A stretch of 64,000 bases of DNA from positions 1 through 64,000 of IMG/VR virus record IMGVR_UViG_3300044701_003213; one strand, written 5' to 3'. The position numbers were made by a program, and so were the translations under genes. Position 1 is the stretch's first letter. Each line of letters begins with the position of its first letter. Under the pieces are notes generated by a model. The model searched no databases. It was not told the origin of the DNA and was given only the letters and a program-made list of their open reading frames with translations. This stretch comes from a virus. Positions 1 through 64,000 of this stretch are shown one piece after another.

Positions 1-2
1 AC

Positions 3-539
<537 letters not shown>

Positions 540-564
540 TAAAAACTGAATAACTGATATAATT

Positions 565-591
565 AAGAGGGTATAACAACCCTCTTTTTTT
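565..591 (+). terminator. Rho-independent terminator after psbA
   Basis: A 7-bp stem (AAGAGGG at 565-571 with CCCTCTT at 580-586), 8-base loop and a T run up to 591. It sits 25 bases after the psbA stop codon and isolates psbA from the next small gene. Confidence 0.85.
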
Positions 592-714
592 ATGTCTCAT
601 AATAATCAACATCATCCTATGGAACCCTGGATCATTTGGGCAGGTGTAGGTATGATGTTATTCACAGTTCTTGTGTTTATTTTATTTACTCTAGGTCAGA
701 TTTATTGGGGATAG
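592..714 (+). CDS. Small single-pass membrane peptide (40 aa) between psbA and psbD
   Basis: ATG at 592 directly follows the terminator T run; TAG ends at 714. The peptide has a His/Asn-rich start, a MEPW motif at residues 10-13 and one hydrophobic segment from about residue 14 to 35, ending IYWG. This looks like a one-helix thylakoid or plasma-membrane protein with a short N-terminal tail. No Shine-Dalgarno sequence is obvious, so translation may depend on transcript read-through. I do not recognise the family. Position between two PSII genes makes a photosystem-associated role conceivable, but this is inference from context only. Confidence 0.6.
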   Translation: MSHNNQHHPMEPWIIWAGVGMMLFTVLVFILFTLGQIYWG

Positions 715-720
715 AAAGTT

Positions 721-924
721 ATGTTTATTTTTAAAGTAGGTGATATTTGCAGAATTGATAATCCAAATCAAAGAAGGTATGGAAGAGAATTTGAAATTCT
801 AGGTTTTATGTATGATAAAGATGATGAGCATTTTCCTCCAATTGCAATGAAAGTTAGATACTTAGACACCAATCGTAAAGGAACATATGACTGTTCATTT
901 GATTCTCTCGTTGTAATTGGATAA
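721..924 (+). CDS. Small conserved-type phage protein, SH3/KOW-like start (67 aa)
   Basis: Begins MFIFKVGDICRI, a pattern common in small SH3-like barrels (KVGD followed by beta strands), and continues as a predicted beta-rich, charged protein with no membrane segment. It lies 6 bases after the 40-residue membrane peptide and before psbD, and may be co-transcribed with that peptide. Function unknown; the barrel assignment is a weak pattern inference. Confidence 0.65.
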   Translation: MFIFKVGDICRIDNPNQRRYGREFEILGFMYDKDDEHFPPIAMKVRYLDTNRKGTYDCSFDSLVVIG

Positions 925-963
925 GCACTAATACTCATTGACCTCTTTGTTAACTAATGTTAA

Positions 964-971
964 GATAAATA
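964..971 (+). promoter_or_regulatory. T4-type late promoter (GATAAATA) before psbD
   Basis: GATAAATA lies 21 bases before the psbD start and matches the T4-like late -10 element (NATAAATA) used with gp55/gp33. A strong Shine-Dalgarno AAGGAGG (984-990) follows it. Confidence 0.5.
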
Positions 972-992
972 TGAGAAATAACTAAGGAGGTT

Positions 993-2054
993 ATGACTTC
1001 TTCAACACTTTCACAACCAATTTCACAAAGGGGATGGTTCGATGTCCTGGATGACTGGCTTAAACGAGATCGCTTTGTATTTGTGGGTTGGTCTGGACTA
1101 TTACTTTTTCCCACTGCTTATCTTGCCCTTGGTGGCTGGCTTACTGGCACAACGTTTGTTACAAGCTGGTACACCCACGGGTTGGCGTCTAGTTATCTTG
1201 AAGGCGCTAATTTTCTCACAGCAGCTGTTTCGACGCCTGCAGATGCTATGGGTCATTCTCTTCTTCTACTTTGGGGTCCTGAGTCTCAAGGGGATATCGT
1301 CAGGTGGTTCCAACTTGGGGGACTCTGGCCTTTTGTGGCGCTCCACGGATCTTTCGCTCTGATTGGATTCATGCTTCGCCAGTTTGAGATTGCTCGTCTG
1401 GTAGGTATTCGTCCTTATAATGCAATTGCATTCTCTGGTCCTATCGCAGTATTCGTTTCAGTATTCTTGATGTATCCACTGGGACAATCCAGTTGGTTCT
1501 TTGCTCCCTCCTTTGGTGTAGCAGCAATCTTCAGGTTTCTTTTATTCCTTCAGGGTTTCCATAACTGGACTCTCAATCCCTTCCACATGATGGGAGTTGC
1601 TGGTATACTTGGTGGAGCACTGCTCTGTGCGATTCATGGAGCAACTGTAGAAAATACTCTATTTGAAGATAGTGATCAAGCAAACACTTTCAAAGCATTT
1701 GAACCTACACAAGAAGAAGAGACCTATTCGATGGTTACAGCAAATCGTTTTTGGTCACAGATTTTCGGCATTGCTTTTAGTAACAAGCGTTGGCTTCATT
1801 TTTTCATGCTGTTTGTACCTGTCATGGGGTTATGGACTAGTAGCATTGGTATTATCGGTCTGGCTCTTAATCTTCGTGCTTACGACTTTGTAAGTCAGGA
1901 GATTAGAGCGGCAGAGGATCCTGAGTTTGAAACGTTCTATACAAAGAACATCCTCCTTAATGAGGGACTTCGAGCGTGGATGGCTCCAGTAGATCAACCA
2001 CACGAGAACTTTGTGTTCCCAGAGGAAGTCTTGCCTAGAGGTAATGCTCTGTGA
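993..2054 (+). CDS. psbD: Photosystem II reaction-centre protein D2
   Basis: Full-length D2 (353 aa), partner of D1 in the PSII core. Five transmembrane helices are evident. Key residues are present: GFHNW (His189, TyrD partner), PFHMM (His197, P680 ligand), AIHG (His214) and LHFF (His268) for the non-haem iron. The start is fixed by AAGGAGG 3 bases upstream and by the family N-terminus. A late-type promoter precedes it and a strong terminator follows. Codon use is more host-like than in the AT-rich gene immediately downstream, consistent with capture from a cyanobacterial host, as is known for phage psbD. Confidence 0.98.
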
Positions 2055-2060
2055 TATACT

Positions 2061-2083
2061 AGGAGGGGAAACCCTCCTTTTTT
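2061..2083 (+). terminator. Rho-independent terminator after psbD
   Basis: Perfect 7-bp stem AGGAGGG/CCCTCCT (2061-2067 with 2072-2078), GAAA loop and T run. The next gene's ATG abuts the T run at 2084, so that gene depends on read-through or a cryptic promoter. Confidence 0.9.
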
Positions 2084-2833
2084 ATGATTAGTTTAAAAAC
2101 AATTCATGAATTAGTAGATATACTAGAAAATATTGATCCCAATCTATCCAATAAATTTAAAAAAATAAAAACACCAATTAATTTTTTTGATGTACTAAAC
2201 ATATTTGGATATAATGAGTTACCAAAAATAATAGTATATAAAGATACTAATATAAAAATAGAAATATGTGATGAAGAATTTCATTTGTTATTATCTAATA
2301 ATAGGTGGATGACATTTTCTCCTTATACATTCGAGCAAATATTTGAACTATACTCTCATTATTCTTTAGCTGAAGGTCATTGTATTTGCACTGGACTAGG
2401 ATTTGGATTAAGAGAAAAATGGTTACTATCAAATAAAAAAGTTTCTAAAGTAACAGTTTTAGAAAATAGCAAAGAGATAATAGAATATCACAAAAAGGTA
2501 AATCCAAACCTAGTAGAACAAATTGAAATTATTAATTGTAATGCTTCTGAATTTAAAGGAAAATGTGATACTTTATTATTAGATCATTATGAATATGAAT
2601 CTACATTCAATCTAAAAACTTTTTCTGATTTTGATAATATAAAAATTTGCTCAGAAAACATAGATCACAAAAAACTATGGTTTTGGCCAATAGAGGAGAT
2701 TATTTCTAGAAATGATTTAGCAGATGAATATGCAACATATCAACTCTTAAGAAAAGAATATCAAACTCTACCTAATATAGAAAAAGATAAGTTGATTTCT
2801 TATTGTAAAATATTTAATTTTTTTAGTCGATGA
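2084..2833 (+). CDS. Putative class I SAM-dependent methyltransferase (Rossmann fold)
   Basis: A glycine-rich motif I (TGLGFG, residues 103-108) follows a beta strand; VLEN at 125-128 ends the next strand with the acidic ribose-binding residue, and a later strand ends in LLLDHYE (near 164-170). This is the class I methyltransferase or spermidine-synthase fold. The N-terminal 95 residues resemble no domain I know. The gene is much richer in A and T than psbD and starts at the end of psbD's terminator, suggesting separate acquisition. The substrate is unknown. A polyamine link is possible because speD lies 2 kb downstream, but no aminopropyltransferase signature is clear. Confidence 0.6.
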   Translation: MISLKTIHELVDILENIDPNLSNKFKKIKTPINFFDVLNIFGYNELPKIIVYKDTNIKIEICDEEFHLLLSNNRWMTFSPYTFEQIFELYSHYSLAEGHCICTGLGFGLREKWLLSNKKVSKVTVLENSKEIIEYHKKVNPNLVEQIEIINCNASEFKGKCDTLLLDHYEYESTFNLKTFSDFDNIKICSENIDHKKLWFWPIEEIISRNDLADEYATYQLLRKEYQTLPNIEKDKLISYCKIFNFFSR

Positions 2834-3207
2834 ATATGATTAGTTCAGAAACTCCATATAAATTAGCAGAAATCATACGAGATACTTGGCCACAACTTTA
2901 TTTTAATAATAAATACAATACAAAAAAAATTACAAAGGAATTGAAGAATATGGAAATTAAGAAGAATGTTTTTGTAGTTTATTCTAAAGATGGATGCCCT
3001 TGGTGTGTAAAGATTAAACAAGCTTTAGAGCTTGCAGAAGTTACTCATGTTGTATATAATCTAGATGAACATTTTACTAGAGAGGATTTTTACAAAGAGT
3101 TTGGTGAAGATTCAACTTTTCCTCAAGTAATGATAGATGGAACTCCAATTGGTGGATGTTCTGATACTATTAAATATATGAAAGAGCAAAAAATCGTTAA
3201 CTTTTAA
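2830..3207 (+). CDS. Glutaredoxin-like thiol-disulfide oxidoreductase
   Basis: Carries the dithiol active site CPWC (Cys56-Cys59), TFPQV with cis-proline (Pro98) and a GG motif (108-109), the hallmarks of glutaredoxin. It probably supplies electrons to ribonucleotide reductase, as glutaredoxin/NrdC does in T4-like phages. ATG at 2830 overlaps the preceding stop (ATGA), indicating translational coupling. That start gives about 40 extra residues before the canonical glutaredoxin fold; an internal ATG at 2950 would give a standard-length protein, so the extension may or may not be translated. Confidence 0.85.
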   Translation: MNMISSETPYKLAEIIRDTWPQLYFNNKYNTKKITKELKNMEIKKNVFVVYSKDGCPWCVKIKQALELAEVTHVVYNLDEHFTREDFYKEFGEDSTFPQVMIDGTPIGGCSDTIKYMKEQKIVNF

Positions 3208-3572
3208 TGGAAAATAATTTTAAAAATTTAGAAATTTTTTTTGATGTAGAAAAAGCTATTGATTATGCTTTTGAGGGTAGATTCGTTCTTAATTTTTATG
3301 AATATTTAAAAGTAAAAGAATCTAAGAGAAAAGACGTTGAAGAATTTCTGAACAGTTCTTGCTATAAAAACATAGTAGAGATTGTTAAAAATCTAGAGGA
3401 GTATCTAGAAGGCGGATCGGATAATGCACATAAGCAATTGAGAGAAGCATACGGACATATCTCTAAACCAGAAGCGAGGAAAATTAAAAATTACTTAATT
3501 GAAATTTTAGAAGATTCGGAAAAATATTTAAATGATAAAAGACCAGGAAGGAAAAGAAAACAAACTAAATAA
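3207..3572 (+). CDS. Helical phage protein of unknown function (121 aa)
   Basis: Starts on the last base of the glutaredoxin stop codon (TAATG overlap). Charged, predominantly helical, with a basic tail (KRPGRKRK) that could bind nucleic acid. A segment near residue 85 reads YGHISKPEARKI. I do not recognise a named family. Co-oriented and coupled with its neighbours. Confidence 0.7.
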   Translation: MENNFKNLEIFFDVEKAIDYAFEGRFVLNFYEYLKVKESKRKDVEEFLNSSCYKNIVEIVKNLEEYLEGGSDNAHKQLREAYGHISKPEARKIKNYLIEILEDSEKYLNDKRPGRKRKQTK

Positions 3573-3606
3573 GTCAGATCTCCAAATCAACAGGGGATTT
3601 GAGTTG

Positions 3607-3744
3607 ATGTTGAGAACTACTAACAGAGGAGGAGATAAAAAACCAAAGACTTTCGAAATAAGTTTTGGTAAAATGTTTAGTCTCTTTAAAAGAGAAATAC
3701 ATTTTAACTTAAACTTCTTCTTAAATATAACCCAAAAACAATAA
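3607..3744 (+). CDS. Small basic phage protein (45 aa)
   Basis: ATG at 3607 is preceded by an AGGGG purine stretch about 11 bases upstream. The peptide reads KPKTFEISFGK, then FKREIHFNLNFFLNI, an alternating polar/aromatic pattern typical of a small beta sheet. Longer in-frame starts exist upstream but would overlap the preceding gene. The next gene starts 12 bases after its stop, with AGGGAGA covering the gap. Function unknown. Confidence 0.55.
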   Translation: MLRTTNRGGDKKPKTFEISFGKMFSLFKREIHFNLNFFLNITQKQ

Positions 3745-3756
3745 GGGAGAAAAACC

Positions 3757-3984
3757 ATGTTAGCAGTAACTCTCACTTTAGGTACACTAATATCTGTAAT
3801 GTTCTTTTTTGTGGGAGGCGTTATTGGATGGACAGCAAAGCAATATTTTGTAGAAAAAAATTATATTGCATATACTCATCCAGAAATGTTTGACCAAAAT
3901 GGTAATATAATACCCGACGAAATTTTAGCCGTGAGATTTGAAAACGATTATGACTACAACGAAGACGAAGACGAAAACGAATAG
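3757..3984 (+). CDS. Small membrane protein with acidic tail (75 aa)
   Basis: One N-terminal transmembrane segment (about residues 3-25, ending VIGW), a short soluble part containing HPEMFDQNGNIIPDE, and a very acidic C-terminus. AGGGAGA precedes the ATG. The acidic codons (GAC/GAA repeats) overlap the start of the next gene in another frame. Function unknown; inner-membrane location inferred from the helix. Confidence 0.75.
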   Translation: MLAVTLTLGTLISVMFFFVGGVIGWTAKQYFVEKNYIAYTHPEMFDQNGNIIPDEILAVRFENDYDYNEDEDENE

Positions 3985-4528
3985 TTCCGTAGAACTTCCA
4001 CCAAATGCTTTTCAATATGAAATTTTAGAGTTAGTTTCCATTCAAAAAACTAACTCTAAAAAAATTGAAATCTTGCAAAAATATGCTAATGATGCATTGA
4101 AGGTTATTCTTGTTTGGAATTTTGATGATTCTGTAATATCACTTCTTCCCCCCGGAGAAGTTCCCTACTCTGGTATTGAAGAACAAACTCTATTGAATGG
4201 AAGTTTGAGTGATAATTTAACTAAGAGAGCGAATAATCAATCTCCAGAAACTATTGCTTTTGCTGGTACTGAAGAACGTGTAGATGCTCAACACACGTCC
4301 ATAAGATCCGAGTATAAAAATTTTTACAACTTTGTTAAAGGTGGAAATGACAGTATTTCTTCAATGAGAAGAGAGTTGATGTTTATAAACATCCTAAAAG
4401 GATTGCACCCTAAAGAAGCAGAAATTTTGTGTTTGGTAAAAGATAAAAAACTTGCCGATAAATATAAAATATCTCTTGAAGTAGTAAAAGAAGCCTATCC
4501 TGATATTACTTGGGGTGGTCGCTCATGA
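3950..4528 (+). CDS. Conserved T4-like phage protein, DUF6433-type
   Basis: The pattern KYANDALKVILVWNFDDS, followed by LLPPGEVPY, FVKGGND, RELMFINILKGLHPKEAEIL and VKDKKLADKY, matches what I recall of a conserved family in T4-like phages (DUF6433). Function is not established. The ATG at 3950 (a TTG lies 12 bases earlier) overlaps the previous gene by 35 bases, where the acidic repeat of one frame becomes a Thr/Lys repeat (TKTKTKT) in the other. The family part begins only around residue 20, so the first residues are probably a by-product of the overlap. Confidence 0.7.
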   Translation: MTTTKTKTKTNSSVELPPNAFQYEILELVSIQKTNSKKIEILQKYANDALKVILVWNFDDSVISLLPPGEVPYSGIEEQTLLNGSLSDNLTKRANNQSPETIAFAGTEERVDAQHTSIRSEYKNFYNFVKGGNDSISSMRRELMFINILKGLHPKEAEILCLVKDKKLADKYKISLEVVKEAYPDITWGGRS

Positions 4529-4857
4529 GAGGAGTAGTAGCAGGTAAAAAAATGGAGCAATGGACTCAACAAGAAAAGAAAGAACTTCCAACTCAGTATG
4601 GATGCGAATTGCTCTTTGAAAGAGCTACCTTAGAACAAGTCAAGGATAAAAGTCTTCCTAGTGATGCGTATATTATTATCTACGAAGTAGATGGAAATTC
4701 ATATATGGATTTATGTAGGGGAACTAAGGTTAAAATTTTTGATCTTTATTATGATAAGTTTGGTCCTGGGTCAGTTAAAAAAATTGATTTTGGATACGGA
4801 CGTACTAATCCCAAACTATGGGGATATAAACAACCAGAAAAAAAGAAAAAAAGATGA
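4525..4857 (+). CDS. Unknown phage protein with basic C-terminus (110 aa)
   Basis: ATG at 4525 overlaps the preceding stop (ATGA), preferred over an in-frame start 15 bases upstream. A mixed alpha/beta protein with YIIIYEVDG and YMDLCRGTKVKIFDLYYDKFGPGSV, ending in a run of lysines. Not recognised. Its ATGA overlap with the following gene puts it in the same translational unit. Confidence 0.7.
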   Translation: MRGVVAGKKMEQWTQQEKKELPTQYGCELLFERATLEQVKDKSLPSDAYIIIYEVDGNSYMDLCRGTKVKIFDLYYDKFGPGSVKKIDFGYGRTNPKLWGYKQPEKKKKR

Positions 4858-5036
4858 GTGAAGGTTTTACTAATAAGAAATCTGATAAAAGATCTTACAA
4901 CGAAGAAGTTCAAGATATTCTAAGAAAGTATAAAAAAATTAAAAAATATATGCGTTCTTCTCTTTTCAATGTTAAAATGATTGATGGTACAGAAAAGATC
5001 GTGAGTGAACTTATGAAAGATCAAGGAGCAAATTGA
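4854..5036 (+). CDS. Small basic phage protein (60 aa)
   Basis: Overlaps the preceding stop by ATGA. Charged and helical, with KYKKIKKYMRSS in the middle followed by a short strand (FNVKMIDGTEKIV). No membrane segment, no recognised domain. Last gene before speD in this coupled cluster. Confidence 0.65.
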   Translation: MSEGFTNKKSDKRSYNEEVQDILRKYKKIKKYMRSSLFNVKMIDGTEKIVSELMKDQGAN

Positions 5037-5042
5037 AGAGAA

Positions 5043-5369
5043 GTGGGAAAGCATTACTTACTTAACTTGTACGGATGCTCGTTTGTCCTTTTGGATGACG
5101 AGCGTTGTCTTATTGACTTACTAGAAAACGCAGCAGTTGCTAGTGGTGCTACTGTGATTCAGACTATCTCAAAGAAGTTTGAACCACAAGGAGTTACTGT
5201 AGTCTGCTTGCTTTCGGAAAGTCATATCAGTATTCATACTTGGCCTGAGGAAGGTAAAGCAGCAGTTGATGTTTATACTTGTGGCGATTGTAACCCAAAG
5301 ATCGGGTGTGATATGATCATCCATCAACTTTATGCTCAAGATCATACGCTCAGTTATATTGAGCGGTAA
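5043..5369 (+). CDS. speD: S-adenosylmethionine decarboxylase proenzyme
   Basis: Makes decarboxylated SAM, the aminopropyl donor for spermidine. The self-processing site is visible as ESHISIHTWPE: Glu59-Ser60, where Ser60 would become the pyruvoyl cofactor. The catalytic Cys80 (DVYTCG) and His64 region are in place. At 108 aa it has the short class-1B bacterial length. GTG start at 5043. speD is a known cyanomyovirus auxiliary gene. No aminopropyltransferase gene is evident beside it. Confidence 0.93.
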   Translation: MGKHYLLNLYGCSFVLLDDERCLIDLLENAAVASGATVIQTISKKFEPQGVTVVCLLSESHISIHTWPEEGKAAVDVYTCGDCNPKIGCDMIIHQLYAQDHTLSYIER

Positions 5370-5376
5370 CTAAATA
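5369..5376 (+). promoter_or_regulatory. Late promoter-like element ACTAAATA
   Basis: ACTAAATA overlaps the speD stop codon and lies 20 bases before the next gene's start, with GGAGAAG (5387-5393) as ribosome-binding site. The same NCTAAATA form occurs before several structural genes in this window. Confidence 0.45.
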
Positions 5377-5396
5377 CACTATATCTGGAGAAGACT

Positions 5397-5714
5397 ATGC
5401 TCTCTACTCAGTACCGTTTGCGCCTTGAAGCAATTTGTGAACGTATTGCAAAAGGCGAATCTGTAGAGCTAAGTGATATGATTTGGGCTGAAAAACTTGC
5501 TAAATCAAATCGTTCTGCTGCAACTATTCTGAGGCAGGCACGAAGACGTGCTGCTAATCCTGATATGCAGGAGGGTAGCCTTGATGATTTCATGAATGCT
5601 CTGGACCTTGGTGATCCAGATCCTTCAAATCATAGAACTGGATTTTATAGCGCGGATGATATAATTGATTTCTTTTCTGGAGATAAACCAGATGATTGGA
5701 GACAAAGGGATTAA
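5397..5714 (+). CDS. Small phage protein of unknown function (105 aa)
   Basis: Helical N-terminal half with an Arg-rich stretch (ILRQARRRAA) and an acidic C-terminal half (SLDDFMNALDLGDPDPSNH, ADDIIDFF). Good Shine-Dalgarno and a late-type promoter precede it. The charge layout suggests a nucleic-acid or partner-binding adaptor, but I recognise no named domain. Confidence 0.7.
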   Translation: MLSTQYRLRLEAICERIAKGESVELSDMIWAEKLAKSNRSAATILRQARRRAANPDMQEGSLDDFMNALDLGDPDPSNHRTGFYSADDIIDFFSGDKPDDWRQRD

Positions 5715-5741
5715 AAATTGTATCACATTTTACAAAAAGAC

Positions 5742-5771
5742 TTGTCTATATAGAGGCAATAGGTCTATAAT
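5742..5771 (+). promoter_or_regulatory. Sigma70-type promoter of the riboswitch transcript
   Basis: -35 TTGTCT (5742-5747), 18-base spacer, -10 TATAAT (5766-5771). Transcription would start near 5778, immediately before the riboswitch-like stem P1, the geometry expected for a cis-regulatory leader. Confidence 0.75.
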
Positions 5772-5778
5772 GACCTTA

Positions 5779-5826
5779 CGTTCATCCCTATGGGACGGAA
5801 GTAAGCCGACTCGGAACGGATCGTTC
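5779..5826 (+). ncRNA. Glutamine-riboswitch-like leader (glnA / Downstream-peptide class), 5' part
   Basis: CGTTC (5779-5783) can pair with GAACG (5814-5818) as P1. TCCC/GGGA (5785-5788 with 5792-5795) forms P2, followed by ACGGAAGTAAGCC, which matches the conserved core I recall for the glutamine-binding glnA and Downstream-peptide RNAs of cyanobacteria and their phages. A second CGTTC (5822-5826) competes for the same GAACG, forming an alternative hairpin. A four-codon frame (ATG GGA CGG AAG TAA, 5790-5804) overlaps P2. The canonical 3' end (CTGAAGGAACGC) is not here but at 5983-5994, so the architecture is unusual. Confidence 0.65.
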
Positions 5827-5830
5827 ATCT

Positions 5831-5986
5831 ATGGAAGCACTCCTTTTAACCTGCCTACAAGCAAATTTTATTATTGGAAGGGTACTTACTCATCCAAAGT
5901 TAGATGCCCAACAAAAAAATGATATCGTTTGGGAATTAAAACAAGTAACTAGAAAAGGTTGTTTCATAGACGCAAAAGCCGACTGA
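5831..5986 (+). CDS. 51-aa protein embedded between riboswitch-like halves
   Basis: ATG at 5831, TGA at 5984-5986. The protein starts MEALLLTCLQANFIIGR and continues with THPKLDAQQK and VWELKQVTRKGCF. The hydrophobic first 15 residues and the short length resemble small proteins I recall from cyanophages and marine cyanobacteria near glutamine-sensing leaders. There is no clear Shine-Dalgarno; the start lies 5 bases after the alternative hairpin's CGTTC, so access would depend on leader folding. Its stop overlaps the conserved CTGAAGG of the downstream riboswitch-like segment. Role unknown; a small regulator of nitrogen metabolism would fit the leader type, by inference. Confidence 0.65.
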   Translation: MEALLLTCLQANFIIGRVLTHPKLDAQQKNDIVWELKQVTRKGCFIDAKAD

Positions 5987-5994
5987 AGGAACGC
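5976..5994 (+). other. Riboswitch-like 3' core (GCCGACTGAAGGAACGC)
   Basis: AAGCCGACT (5976-5984) repeats 5803-5811 exactly, and is followed by GAAGGAACGC, the 3' strand expected for glutamine-riboswitch-class RNAs. Its GAACG (5989-5993) can pair with CGTTC at 5779-5783 or at 5822-5826. It lies about 31 bases before the YRGVEY gene, where it could control translation start. Confidence 0.55.
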
Positions 5995-6024
5995 TCTTTA
6001 ACCACAAAATTAAGGAGAACCCTA

Positions 6025-6189
6025 ATGTCTAAAGTTGTATATCGTGGTGTCGAATACGATACTACAGATCGTCCTAATCAAAATGTAAGACCACCAGCAC
6101 ACGTAGAAATCTATCGTGGGGTTTTATTTTATGTTGATGAAAATGGAAACAAACTCTCTATGGAAAAATCCAAGGGAGGTGCAAAATGA
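6025..6189 (+). CDS. YRG-repeat small protein (DUF4278-like, 54 aa)
   Basis: Contains YRGVEYD near the start and YRGVLFYVD at residue 30, the repeated YRGV-Y signature of a short cyanobacterial protein family (DUF4278-like, as I recall). TAAGGAG at 6011-6017 sets the start at 6025. It follows the riboswitch-like 3' core and overlaps the next small gene by ATGA. Function unknown; the family is typical of marine cyanobacteria, suggesting host origin. Confidence 0.75.
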   Translation: MSKVVYRGVEYDTTDRPNQNVRPPAHVEIYRGVLFYVDENGNKLSMEKSKGGAK

Positions 6190-6287
6190 ACACTTACTTC
6201 GTTCGTTATCTTAAGAAAAAAGCAAAGAAAGAAAATCTTCTTAAAGCTGCACAATTAAATATGGCGAAGCAACCACAGATTGCTTGA
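6186..6287 (+). CDS. 33-aa basic peptide coupled to the YRG protein
   Basis: ATGA overlap with the preceding stop. The peptide has a short hydrophobic/aromatic start (NTYFVRYL), a lysine-rich middle (KKKAKKEN) and LLKAAQLNMAKQ. It is followed directly by a strong terminator, so it closes the riboswitch-controlled transcript. Function unknown. Confidence 0.6.
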   Translation: MNTYFVRYLKKKAKKENLLKAAQLNMAKQPQIA

Positions 6288-6290
6288 TCA

Positions 6291-6320
6291 AAGAGGGGAC
6301 TTGACTCCCCTCTTTTTTTT
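6291..6320 (+). terminator. Terminator of the riboswitch operon
   Basis: Nine-bp stem AAGAGGGGA/TCCCCTCTT (6291-6299 with 6306-6314), loop CTTGAC, T run to 6320. Its loop and 3' arm also hold the -35 element of the next promoter. Confidence 0.9.
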
Positions 6321-6329
6321 GTGTATAAT
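6301..6329 (+). promoter_or_regulatory. Sigma70 promoter overlapping the preceding terminator
   Basis: -35 TTGACT (6301-6306), exact 17-base spacer, -10 TATAAT (6324-6329). The -35 starts in the terminator loop, so the two signals are interleaved. It would drive the 6352-7399 genes ending with thyX. Confidence 0.7.
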
Positions 6330-6351
6330 TACCTTTGTCGAGGTTGATTAA

Positions 6352-6519
6352 ATGGATAGAGAGAAGCTTAAAGTAATCATAACTCAGATGGAAACTTTAC
6401 TTGATGTTCTTAAATCAGAGGTTTACTCTGATCCATCTTCGTACTATAATAATGAGAAGCATATTCCTATTTTGGATTATGATGAAATCTATGACGATGA
6501 TGATGGTTACCCAGATTAA
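6352..6519 (+). CDS. Small acidic phage protein (55 aa)
   Basis: First gene after the 6301-6329 promoter. Amphipathic N-terminal helix (REKLKVIITQMETLLDVLKSE) followed by an acidic tail rich in Asp and Tyr. Not recognised; the composition suggests a small partner-binding protein. Two bases separate its stop from the next ATG. Confidence 0.6.
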   Translation: MDREKLKVIITQMETLLDVLKSEVYSDPSSYYNNEKHIPILDYDEIYDDDDGYPD

Positions 6520-6521
6520 AC

Positions 6522-6710
6522 ATGTATGAAGATTTAACTGCTTTCGAAAGAGCACTTGCTAGGTTTGGAGATAAGGTCCAATATGTAATTGGACTTGAGA
6601 TTACAAACAGAATGAGTCCTGAAACTGCATATCAGGAAATAAAAGAAATGATGAAGGAACTTAAAAAACTTCGTAAAAAAGAAAAAGAAACTTGGGAGAA
6701 TGGCGAATGA
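6522..6710 (+). CDS. Small helical phage protein (62 aa)
   Basis: Almost entirely helical, with FERALARFGDKVQYVIGLEI and a Lys/Glu-rich C-terminal helix. Overlaps thyX by ATGA. Unknown function; a coupled upstream gene for thyX. Confidence 0.65.
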   Translation: MYEDLTAFERALARFGDKVQYVIGLEITNRMSPETAYQEIKEMMKELKKLRKKEKETWENGE

Positions 6711-7399
6711 CTCAAAGTGTAAAACTTATTAGTGTAACTCCAGGAGCTGAAAAGCACATGGCGTACTGTGCTCGTGTAAGTAATCCTAATAATCAAGAGA
6801 ATGAAAATTTTACTGGACTAATTAAGTATTGTATTAAGCATCAGCATTGGAGTATTTTTGAGCAGGCATTTATGACTGTTGAAATTAATACAACACGAGG
6901 ACTAGCAGCACAAATTCTACGTCACCGTTCATTTACATATCAAGAATTTTCACAGAGGTATGCTGATACTTCCCTCCTAACCGATCATATTCCTGTTCCA
7001 GATCTTCGTCGTCAGGATGAAAAGAATAGGCAAAACTCCACCGATGATCTTGAAGGATATCTAAAGTTAACTCTTCAGGGAGAGATTGCTAATCACTTTG
7101 CTAACGCGAATGCCCTCTACAAGCGTCTTCTGAACGCAGGAGTTGCTAAAGAATGTGCAAGGTTCGTACTTCCTCTAGCAACCCCTACACGCCTCTATAT
7201 GACCGGTTCTGTGCGGTCTTGGATCCATTACATTGATCTTCGTTCTGCTAATGGAACTCAGAAGGAACATATGGAAATTGCAGAACTTGTAAGGTGTATT
7301 TTCTGCTGTCAATTCCCAACTGTATCTGAAGCACTTGGATGGACGCCTAAAGATTATTGCCCAGAATGTGTGGATGCCCCTTCAATAACTATTGAATAA
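6707..7399 (+). CDS. thyX: Flavin-dependent thymidylate synthase
   Basis: Makes dTMP from dUMP using FAD, NADPH and methylene-tetrahydrofolate. The ThyX signature RHRSFTYQEFSQRY is at residues 72-85 and GSVRSWIHYIDLRS is in the C-terminal half, as expected for FAD and dUMP binding. The start at 6707 (ATGA overlap) gives 230 aa, a normal length; an earlier in-frame start at 6692 is inside the previous gene. thyX is common in cyanomyoviruses. A late promoter overlaps its stop codon. Confidence 0.95.
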   Translation: MTQSVKLISVTPGAEKHMAYCARVSNPNNQENENFTGLIKYCIKHQHWSIFEQAFMTVEINTTRGLAAQILRHRSFTYQEFSQRYADTSLLTDHIPVPDLRRQDEKNRQNSTDDLEGYLKLTLQGEIANHFANANALYKRLLNAGVAKECARFVLPLATPTRLYMTGSVRSWIHYIDLRSANGTQKEHMEIAELVRCIFCCQFPTVSEALGWTPKDYCPECVDAPSITIE

Positions 7400-7402
7400 A
7401 TA
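7395..7402 (+). promoter_or_regulatory. Late promoter AATAAATA of the carbamoyltransferase operon
   Basis: AATAAATA overlaps the thyX stop and lies 29 bases before the first carbamoyltransferase gene. It is an exact T4-type late element, implying late expression of that operon. Confidence 0.6.
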
Positions 7403-7431
7403 TAATGTATTAAATTTTTATAAGATGGTTT

Positions 7432-8004
7432 ATGAGAGTATTTCAAAACATTAAACCAGATATAATCGTAGGATTAATTGTAAATTGCGGTGTAGTAGCA
7501 ATATTTCAAGGTAGATCAGAAGCTGGTCCCAGAGCTCTTGGTAATAGATCCTTGCTTTTTAATCCATTAATGTCTCGTGGTAGAGAGTATGTAAACAAGT
7601 TGAAAAAGAGAGAGCAGTGGAGACCTTTTGCTGGAGTAGTTTCTCTAGATGACGTACACGATTGGTTTGATATTGGTAGATTAGATAGTTCTCCTTTCAT
7701 GACTTATGCAGTCAATGTAAAAGAAAATACTGAATTTAAACTACACTCTATCACTCACAATGATGGAACTTGTAGGATTCAAACTATAACGGAAGAGCAG
7801 AATAAGCATTTGTATGCATTGCTTATGACCTTAAAGGATCAAGGTCTTCCTCCTATTCTAGGAAATACCTCTTTTAATCTAGCTGGAGAACCTCTTGTTG
7901 AAACATATGATGATGCAATAAATACATTGAAAAATTCAGAACTTGAGTTCTTGTATCTTCCTGAGACAATGGAATTAGTCTACATCGCAAACGAAACAAA
8001 ATGA
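7432..8004 (+). CDS. Carbamoyltransferase C-terminal-type domain protein, copy 1 (NodU/CmcH family)
   Basis: Matches the C-terminal (carbamoyl-transferring, YrdC-like) domain of NodU/CmcH O-carbamoyltransferases: FQGRSEAGPRALGNRS at about residues 25-40, KKREQWRPFAG, SPFMTYAV, DGTCRIQT and NTSFNLAGEP. It stands alone as a 190-aa protein, placed before the gene for the N-terminal domain, which it overlaps by ATGA. In known single-chain enzymes the order is N then C. Together the two chains should carbamoylate a hydroxyl using carbamoyl phosphate and ATP. Substrate unknown. First gene of a four-gene late operon. Confidence 0.85.
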   Translation: MRVFQNIKPDIIVGLIVNCGVVAIFQGRSEAGPRALGNRSLLFNPLMSRGREYVNKLKKREQWRPFAGVVSLDDVHDWFDIGRLDSSPFMTYAVNVKENTEFKLHSITHNDGTCRIQTITEEQNKHLYALLMTLKDQGLPPILGNTSFNLAGEPLVETYDDAINTLKNSELEFLYLPETMELVYIANETK

Positions 8005-9161
8005 AAATATTAGGAATTAACATTTCTCATCATTCTTCATCATGTCTTTTAGAAGATGGGAATATTCTTTACTTTTTAGAAGAGGAAAGAATCTCTAGGA
8101 TAAAAGAACACTGTTATCTTTGGAATGGTGAGACTGCATTTTTTATTAATAAATTAAAATCATACACAAACCATGTAGATTACATTATCTTTTCCTCTTT
8201 TGGTAGAGAAATTGGAGATGATTCTGGTAAGTATTCCAATCATGATAAAGATCCAGACAAATATTTGGTTGAAAAACTTTTAACACAAATCAAAGAGTCT
8301 GGTATTGGTGTTGGTGAAGTTGTGTTTAGTAAAAATGAACATCATTTATACCATGCATCAAATGCTTTTTATGGATCTGGATTTGATGATGCAGTTTGTT
8401 TGGTGATGGATGGTGGAGGCGCTTTGTATAATGACGAGGATAAATCTTTAGCGCGATTAACTGGCGAAGAAGATCCTTTGTTCCGAGAGATAGAATCATA
8501 TTATCAATTCTCATACGGACAAGAACCAAAAACTCTTCATAAACACTACACTTATGAAGATGATTTTGAGAAATCATTTGTTTATAAGCATAATGGTAAT
8601 GTATTTTCTAGTACCAGAAGTAATGGTGGATTATTTAATATTCTAGGGTCTGTTCTTGGTTTTAATTCTGGAGTGGATGCTGGTAAAGTTATGGGTTTAT
8701 CTTCTTATGCAAAGAAAGAAAAAGGAGATTCTGATAGGTGGTATGAAAACATTGATTGGTTCGTAGAGAAAGAGGGGGAGTGGATAACTTCTGAAAAAGT
8801 TAGAATTAAGGATTTTGATGATAACTGCAAGTTTAATAGGTTTAAGTTTGAAGAAGAGGATCTTAGACTAAAATCTAAATTAGCAAAGAAACTTCAAGAT
8901 GAAACTTTAAATCATACAAATCGATTAATTAAAAAAGCTTTCGAACTATCAGACTCTAAAAATATTGTTCTGTCTGGTGGTTATTCTTTGAATTGCTTAA
9001 ACAACTTCAAGTATCTTGATTCTTTACCATCGGATGCTAATATTTTTATTGATCCTATTTCTAATGATGCTGGTACTGCTATGGGAGCAGCAAAATATCT
9101 GTGGTATAAATTGAGCGGGTCTACAAATAAAAATCCCCTTAAAAATTTATTTTTAGGTTAA
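8001..9161 (+). CDS. Carbamoyltransferase N-terminal-type domain protein, copy 1 (NodU/CmcH family)
   Basis: Resembles the Kae1/ASKHA-like N-terminal domain of NodU/CmcH: MKILGINISHHSSSC start, FLEEERISR, the metal-binding HHLYHASNAFYGSGF, LVMDGGG, AGKVMGL and NDAGTAMGAA near the C-terminus. This domain forms carbamoyl-adenylate from carbamoyl phosphate and ATP. It ends (386 aa) without the C-terminal transfer domain, which is encoded by the gene just upstream. ATGA overlap suggests equal synthesis of the two subunits. Confidence 0.85.
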   Translation: MKILGINISHHSSSCLLEDGNILYFLEEERISRIKEHCYLWNGETAFFINKLKSYTNHVDYIIFSSFGREIGDDSGKYSNHDKDPDKYLVEKLLTQIKESGIGVGEVVFSKNEHHLYHASNAFYGSGFDDAVCLVMDGGGALYNDEDKSLARLTGEEDPLFREIESYYQFSYGQEPKTLHKHYTYEDDFEKSFVYKHNGNVFSSTRSNGGLFNILGSVLGFNSGVDAGKVMGLSSYAKKEKGDSDRWYENIDWFVEKEGEWITSEKVRIKDFDDNCKFNRFKFEEEDLRLKSKLAKKLQDETLNHTNRLIKKAFELSDSKNIVLSGGYSLNCLNNFKYLDSLPSDANIFIDPISNDAGTAMGAAKYLWYKLSGSTNKNPLKNLFLG

Positions 9162-9162
9162 T

Positions 9163-9726
9163 ATGAATTGTATTGAAGATGTTTCTTATTTTGATGTAAT
9201 TCAAAAGATCCTAGAGTCAAAGATAGTAGCAATATTTCAAGGAAAATCTGAGGGTGGTCCTAGAGCTTTGGGTAATAGGTCAATACTATTTGACCCAAGA
9301 GTGCCTAATGGGAAAGATATTGTTAATACTGTAAAGAAAAGAGAATCATTTAGACCTTTTGCTGGGTCTATTTTGTATGAACATTCTCACGATTGGTTTG
9401 ATATGTTGGGTTTAGATGAGTCTCCATTCATGACCTATGCTTTTCAATGCAGAGAAGATAAAAAGAAATTTATACCTTCCATTGTTCATATTGATGGTAC
9501 ATGCAGAATACAGACAGTTAAAAAGAAACAAAATGAAGTATATTATTCTTTAATTCATGAGTTTTATAATCAAACTGGCGTTCCCATATTATTAAATACT
9601 TCTTTCAATCTAGCTGGAGAAGCAATGGTTGAAACTCCCGAAGATGCTATTCATACCTTTAAAAATTCGGGTATTGATTTTTTGTATTTTCCGGAAATAA
9701 AATGCTTATTGGAGAAGAATAGATGA
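9163..9726 (+). CDS. Carbamoyltransferase C-terminal-type domain protein, copy 2
   Basis: Paralogue of the 7432 gene: FQGKSEGGPRALGNRS, KKRESFRPFAG, SPFMTYAF, DGTCRIQT and NTSFNLAGEA are all kept. It starts one base after the stop of copy 1's N-domain gene and overlaps its own N-domain partner by ATGA, so the C-then-N order is repeated. The second pair could have a different acceptor or form mixed complexes with the first; the sequence cannot decide. Confidence 0.85.
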   Translation: MNCIEDVSYFDVIQKILESKIVAIFQGKSEGGPRALGNRSILFDPRVPNGKDIVNTVKKRESFRPFAGSILYEHSHDWFDMLGLDESPFMTYAFQCREDKKKFIPSIVHIDGTCRIQTVKKKQNEVYYSLIHEFYNQTGVPILLNTSFNLAGEAMVETPEDAIHTFKNSGIDFLYFPEIKCLLEKNR

Positions 9727-10892
9727 AATGGACTTTAGGTGTAAGTGTTGCAAACCATGACGCATCAATATGCTTATTGAGAGATCATAAGATAGAACTT
9801 TTTTTGCAAGAAGAACGTTCTTCTAGGTATAAGCATGATTCGGATTTACCACTAAAGAGTCTCGATGAAGTAAAAAAAATTACTCATACTATTGATGATT
9901 TGGTCATAGTAAATTGTCCCAGCGAAGAAAGATTTCTTATTAGAAGTTCTTTAGTGAAGATGGGAGTTAAAGTTTTAAATTTAACTGATTGGGGAGATAA
10001 GTTTCATCACTTATATCATGCTGCTTCTGGATTTTATCATTCTGGTTTTAAGAAAGCTTTCTGTTTGGTTATAGATGGGTGGGGAGACGCTACTAATATT
10101 TCCCTTGACGATGAATATGGAAAAATAGAAGGATATGAAACTACTTCTATTTTTACAGCAGAAAGCACGGGTCAATTTAATTTGTTATATAAACATTTGC
10201 ATTATGATCCATCAAAAACTGATGTTCTAGCTACAACTTCAGTCGATCCAGAAAAGTTTTTGCGTAAAGATAGTCGATATGATGTCAGTCATCGAATAGA
10301 TATTGGTGTTTTATATGGAACAGTAGCATCACATGTTGGTTTTGATCCAGTTGAAGGTGGTGGAAAGTTGATGGGAATGGCTCCTTATGGATTTGATGAT
10401 GATAGCATTCCTTCATTTTTTATCAATGAAAAGTTGGATACTAATATGAATCTTTTTACAAATAGTAGAATTCTTGATATTTTTGCACACCCACATTTGA
10501 AGGAATATAAAAATAATTTTCAAAAAAAGGCTAACCTAGCATACGCAGCACAGAAAGCATTAGAAAAAAAGTTTGAGCAGAGAGTCAATTTTATTCTTAA
10601 TAATTTTAGGACAGAAACTCGTGACTATTTTGATGATGATAAAATAAGAATTGTTATTAGTGGAGGTTGTGCTTTAAATGTTGTTGGTAATTCTTATCTG
10701 AAAGAAAAGTTCCCAACAGTAGAGTTTTACATTGACCCTATTCCTAATGATGCTGGGCAATCAATAGGAGCAGCTAAAATAGCTTACTATACTACTAGTG
10801 AATGTGATATAATAGAGAGGACCGAATCATTGTATACTGGTCCATCTTATAGTCCAGATTATATTAGAAAAGCAATTTCAAAAGAGATTTAA
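9723..10892 (+). CDS. Carbamoyltransferase N-terminal-type domain protein, copy 2
   Basis: Second NodU/CmcH N-terminal domain protein (389 aa): LGVSVANHDASICLL start, FLQEERSSR, HHLYHAASGFYHSGF, LVIDGWGD, GGGKLMGMAPYG and NDAGQSIGAA. It is closer to textbook NodU/CmcH (DHHLAHAASAFY-type motif, MAPYG) than copy 1, which lacks the APYG form. Ends the carbamoyltransferase operon; a new late promoter follows at 10901. Confidence 0.85.
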   Translation: MKWTLGVSVANHDASICLLRDHKIELFLQEERSSRYKHDSDLPLKSLDEVKKITHTIDDLVIVNCPSEERFLIRSSLVKMGVKVLNLTDWGDKFHHLYHAASGFYHSGFKKAFCLVIDGWGDATNISLDDEYGKIEGYETTSIFTAESTGQFNLLYKHLHYDPSKTDVLATTSVDPEKFLRKDSRYDVSHRIDIGVLYGTVASHVGFDPVEGGGKLMGMAPYGFDDDSIPSFFINEKLDTNMNLFTNSRILDIFAHPHLKEYKNNFQKKANLAYAAQKALEKKFEQRVNFILNNFRTETRDYFDDDKIRIVISGGCALNVVGNSYLKEKFPTVEFYIDPIPNDAGQSIGAAKIAYYTTSECDIIERTESLYTGPSYSPDYIRKAISKEI

Positions 10893-10900
10893 TTTCTAAA

Positions 10901-10908
10901 AATAAATA
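10901..10908 (+). promoter_or_regulatory. Late promoter AATAAATA
   Basis: Exact T4-type late element 28 bases before the 10937 gene, in an AT-rich gap between operons. It could serve the phoH cluster. Confidence 0.55.
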
Positions 10909-10936
10909 CAATTGTGAATTTAAGTTTTGTAACTTT

Positions 10937-11179
10937 ATGCCTACGTATCCTGTTAAGAATATGAAAACCGGAGAGACACAAGAAATCGTGATGTCTGTTC
11001 CTGATTATGAACAATGGAGAAAAGATAATCCAGATTGGGATAAAGATTGGAGCAAAGGATGTGCTAGTCTAGGTGAAGTTGGTGAATGGAAAGACAGACT
11101 TGTGAGAGAAAGACCAGGATGGAATGATGTCCTGGAAAAAGCATCACAAGCACCCGGTTCTAAAGTAAAGAAAATCTAA
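10937..11179 (+). CDS. Conserved small phage protein before phoH (80 aa)
   Basis: Begins MPTYPVKNMKTGETQEIVMSVPDYEQWRKDNPDWDKDW, resembling the opening of FmdB-type small zinc-ribbon proteins (MPTY...), but with no Cys pairs. Trp-rich, acidic middle and RPGWNDVLEKASQAPGS end. The stop overlaps the phoH ATG (TAATG). I recall similar proteins beside genes of T4-like cyanophages; function is unknown. Confidence 0.7.
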   Translation: MPTYPVKNMKTGETQEIVMSVPDYEQWRKDNPDWDKDWSKGCASLGEVGEWKDRLVRERPGWNDVLEKASQAPGSKVKKI

Positions 11180-11934
11180 TGGCAAGAAAAAGAAGAAATC
11201 CCGATCAACCAATTGGCGTTGGAATGACTGCTAAGCAGATGAAGAGAAAGAAGCCTATTAATTATGATTTATTAATAGACATCGATCCATTAACAGATAA
11301 TCAAAAAACTTTATTTGAATCTTATGCGAACAATAAAAATTTAGTAGCATATGGTGCTGCTGGAACTGGTAAAACTTTTATCACTCTTTATAATGCAATT
11401 CAAGATGTATTAGATGAAAATTCCCCATATGAAAAGATTTATATTGTTCGTTCACTTGTAGCAACACGCGAAATTGGTTTTCTCCCTGGTGATCATGAAG
11501 ATAAGTCATCTCTTTACCAGATTCCATATAAGAACATGGTGAAGTATATGTTTCAAATGCCTACAGAAGCAGATTTTGAAATGCTTTACGGTAATCTGAA
11601 AACTCAGGGAACAATTAGTTTTTGGTCCACTTCTTTTTTGAGAGGAACTACTTTAGATAAATCAATTATTATTGTAGATGAATTCCAAAACTTGAATTTT
11701 CATGAACTTGATAGTATAATTACTCGTGTGGGAGAAGATTCTAAGATTATGTTCTGTGGTGACGCAACTCAATCGGACTTGGTAAAAACCAATGAACGTA
11801 ATGGAATCGTAGATTTTATGAGAATTCTTAGAGTTATGCCTTCATTTGATATTATTGAATTTGGTGTAGAAGATATTGTAAGATCTGGAATCTGTAAGGA
11901 ATACTTAATTGCAAAAACAGAACTAGGACTTTGA
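11179..11934 (+). CDS. phoH: PhoH-like P-loop ATPase
   Basis: Walker A GAAGTGKT at residues 59-66, RSLVATREIGFLPGD after the next strand, and Walker B IIIVDEFQN (163-171), followed by GDATQSD. This is the PhoH NTPase fold, related to SF1 helicase cores. 251 aa is the usual phage length. phoH is a common marine phage marker; its role (phosphate stress or RNA metabolism) is not settled. A late promoter precedes the upstream coupled gene. Confidence 0.93.
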   Translation: MARKRRNPDQPIGVGMTAKQMKRKKPINYDLLIDIDPLTDNQKTLFESYANNKNLVAYGAAGTGKTFITLYNAIQDVLDENSPYEKIYIVRSLVATREIGFLPGDHEDKSSLYQIPYKNMVKYMFQMPTEADFEMLYGNLKTQGTISFWSTSFLRGTTLDKSIIIVDEFQNLNFHELDSIITRVGEDSKIMFCGDATQSDLVKTNERNGIVDFMRILRVMPSFDIIEFGVEDIVRSGICKEYLIAKTELGL

Positions 11935-11935
11935 T

Positions 11936-12619
11936 ATGACTCTGCATAAAATTTTTTATTATAAAAAAGATCCAGGCAAAGATATTATCAAGACGGGAGA
12001 ACTGTTTGATACTGGAGACCGATATTCATACCAGGAATGTCCTGTATGGTTGCATAAAGCAAGTAGAACATTCGTATATCATTCTTCATTCGAATTTTGT
12101 TTGTCTGTGAACCAAGAAGATGGTTCAATGGATTATTCAAGTAATCTTAAAGATTCTGGTCAATATTTTAAAATTGAAGAATCACTTGAATATGATGATT
12201 TTTATGGTTCAAATCCAGTAATTCAGTACAGCTATCCAGAATACTTTTTTTGGACAGAAAGTGAAGATATTTGGATTGAATTTTTAGATCATCCATTAAC
12301 ATCATTTAATAATAATCTTGTAACTCTTAGTGGTTGGTGGAATTTATCCAACTATCCAAGAAGCATGAGCATTGCATTTCAAATTGTTGATTCTCAAGTA
12401 GATGTTTCTGTTCAACCAGGAGATCCTCTTTATAGAATAAAATTCTTTTCTAAAAATTTTGACGACGTATTTTCTATAGTTGAAAAAACAAAAATAGATT
12501 TTGATGAAGCATCCAGGAATAAACTTCAGGATGATATTAAATCTGATAAAATCTTATTGCAAGATACTCTATTTAAAAAATCTTGTCCTTTTAACTCCGA
12601 AATAAATGATAATGTTTAA
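11936..12619 (+). CDS. Unknown phage protein after phoH (227 aa)
   Basis: Aromatic, beta-rich and acidic, with repeated Tyr/Trp segments (YSYPEYFFWTESEDIWIEF, LSGWWNLSNYPRSMS). One base separates it from phoH. No membrane segment, no motif I recognise. Its last 14 bases overlap the nuclease gene that follows. Confidence 0.7.
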   Translation: MTLHKIFYYKKDPGKDIIKTGELFDTGDRYSYQECPVWLHKASRTFVYHSSFEFCLSVNQEDGSMDYSSNLKDSGQYFKIEESLEYDDFYGSNPVIQYSYPEYFFWTESEDIWIEFLDHPLTSFNNNLVTLSGWWNLSNYPRSMSIAFQIVDSQVDVSVQPGDPLYRIKFFSKNFDDVFSIVEKTKIDFDEASRNKLQDDIKSDKILLQDTLFKKSCPFNSEINDNV

Positions 12620-13307
12620 TCATGTTGATATTGATTTGCCTGTCTTAGATAGAGAAACTATTGATGGAGTAAGGTATTATAAAGTTCCAGATAACGATGA
12701 ATTAATTAGATTAGTTTCTATTACCTCTGTTACTAGTCATAAAAATCGCCAGTTTTTTGCTAACTGGCGTAAAAAAATTGGGGAAGAAGAAGCAGATAAG
12801 ATTACACGACAGGCAACTAGTCGTGGAACTGATATGCATACTCTTACTGAAAATTACCTTTCCAATAATTTAGATCTTCCCAAAGTTCAACCTTTATCTG
12901 AGTATCTTTTTAAAATTTCTAAACCAGAACTGAACAAGATAAATAATATTCATGCTCTCGAAAGTTCCCTTTACAGCAAAGTTTTGGGGATTGCTGGGAC
13001 AGTTGATTGTATTGCTGAGTATACAGGAAAGAATAATACTCCAGAATTAGCGATAATCGACTTCAAGACTTCAAAAAAACCAAAACCAGTAGAATGGATT
13101 GAGCATTACTTTGTTCAATGTGCAGCTTATGCTTGTATGTTATATGAAATTACTGGTATAATGGTAAAGAAGTTTGTAATTATAATGTCATGCGAAAATG
13201 GAGAATGTATTGTTTATGAAGAGTATAACAAATCAAAATACATCAAACTTCTCACCGAATATATTAGAGAGTTTGTTAAATTTAAATTGGGACAGTATGG
13301 AGAGTAA
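12606..13307 (+). CDS. PD-(D/E)XK exonuclease, RecB/MGME1-like
   Basis: Shows the RecB-family nuclease core: RGTDMH (residues 73-78), GTVDCIAEY with the metal-binding Asp134, and AIIDFKTSKKPK with Asp152 and Lys154, followed by QCAAYACM, the QxxxY-type motif. It probably degrades or trims single-stranded or forked DNA in replication or recombination. It lies just before the genes for late co-activator gp33 and helicase loader gp59. The start could also be the ATG 6 bases later. Confidence 0.8.
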   Translation: MIMFNHVDIDLPVLDRETIDGVRYYKVPDNDELIRLVSITSVTSHKNRQFFANWRKKIGEEEADKITRQATSRGTDMHTLTENYLSNNLDLPKVQPLSEYLFKISKPELNKINNIHALESSLYSKVLGIAGTVDCIAEYTGKNNTPELAIIDFKTSKKPKPVEWIEHYFVQCAAYACMLYEITGIMVKKFVIIMSCENGECIVYEEYNKSKYIKLLTEYIREFVKFKLGQYGE

Positions 13308-13566
13308 AGTAGAAAATGAACTAGAGAAAGTATTAGAGAGTAAATTCTTTTGCCCTTCAAAATTTGCTCAAGAAATAGAAAGTCTTGTTAAAATGAATTC
13401 AGAAATGAATTACATCGATGCTATAATTTATTTCTGTGAAGAGAATAATATTGATTTAGAATCAGTTCCTAAGTTAATATCAAAACCGTTAAAGGAAAAG
13501 ATAAAATATAATGCAATGGAATTAAATTTTCTAAAGAGAACTTCCAGGGCAAAATTGGTTTTTTAA
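13297..13566 (+). CDS. 33: Late transcription co-activator gp33
   Basis: Short (89 aa) protein in the T4 gene 33 position beside gene 59. The pattern MNYIDAIIYFCEENNIDLESVPKLISKPLKEKI matches the T4 gp33 core (SYLEATTAFLEENSIPETQFAKFI). gp33 ties RNA polymerase to the sliding clamp for transcription from late promoters, which occur throughout this window. The start at 13297 overlaps the nuclease gene by 11 bases; an upstream in-frame start would give a non-family extension. Confidence 0.8.
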   Translation: MESKVENELEKVLESKFFCPSKFAQEIESLVKMNSEMNYIDAIIYFCEENNIDLESVPKLISKPLKEKIKYNAMELNFLKRTSRAKLVF

Positions 13567-13619
13567 TCCATTTTTGGGCGAAAAAAATCCCGGTAAATTT
13601 TTCTCTATATTACTTTTTT

Positions 13620-14207
13620 ATGAGTCCATTTGAATGCTATAAAACATATCTAGCACTAAAAAATCATTTTAGTAAAGATAACTATGATTATCACAAATAC
13701 TGTGGTAAAAGCAGAGCAAGTCTTCAATCTTTTTATAAGAGAAAAGATCGGTATTGGTTTGAAAAACTATCTAGAAATAAAACAGATAAAGAAGTAGAAA
13801 ATTTCTTTATCTCTAATTTTGTTTCATGTGATGATCCGCAGTCATTGTGGATTGGTAGTATTATTAGAGAAGGAGAAACTATATACAAAAATTGGACAAA
13901 AAAAATTCAGTCTCTATCTTATGTTTTTAAGGAAGAGACTGATATTTTATTTTCTACCAATAAATTGGAGGAAGCTTTTGATTGCTCTAAGGGGCACCCT
14001 CCCGTTTTAAAAAAGTTCCTGAGCGGGAAAATTTCACTAGAAACCCTAGTGATTTATGATAAGATTTTCCTGTTCGGGAATAATTTTGATAAGAAACTGA
14101 AAGATCCAGTGTGGGATATTGTGAGAAATAAAATAAAGAAATATAAGCCATTTCTAAATATTGATATATTTTATTACAAAAAAATATTAAAGGAGCGTTT
14201 TTTATGA
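13620..14207 (+). CDS. 59: DNA helicase loader gp59
   Basis: Similar in length (195 aa) and pattern to T4 gp59: CYKTYLALKNHF, YDYHKYCGKS, SFYKRKDRYWFEKLSR, FISNFV near residue 65, and a helical C-terminal half. gp59 loads the replicative helicase gp41 onto gp32-covered forks. Gene order 33-59-...-32 is as in T4-like genomes. Ends with ATGA overlap to the next gene. Confidence 0.85.
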   Translation: MSPFECYKTYLALKNHFSKDNYDYHKYCGKSRASLQSFYKRKDRYWFEKLSRNKTDKEVENFFISNFVSCDDPQSLWIGSIIREGETIYKNWTKKIQSLSYVFKEETDILFSTNKLEEAFDCSKGHPPVLKKFLSGKISLETLVIYDKIFLFGNNFDKKLKDPVWDIVRNKIKKYKPFLNIDIFYYKKILKERFL

Positions 14208-14536
14208 GTTTTTTTGATTCCGAGATAGTAAGATCCGAAATGGTCGAAATATCAGAATTGCAAGAGCAGTTATATAATACTGTATTTAAATTTCCATCTT
14301 TTAATAAAGAAGAGAAGATACGTCACATTGAATTGATGGAAAAACTTTTAGAAAAACAAAGAGTTTTATATACTCGTTTGTCTTTATCTGACGATAAGCA
14401 AGCTAAAGAAATGGTAAGTAAAATATCTGAATCTACAAAACTAATGGGTTTAGATTCTAATGTTGATATTAGTGTATTATTTGGAAATATGGTAAAATTA
14501 ATTCAATCAATGAAAAATAATATTATTAATAACTGA
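14204..14536 (+). CDS. DUF1825-like protein (110 aa)
   Basis: Starts SFFDSEIVRSEMVEISELQEQLY and continues with a charged helical pattern (MEKLLEKQRVLYTRLSLSDD) that I recall for a cyanobacterial protein family (DUF1825). Fully helical, soluble. It is coupled to gene 59 by ATGA and lies in the replication cluster, so a role near the replisome is possible; the function is not known. Confidence 0.75.
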   Translation: MSFFDSEIVRSEMVEISELQEQLYNTVFKFPSFNKEEKIRHIELMEKLLEKQRVLYTRLSLSDDKQAKEMVSKISESTKLMGLDSNVDISVLFGNMVKLIQSMKNNIINN

Positions 14537-14539
14537 TTT

Positions 14540-15277
14540 ATGTTTAAAACTTATTTTGGAACTTGCTCTACCTCTACTCTAGGTATGCCCTTTTTTATTA
14601 ATAAATTGGGAGAAGATTTGAATGGTTTACTTCTTGGAGTTGGTGAAGCAGTATGCGCTTGTATCTTACTTCAAGAATCTCCATTAATTAAGAAACTAGA
14701 TTTGGTAGATGCATATCTCCCATACTATGATTATATTGGTGGTATTACTTATACAAATAAAGAATATTCAACATTTCGTGGATCATATTGTAGTGAGTGT
14801 GAACTATTAGATATTTTTTCTGGAAAATCTACGGAAGAAGTTCATAATATTCTATCAAAAGATCCTTCTGAATTTCCTGATGTTTATCCAGATGAGTTTC
14901 AGCAAGAGGAAATATCAGATATATTTGATAAAGCAAAAACAAATTTATTATCTTCTGGGTACATTGATAAAGTTAATTTACATGTAACTGATACTAATAA
15001 ATTTCTAACATCAGTTAGCGATGATTATTATGATTTTATTTTTATAGACTGCCACTTATCTTATAATCAACTTTATTCTGATTTGGAAAAATGGTTACCC
15101 AAAGTTAGGTCTGGTGGTATTATTAGTGGTCATGATTACATGAGTGTTGAAACTTATTATGCAGTCAAAAATTTTAGAGAAAAAAATGGAATAACCGATA
15201 GAATGTATAGAGCTCACAATGACTGTTTTTTATGGTTTAAAAATGTACCAAATGGAGTAAGTGGACTTTCCTCATGA
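14540..15277 (+). CDS. Putative class I methyltransferase (Methyltransf_24-like)
   Basis: LLGVGEAVCAC (from residue 31) looks like motif I, and DFIFIDCHLSYNQLYSDLEKWLPKVRSGGIISGHDY in the C-terminal part is the classic strand 4/5 region of small-molecule or sugar methyltransferases. The N-terminal part is Cys-containing. It overlaps the following 2OG-Fe(II) oxygenase gene by ATGA, so the two probably act on the same substrate. Substrate unknown. Confidence 0.75.
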   Translation: MFKTYFGTCSTSTLGMPFFINKLGEDLNGLLLGVGEAVCACILLQESPLIKKLDLVDAYLPYYDYIGGITYTNKEYSTFRGSYCSECELLDIFSGKSTEEVHNILSKDPSEFPDVYPDEFQQEEISDIFDKAKTNLLSSGYIDKVNLHVTDTNKFLTSVSDDYYDFIFIDCHLSYNQLYSDLEKWLPKVRSGGIISGHDYMSVETYYAVKNFREKNGITDRMYRAHNDCFLWFKNVPNGVSGLSS

Positions 15278-15870
15278 TTTGCGAATTATTTGATAATATA
15301 TTTGATCCATTGTATATTCATGAAACTCACTCTGCAATCATGGATATACCAGTTTCTCCAAATAATGTAGCGAATAGATATACTAAACCATATGGATTTG
15401 AAGGATCTCATAGGTTATATGGTAAAACTATTTTTGAGAGGAAGGATATTAATCGAGTAGATGTTTTAGATTTAGAGCACTCTCGTTTATTTTTTGATAT
15501 GTATGATATGATTGAAGACCTAATTGGAGTTAGGTTTTATCTTAGCCAAATATCATTAAATGTTCAACATACTGGTTGTGATGGAACTCCTCATATTGAT
15601 TGTAATATAGATGATGAGGATGAGTATACAATACTTGTTATGACTAATTCTTCTTGGGAAAAGAGTTGGGGTGGAGAATTTCAGATAATGAATGATAAAA
15701 ATCTAACTGAAGTTGTAGAAGAGCATGATTATGTTCCTGGGAGGGTGGTTATTTTGCCCTCAAATCGTCACCACAGAGGTCTTGGTCCAAAAGAGAAGTA
15801 CAAATATAGGACTTCTGTTGTTTTCCGAGTGACTCCAAATTTTTCAAAACACGTTCCCGAAATGCCTTGA
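15274..15870 (+). CDS. 2-oxoglutarate/Fe(II)-dependent oxygenase
   Basis: Double-stranded beta-helix oxygenase with the iron triad His107-x-Asp109 (PHIDCN) and His166 or His167 (NRHHRG), and Arg179 in YRTSVVF for 2-oxoglutarate. The N-terminal 90 residues are a variable substrate region. Coupled (ATGA) to the upstream methyltransferase. Substrate unknown. Confidence 0.85.
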   Translation: MICELFDNIFDPLYIHETHSAIMDIPVSPNNVANRYTKPYGFEGSHRLYGKTIFERKDINRVDVLDLEHSRLFFDMYDMIEDLIGVRFYLSQISLNVQHTGCDGTPHIDCNIDDEDEYTILVMTNSSWEKSWGGEFQIMNDKNLTEVVEEHDYVPGRVVILPSNRHHRGLGPKEKYKYRTSVVFRVTPNFSKHVPEMP

Positions 15871-15895
15871 CCATAAATAGGAAGACTGCTATGAT
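15867..15895 (+). promoter_or_regulatory. Overlapping sigma70 and late promoters of gene 32
   Basis: -35 TTGACC (15867-15872), 17-base spacer, -10 TATGAT (15890-15895). A late element CATAAATA (15872-15879) lies within the same spacer. This would allow gene 32 expression both early and late, as needed for an abundant replication protein. Confidence 0.7.
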
Positions 15896-15901
15896 AGCAG
15901 T
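15885..15901 (+). promoter_or_regulatory. Perfect inverted repeat at the gene 32 promoter
   Basis: ACTGCTA (15885-15891), TGA, TAGCAGT (15895-15901): 7-bp perfect arms covering the -10 element. It could be an operator or, in a longer late transcript, a leader hairpin. T4 gp32 represses its own translation through a leader pseudoknot, so a regulatory role is plausible but unproven here. Confidence 0.5.
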
Positions 15902-15943
15902 GTCTTAAACAAAGGCCAAATCCAATTAATCCGAGGTAATCCA

Positions 15944-16885
15944 ATGTCTTTTGCAGATCTTAAAAAGCAATCCAAACTTGGCTCTCTAACTTCTAAACTT
16001 GTTAAAGAAGTTGAAAAAATGAATACTACAGGTGGAGGTGAAGATGATCGTCTCTGGAAACCTGAACTTGATAAGACTGGAAACGGTTTTGCAGTTATTC
16101 GTTTCCTCCCTGCTCCCGAAGCAGAAGATCTTCCCTGGGCAAAACTCTACACCCACGCTTTTCAGGGACCTGGCGGATGGTATATTGAAAACTCTTTGAC
16201 TACTCTTGGTCAAAAAGATCCTGTTTCCGAATATAATCGTGAACTATGGAATAGCGGTAGTGATAAGGATAAAGAAACTGTTCGTAAGCAGAAGCGTAAA
16301 CTCTCTTACTACTCTAATATCTACGTTGTGAAGGATCCTGTTAATCCACAAAATGAGGGTAAAGTCTTTCTATTTAAGTATGGTAAAAAAATCTTTGATA
16401 AAATTATGGCTGCTATGCAACCAGAATTTGAAGATGAAACCCCAATCAATCCTTTCGACTTTTGGGAAGGTGCAAACTTTAAATTGAAGATTCGTAAGGT
16501 AGATGGTTATTGGAACTATGATAAGTCTGAATTTGATCGTCCTGCTGCACTTCTCGATGATGATGAGGCAATGGAAGCAATTTGGAAAAAGCAGTATTCT
16601 CTAGTTTCAGTTACTGCTCAAGATCAATTTAAAACCTATGAGCAACTTGAATCACGTCTGAAGATGGTCCTTGGGCAAAAATCGTCTTCTCGTCCTCGTC
16701 TTGACGAAGAAGTTGATGATGAAGATAATGATCGCGGATCTTATACACCAGATTTTGGTTCTCGTCGTCAAGAATCTCAACTACCAGAAGATCTTAGTTC
16801 TCAATTGAATTCTTTGAGTTCTTCTAATGTTGATGAAGAAGATGATGATGCTCTTAGTTATTTTCAACGTCTAGCAGAAAGTTGA
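15944..16885 (+). CDS. 32: Single-stranded DNA-binding protein gp32
   Basis: Covers single-stranded DNA in replication, recombination and repair. The N-terminal basic LAST-like region (KKQSKLGSL), an OB-fold core (NGFAVIRFLPAPE, FLFKYGKKI, NPFDFWEGANFKLKI) and an acidic, Ser-rich C-terminal tail ending DDDALSYFQRLAES follow the T4 gp32 plan (313 aa). The protein has no cysteine at all, so the zinc site of T4 gp32 is missing. Transcribed from the composite promoter upstream; a very strong terminator follows. Confidence 0.95.
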   Translation: MSFADLKKQSKLGSLTSKLVKEVEKMNTTGGGEDDRLWKPELDKTGNGFAVIRFLPAPEAEDLPWAKLYTHAFQGPGGWYIENSLTTLGQKDPVSEYNRELWNSGSDKDKETVRKQKRKLSYYSNIYVVKDPVNPQNEGKVFLFKYGKKIFDKIMAAMQPEFEDETPINPFDFWEGANFKLKIRKVDGYWNYDKSEFDRPAALLDDDEAMEAIWKKQYSLVSVTAQDQFKTYEQLESRLKMVLGQKSSSRPRLDEEVDDEDNDRGSYTPDFGSRRQESQLPEDLSSQLNSLSSSNVDEEDDDALSYFQRLAES

Positions 16886-16895
16886 TATAAAAAGT

Positions 16896-16920
16896 AAAGG
16901 GGGCAACGCCCCCTTTTTTT
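16896..16920 (+). terminator. Terminator between convergent genes 32 and 53
   Basis: Stem AAAGGGGGC/GCCCCCTTT (16896-16904 with 16908-16916), loop AAC and a T run. It lies between the convergent stop codons and could also act on minus-strand transcripts. Confidence 0.9.
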
Positions 16921-17578
16921 ATTCGTATAATCTAGGATTATCGCATCTTTTCAAGAATTTCGATCTATATTGAATGGTTCCATTTTCATATGGCATGAGT
17001 CTATCAATATCTTCAAGTATTACTCCAATATAAGTTGCTTTCAGTAAGTAAATATTTCTTTTTTGATTTTCTCTTTCTTCTTCTAATTGATAGTTAGTTA
17101 CTGGAACAGTTACATTAGTTATTATGGTGTCTGCATCAAGTAAGTAATCATAATATGAAACACTATAATTTCTAGGTACTCTTAATCCTTTTGGTACTAT
17201 CACCTCTCCAGCTCTATTTGTAATTTCTATTGTTTCATAGTGATTAATTTCATTTATTTTATCATAAGTTTTATATTTGTTTATTAAATAATCGTCAAAT
17301 GATTGTTGTGTTAAAGGCCATTCACTCTGAACATTTATTATATTATTTGTGAGCAAAATTATCCAATCAAATCCAGGATCTCCATATACATCATTTGCTA
17401 CATTATCTGGTCTATCATCTCCAATTATTTGATATTTTTCAAAGAAAGACACATTTTCTAATAAATCCTCCCTGATTTTTACTTTTTTGAATATATTTTT
17501 AGCGAGCACATAATTGTTTAATCCCTCTGCGTTCCTATCAATATATTCTATATTTGGAATGTTTTCGAAATAAGCCAT
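16919..17578 (-). CDS. 53: Baseplate wedge protein gp53
   Basis: Contains RPDNVANDVYGDPGFDWIILLTNNI (residues about 56-80), the signature of T4 gp53 (RPEEIANAIYGNPQLYWVLLMCND), and a similar overall length (219 aa). gp53 completes the baseplate wedge. Encoded on the minus strand behind gene 48 with a 3-base gap, in the only minus-strand block in the window. Confidence 0.85.
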   Translation of the reverse strand: MAYFENIPNIEYIDRNAEGLNNYVLAKNIFKKVKIREDLLENVSFFEKYQIIGDDRPDNVANDVYGDPGFDWIILLTNNIINVQSEWPLTQQSFDDYLINKYKTYDKINEINHYETIEITNRAGEVIVPKGLRVPRNYSVSYYDYLLDADTIITNVTVPVTNYQLEEERENQKRNIYLLKATYIGVILEDIDRLMPYENGTIQYRSKFLKRCDNPRLYE

Positions 17579-17581
17579 TTC

Positions 17582-18964
17582 TTAGTACCCCATACCTGTT
17601 GCACCTTCACCTTCATCATAATCATTTGCGTATACTGGATCGATCTCAGCAAAGGTCATATTTAATTCATATGCAGTCATTGAAGAATCTTCCAGATAAG
17701 TCATATATTGACCATCTGGAGTATAATTAACACTAAAATCTTTTAACGCGCATTTTTTAATTCTATTTAAGTATGGGTGTTGCACTGCTGAATTACTATT
17801 ATTTTTCGTGCTCATATATTTAATTTTAAAAATATTAGGTGCTAGTAGGAATAGTTGTGATGGAGTTACTTCTGGTTGCATCTCTCTTTTAAAAAGTCTG
17901 ATTATATCTTTTATTGCTTTAGTCTCTCTATTATTTCTTGGTGTTAGTCTGAATGTAAATGTGAAAGACCTTAGTTGTGGACCAGAAAATAATAATTCTA
18001 AATTATTGTTAATAGCAGCACCTGCTGTTCTTGATAATAAATTTTGCACTTGGCCACCCATTGCTTGTTGGGTGAAATAATTTATCAGCATCTGTCTAAG
18101 TTCTGGTGATGAATCTTTACTCGTCAAATTACCAGCAATAGCCTCTAGACCTGCTCCAAATGTTGCAAATGGATTTCCACCAGATCCTGATGATGCTATA
18201 GTTCCATATGCTAAACCAGCGAATTGTGCTGTGAGTGGGTTTATTTCTCCCTGTCCCCAGTCAACTGATGCTGAATCCGTAATTCCCGATTGTATTGGTA
18301 GTAATACTGTACTTAAAAGATTAGTTTCTCTTTGTTCTTGTCCAATAAGTCCAAATCCTTTTCCTTTTTCTGGGGTTTGCAAACCAGATTTTCTATATTC
18401 TATAAGTTGTATTTGTATATAATCTCCAGTTATTTTTTCTGGATATTTTAATATTGGTGGATATGATACTGTTTTTCTTTGAGAAACTACTGTAATTTTT
18501 GCTAATTCTTCTGGTGTAAGTGTATTAGATTCTGATGCTGAATTGTTTCCTGATTGTTGCTCGGAAGTTCCTGTTTCTGGTGCTTTATTTTGAATTCCAT
18601 TGTATTCTTTTGTTCTAGTTAATTGCTCTTTTACTTCTGCTGGTGCTTTTGCAGAAACTATTTCTTTTGCCTTTGCTGCTGAATTTGCTTTCAAGTTAGT
18701 AATATATGAAGCACCACCTCTCTGTTCTAAATCAGCATATCTTTCACCTTTAGTTACTGTTCCATCTGCAGAAACATTCATTACTAATTTGTTTCCAAGA
18801 ACTCCATATTCATATATATCCCTTGCTCCAGTTTTTGTATTAACATTATATACAAACTTTCTACCTAGTGTGTCTATAATACCAGATTCATATACGTCAA
18901 AATTTGATTGACTTTGCTTCCATCCAGAAGTTTTTCTTGCAGATATGGTTTCCTGATTGGGCAT
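17582..18964 (-). CDS. 48: Baseplate tail-tube cap protein gp48
   Basis: C-terminal half matches T4 gp48: FTFTFRLTPRNNRETKAIKDII, PNIFKIKYMS, then FSVNYTPDGQYMTY and YELNMTFAEIDPVYANDY. At 460 aa it is longer than T4 gp48 (364 aa) because of a Ser/Gln-rich N-terminal part. It caps the central hub and nucleates the tail tube with gp54. A minus-strand late promoter precedes it. Confidence 0.8.
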   Translation of the reverse strand: MPNQETISARKTSGWKQSQSNFDVYESGIIDTLGRKFVYNVNTKTGARDIYEYGVLGNKLVMNVSADGTVTKGERYADLEQRGGASYITNLKANSAAKAKEIVSAKAPAEVKEQLTRTKEYNGIQNKAPETGTSEQQSGNNSASESNTLTPEELAKITVVSQRKTVSYPPILKYPEKITGDYIQIQLIEYRKSGLQTPEKGKGFGLIGQEQRETNLLSTVLLPIQSGITDSASVDWGQGEINPLTAQFAGLAYGTIASSGSGGNPFATFGAGLEAIAGNLTSKDSSPELRQMLINYFTQQAMGGQVQNLLSRTAGAAINNNLELLFSGPQLRSFTFTFRLTPRNNRETKAIKDIIRLFKREMQPEVTPSQLFLLAPNIFKIKYMSTKNNSNSAVQHPYLNRIKKCALKDFSVNYTPDGQYMTYLEDSSMTAYELNMTFAEIDPVYANDYDEGEGATGMGY

Positions 18965-18989
18965 TAATCTAGTTTATACCTATTAGAAA

Positions 18990-18997
18990 TATTTAGA
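18990..18997 (-). promoter_or_regulatory. Minus-strand late promoter TCTAAATA before gene 48
   Basis: The minus strand reads TCTAAATA about 26 bases before the gp48 start, in the NCTAAATA form seen at other structural genes. Confidence 0.5.
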
Positions 18998-19441
18998 CTA
19001 CTTTATACCAAGATCATCCTCCGTTATAACTTTGAATTCTATTAATCTATCCTTACAAAATTCATCTGCAGCTTTCCATTTTGCTTGATTGACTGAATAG
19101 GTTTTAATCTCATTAATATATGACTTTGTAATTCTTGATTTCTTTTTTGGCGGCATAGTTTGCTTTTTTGGTTTTACTTCTACGACATATACCTTTGCAT
19201 TTCCATGTTTATCTTTTACTTTTATTATAAAGTCTGGAAAATATTTGTGAACTCTATTGTCTACTGGTGAGATATAGGGAATCCAAAACTCTTCACTTCC
19301 CCATTCTATAATATTTTCGTTCAGATCGCACCACCTACAAAATTTTCTTTCCCAACTACTTCTGCAGATTATATTGTTTGGATTACCTTTGTATTTTTCG
19401 GGATATTCTGGTTTATACCTACTTTTTATACTTTCTGCCAT
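18998..19441 (-). CDS. 4: Head completion nuclease gp4
   Basis: Matches T4 gp4: RYKPEYPEKYKGNPNNIICRSSWERKFCRWCD, EWGSEEFWIPYISPVDNRVHKYFPDF and VVEVKPKKQ, the last carrying the endonuclease-like PDF...EVKP motif. gp4 prepares the packaged DNA end or head portal for tail attachment. 147 aa, normal length. First gene of the minus-strand block, driven by its own late promoter. Confidence 0.9.
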   Translation of the reverse strand: MAESIKSRYKPEYPEKYKGNPNNIICRSSWERKFCRWCDLNENIIEWGSEEFWIPYISPVDNRVHKYFPDFIIKVKDKHGNAKVYVVEVKPKKQTMPPKKKSRITKSYINEIKTYSVNQAKWKAADEFCKDRLIEFKVITEDDLGIK

Positions 19442-19471
19442 ATTTGATTATACATAATATATAAGTACATC

Positions 19472-19479
19472 TATTTATT
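19472..19479 (-). promoter_or_regulatory. Minus-strand late promoter AATAAATA before gene 4
   Basis: The minus strand reads AATAAATA about 31 bases before the gene 4 start, in the divergent gap shared with the plus-strand tail gene at 19485. Confidence 0.55.
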
Positions 19480-19484
19480 TCAAG

Positions 19485-20474
19485 ATGCCTGCACCAGCGC
19501 CTAGACATTTATCAATGTCTTCCTTGAAGGAGAAGATATTACAACCAGCGCAGACATCTGTTTATCTAGTGAATGTTGTTCCTGCTAAGGCAACTGGTTT
19601 GCAGGGTTTCTTTAATCAAGGTGGAAGAAAAAATAATTTTAGTTTAACAACAGATGCTGAATTACTAAACCTTTCATGCTGTGAAGCATCTCTTCCTGGT
19701 AGTGGTCTTGCTACTCACGAAGTTACTGGTGATTTTCATGGTGTAACAGAGAAAATGGCCTACAGAAGAATATATGATGATAGTATAGATTTGACTTTTT
19801 ATGTTGACCATAACTATAAAGTTTTAGAATTTTTTGAGACTTGGATGAATTACATTGTAGGAGAAGGATCAACTTTTCCGTATTCGGATTATTTGAGGAA
19901 TAATGCATATTATAGGATGAATTATCCAGATAATTATAGATGCGAAATTTTTCTAACAAAATTTGAAAAGTTGAATGTAGTAGCTCAACCAGTATTATCT
20001 TATACATTTGTTGATGCATTTCCAATAAATGTATCTTCAATTCCTATATCATATGATGCTTCTGAACTTTTAAAAGTTACAGTATCATTTTCTTATACAA
20101 GATATAATAGAGTAAGGGAATTGAAGAGGAATTCTTCTTATTCTGGAGAAGCTTCTAGAAATCAAAACGCTACTAATCCCGGTCTTCAGTTTAATCCGCT
20201 ATCCCAAGCGGCATTTAACTCACCTGGAAATCCAGAACTTGCTCAATTTGCAAATCCAAGTTTTGGTGTTGATCCCGGTGGACTAAGTGGTATAGATTTT
20301 GGATTGTTAGTTCCAGCAGATACCCAAGGCAATAGAAATGGAACACCATACGCTGCTAATCTTCGTGATGAGGGAAGTGAAATAATTGATGCAGTTAATA
20401 ATAGGAGTAGAAGAGTCGAGGAAGGTCTACCATTCGTTGGAAGAAATAGGGGACCTATAGCTCCGTTTATTTGA
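19485..20474 (+). CDS. 54: Baseplate tail-tube initiator, gp54-like
   Basis: Has the tail-tube-type fold pattern: CCEASLPGSGLATHEVTGDFHGVTEK..., IDLTFYVDHNYKVLEFFETWMNYI and CEIFLTKFEKLNVVAQPVLSYTFVDAFPINVSSIPISYD, paralleling T4 gp54's MPENRLSYE, ISFRMD, AMQDWVNS and FTGCIPISVSAPELSYD. 329 aa is close to T4 gp54 (320 aa). The tail after residue 230 is Asn/Gly/Pro-rich. It starts the tube on the gp48 cap. A different tube-fold protein is possible. Confidence 0.7.
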   Translation: MPAPAPRHLSMSSLKEKILQPAQTSVYLVNVVPAKATGLQGFFNQGGRKNNFSLTTDAELLNLSCCEASLPGSGLATHEVTGDFHGVTEKMAYRRIYDDSIDLTFYVDHNYKVLEFFETWMNYIVGEGSTFPYSDYLRNNAYYRMNYPDNYRCEIFLTKFEKLNVVAQPVLSYTFVDAFPINVSSIPISYDASELLKVTVSFSYTRYNRVRELKRNSSYSGEASRNQNATNPGLQFNPLSQAAFNSPGNPELAQFANPSFGVDPGGLSGIDFGLLVPADTQGNRNGTPYAANLRDEGSEIIDAVNNRSRRVEEGLPFVGRNRGPIAPFI

Positions 20475-20481
20475 CTAAATA
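20474..20481 (+). promoter_or_regulatory. Late promoter ACTAAATA before gene 26
   Basis: ACTAAATA directly after the gp54-like stop and 33 bases before the gene 26 start. Confidence 0.5.
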
Positions 20482-20513
20482 TATGGAAATGAATGAATTT
20501 TCTATAGAAAGTT

Positions 20514-21233
20514 ATGCCGTTACCTACAATTTCTACACCATCGTATGAACTTGAGTTGCCTTCAAGTGGACAAAAGATTAGATATAGACCATTTTTAGTT
20601 AGAGAAGAAAAACTATTAGTTCTAGCACTAGAAACGGAAGATATAAAAGAAATAACCAACGCAATTAAAACAGTAATTAAAAGTTGCATTCAAACAAAAA
20701 ATGTTAAAGTGGAAACTTTACCAACTTTTGATATTGAATACTTATTCTTAAATATAAGAGGTAAATCTGTTGGAGAAGATATTGAAGTTAATTTGATATG
20801 TCCAGATGATCAACAAAGCGTTGTTTCTACTACAATAAATGTAGACGATATACAAGTACATAAGAATCCAGACCATAATAATAAAATACAATTGGATTCT
20901 TCTTTGATTATGGAGATGAAATATCCTTCACTAGATGAGTTTATAAAATCTAATTTTGATTTTTCATCTAATACTGGTATGGATCAATCTTTTGATCTTA
21001 TCACATCATGCATTGATAAAATTTATAATGAAGAAGAAGTTTGGGTTTCTAGTGATGTGACCAAGAAAGAATTATTTGAGTTCCTAGATCAAATGAATAC
21101 AAGTCAATTTAAGCAAATTGAAAAGTTCTTTGAAACGATGCCTAAACTTAGTCATAAAGTTAAGATTAAAAATCCTAATACTGGTGTTGAAAGTGAAGTT
21201 CTTCTGGAGGGATTAGCATCTTTTTTCGGTTAG
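20514..21233 (+). CDS. 26: Baseplate hub assembly protein gp26
   Basis: Follows the T4 base-plate protein family (gp26): PSYELELPSSGQKIRYRPFLVREEKLLVLALE at the N-terminus, NIRGKSVGEDIEVNLICPDD near residue 80-100, and a helical C-terminal half ending LLEGLASFFG. 239 aa. It is needed for hub assembly and sits before the other hub genes. Confidence 0.85.
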   Translation: MPLPTISTPSYELELPSSGQKIRYRPFLVREEKLLVLALETEDIKEITNAIKTVIKSCIQTKNVKVETLPTFDIEYLFLNIRGKSVGEDIEVNLICPDDQQSVVSTTINVDDIQVHKNPDHNNKIQLDSSLIMEMKYPSLDEFIKSNFDFSSNTGMDQSFDLITSCIDKIYNEEEVWVSSDVTKKELFEFLDQMNTSQFKQIEKFFETMPKLSHKVKIKNPNTGVESEVLLEGLASFFG

Positions 21234-21244
21234 GAATGGTCCAT

Positions 21245-21406
21245 ATGGATCTTGAAAATTATTATAAGTTAAATTTTGCTTTGATTCAGTATCATAAATA
21301 TTCATTGACTGAGATTGAAAATATGATGCCCTGGGAAAGGGATGTTTATGTCTCATTATTACAACAACATTTGGACGATGAGAAATTAAAGCAACAACAG
21401 AGATAA
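21245..21406 (+). CDS. Small hub/tail assembly protein (53 aa), gp51-like position
   Basis: AGGA (21232-21235) 9 bases before ATG 21245 supports this start; an in-frame ATG at 21236 is possible. The sequence runs YYKLNFALIQYHKYSLTEIENMMPWERDVYVSLL, ending in an acidic/Gln-rich helix. The 'HKYS..EIE.M.PWER..Y' pattern is typical of short tail-assembly proteins of myoviruses that follow gp26; in some T4-like genomes this slot is annotated gene 51. Assignment is by position and pattern only. Confidence 0.65.
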   Translation: MDLENYYKLNFALIQYHKYSLTEIENMMPWERDVYVSLLQQHLDDEKLKQQQR

Positions 21407-21409
21407 AAG

Positions 21410-23728
21410 ATGGCGGTAGATTCTCCAAATACACCAAAAACTGAATCTACTAATGTAGAAGATCTTGCGGAAGAAAATATAGATCCGAGGGTTTTGGAAC
21501 TTCTCGGATTGCAAGATATCTTCGATTTAGATTATGGCGACTATAAAACGCTTTTAATTGGAAAGCTAAATGAAAATGATCTTTTATCTTCAAAAGGCAA
21601 AGGTCTAGAAACTGATGATGTTACTTTACTTAGAGAAGAATTATTAAGAGTTAGAAAGAAAAGATCTGGAAGATTTAAAGTAAGTACTAAAAAAATAAAA
21701 GCAAATAAATTTTTTGATAAGGATTCTGGATCTGATGCTACACAGGCACCCAAAAAGGTAAATCTTTTACCTCATGCTAATGTTCCTGGTGCTATTCAAA
21801 AACTTCCTGATAATATTCAAGATGAAAATGGCGATCAAAAAAATGTAGAACTACAGAATAAAAAAGATGATGAAATATTATCTGTAGTTAAGGAAATAAA
21901 AGAACTTGTAATTACAATTGCCGATTCAATGAAAAAGCAATTGCAAGAAAAACAAAAATTAGCATCTCTTTCCTCTAGAGAATCTGAAAAAGCAGGTAGA
22001 TCATCAAGAGAAAAAAAGATGGAGCAAAAACCATCTTTTGCTACTAAAATGGTTGAACAAGCAACGAAACCGTTTGTAAGTATTTTTGATACAATTAAAA
22101 ATTTCCTGTTGAATGTTCTACTTGGTAGTTTGGCTAATTGGTTGTTCTCTGTAATACAAAATCCAAAAATGCTTTTACAACCAATACAGAGTTTATTGGA
22201 TGGTATTTTTGGATTTTTTAATAATATTCTTCAATTCATTGATAATAATGTAGTACAACCAGTAAGAAGTTTTATTGATTTAATTAACTCGGCAATTAGT
22301 GGATTTATTGGAATTATTAATAAAGCGATGAGTATCATTCCTGGATCTACTCCTATTGATGCTCCACAAGTACCGAATATTCCCGATATTCCTGATATAA
22401 AAGCACCAAATATAACAGGCACAGAAACTGCTGAACCACAAAAATCACAACCAAACATTCAAGTAAAGAATCAGGGTGGAAATATAGTTGGTAGTGATAT
22501 TAAAATTCTTAAGAGCATTCAAAATCTAAACGTTGATAATTCGCAAAAAATCAATAATGTTGTTCAAAAAACTTCTGGTGGGGGAGTTCCAAAAATGAAC
22601 AATAAAATTGCTGAAACTGGTGGAATTGTTAGTGGATCGACAGGATTGGATATTAGTGGACTTGGACCTGATACTCAATTAACTGCATTGAAGAAAAATG
22701 AATTTGTCCTTGTTCCTGGTGCAGCTCAAGCAATAGGAATTCCATTTTTGGAATCTATGAATAAAAAGTATGGTGGTAATAATGCCTCAACATTTGCTTC
22801 AGTTAATGATATAAAGATAAGAACAGCTGCAGGTGGTGGAGGAATAGATCTTTGGGGAATTAGTCCATCAAGAAATACAAAATTATCATCAAGTTCTGAT
22901 TTTTCCAGTGTTCCATCGCACCATAGATCTTATTCTGCTTTCCGAGGAGCAATTCCAGCAGATTATGCTGTCGTTAGAACTGGTATTAATCCCGCTGCAG
23001 TTCCTTCTCATGGAAGAGGATTGAGTGTTGTTTCTGGTGTGTCCGGAAAGGTTGGATTTGCTGGATATGCTGACGGTGCAGGAAATATGGTAGAGATTGT
23101 TAATAATAAAGGGGAAAAATTAATAAGATTGCTGCATTTAGATAAGATAAAAACAAAAACTGGTTCAACAGTTAGTCCTTCTACTATCATAGGAACACAA
23201 GGAAATACGGGAACTAGAGATATCCACGTCCATGTTGATGGTAGTAAAGCGGTTCATACTAATTGGATTAGAGCCACTTTAGGTGGTAATTATGCAGCGG
23301 GGCAATTAGCGCCAGATTCGGGTGGAGGGGGCGGCGGTGCAGGTGGAGGGGGCGGAGGTAGTGGATCACAACCTCCAGCAGAAGAGTCTGTTGATTTTAG
23401 TAAGTTTGCTGAAATTTTGGGTGATAAGAGAGGTGATATTATTATGTCTGGCGAACAAAAATCTGCTTATGAGAAAGCTGGTATGTTACCGCCATCAGCA
23501 GCTCAGATTGCTCCAACCCCACCAAAATCTAATGTTCCAACTCCCCCAACCGCTGGAACTCCTCAGATTCTTAATTTAGCAGCAGCAAATCTTTCTGCTA
23601 AACCAGTGACTAGTGGTTCTATGACTGGTAATACTGGAACTCCTCCAGTCAATTTCTCTTCTATAAACATGGCAGAATTTAGTCATTATACTGCTGTAAA
23701 GTCTCTTCTAAACATACTGGAGTATTGA
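21410..23728 (+). CDS. Large virion protein with M23-like peptidase domain (772 aa)
   Basis: Probable tape-measure or hub protein. Residues 226-247 form a hydrophobic segment (NFLLNVLLGSLANW), followed by a second hydrophobic region. Around residues 535-612 is an M23/LytM-like fold: VSGVSGKVGFAG, GNMVEIVNNKGEKLIRLLHLDKI with His576, GTQGNTGT and HVH (His606, His608). The first canonical HxxxD ligand pair is not obvious, so activity is uncertain. A Gly-rich linker and VDFSKFAEILGDK (661-673) follow. The last feature and the 226-247 segment recur in the next gene. It would cut peptidoglycan peptides during DNA entry. Confidence 0.75.
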   Translation: MAVDSPNTPKTESTNVEDLAEENIDPRVLELLGLQDIFDLDYGDYKTLLIGKLNENDLLSSKGKGLETDDVTLLREELLRVRKKRSGRFKVSTKKIKANKFFDKDSGSDATQAPKKVNLLPHANVPGAIQKLPDNIQDENGDQKNVELQNKKDDEILSVVKEIKELVITIADSMKKQLQEKQKLASLSSRESEKAGRSSREKKMEQKPSFATKMVEQATKPFVSIFDTIKNFLLNVLLGSLANWLFSVIQNPKMLLQPIQSLLDGIFGFFNNILQFIDNNVVQPVRSFIDLINSAISGFIGIINKAMSIIPGSTPIDAPQVPNIPDIPDIKAPNITGTETAEPQKSQPNIQVKNQGGNIVGSDIKILKSIQNLNVDNSQKINNVVQKTSGGGVPKMNNKIAETGGIVSGSTGLDISGLGPDTQLTALKKNEFVLVPGAAQAIGIPFLESMNKKYGGNNASTFASVNDIKIRTAAGGGGIDLWGISPSRNTKLSSSSDFSSVPSHHRSYSAFRGAIPADYAVVRTGINPAAVPSHGRGLSVVSGVSGKVGFAGYADGAGNMVEIVNNKGEKLIRLLHLDKIKTKTGSTVSPSTIIGTQGNTGTRDIHVHVDGSKAVHTNWIRATLGGNYAAGQLAPDSGGGGGGAGGGGGGSGSQPPAEESVDFSKFAEILGDKRGDIIMSGEQKSAYEKAGMLPPSAAQIAPTPPKSNVPTPPTAGTPQILNLAAANLSAKPVTSGSMTGNTGTPPVNFSSINMAEFSHYTAVKSLLNILEY

Positions 23729-23729
23729 T

Positions 23730-26573
23730 ATGTTACCACTTCTCGCTACTGCTGGTAGAATGTTAGCAACCTCTGCTGCTAGAGGAGCTATAAGCGGTGG
23801 TGCAAGGACAGCAGCAGGTGGCGGTGGAAACATAATAAAGGGAATGGTAAAAGATAAAGCAGAGAAAGAAATAAAAGGAAAAATAGTCAAAGTAACTACT
23901 GAAAAATTTTTAGCAAAGAAAACTCAATTACCAAATTTAAACTCTTCTGGAACAGACTCTAAAGGTGGAGCATTAGTTAAATCTGAGTCATCTGCACTTG
24001 TTAAAAAAGAATCCGATAATCCATTACTTGATGAATTATTGATAATAAAAAGTACTCTAGTCACTATAAAATCATTAATGGATAAGAGTGCTTTATTTGA
24101 TAAAAATGAGTATACTAGAAAGAGAAAAGAGTTAGAACGACAAAAAAGAAAATCTAAAGAAGATGAATTAGAAAAGAAACCATCTAAAACTAAAAAAATT
24201 GGAAAGGGAGCACCAAAACCTTCTGGTAATATATTCGATTTTATTACAAATTATTTGTTAAATGTTTTTCTTGGTAGTTTAGCAAACTGGGCATTTAATT
24301 ATATTCCGCAAATAATTGATGTTATCAAAGGAATTTCTTCTGGTGTTGATAATTTGTGGAAAGTTCTTAAATTCGGAATAATATCATTAGCTACTAATTT
24401 TCCTAAACAAATTAAATTTCTAGCTAAGTTATCAGCAAAAATATTTGGTGGGCCAATAAAATTAATTGGAAAATTATTATTCAAGGCTGGATCTTTATTG
24501 ACAGGTCTCTTAAAAAAAGCTGGTGGATATATATTCAACTTAGTTGGTGGTCCATTAAAATCAATTGCTAAAAAAATACTTGGGCAAACTGGAACTGAAG
24601 CAGCAAAGAAAGTAGCACAAACTGCATCGAAAGCAGCAGCTTCTGGATCGAAAAAGGCTGCGGATCTTGCTGCAACTCAAGGTGCTAAAAAACTTGTTGG
24701 TAGATTGAAAGCATTTAGTAAAATATTTAAAAGAGTTCCTGTTATTGGTGCAATATTGGGAATTGCTATAGATTTAGCTATGGGAGAACCTCTAGATAGG
24801 GCAATAGTTGGTGCGATTGGAGCATCTATCGGCGGTGCTATTGGTGGTGCTATTGGTACTGGATTGATTCCAATACCAGTTGTTGGAACAGCTGTTGGTG
24901 GATTTGTTGGTGCTGCTATTGGAGATTGGTTTGCGAAATCAATGTATAAAAATCTAACCGGAAGGGTTAGTCAAGCAGAAAAGGAAGCTTCAAAAGTAGA
25001 ACAAAAAGCAAAGGGTGGTAAAGTACAGAAGCTTACAAGACCAACATCAGGATCATCTCCTTCTGGTATAACTAGAGAAACTGGAGTTCAAAAAAGAACA
25101 TTTGAATCTAAGGAAAGCAAAAAGGCAGTTTTGAATAGATCAAGACCTTTTGCAATTTCTCAAAAAGCAATTAAAAATTCAAAATCTTTCTTTGGTGACG
25201 ATCAATCAAAATATCTACTCAAACTAAGTGATGGTTTTAAAAAGTCAACATTTATTGGAGATTTGTTGAGAATCGGTATGGCCATCGCTATGGGCGAAAC
25301 TATATTAAAATCCACAACTGATGGTGCTGCCGATAATATGTCCTATGAGATGTTCAAGGCATATGAAAATGGATTAATAGATGTTGATGATGATATAGAT
25401 ACAAGTTCACTATCATATTCTTTTAGGAAATGGGCTAGAAATAGAATCTATGCAGAAGTTTCTGCTAGCAAAAAATATCAACAAAATATGAAGTCTCGCC
25501 CTGGAGCATCCTCTGGAGATGGTGGCGATGGTGGAGGCGGCGATGGTGGAGGCGGTGATGGTGGTGGAGGAGGTGGTCAGGCAGGAGGTGCTGTTGAACC
25601 ATCTTCGATATATTCAAAGATGGGATTTACTAAAGAAGATTGGGACTTGTTTAGGAATACTGTTGCAAAGATAGAGTCTGGTGGTAGATATGATATTGCT
25701 GGAGGTAGTGGAGGACATTATGATGGAAGATATCAGATGGGTGCAGCTGCAAAAACTGATGGATCAAGACATGCTGGTGTACCAGATCCAGGACATACTC
25801 CTTCAGCTAGAGCAGCTTTTAGAAAAAATCCACAGTTACAAGAAACACTATTTGCTGGGTATACGAAGGCAAATCATACTTACTTGATGGGAAATGCAAA
25901 ATATAAAAATGCTAATCCTCAAAGAAAACTTCAGATTTTGGGTTATGCTCATAACCAAGGAATGGGTGGTGCTGAAAGATGGTTGAATACGGGTCAAGTT
26001 GGTGCGGATGGATTTGGAACTAAGGGGACTAAATATACAGATGCTATTGCTGCAGAATTTAGAAAAAGAGGTAAGGGATCTGGATCCACTCCACCACCAA
26101 CTTCAGATCCAATTGCTTCCGCACCACCACCATCGACATCATCAGCACCTTCAGCACCAGTATCATCAGAATCTGAAACTACAGATTTTAGTAAGTTTGC
26201 TGAAATTTTAGGAGATAAAAAGGGGAAAATTTTAGGTCCAAAGGGGGAAAGTGTCGAATTGAACATGAATGCTCCTTTTGTTAGTGTTCCTGTTAAACCA
26301 GCCCCTCAAGCATCTCAACAACCCGCTAAACCAAGTCAAGCAGCAGTATCTTCAACTAAACCCAAAGTGTCTCCGAGTGCTATTAGTCAATCTGCTAGTT
26401 ATGATAGAAAATCCCCATCAACTATAATACTTCCTCCACCACAGCAAGCAGCAAATACTGCTTTGGGAAGTGCTGGACAGACTTCGAGACCAAGAATAGA
26501 TTATGATTCCAGCATGTTAAATAGTGATAGTAGAAATATGTTTAAGCAAGTTCTATCAGCCGCTCTCTATTAA
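23730..26573 (+). CDS. Large virion protein with lysozyme/transglycosylase-like domain (947 aa)
   Basis: Probable tape-measure-type protein. NYLLNVFLGSLANW (about 175-188) repeats the segment of the previous protein. Residues 380-410 are a Gly/Ala-rich membrane-active stretch (AIGASIGGAIGGAIGTG). After a DGGGG linker, residues 628-760 look like a goose-lysozyme or SLT fold: FRNTVAKIESGGRYD with Glu649 as likely catalytic acid, GRYQMG, and LGYAHNQGMGGAERWL. Then a Pro/Ser-rich tail with DFSKFAEILGDK (819-830). It probably cleaves the glycan strand, complementing the M23-like neighbour. It starts one base after the previous stop. Confidence 0.8.
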   Translation: MLPLLATAGRMLATSAARGAISGGARTAAGGGGNIIKGMVKDKAEKEIKGKIVKVTTEKFLAKKTQLPNLNSSGTDSKGGALVKSESSALVKKESDNPLLDELLIIKSTLVTIKSLMDKSALFDKNEYTRKRKELERQKRKSKEDELEKKPSKTKKIGKGAPKPSGNIFDFITNYLLNVFLGSLANWAFNYIPQIIDVIKGISSGVDNLWKVLKFGIISLATNFPKQIKFLAKLSAKIFGGPIKLIGKLLFKAGSLLTGLLKKAGGYIFNLVGGPLKSIAKKILGQTGTEAAKKVAQTASKAAASGSKKAADLAATQGAKKLVGRLKAFSKIFKRVPVIGAILGIAIDLAMGEPLDRAIVGAIGASIGGAIGGAIGTGLIPIPVVGTAVGGFVGAAIGDWFAKSMYKNLTGRVSQAEKEASKVEQKAKGGKVQKLTRPTSGSSPSGITRETGVQKRTFESKESKKAVLNRSRPFAISQKAIKNSKSFFGDDQSKYLLKLSDGFKKSTFIGDLLRIGMAIAMGETILKSTTDGAADNMSYEMFKAYENGLIDVDDDIDTSSLSYSFRKWARNRIYAEVSASKKYQQNMKSRPGASSGDGGDGGGGDGGGGDGGGGGGQAGGAVEPSSIYSKMGFTKEDWDLFRNTVAKIESGGRYDIAGGSGGHYDGRYQMGAAAKTDGSRHAGVPDPGHTPSARAAFRKNPQLQETLFAGYTKANHTYLMGNAKYKNANPQRKLQILGYAHNQGMGGAERWLNTGQVGADGFGTKGTKYTDAIAAEFRKRGKGSGSTPPPTSDPIASAPPPSTSSAPSAPVSSESETTDFSKFAEILGDKKGKILGPKGESVELNMNAPFVSVPVKPAPQASQQPAKPSQAAVSSTKPKVSPSAISQSASYDRKSPSTIILPPPQQAANTALGSAGQTSRPRIDYDSSMLNSDSRNMFKQVLSAALY

Positions 26574-26579
26574 TAATAT

Positions 26580-27890
26580 ATGGCTCTTCCCGATTCTAAT
26601 AATAAATCGACTGGTAATATAGTTTCTTTCAAAGTATATTCTAATACTGGAAAATCTTCCGAGATTAAGGGGTTAGCACCGGAAATAAAGTATTATGAAA
26701 ATTTACTATCAAATTCCATTACATTTACTGCTGTAGTTGCTGATACTGGTGGATTGGACCCAGAAAATAAAAAACCAATGCCTGGTATACTTGATGGTCT
26801 TCCAATTAGAGGTGGAGAAAAAACTGATCTGATTATTGAAGATGCATATAAAAATAAACTATCTTTTATTGGTGATAAGTCATTTTATGTTAATAGAATA
26901 AAAGCTGCTGATCCTGGAACACAGAAAGACTTATACTTTCTAGATTTTTGTTCTTTAGAATTTTTAAAAAATGAGCAAACTAGAATAATAAAAAGATATG
27001 ATATAAAAATATCTGAAGCAGTAAAAAAAATATTAACAGATCCACCACCATTTGGATTGGGTACTAAGAAAGAAACTGTGATAGATGAGACTGGTGTTCC
27101 CTATAATTTTATAGGAAACCAATGGAAACCATTTCACGTTTGCACTTGGTTAGCTTCTAGATCTGCTCCAACTAAAAGTATAAATCAAGCAGCAGGATAT
27201 TTTTTCTATGAAACCTATGATGGGTTTCAATTTAGATCAATTGATTTATTGATGGAACAAGAACCGACTAAAAAATATTTGTATACAAATAGCACTCAAA
27301 CAAAACCTGGATTTGAACCAATACAAGACATGTATATTGAGAAAGACATGGACTTGCAGCAAAAATTGATTCTTGGTACATATGCTAACAGAACATTGTA
27401 TTTTGATGCATTCGCCTTTGAATGGGTTTCTAGACCATATGATATAAGTGAACAGCAAGGTGGTCTAAGTTTAGCTGGTGCTGACTTAGATTATGTTGCT
27501 GAGCAATTTAGACAAACACCAACTAGATTTATGACTAGAGTGTTGGATAATGGATGGCTTCCTGTTGGAAAAAAAGCAGAAGAGCAATTATCAACATGGA
27601 AAGGTCAACCTAAACAACCTGTTTTTGATGCACCGAAATTAATGTCTCAAACTATTATGAGATATAATCAATTATATTCGGTAAAAACTAATATAACTAT
27701 TAGGGGAGACTTTACTTTGAGAGCGGGACAAACAGTATACTGTGAATTCCCAGATCTTCAGGATGATATTGCGAGACGCCCCAACCAACAAACTAGCGGA
27801 AAATATATGATAGCTAGTTTATGTCATAGAATCACACCAAAAGATTGTCTAACTAGTTTAACTCTTGTTAGAGATTCCTATTCTAAGTAA
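26580..27890 (+). CDS. 27: Baseplate central hub protein, gp27-like
   Basis: 436 aa with hub-protein features: IVSFKVYSNTGKSSEIKGLAPEIKYYENLLSNSITFTAVVADTGG at the start (tube-like domain), KRYDIKISEAVKKIL, and WLASRS...AAGYFFYETYDGFQFRSIDLL, the pattern of gp27/VgrG-like hub proteins. The C-terminal part reads NITIRGDFTLRAGQTVYCEFPD and GKYMIASLCHRITP, a typical second tube/OB-like element. It lies directly upstream of the OB-fold spike gene (with cp12 between), as 27 and 5 pair in T4-like hubs. Confidence 0.8.
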   Translation: MALPDSNNKSTGNIVSFKVYSNTGKSSEIKGLAPEIKYYENLLSNSITFTAVVADTGGLDPENKKPMPGILDGLPIRGGEKTDLIIEDAYKNKLSFIGDKSFYVNRIKAADPGTQKDLYFLDFCSLEFLKNEQTRIIKRYDIKISEAVKKILTDPPPFGLGTKKETVIDETGVPYNFIGNQWKPFHVCTWLASRSAPTKSINQAAGYFFYETYDGFQFRSIDLLMEQEPTKKYLYTNSTQTKPGFEPIQDMYIEKDMDLQQKLILGTYANRTLYFDAFAFEWVSRPYDISEQQGGLSLAGADLDYVAEQFRQTPTRFMTRVLDNGWLPVGKKAEEQLSTWKGQPKQPVFDAPKLMSQTIMRYNQLYSVKTNITIRGDFTLRAGQTVYCEFPDLQDDIARRPNQQTSGKYMIASLCHRITPKDCLTSLTLVRDSYSK

Positions 27891-27896
27891 AAAATC

Positions 27897-28109
27897 ATGG
27901 AAAACATTAACGATCACATCGCCAAGGACAAAAAACTTCTTGATGATCCAACAATTTCTCCGCAAGCACGTAGACATACTGAAGAAGAACTTTCTGCTTT
28001 AGAACATTATCATCAAAATCATCCAGAGGATGAACATGATCCAACAGCACTTGAGTTATACTGTGATATGCACCCAGATGCTTTAGAGTGTAGAGTATAC
28101 GAAGACTGA
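27897..28109 (+). CDS. cp12: Calvin-cycle inhibitor CP12
   Basis: 70 aa, ending DPTALELYCDMHPDALECRVYED, the CP12 C-terminal signature with its redox pair Cys56 and Cys65 and acidic end. CP12 ties GAPDH and phosphoribulokinase into an inactive complex when oxidised; phage CP12 is known to shift host carbon flow from the Calvin cycle to the pentose phosphate pathway. The N-terminal Cys pair of plant CP12 is absent, as in many cyanobacterial and phage forms. It sits between two baseplate hub genes with gaps of 6 and 2 bases, so it should be expressed with them. Confidence 0.93.
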   Translation: MENINDHIAKDKKLLDDPTISPQARRHTEEELSALEHYHQNHPEDEHDPTALELYCDMHPDALECRVYED

Positions 28110-28111
28110 TT

Positions 28112-30871
28112 ATGATTGATCACGAATTAGTCAAAAAATATTTTGTTGGTAGGGATGGATTTATATGGTGGATCGGGCAAGTAACGTCCGAAGATAAGTG
28201 GACACCCAATATTCCTGGTAGGAGAGTTCCTACAATGAAGGAAGTTAAGGGATATGCTGACCGATATAAAGTAAGAATATTTGGATATCATGATCTTGAG
28301 TATGAAGATAATGCTTTAACAGATGATGATTTACCGTGGGCACAGTTAATGCTTCCAGTTACTGCTGGGGGTGGTGGTGGAGCATCTTTTCAAACACCAA
28401 ACATAAGACAGGGGACATTTGTATTTGGATTCTTTTTGGATGGAGAAGATGCTCAACAACCCGTTATTATGGGTATATTGGGATATAATAATTACACTCT
28501 AGTAGATAAGCAAATACCAAAAGTTAAATTCGTCCCCTTTGATGGTTATGGTCCTAAAGATAAAGTACCTGAAAGTCATATAAGAACCTCCCCTGAGGTA
28601 TCAAAAACTGTAACTGGGGAGAATGCAGTTCCTGATAAAGATTCTACTGCACCAAAACCTAAAGCAAGTGGTATTATTATTACAGGAGCTCAGGATCAAT
28701 TAAAAGAATATGCTAGTAAAAATCAAGAGCAAGATGGTAGAAAGGCATCATCTCTAAAAAAACCTATACGTTGTGAAGAGAATCAAGGTGTAGGTGGGGT
28801 AGCATTAGAAATAAAAAATTTATTAACAAAAATTCAGGAAGTACAAGAAAAACTTAATAGTTGGGAAGCAGCAATTAATGGAAAAATTGATGGAATACAG
28901 CAAAGAATTGATAAATTGATTGATTTGGCTTCTAAAAAAGTTGCTGAATTTATGAAAATCATTGTTGATAATGTTAGAAAATATACTATAGAACTCGTAC
29001 AGGATAAGGCAAAAGATTTTTACTTCTTACTATTTCCCAATGAAAGAGATGAATTAAAAGAAGTTCAGTTAAAAGTTGTTGATGGATTGAATTGTCTTTT
29101 TAACAATGTTATTGCTGGACTAATTGATCTTATTAAAGGAATGTTGAAAGATTTAGTTGGTAAAGTTTTAAATGCACCAGCTTGTATGGTTGAAAATGTT
29201 CTTGGAACTATTTTTGGAAGTATTTTTGGTAACCTAACATCTGCTATAGATTCCATTGTTGGAGCTATTTCCGATGTAATCGGTTCTGTTTTTAGTCTTG
29301 CTGGTGATATTATTTCCTTCATTAAAGATTTGTTAGGATTCTTTTTGTGCGATGAAGATCTTCAATGTCCAGAAACTGAAGAATGGAGTATATGGAAAGG
29401 CGAAGCAAATAAAGGTCCTGCACCATCAATAAAAAATATTGTTGGTAAGGCAAAGGGTTTGAAAGATAAAGCAAAAGGCACTGTTAATGCAGCTGTTTCT
29501 GGTGCTCAGGGCGCTGTTTCTGGTGTTACTGGAGCAGCTAATAACATAGTTGCATCGTTTAATACAGCATTTGGTGATGCTCTTAATGCGTGTGATATTG
29601 GTCCATTGTTATGCGGTCCACCTACTATTTCTATTTCTGGTGGAGGCGGAATTGGTGCAGTTGGTAATGCAATTATTTCTCAAGCAGGAGAAATAATGGG
29701 AGTTGATATACTTAATGGTGGATATGGGTACACTGAACCTCCAACAATATCACTCCAAGACGCTTGCGGAAAGGGGTCTGGCGCTAAATTAATTCCCGTT
29801 ATGAAACCAATATCACGCGATAGAAGCAATAAGGGATCTCCAGAATCAGAAAAATCTGGAATATCATCCGTAACTGCCGGAAATGCTGAAATTGGAGAAC
29901 CAGAAGTTACTATAACCGTTACTCCAGCTGGTATCATTCAACCTGGAGAATCTGCTACTGTATGCTGGGACATTAAAAATGGAACTTCAGTATTAAATTC
30001 CAATTTTGGTGTTAATAGTAATAAAGGATGTGTAGAGATTAAAGATGTTTATAAGGGACAAACCTTAGTATTAACAGCATCTAATGGAAGTAAACAAGCA
30101 ACTGCCTCAATACGGGTTGCTGTTGGTAATGGATCCACCACAACAAAATTATACACAGTAGATAATGTAATTGTTCTTGATCCCGGAACTGGTTATTTGC
30201 AGAGACCAGATGGTAGTTTTGGTAGTTTTGGTAATCTTTGGGCAAAAAAAGAAGAAACTATTGTAAGAAATCCGGATTTTGTTTGGAGATCACCAATTAA
30301 ACCTGGAGAATTTGTAGAAGTACAACCAGGATCTCTTGTTATTGCACCAAAAGAAATTGTTGGATTTGGTTCTGATTCTCAGGAAAGTACTATTATCCCA
30401 GCAGGAACAAAATATATTGTAAAGCAATATACTAGATTTACTGCACCGGATATAAGAACCGAAGAAGATGTAATTTTACAACAAACTAAAAAAACAGAGG
30501 TATTTAAACCTGTACTATCTACCGGTGAATATGGGGTTACTTTATATCTGTGTGGTGTAGAAATTGTGTCTGGTGGATTAAATTATGACGATAGAATTGA
30601 TGAAGTTACGATTGAACCAGATTTTGGTGCTCAATTGAAAATAAAAACAGGTCCTTTTGGTATTATAGAAAAAGTTGATATTATTTCTCCTGGTTCTGGA
30701 TTTTCAGAGTATCCCAATATCACAATAAATAGTAGCACAGGATTCAATGCAGATCTTGTTCCAATTTTCTGTATTAAAAAAATTGGAGATGAGGATCCAG
30801 AAACTATTGCATCTTCTGTACCAGAAAGATCTATTATTACTGTTATGAATTGTGTAGGGGCACGAGAATAA
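28112..30871 (+). CDS. 5: Baseplate hub spike protein with gp5-type OB fold (919 aa)
   Basis: N-terminal region has the gp5/VgrG OB fold: YFVGRDGFIWWIGQVTSEDKW, YKVRIFGYHD, DLPWAQLMLPVTAG, GTFVFGFFLDG and PVIMGILGY. Residues 225-330 are helical coiled coil, 330-440 a hydrophobic helical region, and the C-terminal half is beta-rich with an Ig-like stretch (VTPAGIIQPGESATVCWDI) and two 'GGLNYDD/GSGFSEYPNITI' repeats. No lysozyme domain is visible, unlike T4 gp5. The lytic function seems moved to the two large upstream proteins. The stop overlaps the next gene's ATG. Confidence 0.8.
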   Translation: MIDHELVKKYFVGRDGFIWWIGQVTSEDKWTPNIPGRRVPTMKEVKGYADRYKVRIFGYHDLEYEDNALTDDDLPWAQLMLPVTAGGGGGASFQTPNIRQGTFVFGFFLDGEDAQQPVIMGILGYNNYTLVDKQIPKVKFVPFDGYGPKDKVPESHIRTSPEVSKTVTGENAVPDKDSTAPKPKASGIIITGAQDQLKEYASKNQEQDGRKASSLKKPIRCEENQGVGGVALEIKNLLTKIQEVQEKLNSWEAAINGKIDGIQQRIDKLIDLASKKVAEFMKIIVDNVRKYTIELVQDKAKDFYFLLFPNERDELKEVQLKVVDGLNCLFNNVIAGLIDLIKGMLKDLVGKVLNAPACMVENVLGTIFGSIFGNLTSAIDSIVGAISDVIGSVFSLAGDIISFIKDLLGFFLCDEDLQCPETEEWSIWKGEANKGPAPSIKNIVGKAKGLKDKAKGTVNAAVSGAQGAVSGVTGAANNIVASFNTAFGDALNACDIGPLLCGPPTISISGGGGIGAVGNAIISQAGEIMGVDILNGGYGYTEPPTISLQDACGKGSGAKLIPVMKPISRDRSNKGSPESEKSGISSVTAGNAEIGEPEVTITVTPAGIIQPGESATVCWDIKNGTSVLNSNFGVNSNKGCVEIKDVYKGQTLVLTASNGSKQATASIRVAVGNGSTTTKLYTVDNVIVLDPGTGYLQRPDGSFGSFGNLWAKKEETIVRNPDFVWRSPIKPGEFVEVQPGSLVIAPKEIVGFGSDSQESTIIPAGTKYIVKQYTRFTAPDIRTEEDVILQQTKKTEVFKPVLSTGEYGVTLYLCGVEIVSGGLNYDDRIDEVTIEPDFGAQLKIKTGPFGIIEKVDIISPGSGFSEYPNITINSSTGFNADLVPIFCIKKIGDEDPETIASSVPERSIITVMNCVGARE

Positions 30872-31467
30872 TGGCCAAAAAGAAAAATTTTCATACTATT
30901 AGATACGGACAAAAAGATGCCGAAATAAAATATGGTCATATCCATGATGATGAAGTAACTTCGGGATTTATGATAAGAATGGGTCCCGATGGTGGAAGGC
31001 ACTATTCTACTTGGGAACTTGATAGTATAAGAAAAGGTTGGACCGTACATAGATGTCCAGGAGTATTTGAAATCAAATGTGGAGATGATATTCCATATAA
31101 CACTCCATCTCTTTATATCGAAGCAGTAGAAGGTGATATTGTAATTAATGCCAAAAACGGCAGAATAAGAATGGAAGCCGAAAATATTGATATGATAGCT
31201 TCTGGTGCTGATAATAAAAATGGAGTTATATCTTTAAATTCTAATGAAAAAATAGAACTCAGATCAAAAAATATTGAATTAAATGCAACTTCTGTTGCTA
31301 AGTTCTTTTCTTCTGGATTGGTAGAGATGATAGGTGATAGTATCTTGAATATATACGGTGGATTAGTTGATGTTGCAGATGGCGCAACACAAGTTAAAAG
31401 ATCTAAAGCTGTTTCTTCTTTGGAAAAGCAAGAAGCAGGATTCCCTTCTGGTCTACCATTTTTCTAA
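30871..31467 (+). CDS. Beta-helix spike-like virion protein (198 aa)
   Basis: Starts in TAATG overlap with the OB-fold gene. After a short basic start, it has stacked short beta strands: SLYIEAVEGDIVINAKNGRIRMEAENIDMIASG, ISLNSNEKIELRSKNIELNATS and LVEMIGDSILNIYGG. This is the repeat style of the triple-stranded beta-helix in the gp5 C-terminus and VgrG. It is likely the needle half of a split gp5. Ends GFPSGLPFF. Confidence 0.75.
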   Translation: MAKKKNFHTIRYGQKDAEIKYGHIHDDEVTSGFMIRMGPDGGRHYSTWELDSIRKGWTVHRCPGVFEIKCGDDIPYNTPSLYIEAVEGDIVINAKNGRIRMEAENIDMIASGADNKNGVISLNSNEKIELRSKNIELNATSVAKFFSSGLVEMIGDSILNIYGGLVDVADGATQVKRSKAVSSLEKQEAGFPSGLPFF

Positions 31468-31486
31468 TTTTTTGGAGATTAATTAA

Positions 31487-32299
31487 ATGAAAGCATCGGA
31501 TTTATTTTTAGGTAAAAGATTATTTGTTGGAAATGGAAAACCAGAATGTTTGGGTAGAGGTCCAGCAGAAATAAGAGGATCTGCATATGTTGAAGGACCA
31601 TTAGTATTTGGAAGTCCAAGCGTGTTTCCTAATGTATGGGCAACATGCATGATAGGTCCCGTTGTAAACTCAGATTCTCCCCCAGCATTTATTCCTGGCA
31701 TTATACCTGCATGTACTCCAGTAAATAATAGTCCATATTCATTAGCAGTTCAAGGCGATGCAGCAATTCTGGATAATTGTGATGTTAATAGGAATATTAC
31801 TCTCGGAGGGACTCTTAATGCTGGTGGAAATATTATTGCACTGGGAGAGGTGATGTCTCGTTGTGGAGCACATATTCTTTCTGCTAAAAAGAATTTTGAT
31901 ATTCCACATCCATCTAAAGATGGATGGAGATTGAGGCACACTTGCGTAGAAGCACCATATAATGATATTTACGTTAGAGGAAGAATTACAAATAAAACAC
32001 AAATAGAACTTCCAAAATACTGGAAACATTTTGTTGATATTCAGTCAATAAGTGTTCAATTACAGCCAATTGGATCTCATCAAGATGTAATTGTAAAAAG
32101 GATAGATGAAAATTTCGTCTATCTTCAGTCTAAAGGTGGTATGCCTATCGATTGCTATTATCATATATACGCAGAAAGAATAGATGGGGAAAAGTTAATT
32201 CCGGAATATAAAGGAACTTCACCATCAGACTATCCTGGGAACAATAATGAATATTCTATTTCAGGATATCACTACGACACTAAAATGGAGAAAAAATAA
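31487..32299 (+). CDS. Virion/tail protein with conserved C-terminal domain, paralogue 1 (270 aa)
   Basis: TTGGAG precedes the start. Glycine-rich N-terminal half with beta repeats (LGGTLNAGGNIIALGEV), then NFDIPHPSKDGWRLRHTCVEAP, YVRGRI, IELPKYWKHFVDIQSISVQLQPIGSHQDVIVKRI and GTSPSDYPG. The C-terminal domain is shared with the next gene. I recall this 'FDIPHP..GWRLRH' domain in cyanophage virion proteins; it probably belongs to the tail tip or fibres. Confidence 0.75.
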   Translation: MKASDLFLGKRLFVGNGKPECLGRGPAEIRGSAYVEGPLVFGSPSVFPNVWATCMIGPVVNSDSPPAFIPGIIPACTPVNNSPYSLAVQGDAAILDNCDVNRNITLGGTLNAGGNIIALGEVMSRCGAHILSAKKNFDIPHPSKDGWRLRHTCVEAPYNDIYVRGRITNKTQIELPKYWKHFVDIQSISVQLQPIGSHQDVIVKRIDENFVYLQSKGGMPIDCYYHIYAERIDGEKLIPEYKGTSPSDYPGNNNEYSISGYHYDTKMEKK

Positions 32300-32302
32300 A
32301 AA

Positions 32303-32926
32303 ATGTCCGAATTTTCTACAGAAATACCCAAATCAGTAGCACAACCTGCTTGTGATGGTGTATTTAATGGTATTCCAACTTCTGAGTGGAGATACCCAAT
32401 TTATCCTTGGACTGGTGATAATAATTATCCATCAGATGCTTGCCCTATCAGAAGGCATGATTTTGTTCAGTGTACTGATTTAAAATGGGCTGGTGGAATT
32501 TTATCGGTTAAGGCTCCTATTTGGGATTCTAAAAAATCTTTTGATATTCCTCACCCAACTAAAGAAAACCATCGTCTTAGATATATTTGTTTAGAAGGTC
32601 CAGAGGCTGAAGTTTATACTAGAGGTAGGTTGGAAAATAACACTGTTATAGATCTACCAGATTATTGGAGAGAACTTGTCGATGCCGAAACAATTGGAGT
32701 TACTTTAACACCAATTGGTGTATATCAAGAATTATTTGTTGAAAAAATTGAATGGGGAACGCGAATTATTATTAAAAATAATGCTGGAGGGATCATAAAT
32801 TGTACATATGTTGTATATGGGCAAAGAAAGGACGTATCCAGAAATATTTCGGAATATTTGGGAAATGCCCCCAGCGATTATCCCGGAGACAATCGTGAAT
32901 ATGTTATTAATGGTGGGAGGGCTTGA
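32303..32926 (+). CDS. Virion/tail protein with conserved C-terminal domain, paralogue 2 (207 aa)
   Basis: Shares its C-terminal domain with the preceding protein: SFDIPHPTKENHRLRYICLEGPEAEVYTRGRL, IDLPDYWRELVDAETIGVTLTPIGVYQELFVEKI and NAPSDYPGDNREY. The N-terminal part differs (WRYPIYPWTGDNNYPSDACP). Tandem duplication with divergence of the N-terminal attachment part is likely. Its stop codon overlaps the -35 of the next promoter. Confidence 0.75.
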   Translation: MSEFSTEIPKSVAQPACDGVFNGIPTSEWRYPIYPWTGDNNYPSDACPIRRHDFVQCTDLKWAGGILSVKAPIWDSKKSFDIPHPTKENHRLRYICLEGPEAEVYTRGRLENNTVIDLPDYWRELVDAETIGVTLTPIGVYQELFVEKIEWGTRIIIKNNAGGIINCTYVVYGQRKDVSRNISEYLGNAPSDYPGDNREYVINGGRA

Positions 32927-32951
32927 CGCCTGAGCGCCCATGCCCTATAAT
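32923..32951 (+). promoter_or_regulatory. Strong sigma70 promoter before the early gene and tRNA cluster
   Basis: -35 TTGACG (32923-32928), exactly 17 bases, -10 TATAAT (32946-32951). Transcription would begin near 32958, so the downstream gene must start after this point. Confidence 0.85.
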
Positions 32952-32977
32952 ATGTGGGTAATCAACGGACGACCCGA

Positions 32978-33160
32978 ATGCAAGATGACTATCTAACAAG
33001 GTGTGTTGTTGATCCAATTAAGAGGACAGTATATCTCTACTCAAATTCTGGAGCAGAGAAGCAAGTTTCTTGTGAAACAGTTGATGAGTTTATGAATGTC
33101 CTAGAATTTGTTAGGAGTGTTTTGGATGAGGACACACTTGCATATTCGAGTCCATTTTAA
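32978..33160 (+). CDS. Small early phage protein (60 aa)
   Basis: ATG at 32978 is the first start downstream of the expected transcript start; a GTG at 32954 would be untranscribed. The sequence MQDDYLTRCVVDPIKRTVYLYSN with ETVDEFMNVLEFVRSVL indicates a small alpha/beta protein. I recall similar short proteins in cyanophages; no function known. It leads into the tRNA cluster. Confidence 0.7.
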   Translation: MQDDYLTRCVVDPIKRTVYLYSNSGAEKQVSCETVDEFMNVLEFVRSVLDEDTLAYSSPF

Positions 33161-33166
33161 GGTTAT

Positions 33167-33238
33167 GCTTCTGTCGCCTATTGGTTAAGGCCCACTGCTT
33201 ATAACGGTGTGAACGGGGTTCAATTCCCTGCAGAAGCA
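33167..33238 (+). tRNA. trnI: tRNA-Ile (anticodon TAT)
   Basis: 7-bp acceptor GCTTCTG/CAGAAGC, anticodon stem CACTG/CGGTG with loop CTTATAA giving TAT, and T arm GGGGTTCAATTCCC. It reads ATA, a codon frequent in this AT-rich phage and rarer in hosts. CCA is not encoded. Confidence 0.85.
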
Positions 33239-33242
33239 CCTT

Positions 33243-33315
33243 GCTGGTTTAGCTATCTGGTGAAAGCACCCGACTCATAATCGGATATAGGCGAGTTCGA
33301 TCCTCGCAACCAGCA
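33243..33315 (+). tRNA. tRNA with CAT anticodon (Met, or Ile2)
   Basis: 7-bp acceptor GCTGGTT/AACCAGC, anticodon loop CTCATAA with anticodon CAT, T arm GCGAGTTCGATCCTCGC. One mismatch at the top of the anticodon stem. Elongator Met is most likely, but a lysidine-modified Ile2 tRNA cannot be excluded from sequence reading. Confidence 0.8.
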
Positions 33316-33359
33316 CTAGACAATCAAAGCAACTCATGCTATGATTGTCTCACCACCAC

Positions 33360-33443
33360 GGGGCGGTGGCGGAAGTGGTAGACGCACCGGACTTAAAATC
33401 CGTTGGGAGTAATCCCGTGGGGGTTCAAGTCCCCCTCGCCCTA
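33360..33443 (+). tRNA. trnL: tRNA-Leu (anticodon TAA)
   Basis: Class II tRNA, 84 nt with long variable arm (TTGGGAGTAATCCC). Acceptor GGGGCGG/TCGCCCT with end wobbles, anticodon loop CTTAAAA giving TAA, T arm GGGGGTTCAAGTCCCCC. Reads TTA, common in this AT-rich genome. Confidence 0.85.
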
Positions 33444-33458
33444 TTTCTGGAGATAAAA

Positions 33459-33959
33459 ATGATTACAATTTATGATAATTTTATTACTCCAGAAAAATGT
33501 GTAGAATTTTACAAATACTGCACAAAACTCTCTTATTCTTATGGCGAAACCGATCATGAAGAATCTCCACCAGTTGGACTAGCGTGTGACCTAAATTCTA
33601 AAAATGAATGGGTTGAATTTTTTGTTGAACAAGTTAAAAATAAATTCTCGCTACACAATGTAGTTGATAGATGTTATATAAATTTGTTCTTACCTGGAGA
33701 AAGACCTTATTATCATACTGATGGTGAGGAAGATGAGATTACTTTTCTTTATTATGCAAACATTGAATGGGATTTAGACGAAGGAGGAGAAACAAAATTT
33801 GTTGTTGGTGATAAAAATGAAGAAATTAGGGGTGTTTTGCCTATTCCCAACCGAGCAATTATTTTCCCCGCTAATATGATACATTCTGCTTCTTCATTTA
33901 GAACTAAAGCAAGGTATAGTTTAGCGATTAAATATTGTTCTCTAGATATATCCCTTTAG
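33459..33959 (+). CDS. 2OG-Fe(II) oxygenase (166 aa)
   Basis: Compact beta-helix oxygenase: YYHTDGE with His86-x-Asp88, MIHS with His142, and RYSLAIKY with Arg152 for 2-oxoglutarate. CTGGAGA precedes ATG 33459; upstream in-frame codons lie inside tRNA-Leu and are not coding. Resembles short prolyl-4-hydroxylase-like phage enzymes. Substrate unknown. Confidence 0.85.
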   Translation: MITIYDNFITPEKCVEFYKYCTKLSYSYGETDHEESPPVGLACDLNSKNEWVEFFVEQVKNKFSLHNVVDRCYINLFLPGERPYYHTDGEEDEITFLYYANIEWDLDEGGETKFVVGDKNEEIRGVLPIPNRAIIFPANMIHSASSFRTKARYSLAIKYCSLDISL

Positions 33960-33966
33960 AAAAACC

Positions 33967-33974
33967 TCTAAATA
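33967..33974 (+). promoter_or_regulatory. Late promoter-like element TCTAAATA
   Basis: Lies 24 bases before the 33999 start, directly after the oxygenase stop. Confidence 0.4.
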
Positions 33975-33998
33975 TAACAAACTAATAGGAACCTTCCT

Positions 33999-34268
33999 AT
34001 GAAGTATCGAATTGATTCTAGATATGTTTGGTATAATAAGGGAACTCAAATAGTTCTAATGTATTTTATAAATAGCATACCATTTACTTTTGATGAATTA
34101 CCAGATTCATACATGTATGATCTAGAAATAATTCGATTAGCTGATAATGAAAGAAGATTTGATCCAGAAGATCTATATAAAACATCTTTCTACTTAATTG
34201 ATGAATTATGTCATCCACTTATGTTTGAATTGGATCTTGAAAATCCAGAAATGTTACCAAGTGATTAA
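33999..34268 (+). CDS. Unknown small phage protein (89 aa)
   Basis: Mixed alpha/beta protein beginning KYRIDSRYVWYNKGTQIVLMYF and ending HPLMFELDLENPEMLPSD. Preceded by a weak purine stretch and a late-type element. No recognised family. The stop is 6 bases before tRNA-Thr. Confidence 0.65.
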   Translation: MKYRIDSRYVWYNKGTQIVLMYFINSIPFTFDELPDSYMYDLEIIRLADNERRFDPEDLYKTSFYLIDELCHPLMFELDLENPEMLPSD

Positions 34269-34274
34269 TATTTT

Positions 34275-34346
34275 GCCTCTGTAGCTCAGTGGTAGAGCAA
34301 CGGTTTTGTAAACCGTTGGTCGCAGGTTCAAATCCTGTCGGGGGCT
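34275..34346 (+). tRNA. trnT: tRNA-Thr (anticodon TGT)
   Basis: Acceptor GCCTCTG/CGGGGGC (two G-U pairs), anticodon stem ACGGT/ACCGT with loop TTTGTAA giving TGT, T arm GCAGGTTCAAATCCTGT. Reads ACA. Followed at once by a perfect hairpin. Confidence 0.88.
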
Positions 34347-34370
34347 TTCCGAAAAATAATTTTTCGGAAA
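34346..34370 (+). terminator. Perfect hairpin after tRNA-Thr
   Basis: TTTCCGAAAAAT (34346-34357) and ATTTTTCGGAAA (34359-34370) are perfect inverted repeats around one base. It probably ends or processes the tRNA transcript; there is no clean T run, so it may be a processing signal. Confidence 0.5.
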
Positions 34371-34437
34371 TATGTTAGCTAACAGCAAACAAACTATATT
34401 AAAAATTTAAAAGAATTTTATTTCGCGGATAAAGTTC

Positions 34438-34671
34438 TATAATTTTTAATATCTCTTGCCGAAATTTTTATTTCAGCCCGCTTACTCCATCAGACTCGAT
34501 GCGGTTTAAATTAAGGATAGTCTGAACTTAGCAGAGAATTTTAAGAAATTTATATTTCTTAAAAGGACAAAAAGCTAAATTTAATGATTCTATGATATGA
34601 AAGTAGCATTTATTGCAAAATCAAATCTTAAGTAGAGTCGCCAAGGGGGGAGCATTCCCCCCTACCTTTTT
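34438..34671 (+). ncRNA. Candidate structured non-coding RNA between tRNA-Thr and the next gene
   Basis: This 340-base gap has no convincing open frame. A TATAAT (34438-34443) could start an RNA near 34450 running to the terminator at 34644-34671. Within it are GCCGAAAT/ATTTCAGC (one mismatch), TCAGACT/AGTCTGA (34490-34496 with 34519-34525) enclosing GCGGTTTAAATTAAGG, and TTTTAAGAAAT/ATTTCTTAAAA (34539-34549 with 34554-34564). The -35 is poor. Function unknown. Confidence 0.4.
34644..34671 (+). terminator. Strong terminator
   Basis: AGGGGGG/CCCCCCT stem (34644-34650 with 34657-34663, extendable by A-T), four- to six-base loop, then ACCTTTTTATTTTTT. It ends the non-coding stretch just before the 34689 gene's ribosome-binding site. 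Confidence 0.85.
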
Positions 34672-34688
34672 ATTTTTTGGAGAAAACA

Positions 34689-34871
34689 ATGTCTCTCTTA
34701 TCAAATAAAGATAGAAAATTAGCAATTGAAGCACTAGAGCATTATAATGGACATTTAGCGACTCTATCTTATGATTATCCATTTGTTAAAGAGAAAATAG
34801 GACAAGTAACAACTTTAATCAATTGGATAAAATTGGAAGAATTTAAAAATAAATCAGAAGATGAAGATTAA
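34689..34871 (+). CDS. Small helical phage protein (60 aa)
   Basis: TTGGAG at 34676-34681 supports ATG 34689. Helical, with RKLAIEALEHYNGHLATLSYDYPFVKEKI and an acidic end. No family recognised. Its last 11 bases overlap the next gene. Confidence 0.6.
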   Translation: MSLLSNKDRKLAIEALEHYNGHLATLSYDYPFVKEKIGQVTTLINWIKLEEFKNKSEDED

Positions 34872-35022
34872 TTTATGGCACTGCAAAGAAATGCAGCAAT
34901 GGCGTTGGACTCTGACTGATGATTCTAGACCAATTATAAAACAAGAATCTGGACAAAGACCAAATCTTCAAGATGCTATGAATGATATCGCCAATACTGT
35001 TGAATATATTTTAACTAAGTAA
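34861..35022 (+). CDS. Small phage protein (53 aa)
   Basis: ATG at 34861 overlaps the previous gene's acidic end; TAA at 35020-35022. Sequence MKINLWHCKEMQQWRWTLTDD..., then ESGQRPNLQDAMNDIANTVEYIL. The WRWTL strand plus C-terminal helix resembles a small family I recall from other cyanophages. Function unknown. Confidence 0.6.
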   Translation: MKINLWHCKEMQQWRWTLTDDSRPIIKQESGQRPNLQDAMNDIANTVEYILTK

Positions 35023-35031
35023 TTGTAACTT

Positions 35032-35721
35032 ATGGGACTGAATACGATACTTCCCACTTCGATATACACATATGATCTGAATCCTTCAGAAAAAGTATAT
35101 AACATGATGCTATCTTATATGGATGATTTCTTAGAAAGATCTAAAGATGAAATAAAAGATACTAATGTTACTGGAGATATACTCAATGAATACTTGATAT
35201 TTAATAATCCCACTTTTTCTTGGTTGAATAGTCAAGTTGCATATCATGTTAAAAGATATTTAAAGTCTCTGAATGCGGATGTATTTCAAACATCCATTCA
35301 TATACAAAAAGCTTGGCCAGTAATAGTAAATCCTCAAGGAGGTAGTGTTGGTAAGCATACTCATAGAAATTCACATTTAAGTTTAGTTTATTATATAAAA
35401 ACTCAAAAACAATATGATAGAAATCATTGTGGTGGAGATTTGATATTTCATGAGTCTATGAGAAGTACAATGAATCTACTTCCTATACATTGTAGTAAAG
35501 CTGACTCTCGGTATAGACATATAGATTATTTTATAGAACCATCAAATAATAAGATGGTAATATTCCCATCCACTTTAGAACATGAAGTATCAAAGTATTA
35601 TGGAGATGATTATAGGTACTCTGTTTCTTATGACCTAATGATAACTACTAGAAAGAATCCATTAGAAATTGATTTGGAATTATCTACTCTTCACCCTAGT
35701 ATGTGGTTAGAAATATCTTGA
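35032..35721 (+). CDS. 2OG-Fe(II) oxygenase-like protein, TIGR02466-type (229 aa)
   Basis: GGSVGKHTHRNSHLSLVYYI provides His109-x-His111, GGDLIFHE follows, then MVIFPSTLEHEVSKYYGDDYRYSVSYDL with His184 and Arg195. The 'HxH, LxxVYY, FPSxLxH, RxSxSxD' layout is that of phage 2OG-Fe putative oxygenases. 9 bases after the previous stop. Substrate unknown. Confidence 0.8.
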   Translation: MGLNTILPTSIYTYDLNPSEKVYNMMLSYMDDFLERSKDEIKDTNVTGDILNEYLIFNNPTFSWLNSQVAYHVKRYLKSLNADVFQTSIHIQKAWPVIVNPQGGSVGKHTHRNSHLSLVYYIKTQKQYDRNHCGGDLIFHESMRSTMNLLPIHCSKADSRYRHIDYFIEPSNNKMVIFPSTLEHEVSKYYGDDYRYSVSYDLMITTRKNPLEIDLELSTLHPSMWLEIS

Positions 35722-35756
35722 TTTAAAAATATAACTAGTAATTTATACCTACTTCA

Positions 35757-36353
35757 ATGAAGTCTGAATTCTATATAGAAAGAGTGAGTAAAAATGAAAT
35801 TAAAGATTTATTATATACTCATCACTATTTAAAAGACGAATCTAAAGATTTTAAATCTGGATATAATTATGGACTCTTCAGATATACTGACTGGGAATGC
35901 CCCATTAGAATTGGCGGGTGTCTTGGTGCTTGCGTTTTTACTGGTCTCCCAGTTCCAGAAATTGCCGTAGGTGCCTTTGGTCTTCAAAGAGATGATCAAG
36001 AAGGTTTATTTGAACTTTCTCGTCTTTGTATAGATCCAGAGGTGCAAAGAGAAGAATATAATATCACTTCATGGTTTGTTAGTAAATGTATTAAGAGGTT
36101 TAGAAAAGATGCCCGCGTTCGTGCTATTCTTAGTTACGCTGATGCTAATCACCACGTTGGAACTATATACAGAGCTTGTAATTTTACTTACTACGGTCTA
36201 ACTGATCCTAAGAAAGACTTTTACTATGCTGATGGTACTAAGCATTCAAGAGGTTCTATCAAAGGTAAAGATGGTGAATGGAGAGATCGTAGTCGTAAAC
36301 ACAGATATTTAATGATTTTTGATAAAAATTTAAAAGTTATGTGGAAAAATTAA
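35757..36353 (+). CDS. Mom-like DNA-modification protein (GNAT fold)
   Basis: Strong resemblance to phage Mu Mom: LFELSRLCIDPEVQREEYNITSWFVSKCIKRF (residues 84-115), ILSYADANHHVGTIYRACNFTYYGLT (124-149), then the KHSRGSIKG and RSRKHRYLMIF end. Mom converts adenine in DNA to a methylcarbamoyl-type derivative that blocks restriction; cyanophage members are less studied. In Mu, Mom is regulated late; here there is no obvious promoter upstream and a terminator follows. It may protect phage DNA from host restriction. Confidence 0.8.
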   Translation: MKSEFYIERVSKNEIKDLLYTHHYLKDESKDFKSGYNYGLFRYTDWECPIRIGGCLGACVFTGLPVPEIAVGAFGLQRDDQEGLFELSRLCIDPEVQREEYNITSWFVSKCIKRFRKDARVRAILSYADANHHVGTIYRACNFTYYGLTDPKKDFYYADGTKHSRGSIKGKDGEWRDRSRKHRYLMIFDKNLKVMWKN

Positions 36354-36361
36354 TTTTTTTA

Positions 36362-36388
36362 GGGAGATCTTCGAATCTCTCTTTTTTA
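36362..36388 (+). terminator. Terminator after the Mom-like gene
   Basis: GGGAGAT/ATCTCTC stem (36362-36368 with 36375-36381, one G-T), loop CTTCGA, T run. Confidence 0.8.
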
Positions 36389-36392
36389 TGGG

Positions 36393-36400
36393 AATAAATA
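36393..36400 (+). promoter_or_regulatory. Late promoter AATAAATA of the giant virion gene
   Basis: Exact late element 31 bases before the 36431 start and just after a terminator, so it is very likely the gene's own promoter. Confidence 0.65.
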
Positions 36401-36430
36401 AAACATAGAAGATTTTTACAAAGAAATACA

Positions 36431-39400
36431 ATGGGTCTTAGTCGCTTAGATAATTTTCTAAAAAATACAAAAGGGGAGATACTCTATGTTGATCCTTCTA
36501 GCTTAGACTCAACAGATAGTATTGAGAATCAAGGAAACTCTCTCGCAAGACCCTTCAAAACTATCCAAAGAGCTTTAGTTGAAGCAGCTAGATTTTCATA
36601 CCAAGTTGGTAGAGAAAATGATAGATTTGGAAAAACTACTATCCTTCTCTATCCAGGAGAACATATTGTAGATAATAGACCTGGATGGATACCAACAGGA
36701 GATGGTAACTATTATACTAGGTCTGGTAATTTTACGAATGATTTGCCGCCATTTGATCTAACTACAAATTTTGATCTACTAGCTGATAATAATAGTCTTT
36801 ATAAACTCAATAGTATTCATGGTGGTGTTATAGTACCTAGAGGTACTTCTATCGTTGGTCTTGATTTAAGAAAAACAAAGATAAGACCAAGATATGTCCC
36901 CAACCCAGAAAATGATAATATCGAGAGATCTGCGGTCTTTAGATTAACTGGATCCTGCTACATGTGGCAGTTTAGTCTATTTGATGCTGATCCAAATGCA
37001 ATTTGCTATAAGGATTATACAAATAATACTTTTGTTCCAAACTTTTCTCATCATAAATTAACTTGCTTTGAATATGCCGATGGTGTAAATCCAGTCAATA
37101 TTAATGATGACTTTTTAGTATGGTTTGATGGTAACAAAACAGACTTAGATTGCTATTATAATAAGATTGGTGCAGTTTATGGAACGAGCAGCGGTAGACC
37201 TATTGAACCTGAAACTGTAAATAATCCACTAGATATTGAAGCAAAAGTTGATGAGTATAGAATTGTAGGATCTAGAGGTGCAGAAGTGGGTATCTCTAGC
37301 ATTAGAGCTGGAGATGGTGTTATTTCATCAAATACAATCACGGTAACACTAAATGAACCATTAGATGGATTGGATGTTGATACTCCTATTCAAATCCAAG
37401 GTATTACTGTTAATGGATATACCGGACAATTTGTTGTTAGTGAAATAATTAGTGATACCGTAATTGAGTATCAATCTCAAACGGCACCATTAACTCCTTT
37501 ACCATCCGTATCTGAAATTGCAGAAGCGAGTCTAAGTATAGTCGCTGATACCGTAACATCAGCATCTCCATATATCTTTAATATTTCTCTACGTTCCGTA
37601 TATGGAATGTGTGGATTACATGCTGATGGAAGCAAAGCTGATGGATTTAAGAGTATTGTTGTAGCACAGTTCACTGGTATTGGTCTTCAAAAAGATAATA
37701 AGGCTTTCGTTAAGTATAACCCAGAGTCTGGATCATATGAAGATTCTTCTAGTATCGCTAATCTATATTCAGATTCTTTATCCAGATACAAACCATCTTA
37801 TGAGAGTTATCATGTAAAGGCAAGTAATAATGCTTTCATTCAAATAGTTTCTGTATTTGCTATTGGTTATGGAGTTCATTTCCTCGCAACAAGTGGAGGA
37901 GATCTTTCCATAACAAACTCAAACTCCAACTTTGGAGCAAAATCTTTAGTATCAAAAGGATTTAGAAATAAATCTTTTCCAAAAGATGATGTTGGATATA
38001 TTACTCATATAATTCCACCAAGAGAAACAGAATTTTCTGATATTAGTGTTGAATTTACCTCCATTGATATTCAACAGAGTGTCGGTGTTGGAACTACATC
38101 TCATCTTTATTTGTATAATGAAAAAAATCAAGTCATATCTCCAGAAACAGTAATTGATGGATATAGACTTGGAGCTAAACGAAATGATAGACTGTATGTT
38201 GATATAGAGGTTTCTGGAATATCAACTCAATATCAGGCTAGAATAGTGATGCCTGGTACTGAAACCAGTTATGAAAAGTCATTTACTGTTGCTAAGAAGG
38301 TAAATGGAATATCAAATGAAATAACAGCAAATACTATAACATTTATAGAAAATCATAGTTTTGAAAATGGCGAGACAATAAGAATAGTTAGTGATACTGG
38401 TCAAATACCAGATGGATTAATTAATGGTCAAGTTTATTATGCAATTACTAGTGGTTTGTCTGCAGATAAGATTCAAATTGCTAAAACATTTAATGATGCA
38501 TTAATTGGACAAGAAACGACAATTTATAGCAATGAAACAAGCACTGTACGTGTTATTAGTAGAGTATCCGATAAGAAGTCTGGAGAAATTGGACATCCTA
38601 TCCAATGGGATACTTTTAACAATCAGTGGTACGTTAATGTTTCTAGTACTGATAATACAATAACCCCATTACTATCATCGTTATCTGGACAATCTACACC
38701 AAGAACATATATTCTAAGACAACCAGATACTAGACCATTAACTGATAGAATATACAGATTGCGGTATGTAATACCAAAAGATACTCCGTTTACATCTAGA
38801 CCCCCTACTGAAGGATATGTTATTCAAGAGTCTAGTGATGTGTTCAGTACCCAATCTGAAACTGAAAAATATTATAGTCTTTCCGAAAAAACACTTTCAG
38901 ATAGTTCAGAGCTAAGAAACTTTAGATTTATATCAAATGCTACCTGGAGTGCTGGATCAGTTACCTTCACTACAGAACTTCCCCATAATTTGAGTATTGG
39001 ATCTATTGTTTATATTGGTAATGTAACAAGTACTCAAAATCCATCTGGAGATGACTATGTTGCATATAATGGAGAATATTATGTTGATTCTATTCCAAAT
39101 TCAAGGCAATTTGTAGTAGAGTTGTCGAGTGATCCTGGGACATTTACAAATAATACCTCAGTAAGAAATGAAAATCTACCTTATTTCTATAAGAGTAGAT
39201 ATACTGGAACATATACGATTTATAGGTCTGAGGAAGTTCAGAGATACGTTAGAGATCAACAAGATGGTGTATATTATTTAATAGTAACAAATACATCGAA
39301 TACCCCTATAGTATCTCCTTTTGAACTTGAGAATTTTGGACAACCAATTCAGAATCTTTATCCACAGATCAATAGAGATAATCCAACAATAGATCCAAAG

Positions 39401-42400
39401 GCATCTGTATCATATGCTCTTCCCGATCCAGTTGGTCAGGTGATAGTAGATGATCCAGAATCTAGTATTACAAAAGAGACTATCAATAAAATCTACTCTG
39501 ATTTTAATGTTGGTATTGCTATTACTAATATTATATCCACACCGTCTTCAGGAATAGCTCATACAATATACACTAGCATTGACCATAACTTAAATAGAAT
39601 TTCAAAACTTTCCATTATTAATCCTGGATTTGGATATGGTAGTGGTTCTAATCAGGTAGTGTACAATGCATCTCTAGTAGGAACATCAAATTCTGTAACT
39701 GGAAATAATGCAACTGCTGTTATCAGTATTGATGGAACTGGATCACTTACTGGCGTCAAAGTTATGGACGGTGGAGGTGGTTATAATATTGGTGATAGAT
39801 TATTTGTTGTTGGCGTTGGAACAACCGTAGGATATACTACAGCAATCGTAGAAGTTTCTAAGACTTATAATAATATTGGTGATACTCTTTATGTTAATAA
39901 TATAGATTCACTATATGATGAGTATAATACTCTATACAGAATTACTGGTATATCAACATTAAGTCAAAGAGTCTTATTTGTCGAATCCTCTAGACAAATA
40001 AATGGTATCTCTACACTTGGAGTTGGACAAACAGTTGTTAATTCTGCGAAAGCATATATTTTAGGTCCAACTATTGGTATTTCTTCTTTATCATATAACC
40101 AAAATACTGGTGTTGTTTCCTTCACCACATTGCAAAATCACCCATTCTTACTTGGTGATAAAGTTAGAATTAGCGGTGCTAACTATAGCGGATACAATGA
40201 TGATTTCATTGTTACTAAGTTTGTTAATAACACAAGATTTGAGGTTAATGTTGGTATTGGTACAACTGTTCCAAATGCACTAGGAACAATATATGCATAT
40301 AAAAATGGATTTGATTCGCGTGGTGGATTAATTACAAGACAAAATGAAAGTATTTCTGGAAGACAAATTCCAACTTATGATAACCTAAGTACAACTCTTT
40401 CTGGTGCAGTTTCCTCAGCAGACATTGCAAATATCAGTCTCACATCAGTCAATGATCTTGACTTGGAGTTGGGTGATTATTTACAAATTAATGATGAGGT
40501 AATGAGAGTTAGAGAATCTGTTGATGGTAATCCAGTTTCTGTATTCAGAGGAGTTCTTGGATCCAGAAGAAGCACTCACAATGTTGGCGCTGTAGTTAGA
40601 AGAATTAGACCAATACCAGTAGAATTAAGAAGAAACTCTATTATCAGAGCATCTGGTCACACTTTCGAATATCTTGGATATGGTTCTGGAAATTATTCAA
40701 CTGCTTTCCCAGAAAGGCAAGATAGACAACTAACTGCCCAAGAAGAACTTCTTTCTCAATCATCTAAAGTTGATGGTGGAGTTGTCGCATTCACTGCGAT
40801 GAATAGTAATGGTGATTTCTATATTGGAAATAAAAAATTAAATTCCACAACAGGAAAAGAAGAAGTATTTGATGCTCCAGTTCCAACTGTAACTGGAGAA
40901 GATATTACATCTCCAGATTCTGTTGGATTTGATGTTCAAAATGTAGCGGAAACAACTGTAAGAAGATCAATAAAAGTTGAAGGTGGAACTGATGGAAACA
41001 TTATTTCAGAATTCAATGGTCCAGTTATCTTTAATAACAAGGTAACATCAACTTCAACTAAAGGAATTGAAGCTGAATCTCTGTATCTGCAGGGAGATGT
41101 GAAAATTTCAAGAAAGTATACTACATCAAATACTAAGCCAACTTATGAAGGAAATGCGGGAGACGTAGTTTATAATGCATCTCCTGATAGTGGAGGAACT
41201 TTTGGATGGGTTTACACTACATCCAATAGATGGGAAGATTTTGGTCTTATTTCTGAAATAGTTCCATTATCTAGAAACCTTGGAATTTCTACTTACGGAG
41301 AATATCTTGGAGTTACAACTAGTTTAAATCTTATTGGACTTGGCGTATCTATTTCTGGTGGAGTAGATGTTAGTAGTGGAATTGCTACATTAACTTTATT
41401 CTCAAGTTCAGTAGAGCCACAATATCTACTTGTTGCTGGAGTATCAACATTCCAGAATGATGTTATAACTAATGATATTGTATTTGTTAATAGAGGAGCT
41501 GTAGTTGCAGGAGTGACTACATTTAATTCCCAAATTAGAGCAAATGCTGGTATTCAAGTTTTCAGTGGAGCATCCATTGACGATTTAAATGTTACTGGGT
41601 CAATCATTACTACGGAATTAAATACTACTAATTTTACAAATTCTACAGCAAACTTTGCTGGTGATGTATCTGCAGGAAATACATCAAGATCTGCAAACAC
41701 AGTTATTCAGTCTCTATCAGGAGATAATAATACAGCAGGTTTTGAAGCATTTGGCGATACACAAGGGACTGGATATCTTTATGTTGGATCACGTTCAACA
41801 AGAGGTGGAGGAGTTTCTTATAATGGAAACCTGTCCCCATCTTTTGCATTAAATGAGGAAGCAGATTCTATTTCATTCTACAGAAGAAATTCTAGTATTA
41901 ATAGTGTAGTATTTTCGTATCCATACAACTCCAATGATGTTACTTTTACTGGTAATATTTTTGCAAATGATATTACTATATCAAATGTTGCAGCATCTGG
42001 AAACTTATCAGTAACTGGTAGTATATCTACTTCCAGAAATATAAATTCTACTGGTATTTCTACACTACCAACTATTGTAACAAATTCAGTTAGTGTTAAT
42101 AATTCACTGAATATTACTGGAACAGTATCCCAGAATGTAGTTTCTGTTGGAGTAGGAACTGTTATTAATTGCTCACTAGGTAATTACTTTACTGCTACTG
42201 TTAATTCTAATACTACATTCTCATTTAGTAATGTTCCTGCTTCTGGTGTATTTGGTGTTACGATTGAAATCACTCATGTATCTGGAAGTATTTCGTGGCC
42301 TTCTTCTGTTAAATTCCCAGAGGATCAAGCTCCCTTGTTAACAGCAGGAAAAACTCATCTATTCATGTTTGTTACCGATAATGGTGGATCCAGATGGAGA

Positions 42401-42430
42401 GGTGCCGCTCTATTTGATTATGTGGATTGA
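36431..42430 (+). CDS. Giant virion structural protein, beta-rich (1999 aa)
   Basis: The largest gene in the window. Start MGLSRLDNFLKNTKGEILYVDPSSLDSTDS then RPFKTIQRALVEAARFSY and TTILLYPGEHIVDNRPGW, the opening of a right-handed beta-helix (pectate-lyase-like) seen in cyanomyovirus virion proteins. The middle has repeated short beta domains with 'GIGTTV', 'GGGGYNIGDRLFV' and 'ISGANYSGYNDDFIV' motifs; the C-terminal 400 residues are repetitive Ser/Thr/Asn fibre-like repeats ending in a compact domain (WRGAALFDYVD). Probably a baseplate-attached fibre or adhesin. Own late promoter and a strong terminator. Confidence 0.8.
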   Translation: MGLSRLDNFLKNTKGEILYVDPSSLDSTDSIENQGNSLARPFKTIQRALVEAARFSYQVGRENDRFGKTTILLYPGEHIVDNRPGWIPTGDGNYYTRSGNFTNDLPPFDLTTNFDLLADNNSLYKLNSIHGGVIVPRGTSIVGLDLRKTKIRPRYVPNPENDNIERSAVFRLTGSCYMWQFSLFDADPNAICYKDYTNNTFVPNFSHHKLTCFEYADGVNPVNINDDFLVWFDGNKTDLDCYYNKIGAVYGTSSGRPIEPETVNNPLDIEAKVDEYRIVGSRGAEVGISSIRAGDGVISSNTITVTLNEPLDGLDVDTPIQIQGITVNGYTGQFVVSEIISDTVIEYQSQTAPLTPLPSVSEIAEASLSIVADTVTSASPYIFNISLRSVYGMCGLHADGSKADGFKSIVVAQFTGIGLQKDNKAFVKYNPESGSYEDSSSIANLYSDSLSRYKPSYESYHVKASNNAFIQIVSVFAIGYGVHFLATSGGDLSITNSNSNFGAKSLVSKGFRNKSFPKDDVGYITHIIPPRETEFSDISVEFTSIDIQQSVGVGTTSHLYLYNEKNQVISPETVIDGYRLGAKRNDRLYVDIEVSGISTQYQARIVMPGTETSYEKSFTVAKKVNGISNEITANTITFIENHSFENGETIRIVSDTGQIPDGLINGQVYYAITSGLSADKIQIAKTFNDALIGQETTIYSNETSTVRVISRVSDKKSGEIGHPIQWDTFNNQWYVNVSSTDNTITPLLSSLSGQSTPRTYILRQPDTRPLTDRIYRLRYVIPKDTPFTSRPPTEGYVIQESSDVFSTQSETEKYYSLSEKTLSDSSELRNFRFISNATWSAGSVTFTTELPHNLSIGSIVYIGNVTSTQNPSGDDYVAYNGEYYVDSIPNSRQFVVELSSDPGTFTNNTSVRNENLPYFYKSRYTGTYTIYRSEEVQRYVRDQQDGVYYLIVTNTSNTPIVSPFELENFGQPIQNLYPQINRDNPTIDPKASVSYALPDPVGQVIVDDPESSITKETINKIYSDFNVGIAITNIISTPSSGIAHTIYTSIDHNLNRISKLSIINPGFGYGSGSNQVVYNASLVGTSNSVTGNNATAVISIDGTGSLTGVKVMDGGGGYNIGDRLFVVGVGTTVGYTTAIVEVSKTYNNIGDTLYVNNIDSLYDEYNTLYRITGISTLSQRVLFVESSRQINGISTLGVGQTVVNSAKAYILGPTIGISSLSYNQNTGVVSFTTLQNHPFLLGDKVRISGANYSGYNDDFIVTKFVNNTRFEVNVGIGTTVPNALGTIYAYKNGFDSRGGLITRQNESISGRQIPTYDNLSTTLSGAVSSADIANISLTSVNDLDLELGDYLQINDEVMRVRESVDGNPVSVFRGVLGSRRSTHNVGAVVRRIRPIPVELRRNSIIRASGHTFEYLGYGSGNYSTAFPERQDRQLTAQEELLSQSSKVDGGVVAFTAMNSNGDFYIGNKKLNSTTGKEEVFDAPVPTVTGEDITSPDSVGFDVQNVAETTVRRSIKVEGGTDGNIISEFNGPVIFNNKVTSTSTKGIEAESLYLQGDVKISRKYTTSNTKPTYEGNAGDVVYNASPDSGGTFGWVYTTSNRWEDFGLISEIVPLSRNLGISTYGEYLGVTTSLNLIGLGVSISGGVDVSSGIATLTLFSSSVEPQYLLVAGVSTFQNDVITNDIVFVNRGAVVAGVTTFNSQIRANAGIQVFSGASIDDLNVTGSIITTELNTTNFTNSTANFAGDVSAGNTSRSANTVIQSLSGDNNTAGFEAFGDTQGTGYLYVGSRSTRGGGVSYNGNLSPSFALNEEADSISFYRRNSSINSVVFSYPYNSNDVTFTGNIFANDITISNVAASGNLSVTGSISTSRNINSTGISTLPTIVTNSVSVNNSLNITGTVSQNVVSVGVGTVINCSLGNYFTATVNSNTTFSFSNVPASGVFGVTIEITHVSGSISWPSSVKFPEDQAPLLTAGKTHLFMFVTDNGGSRWRGAALFDYVD

Positions 42431-42432
42431 TA

Positions 42433-42455
42433 GGACAGTTTAAAAGGTGTCCACT
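42433..42455 (+). promoter_or_regulatory. Operator-like element GGACAGTT-N7-TGTCCACT, copy 1
   Basis: GGACAGTT (42433-42440) and TGTCCACT (42448-42455) are separated by 7 bases. The same two 8-mers with the same spacing occur at 59823-59845. In both places the next TATAAT starts 29 bases after the last T (here 42484-42489), with no good -35 box. Confidence 0.6.
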
Positions 42456-42456
42456 G

Positions 42457-42485
42457 AACCCATCGGATCGATCCGATGGGTTTTA
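42457..42485 (+). terminator. Terminator after the giant virion gene
   Basis: AACCCATCGGAT (42457-42468) and ATCCGATGGGTT (42471-42482) are a perfect 12-bp inverted repeat with a CG centre, followed by a short T run. The -10-like TATAAT of the next unit overlaps its end. Confidence 0.8.
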
Positions 42486-42509
42486 TAATATGGAGAGACG
42501 CAAGGCATT

Positions 42510-42617
42510 ATGAGGTTTTCAAACCTAGATCGAATCCTATTTGTTGGAAGTTTTATGCTTCTTATGAATTGGGGAGTTCGTATTACTAATGCACTTTTAA
42601 ATTATGCTTTCTCTTGA
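42510..42617 (+). CDS. 35-aa membrane peptide
   Basis: ATG at 42510, TGA at 42615-42617. Sequence RFSNLDRILFVGSFMLLMNWGVRITNALLNYAF: one membrane helix after a charged start. Preceded by GGAGAGACGC, a leader also seen before other early genes. Overlaps the metallopeptidase gene by 14 bases. Function unknown. Confidence 0.5.
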   Translation: MRFSNLDRILFVGSFMLLMNWGVRITNALLNYAFS

Positions 42618-43032
42618 ATTATCTGGTTACAATTATAGCAAAAAACTATGCAGAAGTATAGTCAATTGGTTTATTACTAAGCACTTACCAAATCATAAAC
42701 TTTTTATTGAGGTAAATCATAGAGGACTTTATCGAGAAGGAGTTTATGGTTGGTGTACTGTAGAAGATTGCAATTATCGTCCTAGAGAATTTTTGATAGA
42801 AATTCATAATTTTCTTACAGTTGAAGACTATACCAAAACTTTATTGCATGAATTGTGGCATGTTTATCAGCATGTAAAGGGACACCTGAAAGATAAACAT
42901 CAAAAACGTTTGTGGAAAGGTATTGATTATACTGATACTGACTATGAAAATCAACCTTGGGAAATTCAATCTCGATCAATGGAACAAGTTCTGTATCTGT
43001 ATTACTTGACAGATACCCAGTGTCCTGTCTAG
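42604..43032 (+). CDS. Putative zinc metallopeptidase (SprT-like, HELWH)
   Basis: Carries the zincin motif LLHELWHVYQHVKGHL (HExxH at residues 82-86) with a downstream acidic/Tyr region (YENQPWEIQSRSMEQ) that could give the third ligand Glu. 142 aa. N-terminal half folds around LFIEVNHRGLYREG. Such proteins recall small SprT-like or peptidase families of phages. Target unknown; could process virion or host proteins. Start overlaps the 35-aa membrane peptide. Confidence 0.75.
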   Translation: MLSLELSGYNYSKKLCRSIVNWFITKHLPNHKLFIEVNHRGLYREGVYGWCTVEDCNYRPREFLIEIHNFLTVEDYTKTLLHELWHVYQHVKGHLKDKHQKRLWKGIDYTDTDYENQPWEIQSRSMEQVLYLYYLTDTQCPV

Positions 43033-43074
43033 AATGCCTTTGTTGCGCTTAGAAAAAATCTAACTAAAATTAAA

Positions 43075-43296
43075 ATGGAAACTAAAAAGAAAAAGTCTAA
43101 GATTGTCTGCGTTACACCAGTTTCAAGTAAAGCTAAAAATCGATTTTGCAACATTATGAATAATCTTCATAGTTGTGTTGTTGAGAATGAAAAAATTATC
43201 GATGGTGTTGAATGTTTCTTTTTAGTTTCTCTAAATAAACAGTACTGTTTTTGGATTCCTAAGGTAGGAAATGAGCATTGGAAAATTGAAAAATGA
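43075..43296 (+). CDS. Small phage protein (73 aa)
   Basis: Lys-rich start, then VCVTPVSSKAKNRFCNIMNNLHSCVVENEKIIDGVECFFLVSLNKQYCFWIPK. Four to five cysteines without a clear zinc motif; beta-rich. Overlaps the next small gene by ATGA. Not recognised beyond being plausible in cyanophage genomes. Confidence 0.65.
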   Translation: METKKKKSKIVCVTPVSSKAKNRFCNIMNNLHSCVVENEKIIDGVECFFLVSLNKQYCFWIPKVGNEHWKIEK

Positions 43297-43466
43297 AAGC
43301 ATCCAAATCAGATCTAATGCATCACAGATTGCAAGCTTGGCTTAGAGAAAACAGATGTAGTGATCTGGAGTATCTTGGCTTGCAAAATGGAGAACATTAT
43401 TATAGAATAGGATCACATAGAGTACCAGTTTCAAATATTGAGGGGTTTGATTTAGCCGATGAGTAA
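43293..43466 (+). CDS. Small phage protein (57 aa)
   Basis: ATGA overlap with the previous stop and 8-base overlap with the next oxygenase gene. Sequence MKASKSDLMHHRLQAWLRENRCSDLEYLGLQNGEHYYRIGSHRVPVSN: helix, then two strands. Function unknown; coupled to the first oxygenase of a cluster. Confidence 0.6.
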   Translation: MKASKSDLMHHRLQAWLRENRCSDLEYLGLQNGEHYYRIGSHRVPVSNIEGFDLADE

Positions 43467-44178
43467 ACATCTTTTTAATAGTAATGCTGAAAAATTTTCA
43501 GCACCAATACAAGTGGAAACAACATGTCATTTTATGCCCATGTTCAGTGTGCCTCTTCTTCATATTAGGATTAACAATTGGGAAGAAAAAAAACAAGATT
43601 TGCTGCAAATTTATTCATATTCCAAGAAAAATGCAATTCAAATAGGCGGTCCTGGTGATGTAAATACGGATTATCATTATAATTCTAAAAATTGCAATTC
43701 ATACAGTCCTGCAATTTATGATATTCTTGAAGAAGAAATTCTCCTAGCAAAAGATGTTCTTTTCAATAAAGATGATTTTGAGCAGAAAAAAGATCCAGGA
43801 TCTGAATATATGTTAGCTCCAGATGATCTTGATGATATCGATCTTGTAATGGAGAATTCATGGTTTGAAACAAGCACAAAGTTAACTCATCACGAAGTTC
43901 ATACTCATGGTCCTGTTGGATATAGTGTCGTTGTTTATATTCAATATGACGAGAGAGTTCATACACCAACTCAATTTGTGAATCCATATTTGTCCAATTT
44001 TATTGGTAATCCTCAAATTTATTCTCCTGCTCATCTGGTACAAGAAGGATCTATGATCTTATTTCCATCATCAGTTCTACATTACACATCTCCAAACTCT
44101 AGTGATGTTGAAAGAATTGTCCTCTCATTTAATTTTGTAACAAAAACAAAGTCAACTAGGGAGTATGTATTTGTATGA
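43459..44178 (+). CDS. 2OG-Fe(II) oxygenase-like protein, cluster member 1 (239 aa)
   Basis: HHEVHTHGPVGYSVVVYI gives His148-x-His150; MILFPSSVLHYTSPNSSDVERIVLSFNF gives His208 and Arg219. This is the TIGR02466-type layout. First of three consecutive, translationally coupled oxygenase genes (ATGA overlap with the next). A loop of about 50 residues between the two halves is specific to this member. Substrate unknown. Confidence 0.8.
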   Translation: MSKHLFNSNAEKFSAPIQVETTCHFMPMFSVPLLHIRINNWEEKKQDLLQIYSYSKKNAIQIGGPGDVNTDYHYNSKNCNSYSPAIYDILEEEILLAKDVLFNKDDFEQKKDPGSEYMLAPDDLDDIDLVMENSWFETSTKLTHHEVHTHGPVGYSVVVYIQYDERVHTPTQFVNPYLSNFIGNPQIYSPAHLVQEGSMILFPSSVLHYTSPNSSDVERIVLSFNFVTKTKSTREYVFV

Positions 44179-44801
44179 TTCACTTTTTTCATTCTCCTTT
44201 TGTATTCTGGACAAAAGTTCCAAATCACAATCAACTAAAAGAATATCTTTTACCAAAAATTGAGAAAGATTATAGATTGAATGGTAAATCTTACCGAGAT
44301 GAATCTTGTTGGGAATGCAACTCAACTTCATCTTTTCACTCCCCAGTTGATGTTGATAAGAGTATCTTAGCATATGAACCTCTTATTGATGCTATCTGGA
44401 ATTCTTACTCTGAATTTATTGATGAATTGATTGATTCGCAAATGTTATGTACTGAGGCGGAAATTGGAAATTATTCTGAATCTAGTCTCAGTAATCTTTG
44501 GTATAATTATTACAATAAAGGAGAATTTCAAGAAACTCACGATCATAGCAATAAAAATGATTTCTCTGGCATCTATCTCCTTTCAATTCCAGAAGAATAT
44601 AATACTACTGCTTGGTACAATTATAATGCAGCAATTACTCCATTTGAAAATGGTTTATATTTTGGACAAAAAGATGCCCAAGAGCATGGAATTGGTGAGG
44701 GACACATGCTCATTTTCCCATCAAAATTACTCCATCATGTACCACCCGCTTCTGGGACTAGGATAACTATTTCATATAATTTTAGATCTCCCAATGCCTA
44801 A
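44175..44801 (+). CDS. 2OG-Fe(II) oxygenase-like protein, cluster member 2 (208 aa)
   Basis: FQETHDHSNKNDFSGIYLLSI gives His122-x-His124; MLIFPSKLLHHVPPASGTRITISYNF gives His187 (or 188) and Arg196. Same family layout as member 1 but only distantly similar overall, with a shorter central loop. Coupled at both ends by overlaps. Substrate unknown. Confidence 0.8.
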   Translation: MIHFFHSPFVFWTKVPNHNQLKEYLLPKIEKDYRLNGKSYRDESCWECNSTSSFHSPVDVDKSILAYEPLIDAIWNSYSEFIDELIDSQMLCTEAEIGNYSESSLSNLWYNYYNKGEFQETHDHSNKNDFSGIYLLSIPEEYNTTAWYNYNAAITPFENGLYFGQKDAQEHGIGEGHMLIFPSKLLHHVPPASGTRITISYNFRSPNA

Positions 44802-45381
44802 AACATATGCAAAAGTAATAAAGAAATTTATTTCTGAAAATGAAATAGATTCATTAAATTTATGGTCTATTAATAATTTTCAAAAAAATAGACATCAATA
44901 TCATGATCCTCATATGGATGACTATTATGAAGAAACTAGGTTTACTACAAGATTAGGAAACTCTGAGGATCACTCTAAAAAGGAATATCAAATTCAATAT
45001 CCAAAAGTAGCTTTTGATATCCAAGATAGAATTATTGATTTATTTCGGATGGACGGAGTAAAAACTCCTCCATCTTATTTTAATGGTATTGTGAATGGAA
45101 TTGGATTCGAAAATGGTTCAATATGTAAACATGTAGATCCAACATATTATGAAGGAACAGAGACCATGCACTGCAATATAATTACACAAAAAGCAGAGTC
45201 TGGTGGAATTACGATTATTGAAGATGTAGAATATGATATTGAGGAGGGAGACTTATTATGCTATATTGTCTCTAAACAATATCATGAGGTAACAAAGACA
45301 ACTGGAAAAAGAAATAGGATTTTGTGGGTGTTTGGATTCTGTATAGATCAAGAAAAAATAAATCACATTTTTGGTGATTGA
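44794..45381 (+). CDS. 2OG-Fe(II) oxygenase-like protein, cluster member 3 (195 aa)
   Basis: ICKHVDPTYYEGTETMHCNII gives His113-x-Asp115; YHEVTKTTGKRNRILWVFGF gives His164 and Arg175. This one uses the classical HxD pair, unlike members 1 and 2 with HxH, so it is from a different subfamily. Overlaps member 2 by 8 bases; its stop abuts a late-type promoter. Substrate unknown. Confidence 0.8.
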   Translation: MPKTYAKVIKKFISENEIDSLNLWSINNFQKNRHQYHDPHMDDYYEETRFTTRLGNSEDHSKKEYQIQYPKVAFDIQDRIIDLFRMDGVKTPPSYFNGIVNGIGFENGSICKHVDPTYYEGTETMHCNIITQKAESGGITIIEDVEYDIEEGDLLCYIVSKQYHEVTKTTGKRNRILWVFGFCIDQEKINHIFGD

Positions 45382-45388
45382 TTAAATA
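45381..45388 (+). promoter_or_regulatory. Late promoter-like ATTAAATA
   Basis: Overlaps the end of the oxygenase stop and is 22 bases before the 45410 start. Weaker match than other late elements (second T instead of A). Confidence 0.35.
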
Positions 45389-45409
45389 CTAACGGTAGCA
45401 ATTAAGGAC

Positions 45410-45583
45410 ATGGACCAAAATCCAAAAATTATAGCAATAGATCTAATGATAGAAGATCTACATACCCGACATCATGAAATAAGATCTAATGCTAGTTATA
45501 ATGAGTGTGCTGAAGAGTTGGAACTGATTAAAACTCAACTCATTGAATATTTGCACACAATGAGAAGTAATTTAGATGTTTAA
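45410..45583 (+). CDS. Small helical phage protein (57 aa)
   Basis: ATTAAGGAC upstream gives a Shine-Dalgarno (AAGGA). The protein is helical: IIAIDLMIEDLHTRHHEIRSNASYNECAEELELIKTQLIEYLHTMRSN. A small coiled coil is likely. Overlaps the next gene by 8 bases. Unknown. Confidence 0.6.
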   Translation: MDQNPKIIAIDLMIEDLHTRHHEIRSNASYNECAEELELIKTQLIEYLHTMRSNLDV

Positions 45584-45833
45584 TACTTCATACTACTTAT
45601 CAATCTTTTTTGTATTCATTGTACTTGCATATATGATCTCCGTAGATCAAAATGTGGCTAGGTATATAATTTTATTGGGTAAACAAATAAAGATATTTTT
45701 TGAAAGATTAATTTATATGATTAGATACCATCCTTCAAATCCAATAAGTAATTATCTTCTAACCAGAAGATCCTATAAAATAGCCAAAGAGTTACAAAAA
45801 GAATTTGAACTTAAAAATGAAAAAAGTGATTGA
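45576..45833 (+). CDS. Small membrane-anchored phage protein (85 aa)
   Basis: One N-terminal membrane helix (SYYLSIFFVFIVLAYMISV, residues about 5-22), a second amphipathic stretch (ARYIILLGKQIKIFFERLIYMI) and a basic/helical tail. Overlaps the next gene by 17 bases. Function unknown; inner or thylakoid membrane placement inferred. Confidence 0.65.
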   Translation: MFNTSYYLSIFFVFIVLAYMISVDQNVARYIILLGKQIKIFFERLIYMIRYHPSNPISNYLLTRRSYKIAKELQKEFELKNEKSD

Positions 45834-46026
45834 TCAACAAGTCCACTCCGAAAAAAAATTTCATGAAGTGTTTCCATATGCACTAGAGTGGTTCGTTAAA
45901 GAAGGAAAGAAAAACCTTCAACATAACGCATATTTCCCATACGAAGATTATAGAAATGATTATGCAAGAAAACTTAAATCAAGTGGAGCAATTAAAATCA
46001 GAAGATACAAAACAGAACCTAAGTAA
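45817..46026 (+). CDS. Small basic phage protein (69 aa)
   Basis: ATG at 45817 is preferred over a TTG 12 bases upstream. Lys/His-rich with EVFPYALEWFVKEGKKNLQHNAYFPYEDYRNDYARKLKSSG. Soluble. Its 3' part overlaps the next gene in another frame by 65 bases, an unusually long overlap for this genome, so one start may be wrong. Function unknown. Confidence 0.6.
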   Translation: MKKVIDQQVHSEKKFHEVFPYALEWFVKEGKKNLQHNAYFPYEDYRNDYARKLKSSGAIKIRRYKTEPK

Positions 46027-46222
46027 ATTGTATGATGATTGCTTTTATGTCCAACAAAAAAAATATGGACTCTGGTATTCTACCGACAAAGAAGGACAGG
46101 GACTTATCACGGCTCTCACTGAAGAGCAATGTGTATCAGCAACCCGTTTTTATCTTAAGGGACGGCAGGAAGGTTTCTCTGAATCCAAAACTTATCAAGG
46201 CGAAGTGGGAGGGAAGTTGTGA
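45962..46222 (+). CDS. Small phage protein (86 aa)
   Basis: Core LWYSTDKEGQGLITALTEEQCVSATRFYLKGRQEGFSES...GEVGGKL reads as a compact, conserved-looking phage domain; I recall similar 'TRFYLKGRQEG' proteins in cyanophages. The N-terminal 25 residues overlap the previous gene. A start two codons earlier (45956) is possible. Stop overlaps the GTG of the next gene. Confidence 0.65.
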   Translation: MQENLNQVEQLKSEDTKQNLSKLYDDCFYVQQKKYGLWYSTDKEGQGLITALTEEQCVSATRFYLKGRQEGFSESKTYQGEVGGKL

Positions 46223-46677
46223 CTCATTCTCATAATGTATCAATTGAAAGAACATGTGGAGATTGCACATCCTGTTGTGAAGGGTGGTTATATGGTGAAG
46301 CATATGGACACCAATTTAATCCTGGTCAACCATGTTTTTATCTATGCAAAAGTGGTTGTTCAATTTATGAAAAAAGACCAGAAGATCCATGTAGATTATT
46401 TAAATGTGTGTGGCTTGAAGAAGCAGATGTGTTTCCAGAATGGATGAAACCTAGTGAATCTAATATTATTTGTATAGAGAGAGAATGGGTTAATGAAAAA
46501 AAGGAAACTACAGCATATCTAGCATTTACTGCTACTGGAAAAGAAATTGATACAAAAGCATATCATTGGATTATGAAATTTCATTATGAAAATAAAATCC
46601 CAATTACAGTTCAACTTCATGATGATATTGGAATCTATGGTCCAGATGAATTTATTGACTACATACGTAATACGTGA
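46219..46677 (+). CDS. YkgJ-like cysteine cluster protein (152 aa)
   Basis: GTG start overlapping the preceding stop. The pattern CGDCTSCCEGW, then GQPCFYLCKSGCSIYEKRPEDPCRLFKCVWL is the CxxCxxCC...C...GCxIYxxRPxxCRxFxC arrangement of YkgJ (zinc- or iron-sulfur-binding) proteins. The C-terminal half is an alpha/beta domain without Cys. Members of this family are often found near oxygenases or protein-modification genes; the reaction is unknown. Confidence 0.8.
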   Translation: MTHSHNVSIERTCGDCTSCCEGWLYGEAYGHQFNPGQPCFYLCKSGCSIYEKRPEDPCRLFKCVWLEEADVFPEWMKPSESNIICIEREWVNEKKETTAYLAFTATGKEIDTKAYHWIMKFHYENKIPITVQLHDDIGIYGPDEFIDYIRNT

Positions 46678-46702
46678 TATAGTATAATTTTATATCAATT
46701 TT

Positions 46703-46840
46703 ATGACTAAAAGAACTTATACGCAAAAAGATGGAACAATTTGGGAATGGGACGAGACTCCAGAACTTCTTCAGATCCTTAAAGAACTACACACAAACAA
46801 CAACACACCCAGCACTGGATCCAACAACCCCGTGGTATGA
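46703..46840 (+). CDS. Small phage protein (45 aa), possibly the 5' part of a frameshifted gene
   Basis: ATG 46703; MTKRTYTQKDGTIWEWDETPELLQILKELHTNN looks like a conserved-type start (beta strand, 'G..WEW.ETPE', helix), then a low-complexity Asn/Thr/Pro/Ser end to TGA at 46838-46840. The +1-shifted frame over the same bases continues into a convincing Cys-rich segment (see next entry), so the natural product may be a single protein of about 80 residues. TATAAT at 46683-46688 upstream lacks a -35. Confidence 0.5.
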   Translation: MTKRTYTQKDGTIWEWDETPELLQILKELHTNNNTPSTGSNNPVV

Positions 46841-46952
46841 TTGTTTATGCTATTGCGAAATCTGCGAAAGTTTGGGACCAATTCCTGGGCAACCATCTAT
46901 TCGCAGATTTATGGCTTATAGAAATTATTTAAAATCTGTTGGCGTACTGTGA
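46731..46952 (+). CDS. Cys-rich small protein or 3' part of a frameshifted gene
   Basis: The part after about 46815 reads DPTTPWYDCLCYCEICESLGPIPGQPSIRRFMAYRNYLKSVG, a conserved-looking segment with CxCxxC cysteines. The part before that is simply the shifted frame of the 46703 gene and looks non-native. Either this is an independent gene with an unrecognised start, or a frameshift joins it to the 46703 frame near 46800-46830. Stop overlaps the ATG of the next gene (TGATG). Confidence 0.45.
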   Translation: MEQFGNGTRLQNFFRSLKNYTQTTTHPALDPTTPWYDCLCYCEICESLGPIPGQPSIRRFMAYRNYLKSVGVL

Positions 46953-47161
46953 TGGTTAATAAACTCATAGAATGGTTTTTTTCTCCAACAGAAAAAATGA
47001 TAGTTGAGGAAATTGATGTCTATTCAAAATTAATTGAATTAGAAGAAAAATACAATAAATTACTAGATGATGTGAAAATATTGCAGGAAGAAAATATAGA
47101 AACAACGAACATTCTTTACGAAATAGAAAATACACTGGATATGTATCAGAAAAATGATTAA
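46952..47161 (+). CDS. Small coiled-coil phage protein (69 aa)
   Basis: ATG 46952 in TGATG overlap (a GTG is one codon earlier). VNKLIEWFFSPTEKMIVEEIDVYSKLIELEEKYNKLLDDVKILQEENIETTNILYEIENTL: a membrane-proximal or amphipathic start then a long coiled coil. Overlaps the next gene by 8 bases. Function unknown; could be a dimerising adaptor. Confidence 0.65.
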   Translation: MVNKLIEWFFSPTEKMIVEEIDVYSKLIELEEKYNKLLDDVKILQEENIETTNILYEIENTLDMYQKND

Positions 47162-47831
47162 TATATTCGAAGTAAATGATCTATCAAACATGATAGAAGA
47201 AAGATTTGGAGATAGTAGAATATTCTATATGGATAATTTTTACAAGTATCCAGATCTAATTCGTGACCATATAATGAATACCAATTGTCCAGTATGGAAA
47301 CAACAGGAAGGTAATGGAAATACTCATAATATGAGATATTTTGAGGATAGAAGGCATGAATTATTCTATGATGAATTGAAAGATGTCTTTTGGGATATAG
47401 TTGATATAATTGGAGATGGAAAAACAGTACCTCTAGATGATACTGAGTTCGTCACTAATATGACTAAATTCTATGATGTTCCATATAATGATTTTGAAAA
47501 TAATTATTGGTGGCCTCACAGAGATGCGGGGTGGAACGGTATAGTATATTTTAATGATTATTCTGATGGTGAATGTGGGACCAACATTTATCAGAGAATG
47601 TATAAAGATCCAGACTATGATAATATCCCAGAACATTTGAATGCTTGGGTTCCAAAAGAGCATTGGAAAGTTATAGGAAAATTTAAATCAAAATATAATA
47701 GGTTCGTTTGTTTTGAAGGTGATAGATTCCATCATGGAATGAATATAACCGATAAAAGATATTTTGGGACAAAAGAGAGTAATAATTACAGGATTAATCA
47801 GGTATTCTTCTTCAAGGATAAAAACAAATAA
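47154..47831 (+). CDS. DUF6445-like 2OG-Fe(II) oxygenase-fold protein (225 aa)
   Basis: WWPHRDAGWNGIVYFND gives His122-x-Asp124, CGTNIYQ follows, and RFVCFEGDRFHHGMNITDKRYFG...NNYRINQVFFF gives His193 (or 194) and Arg213. This layout is what I recall for DUF6445, a 2OG-oxygenase-like family. Ends 4 bases before the start of the next oxygenase. Substrate unknown. Confidence 0.75.
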   Translation: MINIFEVNDLSNMIEERFGDSRIFYMDNFYKYPDLIRDHIMNTNCPVWKQQEGNGNTHNMRYFEDRRHELFYDELKDVFWDIVDIIGDGKTVPLDDTEFVTNMTKFYDVPYNDFENNYWWPHRDAGWNGIVYFNDYSDGECGTNIYQRMYKDPDYDNIPEHLNAWVPKEHWKVIGKFKSKYNRFVCFEGDRFHHGMNITDKRYFGTKESNNYRINQVFFFKDKNK

Positions 47832-47835
47832 TATT

Positions 47836-48477
47836 ATGGCCGTTCACAAACACAGAGTAAATCCTTACAGATCCAATATAGAAATATCGGATGTAGAAGC
47901 TTTTGATATTTTTCCTACAACAGTGTGGGCAGGAAAAGTTAATGTTGATAATGATGTTATATTAAATGAATGCTATTCTCTTCGAGATAAATATCCTGAT
48001 GGAGTAAGAAAATCTAATTTTGGGGGATGGCAAAGTGATGTATATAATCTTGATGAAATTGTAACTGAAGTCGAACTCCCTGCAGTATCTGATCTAGGAA
48101 CTAAAATATTATTTTTTGCTAATAAACTGTGTGAAGAAGAATTGAATTCACAAAGAATGTTCCAAGAATCTGGAACAGGATTTTGGATTAATATAAATGA
48201 ACAATTTTGTTATAATGTACTTCATTCTCACCCAAAGTGTGATTTAATAGCTCTTTATTATGCAAAGATTAATTTTACGCAAGGTAACTTAAATTTGATG
48301 AGAAATGATGGGTCAGCTCACACTCTTCTTTATGAAAATTTAGATAATGGTAGTTTTTTTAAATTGAATGCTGAACCTGGAGTTGTATATCTATTTCCTG
48401 CTCATATTCTTCATTATGTTGAACCAAATCTTGTAGATGATACTAGAGTTTCTATCTCTTTTAATATTAGTTTCTAA
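47836..48477 (+). CDS. 2OG-Fe(II) oxygenase-like protein, TIGR02466-type (213 aa)
   Basis: YNVLHSHPKCDLIALYYAKI gives His130-x-His132; VVYLFPAHILHYVEPNLVDDTRVSISFNI gives His193 and Arg204. ATG 47836 is chosen as the family N-terminus; an in-frame ATG at 47764 lies inside the previous gene. A late promoter follows. Confidence 0.8.
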   Translation: MAVHKHRVNPYRSNIEISDVEAFDIFPTTVWAGKVNVDNDVILNECYSLRDKYPDGVRKSNFGGWQSDVYNLDEIVTEVELPAVSDLGTKILFFANKLCEEELNSQRMFQESGTGFWININEQFCYNVLHSHPKCDLIALYYAKINFTQGNLNLMRNDGSAHTLLYENLDNGSFFKLNAEPGVVYLFPAHILHYVEPNLVDDTRVSISFNISF

Positions 48478-48484
48478 TTTAAAT

Positions 48485-48492
48485 ACTAAATA
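48485..48492 (+). promoter_or_regulatory. Late promoter ACTAAATA before the fibre genes
   Basis: ACTAAATA 36 bases before the 48528 collar-domain gene, with GGAGG nearby as ribosome-binding site. Confidence 0.5.
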
Positions 48493-48527
48493 GTAAAAGC
48501 ATAATTGGAGGATGAAATAAAAATATT

Positions 48528-49040
48528 ATGTCAGTCTTAACAGTAGATGGTATTAATTTTAGCGATGGTACATCTCTAAATTCAAGATACGGAATTATAC
48601 CTCAAAATTCTGTTGTAGTTTTCTATCAAGCGTCTGCTCCAACTGGATGGACTCAATTAACAACTCAAAATAATAAAGCTCTAAGGGTTGTTAGTGGAAC
48701 TGGTGGAGGTTCTGGTGGAAGTATTGCCTTTACATCTGCTTTTCCCGGAACATTAAAACCAATCACAGGTATTGTAACGACAACAGGTACTGTTGGAGAT
48801 ACTACACTAATAACATCACAACTTCCATCTCACTCTCACGGGGCTGGATCTGAAGTCAACGTTAGACCAGGAGCTCCTAGTGTTACTGGACGTTTAGCAA
48901 ACACTGATGCTCCAAATACTGGACTTACTGGTGGCGGATTACCTCATAATCACCCATTCGTTTCTGGAGACTCTCCTTGGTCAACTACAATTGACTTAAG
49001 AGTGCAGTATATTGATGTAATAATTTGTAGATTTAATTGA
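48528..49040 (+). CDS. Tail-collar-type fibre protein (170 aa)
   Basis: N-terminal fibre repeat (LTVDGINFSDGTSLNSRYGII), then the phage collar fold: VVFYQASAPTGWTQLTTQNNKALRVVSGTGGGSGGS, LPSHSHG (His pair), GLTGGGLPHNHPF and DLRVQYIDVIICRF at the end. The HxH and HNH pairs are the metal-binding His of T4 short tail fibre-like collar domains. Probably a receptor-binding or fibre-tip protein. Its paralogue with a large insertion follows 25 bases later. Confidence 0.85.
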   Translation: MSVLTVDGINFSDGTSLNSRYGIIPQNSVVVFYQASAPTGWTQLTTQNNKALRVVSGTGGGSGGSIAFTSAFPGTLKPITGIVTTTGTVGDTTLITSQLPSHSHGAGSEVNVRPGAPSVTGRLANTDAPNTGLTGGGLPHNHPFVSGDSPWSTTIDLRVQYIDVIICRFN

Positions 49041-49065
49041 TAAAAGATTAGGAGGAGGGTAATAA

Positions 49066-50550
49066 ATGGCTATTTTAACAGCAACCAGTATAGTATTTGG
49101 GGATAGTTCCGCAATTAATTCCTTCTATGGAATTATACCTAAAAATACCACTGTGGTTTTTTATCAAGCAAATGCTCCGACTGGTTGGGCTAAAACTACA
49201 TCTCAAGATAATAAAGCTCTTAGGGTTGTTAGTTCTACTGGTGGAGCTACTGGTGGAAATGTACCTTTTACTTCCGCCTTTCCTAGTGTATCAAATGTAA
49301 GTATTGCTGCTACAACAGTTGGTGTTGGTACTGTTGGAGATACTACATTAACTATTAGTCAAATAGCACCTCACGCTCACGGTTCAGGAGGAGCGAATAC
49401 TGGTATTGCTGCGGGACCTGCTACTCCTTCTAGGTATCTGGAAAGAACTCCTATACAATATGGTATTAGGGTAGCTTACGCACAGGTTAGAAACTATCAA
49501 CAACCACAAGCTTATAGACAACCTCAAACATATTCACAACCCCAATCATTTAGACAACCACAAGCGTATAGGCAACCAAAAACATATCAACAACCATTAA
49601 CTTATCAGCAGCCATCTACTTATCGGCAACCATCAGTATATACAGTTCCTATTGTTAACAGACAACCGACTCAAACTCAACAACCATACAGAACTCCAGT
49701 AATTAGAAACTATCGTCAACCATTTACTTCTCCTGTTAACGCTGGTGTTCCTGTTCAGCAACCGAGATCATATCCATTTACAAGGAATTATCAGTCACCA
49801 TTTACTTCTCCTATCAACACTCAATCTACAGTCGTAATTAACCGACAGGCTCCTTTTGGAAACAGAGGTCGAAATGTATTTGGGGAAAGGGATAGAAATA
49901 ATAATGCTAGAAGAGGTCGAATTATCCGACCAAATAGGAATAGGGTAGTTCGTAACTATGCTCAACCAAGAAGTTATAGTTTTCCACAACCAAGATCTTA
50001 TCAACAACCAAGAAGAAGCCCTATTAGTAGATCATTGCAGAACAATACTAGAGCAAACGTTCAGCAACCAAGATCTTATCAACAACCAAGAAGAAATCCA
50101 ATTGCTGTTGGTTACAGACAACCAAGAACAACACCAGTTGTTGCTAGAAATCCACTAACATATCAGCAACCAAGGAATTTAAGAAGTCCTGCACCTAAAA
50201 GGACTCCTATTGTTAATAGATCACCGATTGTTAACCGAGTAATTGCGAACAAAAGAGTTATTGCAAATACTTATATTCAGGCATCCAAAAGAATCGTTGC
50301 TAACAAAAATGTTCCTCTTGTAAATTACAATCCCGTAAGATATCCACAATTAGTGAATGCTAGATATGCTACAAGAATACTTGTTCCTGGTGGGCAGATA
50401 AGAACTGCAAACACTAATGGTCCAGATACTGGATTAACAGGCGGTGATGGATCTCATAATCACCCATATACTGGCGGACTCATAAGTATTTCTTCCTCAG
50501 TAGATTTAAGAGTTCAATACATAGATGTTATTCTTTGCTATTTGCAATAA
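49066..50550 (+). CDS. Collar-type fibre protein with large Q/P/Y-rich insertion (494 aa)
   Basis: Residues 1-110 and 450-494 align with the preceding collar protein (APTGWAKTTSQDNKALRVV, APHAHGSGG; DTGLTGG, GSHNHPY, DLRVQYIDVILCYL). Between them, where the paralogue has about 22 residues, this one has about 335: first a (Y/F)xQP repeat (AYRQPQTYSQPQSFRQPQ...), then basic Arg/Asn-rich and QPRSYQQPRR repeats, then an Ile/Val/Asn-rich part (PIVNRSPIVNR, IANKRVIANT). AGGAGG precedes the ATG. The insertion would sit at the fibre tip next to the metal-binding His pairs. Confidence 0.85.
   Translation: MAILTATSIVFGDSSAINSFYGIIPKNTTVVFYQANAPTGWAKTTSQDNKALRVVSSTGGATGGNVPFTSAFPSVSNVSIAATTVGVGTVGDTTLTISQIAPHAHGSGGANTGIAAGPATPSRYLERTPIQYGIRVAYAQVRNYQQPQAYRQPQTYSQPQSFRQPQAYRQPKTYQQPLTYQQPSTYRQPSVYTVPIVNRQPTQTQQPYRTPVIRNYRQPFTSPVNAGVPVQQPRSYPFTRNYQSPFTSPINTQSTVVINRQAPFGNRGRNVFGERDRNNNARRGRIIRPNRNRVVRNYAQPRSYSFPQPRSYQQPRRSPISRSLQNNTRANVQQPRSYQQPRRNPIAVGYRQPRTTPVVARNPLTYQQPRNLRSPAPKRTPIVNRSPIVNRVIANKRVIANTYIQASKRIVANKNVPLVNYNPVRYPQLVNARYATRILVPGGQIRTANTNGPDTGLTGGDGSHNHPYTGGLISISSSVDLRVQYIDVILCYLQ
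49486..50179 (+). repeat. In-frame short repeats encoding YxQP / QPRSYQQPRR
   Basis: Degenerate 9-12-base units of the form CAACCA(A/C)(A/G)..TAT encode the repeat. One 31-base block (49987-50017) is repeated exactly at 50065-50095, evidence of recent slippage or recombination. All units stay in the reading frame of the fibre gene. Confidence 0.8.
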
Positions 50551-50553
50551 ATA
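50546..50553 (+). promoter_or_regulatory. Late promoter AATAAATA
   Basis: AATAAATA at the end of the fibre gene (35 bases before the 50588 start). A TATAAT (50557-50562) lies just downstream and could be an alternative -10. Confidence 0.5.
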
Positions 50554-50587
50554 CAGTATAATTTACATATTATTAATTTGACTTGTA

Positions 50588-50965
50588 ATGAAAAATAATT
50601 ATTGTCCATTGATTAAAAAAGAATGCATTCAAAATAAATGTGCATGGTATACTCATATTAGAGGTATAAATCCAAATACTGGACAAGAAGTTGATGAATG
50701 GAATTGCACCATTTCTTGGATTCCAATGCTTTTGATTGAAAATTCACAGCAGCAACGTTCTACTGGAGCAGCTGTTGAATCCTTTAGAAATGAAATGGTA
50801 AAAGCAAATGAAAGCAATCTAAATATTCTAGAAGCAGCAGCAAACATGTTTTATGGTGCATCTGAGGCAGTTGAAGAAATTAGGTTTTTTGAGGAGTCTC
50901 AGCAAAATCTAATTGAAAATAATGAAGAAGATCAAAACCTATTAAATCCTGAAGGAGGAAACTAG
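50588..50965 (+). CDS. Cys-containing conserved-type phage protein (125 aa)
   Basis: NNYCPLIKKECIQNKCAWYTHIRG at the N-terminus (CPx5Cx4CxWY) suggests a small metal site, with DEWNCTISWIPMLLIENSQQQRSTGAAVESFRNEM next and an acidic tail. I recall this type of protein near tail genes of cyanophages. Five bases separate it from the coiled-coil gene, so the two are probably one operon. Confidence 0.7.
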   Translation: MKNNYCPLIKKECIQNKCAWYTHIRGINPNTGQEVDEWNCTISWIPMLLIENSQQQRSTGAAVESFRNEMVKANESNLNILEAAANMFYGASEAVEEIRFFEESQQNLIENNEEDQNLLNPEGGN

Positions 50966-50970
50966 TAAAA

Positions 50971-52389
50971 ATGAGAGTTACAATTATTCCTAGTGAAAAG
51001 AAAGTAGTAGTAGATGGTAGACCAATCATATTTGATTCTTGGAATTTTAATGATGGACACATTCATGCTATTCAATGGAATCACGATAAAGGTCATATTG
51101 AATTCGTAACTAGAGATCCTAATCAGGAAATCGAGTCTCTTGATTATATTCAAAAATATTTGGATATCTTTTTCGATGAAATTCCTAAGATCGAACAGAT
51201 CCGTATGAAAAGGGAAGAGGAAGAGAGGCAGCGTAAAGAACAAGAGTCTCTCGAACTCCAAAGTGTAGATGAGGAAAAAGAGCAATTAAAGAAAATGGTA
51301 GAGCATACCATTGAAGAAAATAAAAAAATAAGAGAAGCAAAAAATGCATTAGAAGTGCAAAGAACAAAAGAAATTGTTGAAAGTGAAAATGAAGCGAGAC
51401 GACTGGAAATCGAAAAGCAAAGATTAGAAGCAGAAAATAAGAGACTTCAATCAGAACAGGAGATTTCTGCTAGGGAAAAATTCTGGAATGAACATTTCCA
51501 AAAACAAAATGAAGATCTTTTAAAAGCTCATGATGAGATGGGGAAAGTAGCAGAAAAAGTAGATAATACAGTAAAATCTTATTTTGATAAAATTGATGAA
51601 AAGAAGAGTGTAATTGAAGAATCTATCAATGCACAAATCAATCAATTAAAAGAATCTGAGAATATTTTAAACGAAAAAAATAAATTATCTCAAGATGAAA
51701 TTTCAGCGCAATATCAAAGAATTAATGAGTTAAATACAAAGTTAGCTGAAGAAAAGGAAATTACATTTACCGATATTAACAAGAGGTATGAAGAGCTTGA
51801 GGAAAGAACTTCTCAAATTCAAAGACTAAGAGATTTAGCTGAATCAAGTGCTCAATCAATGATTCAACAAAATGAACTTCAATTAGAGCAAATCAAATTG
51901 GAAAGAAAAAAGATTGATGAGATGAAACAAGCTCACGATCAATCAATTGAGATTATGACTCAAACTCTGGAACTTCAGAGATCTGAAATTGAAATTCATA
52001 GAAAAGAACTTGAAAATAGAGAGAAGGAACTTCAGTCTAAGATTGTTGAAAAAGATGTTGAATATGAAATGAGATCATATGAACAACTTAAGAATCTAGC
52101 AATTGAAAATCTTGTTGAGCAAGAGACACGAAATATTGTTAGAGATGAAGCTCAGAATAGAGCTGCAAAAGCAATTACTAAAATTGCACAATCTGAAGAT
52201 CCACTAGATATCTTTAAGGCAGCTATGATGGATCCTACTATTACTCTAGAGACTTTACCAATAGACAAAATCATTGGATGGTTCTCTAAGATTCAGAAGG
52301 CACAAGAGCTATGTAAGAAGTATAATATTACCTATGAGCAACTTCTTGAGTCTAAAGAAATGAGAGATATGCTAAACTTTACTTTCTAA
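50971..52389 (+). CDS. Long coiled-coil protein (472 aa)
   Basis: Residues 1-75 form a small beta domain (VTIIPSEKKVVVDGRPIIFDSWNF, IHAIQWNHDKGHIEFVT); residues 80-395 are an unbroken Glu/Lys/Gln-rich coiled coil; the C-terminal 75 residues are helical (KAAMMDPTITLETLPIDKIIGWFSKIQKAQELCKKY). No transmembrane segment. It could be a fibre-like or whisker-like virion protein or a host-interacting filament; not recognised. Confidence 0.75.
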   Translation: MRVTIIPSEKKVVVDGRPIIFDSWNFNDGHIHAIQWNHDKGHIEFVTRDPNQEIESLDYIQKYLDIFFDEIPKIEQIRMKREEEERQRKEQESLELQSVDEEKEQLKKMVEHTIEENKKIREAKNALEVQRTKEIVESENEARRLEIEKQRLEAENKRLQSEQEISAREKFWNEHFQKQNEDLLKAHDEMGKVAEKVDNTVKSYFDKIDEKKSVIEESINAQINQLKESENILNEKNKLSQDEISAQYQRINELNTKLAEEKEITFTDINKRYEELEERTSQIQRLRDLAESSAQSMIQQNELQLEQIKLERKKIDEMKQAHDQSIEIMTQTLELQRSEIEIHRKELENREKELQSKIVEKDVEYEMRSYEQLKNLAIENLVEQETRNIVRDEAQNRAAKAITKIAQSEDPLDIFKAAMMDPTITLETLPIDKIIGWFSKIQKAQELCKKYNITYEQLLESKEMRDMLNFTF

Positions 52390-52418
52390 TAAATTTTAAT
52401 AGTTTATAATATAAGATA

Positions 52419-53945
52419 ATGAATGATTTCTTACTAGAAAATAACCATATAGTAATTCCTAATTTCATATGCAGTGATAGAGCCAAAGAATTAGCAAGAG
52501 AGTTTAAGTTAGTATCCGAAGAATACAATTTTCCATCTGATAAACAAGCTCTAAACTCTCACAGTTGTTATAATTATCTTCCAGCTCTAGAATTACTATG
52601 TGAAAAAACATCACATGTTTCTGATATTATTGGAACACCAGTATTGCCTACTTACACCTATGGTAGAATATATAAAAATGATTCTGTATTAGAAAAGCAT
52701 ACTGATAGACCAGCTTGTGAAATATCAGCAACAGTTCATTTAGATGGAGATCGTCCGTGGTCAATATGGATAGAAACTCCAGAAGGAAATCCAAGATGTG
52801 TTAATCTAAATCCAGGAGACGCAATGATCTACCTTGGATGTGTTGCTCCTCATTGGAGAGATGCATATAGAGGAGAATGGTATGCTCAGTTTTTCACTCA
52901 TTATGTGAGAGCATATGGACCATGTTCTGATGTTTACTTTGATAAGTATAAAGTAAGTAATAATGAAGAGTCAGCGATGCTCAAAAAATTATATGAAGAG
53001 CAAAGCACAAAAAATCTAGCATTAGAAAATAAATTGTTTGCTAGTTCAGATGATGTCCAACAATTCGAGCAACATTCGGACAATTTTGTAAAAAAGGTTT
53101 TAAAAAATAAAAACATTAAGGAAAAGGAGGTGAACGTGATGAGTCCAGCTATTACTTTTGAGAGTGAGTTAGAAGAACTAGTTAAAAAAATCGCTGGTAG
53201 TGTAAATAAAGAACCAGATAGTCCTATTGATAATGAGACAAATGAAAAAGCTTTTATCAATTACATTACTGATGAAAGTAAAGAAAATACTTCAGTAACA
53301 AAATCAATAAAGGATAAATTTATCTACAGAAAATTTGCTGAAGATAATAATGATAATGCATTGATTACTTCAACTACATCAACTACGAAACTATCTGACT
53401 ATATCGTAGTAGTCGATGATGTTATTCCATTGGAATTGTGTGATGAAATATTGGATGAATATATTAATACTGATTTGTGGAACAATGCACTGACTGGTGG
53501 AGGTCTTGATAAAGAATCTAGACGTTGTAATGTAATTGGATTATCTGAACCAGAGGTTATCAACCAAAATCCAGATTATAGATCTAAGATAGATTCTGCA
53601 CTCTATGAATGTGTGGCTAATGCATTATCAAAATATCAAGCAAAATTCCCATATTTTGATATAGAAATAAATGAAGACAGTGGATATGAATTACTAAGAT
53701 ATAAAACTGGAGATTTTTATGTTCAGCATACTGATTCATTTAAACAACAACCAAGAGCAATATCTTGTACAATGTGCCTAAATGATGATTATGGCGGTGG
53801 TGAATTTGGTTTCTTTGATAGAGAGGTTGTTCTTAGACCAAACAAAGGATCTGTAATTATGTTCCCATCAAACTTTATGTATCCCCATGAAGTAATGCCT
53901 GTAACTAGCGGAACTAGATATTCTATTATTACATGGTTAGTTTGA
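52419..53945 (+). CDS. Two-domain 2OG-Fe(II) oxygenase (508 aa)
   Basis: Domain 1 (about 1-178): EKHTDRPACEISATVHLDGDRPW with His94-x-Asp96 and PHWRDAYRGEWYAQ with His145. A charged 145-residue linker follows. Domain 2 (about 327-508) is prolyl-4-hydroxylase-like: YIVVVDDVIPLELC, QHTDSFKQQPRAIS with His437-x-Asp439, GGGEFGFFDREVVLRPNKGSVIMFPSNFMYPHEV with His490 and RYS with Arg500. Both domains keep their iron ligands, so both may be active. A tandem oxygenase chain of this kind could carry out successive hydroxylations on one target. Next gene follows after one base. Confidence 0.85.
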   Translation: MNDFLLENNHIVIPNFICSDRAKELAREFKLVSEEYNFPSDKQALNSHSCYNYLPALELLCEKTSHVSDIIGTPVLPTYTYGRIYKNDSVLEKHTDRPACEISATVHLDGDRPWSIWIETPEGNPRCVNLNPGDAMIYLGCVAPHWRDAYRGEWYAQFFTHYVRAYGPCSDVYFDKYKVSNNEESAMLKKLYEEQSTKNLALENKLFASSDDVQQFEQHSDNFVKKVLKNKNIKEKEVNVMSPAITFESELEELVKKIAGSVNKEPDSPIDNETNEKAFINYITDESKENTSVTKSIKDKFIYRKFAEDNNDNALITSTTSTTKLSDYIVVVDDVIPLELCDEILDEYINTDLWNNALTGGGLDKESRRCNVIGLSEPEVINQNPDYRSKIDSALYECVANALSKYQAKFPYFDIEINEDSGYELLRYKTGDFYVQHTDSFKQQPRAISCTMCLNDDYGGGEFGFFDREVVLRPNKGSVIMFPSNFMYPHEVMPVTSGTRYSIITWLV

Positions 53946-53946
53946 T

Positions 53947-54675
53947 ATGGATTTGGAGCATTCTCATCAGTTTTTTATTGGTTCGTATGATGATTGTTTA
54001 ACAAAAGAAGAGTGTGATATTCTAATAGATTTTTTTGAAGGTAGAGGTGATAGGAAACACTTAGGTCTAAATCAATTTGATGAATATAAGCATCTTGGAA
54101 GACATGATCTTCAAATAAATCTATTAAACTTTAAAGATGATGAGAAAATCCAACCAGTTGTTACTAAACTTCTAGAATCTGTAGATAAGTGTGTAGAAGT
54201 CTATAAAAATGTATTTTTTACATATAATCAAATTTTATATTCTGATATTCTTGATAGACTAACTAACCCAGCAGTAAAAATTCAAAAAACTCCAATACGC
54301 GGAGGATATCATGTATGGCATTGTGAAACAACTGATGTTAGTTCTTTAGAAAGATCTCTAGCATGGATTTTATATTTAAATGATATTCCAGAGGGTGAAG
54401 GAGAGACTGAATTTTTATGGCAAGGTGTAAGAATTCAACCAAAAGTGGGAAGATGTGTTCTATGGCCTGCTCAATTTACTCATGTTCATAGAGGAAATCC
54501 TGTATATACAAAAGAGAAGTACATAGCAACTGGATGGATCTGTTATAAAGATGTTATAGAAAATCATGCACATTCTCCATTTATCTATGACCCACAAAGA
54601 GACTTTACCTGGAAAAAAACAACTGATGAGAGACTAAAGAGAGAGGGTTATAGGAGAAGAACTGAGGATGATTGA
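53947..54675 (+). CDS. 2OG-Fe(II) oxygenase-like protein with atypical ligand set (242 aa)
   Basis: YHVWHCETTDVSSLERSLAWILYLND gives His125-x-Glu127 instead of HxD; VLWPAQFTHVHRGNPVYTKEKYIATGW gives His179 and Lys191 where Arg is usual. HxE variants occur in some 2OG enzymes. Phe/Tyr-rich N-terminal part. One base after the two-domain enzyme, so likely co-expressed. Substrate unknown; it could be less active or halogenase-like, which the sequence cannot tell. Confidence 0.75.
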   Translation: MDLEHSHQFFIGSYDDCLTKEECDILIDFFEGRGDRKHLGLNQFDEYKHLGRHDLQINLLNFKDDEKIQPVVTKLLESVDKCVEVYKNVFFTYNQILYSDILDRLTNPAVKIQKTPIRGGYHVWHCETTDVSSLERSLAWILYLNDIPEGEGETEFLWQGVRIQPKVGRCVLWPAQFTHVHRGNPVYTKEKYIATGWICYKDVIENHAHSPFIYDPQRDFTWKKTTDERLKREGYRRRTEDD

Positions 54676-54700
54676 CTAATCCTACAATTTACGATACAAT
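54672..54700 (+). promoter_or_regulatory. Sigma70 promoter TTGACT-17-TACAAT
   Basis: -35 TTGACT (54672-54677), 17 bases, -10 TACAAT (54695-54700), overlapping the stop codon of the oxygenase gene and 26 bases before the 54727 start. It opens the early-type region. Confidence 0.65.
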
Positions 54701-54726
54701 TTGACTATGATACATACCTTAAAATA

Positions 54727-54957
54727 ATGGCTCTATCAAAATCAGTCGAAGAATCTCTGAAAGAAGCAGAGGCTGCCCTAAGAAATGCATTAGCATATGC
54801 TGCCCGCCAAGAAAGACCCGTTGTTTGTAATGGGATCGCTGAAATGATTTGTAGGATTGATCAAATTCAATCCTTTGATGGTATTCTTGATAAAATTGAA
54901 GATATGAAAAATTCTGACGGAAAAAATTGGGGATCTTTCTTTTCGACGGATGGTTGA
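54727..54957 (+). CDS. Small phage protein (76 aa)
   Basis: Helical: SKSVEESLKEAEAALRNALAYAARQERPVVCNGIAEMICRIDQIQSFDGILDKIEDM. First gene of the region behind a sigma70 promoter. Similar short helical proteins occur in cyanophages as I recall; function unknown. TGATAATG spacing to the next gene (2 bases). Confidence 0.65.
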   Translation: MALSKSVEESLKEAEAALRNALAYAARQERPVVCNGIAEMICRIDQIQSFDGILDKIEDMKNSDGKNWGSFFSTDG

Positions 54958-54959
54958 TA

Positions 54960-55214
54960 ATGGCTTTACCAAAGGATTTTGATGGTAAGTTTACTCTTAA
55001 AAAATCAAATGGTTTTGGGTTCTTACCAGAAGATGATTCTTCAGATATCTTTACCGTTTGGTTTTATCGAAGAGAGAGTGAAAATAAAACCATTAAAGAG
55101 TTTTTAGATAGTCTAGATCCAGAAAATATTGGATTTGATAAACCTTCAAATCAATTATTCTATAAATCTATTTCAGGTCAGATTTATAGAATGGATTTTA
55201 CCAAGGTCAAATAA
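54960..55214 (+). CDS. Small phage protein (84 aa)
   Basis: Beta-rich, starting ALPKDFDGKFTLKKSNGFGFLPEDDSSDIFTVWFYRRE, ending FYKSISGQIYRMDFTKVK. Soluble, mixed charge. Start two bases after the previous stop. Unknown. Confidence 0.65.
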   Translation: MALPKDFDGKFTLKKSNGFGFLPEDDSSDIFTVWFYRRESENKTIKEFLDSLDPENIGFDKPSNQLFYKSISGQIYRMDFTKVK

Positions 55215-55308
55215 TATTACAAATCGTAACACAATCCCAAAGAGAACATTAAGTTTCTAGATAGTAGTGTATTGGTATGCTAACATTGAGATATATCGCA
55301 AAGAGACC

Positions 55309-55473
55309 ATGACCTACTTCCAAAATAAAGATAAAAATCTAACAGATGATGAGTGGAATGAGATGAATGCTCTGAGAACGGTTATGAATCAAAATCCAGC
55401 AGCTTTGCACCCAGATAAAATGGAACAATTCACTGAATATCTCATTCGTTCCATGCGAGGAACGGATCAATAA
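55309..55473 (+). CDS. Small phage protein (54 aa)
   Basis: ATG 55309 is preferred over a GTG at 55267. Sequence MTYFQNKDKNLTDDEWNEMNALRTVMNQNPAALHPDKMEQFTEYLIRSM is helical and acidic. I recall similar sequences in cyanophages. A 94-base gap before it holds no gene I can support. Confidence 0.55.
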   Translation: MTYFQNKDKNLTDDEWNEMNALRTVMNQNPAALHPDKMEQFTEYLIRSMRGTDQ

Positions 55474-55488
55474 GTGGCACACTGGTGG

Positions 55489-55516
55489 TTGCAGGACACC
55501 CCTCTTGCCCTATAAT
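55489..55516 (+). promoter_or_regulatory. Sigma70-type promoter with upstream GGCACACT element
   Basis: -35-like TTGCAG (55489-55494), 16 bases, -10 TATAAT (55511-55516). TGGCACACT ends at 55483, 28 bases before the -10, similar in place to the TGTCCACT half-sites elsewhere. The sequence after the -10 (ACTCTCATACGC) is identical to that after the helicase promoter. Confidence 0.65.
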
Positions 55517-55537
55517 ACTCTCATACGCAACAAACTG

Positions 55538-55912
55538 ATGATCACTCCCACTCGCCAAGAGTTCAGCGACTTCTGTGCTCAGCGTGATGCTCAAAATACT
55601 ATTCATCTTAATATTGTTAAGTATGGTCTGATGTTGTGTGATGCTTTGACTGCTGATGCTAGTCACCTTAAAGCAGCAAACTATGGGTTTGAACTCGACT
55701 CTTCTGGTCGAAAGTACCATAAAGTTTTCATGTATATTAATGGTCGTCGTGATAGCATTCACGCTTTTATTGATAAGAAGACTGGTGATGTATTGAAACC
55801 TGCTAGCGTAAAAGCACCCGCTAAGGGTGTTCGTTACAATGTTCTCTCTATTCCTTCCCGTGAATCAATGTTTGAGCGTTGTGATTGGGCAGGTGGTTAT
55901 CTTTATAAGTAA
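55538..55912 (+). CDS. Early-type phage protein (124 aa)
   Basis: ATG 55538 lies about 15 bases after the expected transcript start; in-frame codons upstream are in the promoter. Alpha/beta protein: TPTRQEFSDFCAQRDAQ, YGLMLCDALTAD, YHKVFMYINGRRDSIHAFIDKKTGDVLKPASVKAPAKGVRYNVLSIPS. Better codon bias than neighbours. Possibly of a phage family known only as a DUF; function unknown. Confidence 0.7.
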   Translation: MITPTRQEFSDFCAQRDAQNTIHLNIVKYGLMLCDALTADASHLKAANYGFELDSSGRKYHKVFMYINGRRDSIHAFIDKKTGDVLKPASVKAPAKGVRYNVLSIPSRESMFERCDWAGGYLYK

Positions 55913-55932
55913 TAGTAAATGATAAAACAAGT

Positions 55933-56163
55933 ATGAAATTTCTTTTACTGTTGCCGATTGTATTCACATCAATACCATCACATGCGATTACCTGGAAAGA
56001 GTTTTGGGAACCTTTTGATAGTGAAATTCATGTATACCAAAGTCCACCTATGTGTAGAAGACGTGTATATAGAGAGCAATATGTACCAGGAACAGAATGG
56101 AATCCTGGATATGTTAGACGTTGGTATGATGTAGTCAGACAACCTTGTAGTTCACGTTATTGA
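55933..56163 (+). CDS. Secreted small Cys-containing protein (76 aa)
   Basis: Clear signal peptide (KFLLLLPIVFTSIPSHA, cleavage likely after residue 18), mature part with ITWKEFWEPFDSE, then repeated RRVYREQYVPGTEWNPGYVRRWYDVVRQ and two cysteines. It would act in the periplasm or outer envelope. Unknown. The downstream gene starts 2 bases after its stop. Confidence 0.7.
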   Translation: MKFLLLLPIVFTSIPSHAITWKEFWEPFDSEIHVYQSPPMCRRRVYREQYVPGTEWNPGYVRRWYDVVRQPCSSRY

Positions 56164-56165
56164 TC

Positions 56166-56453
56166 ATGCCTACTTACAAAGCAGAAATTAAAACAGTTCC
56201 AACGGGATCTAGTTATACTGTAACTGTAGAATCTGGATCTATGAGTACCGCTAGACAAGAGATTGAGCATCTTTATGAACCAATTTACATTCGAAATTTA
56301 CGTCAAGTTGGATCTGAATCTGGTAGTGATGGATCTATCGAAGGTACATGGTTTCTAATTGCTATTTTAGTTACAATTGTTATTGCAATTCAATTCTGGC
56401 CTATCACACTTGCACTTCTGGTAATTTGGGGTCTTTATAAGATTTTTAGTTGA
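56166..56453 (+). CDS. Small membrane protein with soluble N-terminal domain (95 aa)
   Basis: N-terminal 55 residues form a small alpha/beta domain (TYKAEIKTVPTGSSYTVTVESGSMSTARQEIEHLY); the end has two membrane helices (WFLIAILVTIVIAIQFW and ITLALLVIWGLYKIF). ATG 56166 preferred over a TTG two codons earlier. Followed by a terminator. Unknown. Confidence 0.65.
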   Translation: MPTYKAEIKTVPTGSSYTVTVESGSMSTARQEIEHLYEPIYIRNLRQVGSESGSDGSIEGTWFLIAILVTIVIAIQFWPITLALLVIWGLYKIFS

Positions 56454-56481
56454 GCTGTGACGGTTTAGAAACCTGCACACA

Positions 56482-56505
56482 GGGTTCCTTCGGGGACCCT
56501 TTTTT
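56482..56505 (+). terminator. Terminator with UUCG tetraloop
   Basis: GGGTTCC/GGGACCC-type stem (56482-56488 with 56493-56499, one G-T), TTCG loop, six T's to 56505. The -10 of the helicase promoter follows 2 bases later. Confidence 0.85.
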
Positions 56506-56507
56506 GC

Positions 56508-56513
56508 TATAAT
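56508..56513 (+). promoter_or_regulatory. -10 element of the helicase gene, interleaved with the terminator
   Basis: TATAAT at 56508-56513; 17 bases upstream is TTCCTT inside the terminator stem, a weak -35. A TGCACACA element ends at 56479, 29 bases before the -10. ACTCTCATACGC follows, as after the 55511 promoter. Confidence 0.55.
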
Positions 56514-56526
56514 ACTCTCATACGCG

Positions 56527-57771
56527 ATGAATCCAGTGATCCAACTCCGTCCCCACCAGACCCGCGCTACTGCTGCTATGGAAAAGTATAGCAAAGGTCA
56601 GGTTATCGTTCCTACTGGCGGCGGCAAGACTCTGAAGATGATCTTCGACGCTATCCGCCAATTCAAGTCTGAAACTGCTCAGACCATTGTTATCGTTGCT
56701 CCTCGCATCCTTCTTGCCGAGCAACTCTCCTCTGAGTTTCTTGAGCACATTGTTGATGTTGAGGTGATGCACGTTCACAGTGGTGAAACTCATCACTTCA
56801 GCACCACTAAAGTGTCTGAAATTCAAGCTCACGATGCTGCTTGTAAGGTTGCAAATCGCCACCAACTTATTTTCACCACCTACAACTCTTTGAATCGCCT
56901 GCAGGCAGCACAAATTGATGTTGATACCATTTATTTCGATGAAGCACACAATTCAGTCCAACGTCACTTTTTCCCTGCTACGGAGTATTTCTCTTCTGCT
57001 TCTAACCGCTGCTATTTCTTCACTGCTACTCCTAAGCATTCTGCTACTATTTCCAAACCTGGGATGAACGATACTGCCGTTTATGGTCAGGTAATTTGTC
57101 AAGTTCCTGCTCCCGAACTTGTGCAGGGTGGTTTCATCATTCCCCCTAAAGTTGTGGTCAAGCAGATGCAACTTGCTAGCAACTTCACTAGTGTTGCTGC
57201 TCGTGACTCTGTGAATCTTCTGGAGACTATCGACGACAATCAGTGCGACAAAGTTCTGGTCTGCGCTAAGTCTACCAAGAATATTGTTAACCTCATCTCT
57301 GAGTCTGATTTCATCACTCAACTGCAGTTCCGTGGTTACTCTTACATGTATATTACAGCAAAGACTGGTGCTGTGATTGATGGTCAGAAGGTCAATCGTG
57401 AAGTGTTCTTCGACACTCTCAGCGACTGGGGTAAGGATGACTCTAAAAAGTTTGTTGTTCTTCACCACAGCATCCTTTCTGAAGGCATCAATGTGTCTGG
57501 TCTCAATGCTGTGATCTTTATGCGTTCGATGGACTACATCGGCATCTCTCAAACTATCGGTCGTGTGATTCGTCTGCACAAAGATGATGCTGCTGGACTT
57601 CGCTCTGGTACTATCACTCCTGGTGCTCTCGATCAGTACACCAAATCGTTTGGTCTTGTATGTGTCCCTGTGTTCGACAAGGTAGGTATCAGCACTGCCC
57701 AGAAGATTCAGAACGTCGTTGATATTGTCTTCGAGCAGGGCGATGCAGCAGTTTCCGTTGTGAAGCGGTGA
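56527..57771 (+). CDS. SF2 DEAD/DEAH-box helicase (414 aa)
   Basis: Q-like start, Walker A PTGGGKT (29-35), motif II DEAH (138-141), motif III TATP (166-169), and motif VI QTIGRVIR in the C-terminal RecA-like domain. ATP-dependent remodelling of DNA or RNA, similar in type to T4 UvsW, though too short and divergent to name it so. The start follows the promoter by 13 bases, giving a very short leader. Its codon use is markedly more GC-rich than the late genes, like psbA and psbD. Confidence 0.9.
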   Translation: MNPVIQLRPHQTRATAAMEKYSKGQVIVPTGGGKTLKMIFDAIRQFKSETAQTIVIVAPRILLAEQLSSEFLEHIVDVEVMHVHSGETHHFSTTKVSEIQAHDAACKVANRHQLIFTTYNSLNRLQAAQIDVDTIYFDEAHNSVQRHFFPATEYFSSASNRCYFFTATPKHSATISKPGMNDTAVYGQVICQVPAPELVQGGFIIPPKVVVKQMQLASNFTSVAARDSVNLLETIDDNQCDKVLVCAKSTKNIVNLISESDFITQLQFRGYSYMYITAKTGAVIDGQKVNREVFFDTLSDWGKDDSKKFVVLHHSILSEGINVSGLNAVIFMRSMDYIGISQTIGRVIRLHKDDAAGLRSGTITPGALDQYTKSFGLVCVPVFDKVGISTAQKIQNVVDIVFEQGDAAVSVVKR

Positions 57772-57840
57772 CCCCCTGGGGTCTCACCCTAGACCCACTG
57801 AGAACCCAGTCTTGGCCTAGGGTGAAAACCCGATTTTTTT
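57770..57840 (+). terminator. Composite terminator region after the helicase
   Basis: Two nested signals: GACCCC/GGGGTC (57770-57775 with 57778-57783) over the stop codon, and TCACCCTAG/CTAGGGTGA (57784-57792 with 57817-57825) around a GC-rich loop, followed by GATTTTTTT. The 126-base gap to the next gene holds no other feature I can support. Confidence 0.65.
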
Positions 57841-57897
57841 GTAATTTCACCCGACAGACCCTAGTGGTCCTCCACCCCAAATAAAAATGAGGATTTT

Positions 57898-58059
57898 ATG
57901 AAAGAAGGATTTATCGTGGGGCAAGGCACCTACGCTGCTATTCCCTACGGGAACCAACTTATGGTAATATATAATGGTCAACAGTTAAAAGTCTGTAGAA
58001 CTGAAAAGTCTGCACGGGACTTTATTGCTAAGCACAAGAAGAATCCAAACATTATATGA
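57898..58059 (+). CDS. Small phage protein (53 aa) coupled to the DNA methyltransferase
   Basis: GAGGATTTT precedes ATG 57898. MKEGFIVGQGTYAAIPYGNQLMVIYNGQQLKVCRTEKSARDFIAKHKK: a small beta-alpha protein. The ATGA overlap with the methyltransferase gene suggests coupling. Unknown. Confidence 0.6.
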   Translation: MKEGFIVGQGTYAAIPYGNQLMVIYNGQQLKVCRTEKSARDFIAKHKKNPNII

Positions 58060-59021
58060 GCGTACAAATTTTACAGAAACCCGTAGAAGAAGTTGGTAGT
58101 ATTGATCAAACTTTTGATCTGATCTACATGGATCCTCCCTTTGGATTGCAGAGGGATTTTACCATGCAAGAGGAAGATGGTGAAGAAAAGGGATTCTCAG
58201 ATACCTGGAGTTCTTTCGACGATTATATCGATTGGTATGCGGGTGTAATCAACAACTGTTGGGCAAAACTCAACAAAGATGGGTGGCTTTATGCTCACAA
58301 CAATTTCATTGGAAATGCTCTGGTTCTGTCCAAGGTAGATCCTAAGATTAGAGATGCATTCTACACTAACATCTCATGGAAACGCAGCGGTCCTAAGAAC
58401 AACATCAAAAACGGTTGGGGTAATATTGTAGATTCGATTGTTGTTTTCAGGAAAGGTAGTCCATACTTTGAGGTTGAGTATACCTCTCTTGACCCAGTGT
58501 ATGCTGCTAACAGCTTTAACAATAAGGATGAGGTTGGTTACTATGCCTTAGCAAAGGTTACAGGCGAAAAGAGTCGCCCCTGTGCTCGGTTTGAGTACAA
58601 AGGATACAATCCTCAGTATGGATTCCGTATAACAAAGGAAAAACTTGAAAATTTGGACGAGCAGGGTCTATTGCACTTCGGTAGCAATAACATTTACAAA
58701 AAAATCTATTCTCATGAGTCTAAGGGCGTCCCTGTACAAAATCTATGGGATGATGTATACTTTATCAGTAGATCTGAGAAGAATAAGCGAAAGTATCCCA
58801 CACAAAAGCCACTGAAACTATTAGAACGTATTATAAAGTCATCTTGTCCAGAGGGTGGTTGGGTGCTTGACCCCTTCTGTGGATCTGGGACTACAGCAAT
58901 TTCTTCATTAAATCTAAATAGAAACTGCATCAGCTTGGATGTAAATCCAGATGCTATAAAAATAGCGGAAGATTCAATCAATGAGTTAAACAATCCGCTA
59001 ACAAAAGTTCTTTATAGTTAA
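58056..59021 (+). CDS. Orphan DNA methyltransferase (N6-adenine or N4-cytosine, beta group)
   Basis: Motif IV DPPFG (Asp26-Phe29) is near the N-terminus and motif I DPFCGSGT (272-279) near the C-terminus, the beta-group order. DPPF favours adenine-N6, but N4-cytosine is not excluded. Middle region with KRSGPKNNIKNGWGNIVDSIVVFRK and YPTQKPLKLLERII is typical. No restriction enzyme gene is nearby, so it probably protects phage DNA or affects gene expression. Coupled to a 53-aa protein upstream. Confidence 0.92.
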   Translation: MSVQILQKPVEEVGSIDQTFDLIYMDPPFGLQRDFTMQEEDGEEKGFSDTWSSFDDYIDWYAGVINNCWAKLNKDGWLYAHNNFIGNALVLSKVDPKIRDAFYTNISWKRSGPKNNIKNGWGNIVDSIVVFRKGSPYFEVEYTSLDPVYAANSFNNKDEVGYYALAKVTGEKSRPCARFEYKGYNPQYGFRITKEKLENLDEQGLLHFGSNNIYKKIYSHESKGVPVQNLWDDVYFISRSEKNKRKYPTQKPLKLLERIIKSSCPEGGWVLDPFCGSGTTAISSLNLNRNCISLDVNPDAIKIAEDSINELNNPLTKVLYS

Positions 59022-59022
59022 T

Positions 59023-59667
59023 ATGAAAAACAAAAAATACCTCCTATATTTCCTTGGGTGTATTCTATTTTCATTAGGAGCAACATTCTTTATTGCATCT
59101 AATCTTGGAACAAATCCATTAGATGTATTCACAACTGGTATTCGTAAACAATTTGGATTATTAATTGGAACAACTCAATCTTTATTTGCGATTGTATGTC
59201 TAATTATTTGGACGATCATTTACAAGTTTAAACGTATTCCACCAATTTCTACATTTCTAACATTCTTTCTTTGTGGGTATCTCATTGATTTCTTCCTATT
59301 TCTCACTGGAGAACAAACACCACTTAATTCATGGGTAGAACTTTGTATTGCATTGTTCTTATGTACTGAAGCGAGTGCATTGATTATCATGAGTGGATTT
59401 GGTATCCGAGCAATGGATCTTGTAGCGATTGCATTAACTGATAAAACAGGATTACCTTTCTGGGTATACAAAGGTATCGCAGAAGTTTTATTGTTCACTG
59501 TTGGTTGGGCATTAGGTGGAATGTTTGGTATTGGTACGATTGCGTTCTTATTCTTTGTTGGATGGATGATACAACCATTCATTTATGTAAATCAAAGACT
59601 AGGTGTACCAAACTATGGTCCAGTGGGACTATTAAACAAAGTTAAAGAGGAATCAATTAAAGTTTGA
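59023..59667 (+). CDS. YczE/YitT-type integral membrane protein (214 aa)
   Basis: Five or six transmembrane segments: YFLGCILFSLGATFFIASNLGTNPLDVFTTGI, TTQSLFAIVCLIIW, TFLTFFLCGYLIDFFLFL, LCIALFLCTEASALIIM, FWVYKGIAEVLLFTVGWALGGMFGIGTIAFLFFVGW. The 'G..L......P.D....G' start is that of the YczE/YyaS/YitT family of bacterial membrane proteins (function poorly known, perhaps transport). Unusual as a phage gene; likely host-derived. One base after the DNA methyltransferase stop. Confidence 0.75.
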   Translation: MKNKKYLLYFLGCILFSLGATFFIASNLGTNPLDVFTTGIRKQFGLLIGTTQSLFAIVCLIIWTIIYKFKRIPPISTFLTFFLCGYLIDFFLFLTGEQTPLNSWVELCIALFLCTEASALIIMSGFGIRAMDLVAIALTDKTGLPFWVYKGIAEVLLFTVGWALGGMFGIGTIAFLFFVGWMIQPFIYVNQRLGVPNYGPVGLLNKVKEESIKV

Positions 59668-59671
59668 TCAA

Positions 59672-59818
59672 ATGACTAATCTAACTGTGAACAATCTCTC
59701 ATATGAAGAGTTAGTATTACTTCAGGAAATTATGCATTATATTAATACTGAAGGAATCTATCTTGATTATGATTTTAAGACCTTTGATTCTTTATTTGAG
59801 AAGATAATGATCTCTTGA
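59672..59818 (+). CDS. Small phage protein (48 aa)
   Basis: MTNLTVNNLSYEELVLLQEIMHYINTEGIYLDYDFKTFDSLFEKIM: helical, acidic. Start 4 bases after the preceding stop. Small helical proteins like this recur in the region. Unknown. Confidence 0.55.
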   Translation: MTNLTVNNLSYEELVLLQEIMHYINTEGIYLDYDFKTFDSLFEKIMIS

Positions 59819-59821
59819 TAA

Positions 59822-59879
59822 TGGACAGTTGATCAACTGTCCACTCTTCTCTGAAATGGTCCCAGAACCTCTGTATAAT
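59822..59879 (+). promoter_or_regulatory. Perfect palindrome and -10 box (operator-like element, copy 2)
   Basis: A perfect 22-base palindrome (59822-59843) contains GGACAGTT (59823-59830) and TGTCCACT (59838-59845). TATAAT (59874-59879) begins 29 bases after that last T, and there is no good -35 at the expected place (CTGAAA). The same arrangement with the same distances occurs at 42433-42489, suggesting an activator-type operator. Confidence 0.65.
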
Positions 59880-59902
59880 AACAGAGTTAAATCAAAACGA
59901 AC

Positions 59903-60040
59903 ATGAGCGAAGAAGCAGCAGACCTTTTGAACTTCTACCTCTATGAGTCTGAAACATCTAAAGAATTCTGGGATGATATTGAATCTTCTGCTGCTAAGTA
60001 TGAAGTAACAGTTGATTACTATCTCGCAGAATTTGTATGA
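59903..60040 (+). CDS. Small acidic phage protein (45 aa)
   Basis: First gene after the palindrome promoter; MSEEAADLLNFYLYESETSKEFWDDIESSAAKYEVTVDYYLAEFV, helical and acidic. ATGA overlap to the next small gene. Unknown. Confidence 0.6.
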   Translation: MSEEAADLLNFYLYESETSKEFWDDIESSAAKYEVTVDYYLAEFV

Positions 60041-60144
60041 CCTTTATTGTTGGATTTGCACTTGGAGTGCTTGTAACAATTGCATATTCTCTTCTTTCGA
60101 TTGCATCAGATGCAGATGATCACCAGGAAAATTTAGATGACTGA
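60037..60144 (+). CDS. 35-aa single-pass membrane peptide
   Basis: FIVGFALGVLVTIAYSLLSIA is a membrane helix, followed by an acidic end (DADDHQENLDD). Overlaps on both sides (ATGA and 8 bases). Unknown; one of several mini membrane proteins in this early region. Confidence 0.5.
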   Translation: MTFIVGFALGVLVTIAYSLLSIASDADDHQENLDD

Positions 60145-60307
60145 TGAAGTTAAACTGATTTTAGCACTTCAGCAGATTGATAACCTTACATCTCTAATTG
60201 AAGGAAATGAGTACCAACATTTTTTATATTCACATTTAATTTCCGTTAGAGTAGAACTGCAGAGGCAGTTGACAAACACTAAACAAACATTTATTATTGA
60301 GGAGTAA
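60137..60307 (+). CDS. Small helical phage protein (56 aa)
   Basis: DEVKLILALQQIDNLTSLIEGNEYQHFLYSHLISVRVELQRQL: a predicted helical protein with an N-terminal leucine-rich stretch. Overlaps the membrane peptide by 8 bases. Unknown. Confidence 0.55.
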   Translation: MTDEVKLILALQQIDNLTSLIEGNEYQHFLYSHLISVRVELQRQLTNTKQTFIIEE

Positions 60308-60320
60308 TTTGACTAAAGAA

Positions 60321-60560
60321 ATGAAAAAAATCTACATCGTTGATCATTATCTTCCATTTCCCACATCAGAATATGGTGGTCTTTGGGTTGTTCTTGCGGA
60401 TGATGATGATGAATGCTTTGATCTGATCGCTGATTATGATGGTTCAGCCGAATATAATCAACAGCACTTCGCAACTCTAAAGGAGAACATTATCAAGGCT
60501 AGAATTTTCTCTGTAGAGAGTACCGAAGAATCCTATGTTGTAGACTCATTTACTACCTGA
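60321..60560 (+). CDS. Small phage protein (79 aa)
   Basis: ATG 60321 chosen; a TTG at 60309 in frame is possible. KKIYIVDHYLPFPTSEYGGLWVVLADDDDECFDLIADYDG..., an alpha/beta fold with acidic patches. Unknown. Its TGA overlaps the next ATG (TGATG). Confidence 0.6.
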   Translation: MKKIYIVDHYLPFPTSEYGGLWVVLADDDDECFDLIADYDGSAEYNQQHFATLKENIIKARIFSVESTEESYVVDSFTT

Positions 60561-60844
60561 TGAAAGTTCCTAAACTTCCATACAAACCTCCAAAAGGATA
60601 TTGGTATGAAGCTGAACAATTCAAACGTGGTGTTATTCGAATTATGCTCTGTACTGATAGAAAATTCGATTATAATAACGGAAAACCAACAAAAACAATT
60701 CACTCCTTTTACAAACTAAAAACTGAAGAGTTTTATTCCCCTGTTAACTCTACGACGATCGGTGAAGTTGTAGATATAAACGACACTCGACCATGGACAA
60801 CCATGCCGATTAAAATTAGTCCTTTGATGAAATTTTTCCAATGA
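60560..60844 (+). CDS. Small phage protein (94 aa)
   Basis: Basic, aromatic: KVPKLPYKPPKGYWYEAEQFKRGVIRIMLCTDRKFDYNNGKPTKTIHSFYKLK. Looks like a small beta protein; no membrane part. ATGA overlap with the next gene. Unknown. Confidence 0.65.
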   Translation: MKVPKLPYKPPKGYWYEAEQFKRGVIRIMLCTDRKFDYNNGKPTKTIHSFYKLKTEEFYSPVNSTTIGEVVDINDTRPWTTMPIKISPLMKFFQ

Positions 60845-61023
60845 ATCAACGTAGTTATGAACTTTGCATTCAAGTCATTGAAGAGTATTATTGCGATAGA
60901 ATGAGTCAATTAGTAGATCAAGGAAGGATTGAAGATTCTGACTCTATTTTTAGGGAATTTGTATTGGATTCTGAAAATCCAGATGAATGGACCTTTGCAG
61001 AAGATTTGACCAATGTTCACTGA
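60841..61023 (+). CDS. Small phage protein (60 aa)
   Basis: Acidic helical protein (YELCIQVIEEYYCDRMSQLVDQGRIEDSDSIFREFV). Overlaps the next gene by 11 bases. Unknown. Confidence 0.6.
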   Translation: MNQRSYELCIQVIEEYYCDRMSQLVDQGRIEDSDSIFREFVLDSENPDEWTFAEDLTNVH

Positions 61024-61174
61024 AGGAATGAAAGTCTCGTATAAAAATATGCGAGGAGTAATTGACTTCATTGATGAACAATATCTTGTGATACATGTTT
61101 CTGCTATAGATAATAGGATGGGAGCTAGAATGTTAGTCTACAAGTCTGATCAGAAAAAAATAAAGATCCTGTAG
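61013..61174 (+). CDS. Small conserved-type phage protein (53 aa)
   Basis: FTEGMKVSYKNMRGVIDFIDEQYLVIHVS...RMLVYKSDQKKIKIL is a compact SH3-like strand pattern that I recall from several cyanophage genomes. Start overlaps the preceding gene's end. Function unknown. Confidence 0.65.
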   Translation: MFTEGMKVSYKNMRGVIDFIDEQYLVIHVSAIDNRMGARMLVYKSDQKKIKIL

Positions 61175-61187
61175 ACGCTTTAATAAC

Positions 61188-61230
61188 TGGCACACACTCA
61201 TTTCCGATCCACCCAACCATCCCTTATAAT
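61188..61230 (+). promoter_or_regulatory. Early-type promoter with TGGCACACACT element
   Basis: TGGCACACACT (61188-61198), then weak -35 TTCCGA (61202-61207), 17 bases and -10 TATAAT (61225-61230). The leader ends in CGAGAGACGC just before the ATG, a string shared in part with the 42484 unit. Confidence 0.55.
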
Positions 61231-61254
61231 ACTAAGGTAATCGAGAGACGCCCC

Positions 61255-61503
61255 ATGCAACTGTCTTCTATCTCCCAAATCGACGGCAAACCCTCCATGA
61301 CTGTTGATTACTTTCCTGTTAAGGACAGCACCCAATTTATGTTCAAGGTGCTCAAGTTCCGTGGGGTCGATGCTATGTCCTACAAGTGCATCCCCATGCG
61401 TGAGTTCCACCGCGAGATGGATGAGCGTATTGGTATGGGTTGGGAGGTGACTGGTTTCAACACTGAGATCAAGAATGTTAATCCTATGATGGGTGCTTGC
61501 TGA
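61255..61503 (+). CDS. Early-type phage protein (82 aa)
   Basis: Sequence SSISQIDGKPSMTVDYFPVKDSTQFMFKVLKFRGVDAMSYKCIPMREFHREMDERIGMGWEVTGFNTEI: an alpha/beta protein with GC-richer codons than its neighbours. It follows the promoter by about 25 bases. TGATG overlap with the next small gene. Unknown. Confidence 0.65.
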   Translation: MQLSSISQIDGKPSMTVDYFPVKDSTQFMFKVLKFRGVDAMSYKCIPMREFHREMDERIGMGWEVTGFNTEIKNVNPMMGAC

Positions 61504-61601
61504 TGTCTATCATACTGCCCTTCCTGATAATTTCTGCAGGTGTTGGTTGGGCATGTTTTTGTCTTTTTTCTAACTTTTTCAACTACCTACCAAAAGAATA
61601 A
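61503..61601 (+). CDS. 32-aa membrane peptide
   Basis: SIILPFLIISAGVGWACFCLFSNFFNYL: a single hydrophobic helix. Starts on the last base of the preceding stop (TGATG) and ends on the first base of the next ATG (TAATG). Unknown; real because of the double overlap. Confidence 0.5.
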   Translation: MSIILPFLIISAGVGWACFCLFSNFFNYLPKE

Positions 61602-62008
61602 TGTCTACAAGAAGCAGAATCGGAATTCAACTCTCTGATAATTCGATCCTCTCTGTTTATCATCATTATGATGGTTATCCTGAGTGGTTGGGTCGTATTC
61701 TTAAAACTCACTACAACGTCAGAGATAAAGTTGAGGAACTAATTGATGGTGGAGATATGACTTCATGTTGGACTGATAATCGTTGGGATGATAGTGCAGA
61801 TGGATCTTATGGTCCACAATACTACAGTCAGCGTGGTGAAGATTGTCCTCCCAGACATGATGATAATATCTACGACTATCTTGCTGATGGAGAAGAGTAT
61901 GCATATCTATACACCTTAAGAGAAGGTTGGGTATGTTACGACCGCAAAGATTATGGAAATAAATATCCCGAAATTGTTGAAATCTCAGACTCTCCTCTCC
62001 ACGTTTGA
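61601..62008 (+). CDS. Conserved phage protein with STRSRIG start (135 aa)
   Basis: MSTRSRIGIQLSDNSILSVYHHYDGYPEWLGRILKTHYNVRDKVEELIDGGDMTSCW matches a widely distributed phage/bacterial family with the 'STRSRIG...YHHxDGYPEWLG' pattern. Function unknown in literature as I know it. TAATG overlap with the upstream mini peptide. Confidence 0.8.
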   Translation: MSTRSRIGIQLSDNSILSVYHHYDGYPEWLGRILKTHYNVRDKVEELIDGGDMTSCWTDNRWDDSADGSYGPQYYSQRGEDCPPRHDDNIYDYLADGEEYAYLYTLREGWVCYDRKDYGNKYPEIVEISDSPLHV

Positions 62009-62010
62009 TT

Positions 62011-62181
62011 ATGAACATCAATCTTCCTGCAAAGTACATTTTTGCATTCACAACTTTAATATCTCTGTTTTTTGGGTACAATGCATGGTTGATCCAACGT
62101 GATTTTGAAATGTTCAATGCATATGATAAAGTATGTGCTGAACTACCTAAACCACATCCTGATTGTAGATACGCAAAATGA
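62011..62181 (+). CDS. Small membrane-anchored protein (56 aa)
   Basis: NLPAKYIFAFTTLISLFFGYNAWLI is a membrane helix near the N-terminus, followed by RDFEMFNAYDKVCAELPKPHPDCRYAK with two Cys. ATGA overlap with the next secreted protein. Unknown. Confidence 0.6.
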   Translation: MNINLPAKYIFAFTTLISLFFGYNAWLIQRDFEMFNAYDKVCAELPKPHPDCRYAK

Positions 62182-62558
62182 AAAAAATTCTAGCTTTGAT
62201 TGCTATTCTTTCTTTTTCGCCCGCATTAGCAAATACACAACAAACATATCGTCCTTTCCGATACGAAACTCCTTGTCTTCTTGAGGCAGGTATTCAAACT
62301 TATCCTGATATCTGTGTTGTTATTGAAACTCGTGAAAAAGGTGGAGCACTTCGCACTCGTAACATTTATTCTAACAAACATGGTCTGACTATTAAAGGAC
62401 GATTTGATAAAGAAAAAGGTTATATGACTTGGGACTCTCACAATAAGTATGAATACAAATGGGAGTATAAAATTGGTGGAACTGGTGGTACTGATGGTCT
62501 TGGTGCGTGGACTTATGTAATGCCTGGTTTTCTTATTCAAAATGTTAGTTGGGATTGA
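62178..62558 (+). CDS. Secreted protein (126 aa)
   Basis: Signal peptide KKILALIAILSFSPALA, then a soluble domain: TYRPFRYETPCLLEAGIQTYPDICVVIETREKGGALRTRNIYSNKHGLTIKGRFDKEKG...LGAWTYVMPGFLIQNVSWD. Two Cys could form a disulfide. Periplasmic or envelope location. Unknown. Confidence 0.7.
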   Translation: MKKILALIAILSFSPALANTQQTYRPFRYETPCLLEAGIQTYPDICVVIETREKGGALRTRNIYSNKHGLTIKGRFDKEKGYMTWDSHNKYEYKWEYKIGGTGGTDGLGAWTYVMPGFLIQNVSWD

Positions 62559-62563
62559 TTTAT

Positions 62564-62878
62564 ATGGTTGAAACTTTGATTGCTGGTCTTGCTTGTGGTA
62601 TTGCTACATACTATGGAATTGGAGATGGTTTCCATGGACAAAAAACCGCCAATGGTGAACGGTTTGATGCTTATCGTTGGACTGCAGCTCATCCTTATCT
62701 TCCTATGGGTACGAGGATTAGGGTAACTAATCAAGATAACATGAAGCAAGTAATTGTCCGTGTAAACGATCGGGGCCCTTTTTCTCATGCTGATCTGGAT
62801 CTCTCTTATGCTGCTTTTGCTCACATTGAATCTGCACGTAAAGGAAACGCCACAGTCTGCTGGAGAGTAATTGGATGA
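62564..62878 (+). CDS. RlpA-like double-psi beta-barrel protein (104 aa)
   Basis: N-terminal hydrophobic start (VETLIAGLACG), then GIATYYGIGDGFHGQKTANGERFDAYRWTAAHPYLPMGTRIRVTN, VIVRVNDRGPFSHADLDLSYAAFAHI: the RlpA fold (ASWYG-like start, TANGExFD, AHxxLPxGTxxxVTN, VxVNDRGPF, DLS.AA). RlpA proteins are lytic transglycosylases acting on peptidoglycan. In a phage this could help lysis or cell-wall passage. ATG 62564 preferred; an earlier TTG lies in the previous gene. Confidence 0.85.
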   Translation: MVETLIAGLACGIATYYGIGDGFHGQKTANGERFDAYRWTAAHPYLPMGTRIRVTNQDNMKQVIVRVNDRGPFSHADLDLSYAAFAHIESARKGNATVCWRVIG

Positions 62879-63042
62879 CTACAATTATTTCTTCTTGGAT
62901 TTTAGCAACTTGTTTAGATGGAAATATAATCTGCGAGCGTAATATGAAAGTCCCTGCTATCAAGCATTATGAACCAGGAAAAGCATGTTATATTGAAGGT
63001 GTATTTTACCAATCTTGTCCACAAATGAATTATAAAAAATGA
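62875..63042 (+). CDS. Small Cys-rich secreted or membrane peptide (55 aa)
   Basis: TTIISSWILATCLDGNIICERNMKVPAIKHYEPGKACYIEGVFYQSC: hydrophobic first 13 residues, then four Cys. Could be a lipoprotein-like or secreted peptide. Overlaps both neighbours by ATGA. Unknown. Confidence 0.55.
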   Translation: MTTIISSWILATCLDGNIICERNMKVPAIKHYEPGKACYIEGVFYQSCPQMNYKK

Positions 63043-63230
63043 AAACTTCTACTGCTGTTGGTGTAATCTTTGTTGCGATTGTTCTTGTAACAGTCAGTAT
63101 CTTATTTGAAGCATGGTTACTTGGTCTGATTCTATCTTGGTTTAATGTATCCTTGACTTTCTGGCAGAACCTTGCTATTGTGGTTCTTGCTAATATGATT
63201 TTTAAAAATACTGGAGGATCTTCAAAATGA
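63039..63230 (+). CDS. Small two-helix membrane protein (63 aa)
   Basis: TAVGVIFVAIVLVTVSILFEAWLLGLILSWFNVSLTFWQNLAIVVLANMIF: two closely spaced membrane helices. Basic, short ends. Could be a holin-like or phage-coded membrane regulator, but this is not supported by a known motif. Confidence 0.6.
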   Translation: MKTSTAVGVIFVAIVLVTVSILFEAWLLGLILSWFNVSLTFWQNLAIVVLANMIFKNTGGSSK

Positions 63231-63634
63231 CTCGTTACAATGATCCTAACACTCCTGTTGCTATTGTTCTTGGTGGTGGATTTGTAGTTGTTGTTGCTCT
63301 ACTATTCTTTGGTGGACCACTATACAATGTATGGCAACAATCTCTTGCTGGTAAAGCAGAACTTCAGAAGGCAGAATATACTCGCCAAGTAGCAGTTCTG
63401 GAAGCACAAGCAAAAAAAGATAGTGCTCAACAACTTGCTGATGCTGAAATCATCCGTGCTACTGGTGTTGCTAAAGCAAACCAAATCATCGGTAATAGTC
63501 TCAAAGACAACCGTGAGTATCTTCAGTATCTGTATATCACTGGTCTTGAAGACGGTAGCAAGAATGGTAATGTAACCATCTATGTACCTACCGAAGGTGG
63601 TATGCCTGTTCCCACACTACAGATGAACAAGTGA
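63227..63634 (+). CDS. Membrane protein with SPFH/prohibitin-type C-terminal part (135 aa)
   Basis: N-terminal membrane helix (AIVLGGGFVVVVALLFFGGPL), then a helix reading KAELQKAEYTRQVAVLEAQAKKDSAQQLADAEIIRATGVAKANQIIGNSLKDNREYLQYLYI, and the ending NVTIYVPTEGGMPVPTL. This matches the C-terminal flotillin/prohibitin stalk ('A..A......A.A.GxAxA') without the core SPFH domain. Truncated SPFH proteins of this kind are known in cyanophages; function unclear, maybe membrane protease control. Confidence 0.75.
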   Translation: MTRYNDPNTPVAIVLGGGFVVVVALLFFGGPLYNVWQQSLAGKAELQKAEYTRQVAVLEAQAKKDSAQQLADAEIIRATGVAKANQIIGNSLKDNREYLQYLYITGLEDGSKNGNVTIYVPTEGGMPVPTLQMNK

Positions 63635-63912
63635 AACTAATCACATTCAAACATCGCTACGATTACGGTCATGATTGGTATGTTCAAGTCCTTCACACAA
63701 AAAACTGGGCATTGTTTCAGGGTTCTGTGAGTTGGAATGATTATGCCAGTTGGCCATATCTCCAAATTAAATCTGGATGTGGTGGAGTATTAAGTGTAAT
63801 ATTCTGGGTATATAAATTTGGGATTGATCTTGGATTCTTTGAACGTACATGGAATTGGGATTATCTTGAGGATGTAAAAGATTTTGATTTTGTTAAATCG
63901 GATGAATGCTAA
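63631..63912 (+). CDS. Small phage protein (93 aa)
   Basis: GTG start overlapping the preceding stop. Aromatic, Trp-rich (HRYDYGHDWYVQVLHTKNWALFQGSVSWNDYASWPYLQIKSGCGGVLSVIFWVYKFGIDLGFFE), beta-rich, maybe surface-binding. TAATG overlap to the last partial gene. Unknown. Confidence 0.65.
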   Translation: MKLITFKHRYDYGHDWYVQVLHTKNWALFQGSVSWNDYASWPYLQIKSGCGGVLSVIFWVYKFGIDLGFFERTWNWDYLEDVKDFDFVKSDEC

Positions 63913-64000
63913 TGTACAGCACACCAGTTAGATCAACAGCACCAAAAAAGAATAATAGAACCACCCTCAACTGGTGGGAATACTGGATTGGTCATTGTTG
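63912..64000 (+). CDS. Partial small protein, cut by the window edge
   Basis: ATG at 63912 in TAATG overlap with the previous stop. The frame MYSTPVRSTAPKKNNRTTLNWWEYWIGHC is open to base 64000 and continues outside, so length and function cannot be judged. The basic, Pro-rich start suggests a membrane-approaching protein. Confidence 0.5.
   Translation, partial: MYSTPVRSTAPKKNNRTTLNWWEYWIGHC

Follow-up and report, generated by a model that had tools for sequence, protein, structure and literature searches.

A probable strand-swapped double glutamine-I element with a small gene in its inner loop, in the leader of a cyanophage operon

Positions 5779-5994 of the window, i.e., of the whole stretch of 64,000 nucleotides analysed here, very probably form a strand-swapped, back-to-back double element of the glutamine-I (glnA) riboswitch type. 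The pairing scheme is shown by comparison with relatives and comprises a predicted outer P1 (first CGTTC with second GAACG), a predicted inner P1 (first GAACG with second CGTTC) and a P3 helix, AGCCGACN of half 1 with NGCCGACU of half 2, which would be common to both units. Since this one long-range P3 joins the units back to back, the inner unit is circularly permuted. The same comparison places a 51-codon gene in the inner P2 loop, with its ATG in the 5' arm and a DAKAD-stop end encoded by conserved bases of the aptamer.

The window is part of a 65.5-kb virus record, and its virus is, as judged from relatives, a T4-like cyanophage. The record holds an S-adenosylmethionine decarboxylase gene at 5043-5369 and, at 993-2054, a translation read by eye that we take to be a photosystem II D2-like protein. 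This region makes up the leader of a short operon of the phage (Table 1), and transcription would be expected to start at about 5778, directly 5' of the first P1 strand. The final ORF of the unit, between the DUF4278 gene and the terminator, is lysine-rich; by eye, the DUF4278 protein of S-CREM1 seems to carry a tail of this kind as a fusion. Elsewhere in the window, four tRNA genes lie at 33167-34346, and the adjacent large ORFs 8001-9161 and 9723-10892 may encode NodU/CmcH-type carbamoyltransferases.

Table 1. Features of the leader and its operon in window positions; aptamer position numbering follows the 5DDP construct.
Feature	Position	Strand	Remarks
Sigma-70-type promoter-like site TTGTCT-18-TATAAT	5742-5771	+	10/12 consensus match; match to consensus only
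Outer P1 5' strand, first CGTTC	5779-5783	+	partner 5989-5993; C5779 = glutamine pocket position 1
Outer P2 hairpin TCCC-TAT-GGGA (slot 1)	5785-5795	+	TCCC 5785-5788, GGGA 5792-5795
Junction CGGAAGTA	5796-5803	+	G22 = 5797, linchpin G23 = 5798, loop-E strand AAGTA
P3 5' strand AGCCGACT	5804-5811	+	covariation with 5977-5984
Inner P1 strand, first GAACG	5814-5818	+	adjoining G5819 = inner position 60
Inner P1 strand, second CGTTC	5822-5826	+	3' of its own partner strand, hence circularly permuted unit
Inner P2 5' arm TCTATG	5828-5833	+	arm covariation; includes ATG of nested gene
Nested gene (slot 2), 51 aa, phrog_504	5831-5986	+	start in P2 arm; stop TGA at P3/loop-E border
Inner P2 3' arm CATAGA	5965-5970	+	inside codons for F-I-D of nested protein
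Inner junction CGCAAA	5971-5976	+	G22' = 5972; linchpin C23' = 5973, partner G5819
P3 3' strand AGCCGACT	5977-5984	+	covariation with 5804-5811
Loop-E second strand GAAG	5985-5988	+	
Outer P1 3' strand, second GAACG	5989-5993	+	partner 5779-5783
Linchpin C60	5994	+	pairs with G5798; also opens hairpin hiding the downstream Shine-Dalgarno sequence
Candidate expression platform, hairpin CTCTTTAA/TTAAGGAG	5994-6017	+	covers Shine-Dalgarno AAGGAG (6012-6017); -4.9 kcal/mol
Downstream gene, 54 aa, DUF4278-like	6025-6189	+	weak Pfam match; phrog_5049
33-aa ORF, final gene of unit	6186-6287	+	ORF call
Intrinsic-terminator-like hairpin, then T run	6290-6315	+	

An initial annotation of this DNA had named most of these pieces, and all of them were recovered with an offset of at most one base: the promoter-like site, a glutamine-I-like RNA of a cyanophage (the outer unit keeps pocket bases and linchpin), the duplicated strands CGTTC, GAACG and AAGCCGACT, a real small gene between the halves and a second one downstream. 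AAGCCGACT lies at 5803-5811 and again at 5976-5984, where it continues into GAAGGAACGC up to 5994. The interpretation has to be revised, however. The leader had been read as split or tandem, but it is neither a plain tandem nor one aptamer cut in two, as the halves exchange strands. The GAACG-GAT-CGTTC hairpin does pair, not as the proposed alternative structure but as inner P1 of the permuted unit; likewise, the repeat described as an exact copy is present, and its role is that of the opposite strand of the shared P3. A free competition of two CGTTC for two GAACG strands is not favoured: covariation of the linchpin and of P3 ties the strands to a single, crossed pairing, although they may change partners during switching.

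The Rfam family models see the element in part or miss it altogether. With glnA (RF01739), half 1 (5777-5822) reaches 34.0 bits against a gathering threshold of 35 (E = 3.7e-7 for the 65.5-kb record), and the second half has no Rfam match of its own. The suggested assignment to Downstream-peptide (glutamine-II, RF01704) fails, with 16.8 bits for the first half against a gathering threshold of 33. RF01739 scores 35.6 and 35.1 bits in two relatives (L002 and L005) and gives no match in the three loci scanned that carry a gene in slot 1. A single relative, L004, gets 33.1 bits with RF01704, via the core common to both glutamine classes. Since Rfam misses the element partly or wholly, searches with short-loop motifs will overlook others. 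The composite pattern itself occurs once in the window and in none of 1000 shuffles of it.

Two pattern scans of viral contigs and annotated phages, both requiring the two halves, provided the loci for comparison. Outer linchpin bases, P3 end pair and P2 arms were left free, except that the second pattern fixed the final two bases of the 3' arm and set inner base 23 to C. Such elements are common: the arrangement is present in at least 136 different loci of viruses, and 185 phage records match the gene-free element at least in part. Among the 136 loci listed, the inner core falls into two length classes, 40-51 nt for a plain hairpin (e.g., S-PM2 and S-CREM1) and 167-271 nt where a gene is present; no intermediate lengths occur. 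The gene-free element of S-PM2 measures 96 nt as a whole (1564-1659). The hosts are ocean and freshwater cyanobacteria. A search for the composite in 386 cyanobacterial genomes returned one match, L323, which has no second half and was rated as chance; the composite therefore looks phage-specific. A scan of genome contigs with CGGAACGN{2,6}CGTTCAT was discarded as too loose, with chance matches across phyla.

The known structure of the glutamine-I aptamer has the ligand in contact with the C1:G59 pair and the G22/G2:C58 triple; its G23-C60 pair forms only in the bound state (PMC6698751, PMC11477058). Each unit of the phage element retains the contact bases C1:G59, G2:C58 and G22 as well as the 23:60 linchpin. 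A three-way junction of P1, P2 and P3 is supported, with P1 and P3 formed between the halves. The P1 strands are invariant, and their partners are therefore assigned from the linchpin, from P3 and from folding energy. Base 23 of half 1 and base 60 of half 2, the outer linchpin, are complementary in 136 of 136 listed loci (105 C-G, 31 G-C), and the inner cross-half linchpin is satisfied in all but two (C-A). A follow-up scan that selected only for C at inner position 60 yielded 20 loci, including one known before (L016), and inner base 23 is G in all of them. The inner and outer linchpin pairs occur in all four combinations. On supported branches, the independent linchpin contrasts number only 4, all in agreement; many of the 136 loci are related, and the DUF4278 tree is built on a short gene for which recombination is likely.

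The P3 helix gives a second line of evidence. Its end pair is complementary in 132 of 132 listed loci (UA 101, AU 22, GC 8, UG 1), compared to a mean of 84 and a maximum of 100 in shuffles, and 10 of 10 independent contrasts on supported branches of the downstream-gene tree agree (p = 0.002). Rare forms are coupled, i.e., AGTCG occurs with CGACT, AGACAACT with AGTTGACT, and AGCCAACT with AGTTGACT or AGCTGACT; L089 has AGTCA/TGACT. The helix retains two C.A/A.C mismatches, the first of which is A.C in AGACGACG/CGCCGCCU. In S-SRM01 (1562-1729), the aptamer sequence GACTGA is changed to GACGGA and the P3 end pair turns simultaneously from A-U to C-G; the nested protein of this phage runs through the P1 strand because the change removes the usual stop.

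The nested ORF is, to judge from its substitution pattern and its homologues, a protein-coding gene under purifying selection: pN/pS is 0.26-0.32, and pN is below pS in 99-100% of pairs. Of 92 long loops, 91 contain an ORF whose ATG lies 9-12 nt beyond the initial C of the second CGTTC, and 88 of these ORFs end at the aptamer's own TGA or TAA. Searches with the proteins only returned nested genes throughout, in 80 of the best 80 homologues for slot 2 (the contig end cuts two of these loci) and in 80 of the best 80 for slot 1 (seven with a variant P3). Slot-2 proteins, members of phrog_504, have mostly 49-66 aa and two conserved cysteines, and most slot-1 proteins fall into phrog_6471. Both are families of unknown function. 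A structure prediction gave a two-helix model (pLDDT 83), which is too small for a useful fold search.

The arms enclosing these coding loops pair with each other. Over 62 different slot-2 arm combinations, position 3 is CG, UA or UG, position 4 is CG, AU, UG or UA with one exception, and position 5 is AU, UA, UG or CG with two exceptions. In 30 distinct 6-nt arm pairs, a fraction of 0.917 of the positions is paired, compared to 0.719 in 10,000 shuffles (maximum 0.828). The slot-1 P2 arms covary more weakly. The P2 stem extends into the coding sequence, where own pairs beat 10,000 partner-swapped shuffles, and the residue before DAKAD tracks the opposite arm: TCTATG goes with I or V, TCCCAT with W, TCCTTA with K, E or R, and TCCTCA with E. 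The DAKAD tails, as well as the I/W/K/E/R residue before them, are thus explained as consequences of RNA structure.

Either P2 loop can be a short hairpin or a small gene, as judged from the loci compared. The outer/inner states of the 136 listed loci are hairpin/gene (70), hairpin/hairpin (34), gene/gene (20) and gene/hairpin (10), with the outer state unknown in 2, and a gene occupies the outer loop (slot 1) in about 30 of them. Slot-1 genes often stop on the aptamer's own TAA in GCAAGTAAG, with the tail GRK in 17 of 26. One locus, L152, has a phrog_6471 protein in slot 2 with a slot-2 tail, whereas L024 and L112 have phrog_6471 in slot 1. A protein of the slot-1 family in slot 2 means that cargo can change slot. 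A further locus, L089, is a partial triple with a core of 271 nt, consisting of half 1, a second half 1 with a slot-1-type gene, and half 2.

What the element does with glutamine is the more tentative part. In cyanobacteria, riboswitches of both glutamine classes (I and II) activate gene expression; they precede DUF4278 genes, which are similar to the N-terminal part of IF17, an inhibitor of glutamine synthetase (PMC6316151). The window RNA folds like the gene-free elements, with the Shine-Dalgarno sequence of the DUF4278 gene in the hairpin CTCTTTAA/TTAAGGAG. This hairpin has -4.9 kcal/mol with C60 and -3.1 without it, a loss of 1.8 kcal/mol. C5994 is common to linchpin and hairpin, which fits an ON switch for the DUF4278 gene. 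In the proposed sequence of events, RNA polymerase would start at the first CGTTC; at high glutamine the composite would close, perhaps with two glutamines bound together, and would take C60 from the hairpin, turning the DUF4278 gene ON. The closed composite would at the same time keep the nested ATG within the inner P2 stem, and initiation at this ATG should therefore be lowered, leaving the nested gene OFF. Conversely, a ribosome on the nested gene would open inner P2 and P3, so that the RNA should either have its nested gene translated or bind its ligand, but not both. Under this scheme, the two small proteins would be produced at opposite nitrogen states of the host. When the composite was enforced in folding, the Shine-Dalgarno sequence was not freed by that alone. 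Furthermore, the hairpin is seen in platforms of the CTCTTT class and not clearly in the GG class of other phages; the ON mechanism may therefore not be general. We hold the direction given here, with the DUF4278 gene ON and the nested gene OFF in the glutamine-bound state, at a little under an even chance. The complete reading, i.e., a riboswitch with protein genes in its own ligand-binding domain, a double aptamer, interchangeable P2 slots, mutual exclusion and opposite responses of nested and downstream gene, seems to us an even bet.

The same architecture could follow another logic, in which glutamine turns the nested gene ON or the ligand is not glutamine. Loop E (AAGUA plus GAAG) exists in the outer unit only, one strand per half, and the inner unit lacks both; without these bases, the inner unit may bind glutamine weakly or not at all, and its pocket leaves room for such a logic. 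Riboswitch variants with altered ligands are known as a class. Against this, the outer unit has the same pocket bases and the same linchpin as the glutamine-I aptamer of known structure, the gene that follows is of the DUF4278-like type linked to glutamine riboswitches, and the ATG lies within the P2 stem in both slots, which argues for OFF when closed. We regard this other logic as rather unlikely, though it is to be taken seriously.

Two independent tandem glutamine-I aptamers, each with its P1 in cis and the second interrupted by the gene, would account for the Rfam alignment of half 1 as a complete aptamer (34.0 bits), and the identical P1 strands make cis pairing possible. Moreover, tandem glutamine doublets were described by Weinberg 2010 (PMC2864571), and a tandem riboswitch review of 2022 (PMC9481103) counts 157 doublets and 4 triplets of glutamine-I. 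The linchpins do not fit such an arrangement: within the halves they fail in about 30 of the 136 listed loci, mostly as G-G or C-C, and they are mismatched in all 6 follow-up loci that combine an outer C-G with an inner G-C. Half 1 has no GAAG and half 2 no AAGUA, and P3 covaries between the halves. Among 33 gene-free elements, the swapped topology has 76 doubly changed cells and a covariation of 0.256, compared to 52 and 0.206 for the tandem; RNAalifold gives the swapped topology unprompted. Folding energy is lower for the swapped than for the cis topology in 33 of 33 (mean 3.6 kcal/mol), and the minimum of unconstrained folding pairs the first CGTTC with the second GAACG in 32 of 33. A tandem of two complete, self-contained cis aptamers was rejected, as the cis linchpins fail, loop E is divided and P3 is shared; the tandem explanation is thus very improbable.

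It is just as improbable that the repeats on either side are relics at the DNA level, or recombination sites through which small gene cassettes are exchanged, and that the fold of the RNA round the gene has lost its importance: slot states change often on the DUF4278 tree (at least 33 and at least 23 times) and one gene family occupies both slots (L152 versus L024), but the arms flanking the gene covary by compensatory change, the stem runs into coding sequence with own pairs above 10,000 shuffles, and the residue before DAKAD tracks the opposite arm. Recombination exchange may well be true alongside the RNA explanation, without replacing it.

The strand-swapped double element shares with glutamine-I (RF01739; 5DDO/5DDP) the P1 strands CGUUC/GAACG, P2, CGGAAGUA, GAAG, G22 and the 23:60 pair, and both have a DUF4278 gene downstream. 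It differs in that two units share strands and one P3, that the second unit has a circularly permuted strand order and no loop E, and that the P2 loop holds a gene; its score here lies just below the gathering threshold. Glutamine-II (RF01704; 6QN3) has the same CGUUCA...GAACGG core with a near-identical pocket, and its 23:60 pair is C:G as in many phage elements, but it has a pseudoknot, its own P2 and no third helix. The reported tandem doublets resemble the phage element in that two units of glutamine-I type follow each other upstream of a gene; in the accessible parts of the sources they are described as separate aptamers with pseudo-cooperativity and steeper switching. Those parts of PMC2864571 and PMC9481103 make no mention of strand exchange, a shared P3, circular permutation or genes in aptamers. 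Some of these doublets are probably the gene-free form of the phage element. Phage glnA elements as such are already known (PMC9964418), and the annotation of S-CREM1 covers the gene-free form as a single riboswitch feature. Natural circular permutations, i.e., the same fold with rotated strand order, are known for hammerhead, twister, 5S rRNA and group II introns, and the list in PMC10085705 includes no riboswitch aptamer.

Group I and group II introns, which are mobile and splice themselves, carry endonuclease or maturase ORFs in peripheral loops. They resemble the phage element in being structured RNAs with a protein gene in one loop, whose coding sequence extends into structural bases. The phage element, in contrast, is an mRNA leader of ligand-binding type, and its guests are small two-cysteine proteins. 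To our knowledge, no riboswitch aptamer is known with a protein-coding gene inside, nor one in which natural circular permutation goes together with strand exchange between two units. The literature searched, which was covered in part, yielded no description of a gene inside a riboswitch aptamer, none of a strand-swapped, naturally permuted aptamer, and no paper on DUF4278 in combination with phage. The element raises two testable questions, namely, whether the same bases of an RNA can serve both as message and as sensor, and whether cyanophages time small proteins by host glutamine.

Further RNA structures accompany the composite in some loci. An insert, CGGATCACTCGAAAGAGTTAAAGG or similar, lies directly 3' of half 2 and before the DUF4278 gene in five loci (L037, L052, L060, L158, L387); it is a hairpin of unknown kind, and in L037, L060 and L387 it matches no Rfam family. 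manA RNAs with 184-188 bits are found near the composite in L004 (1969-2154) and L007 (1019-1204), and in P-SSM4 a manA RNA and the composite are separated by a few hundred bases only.
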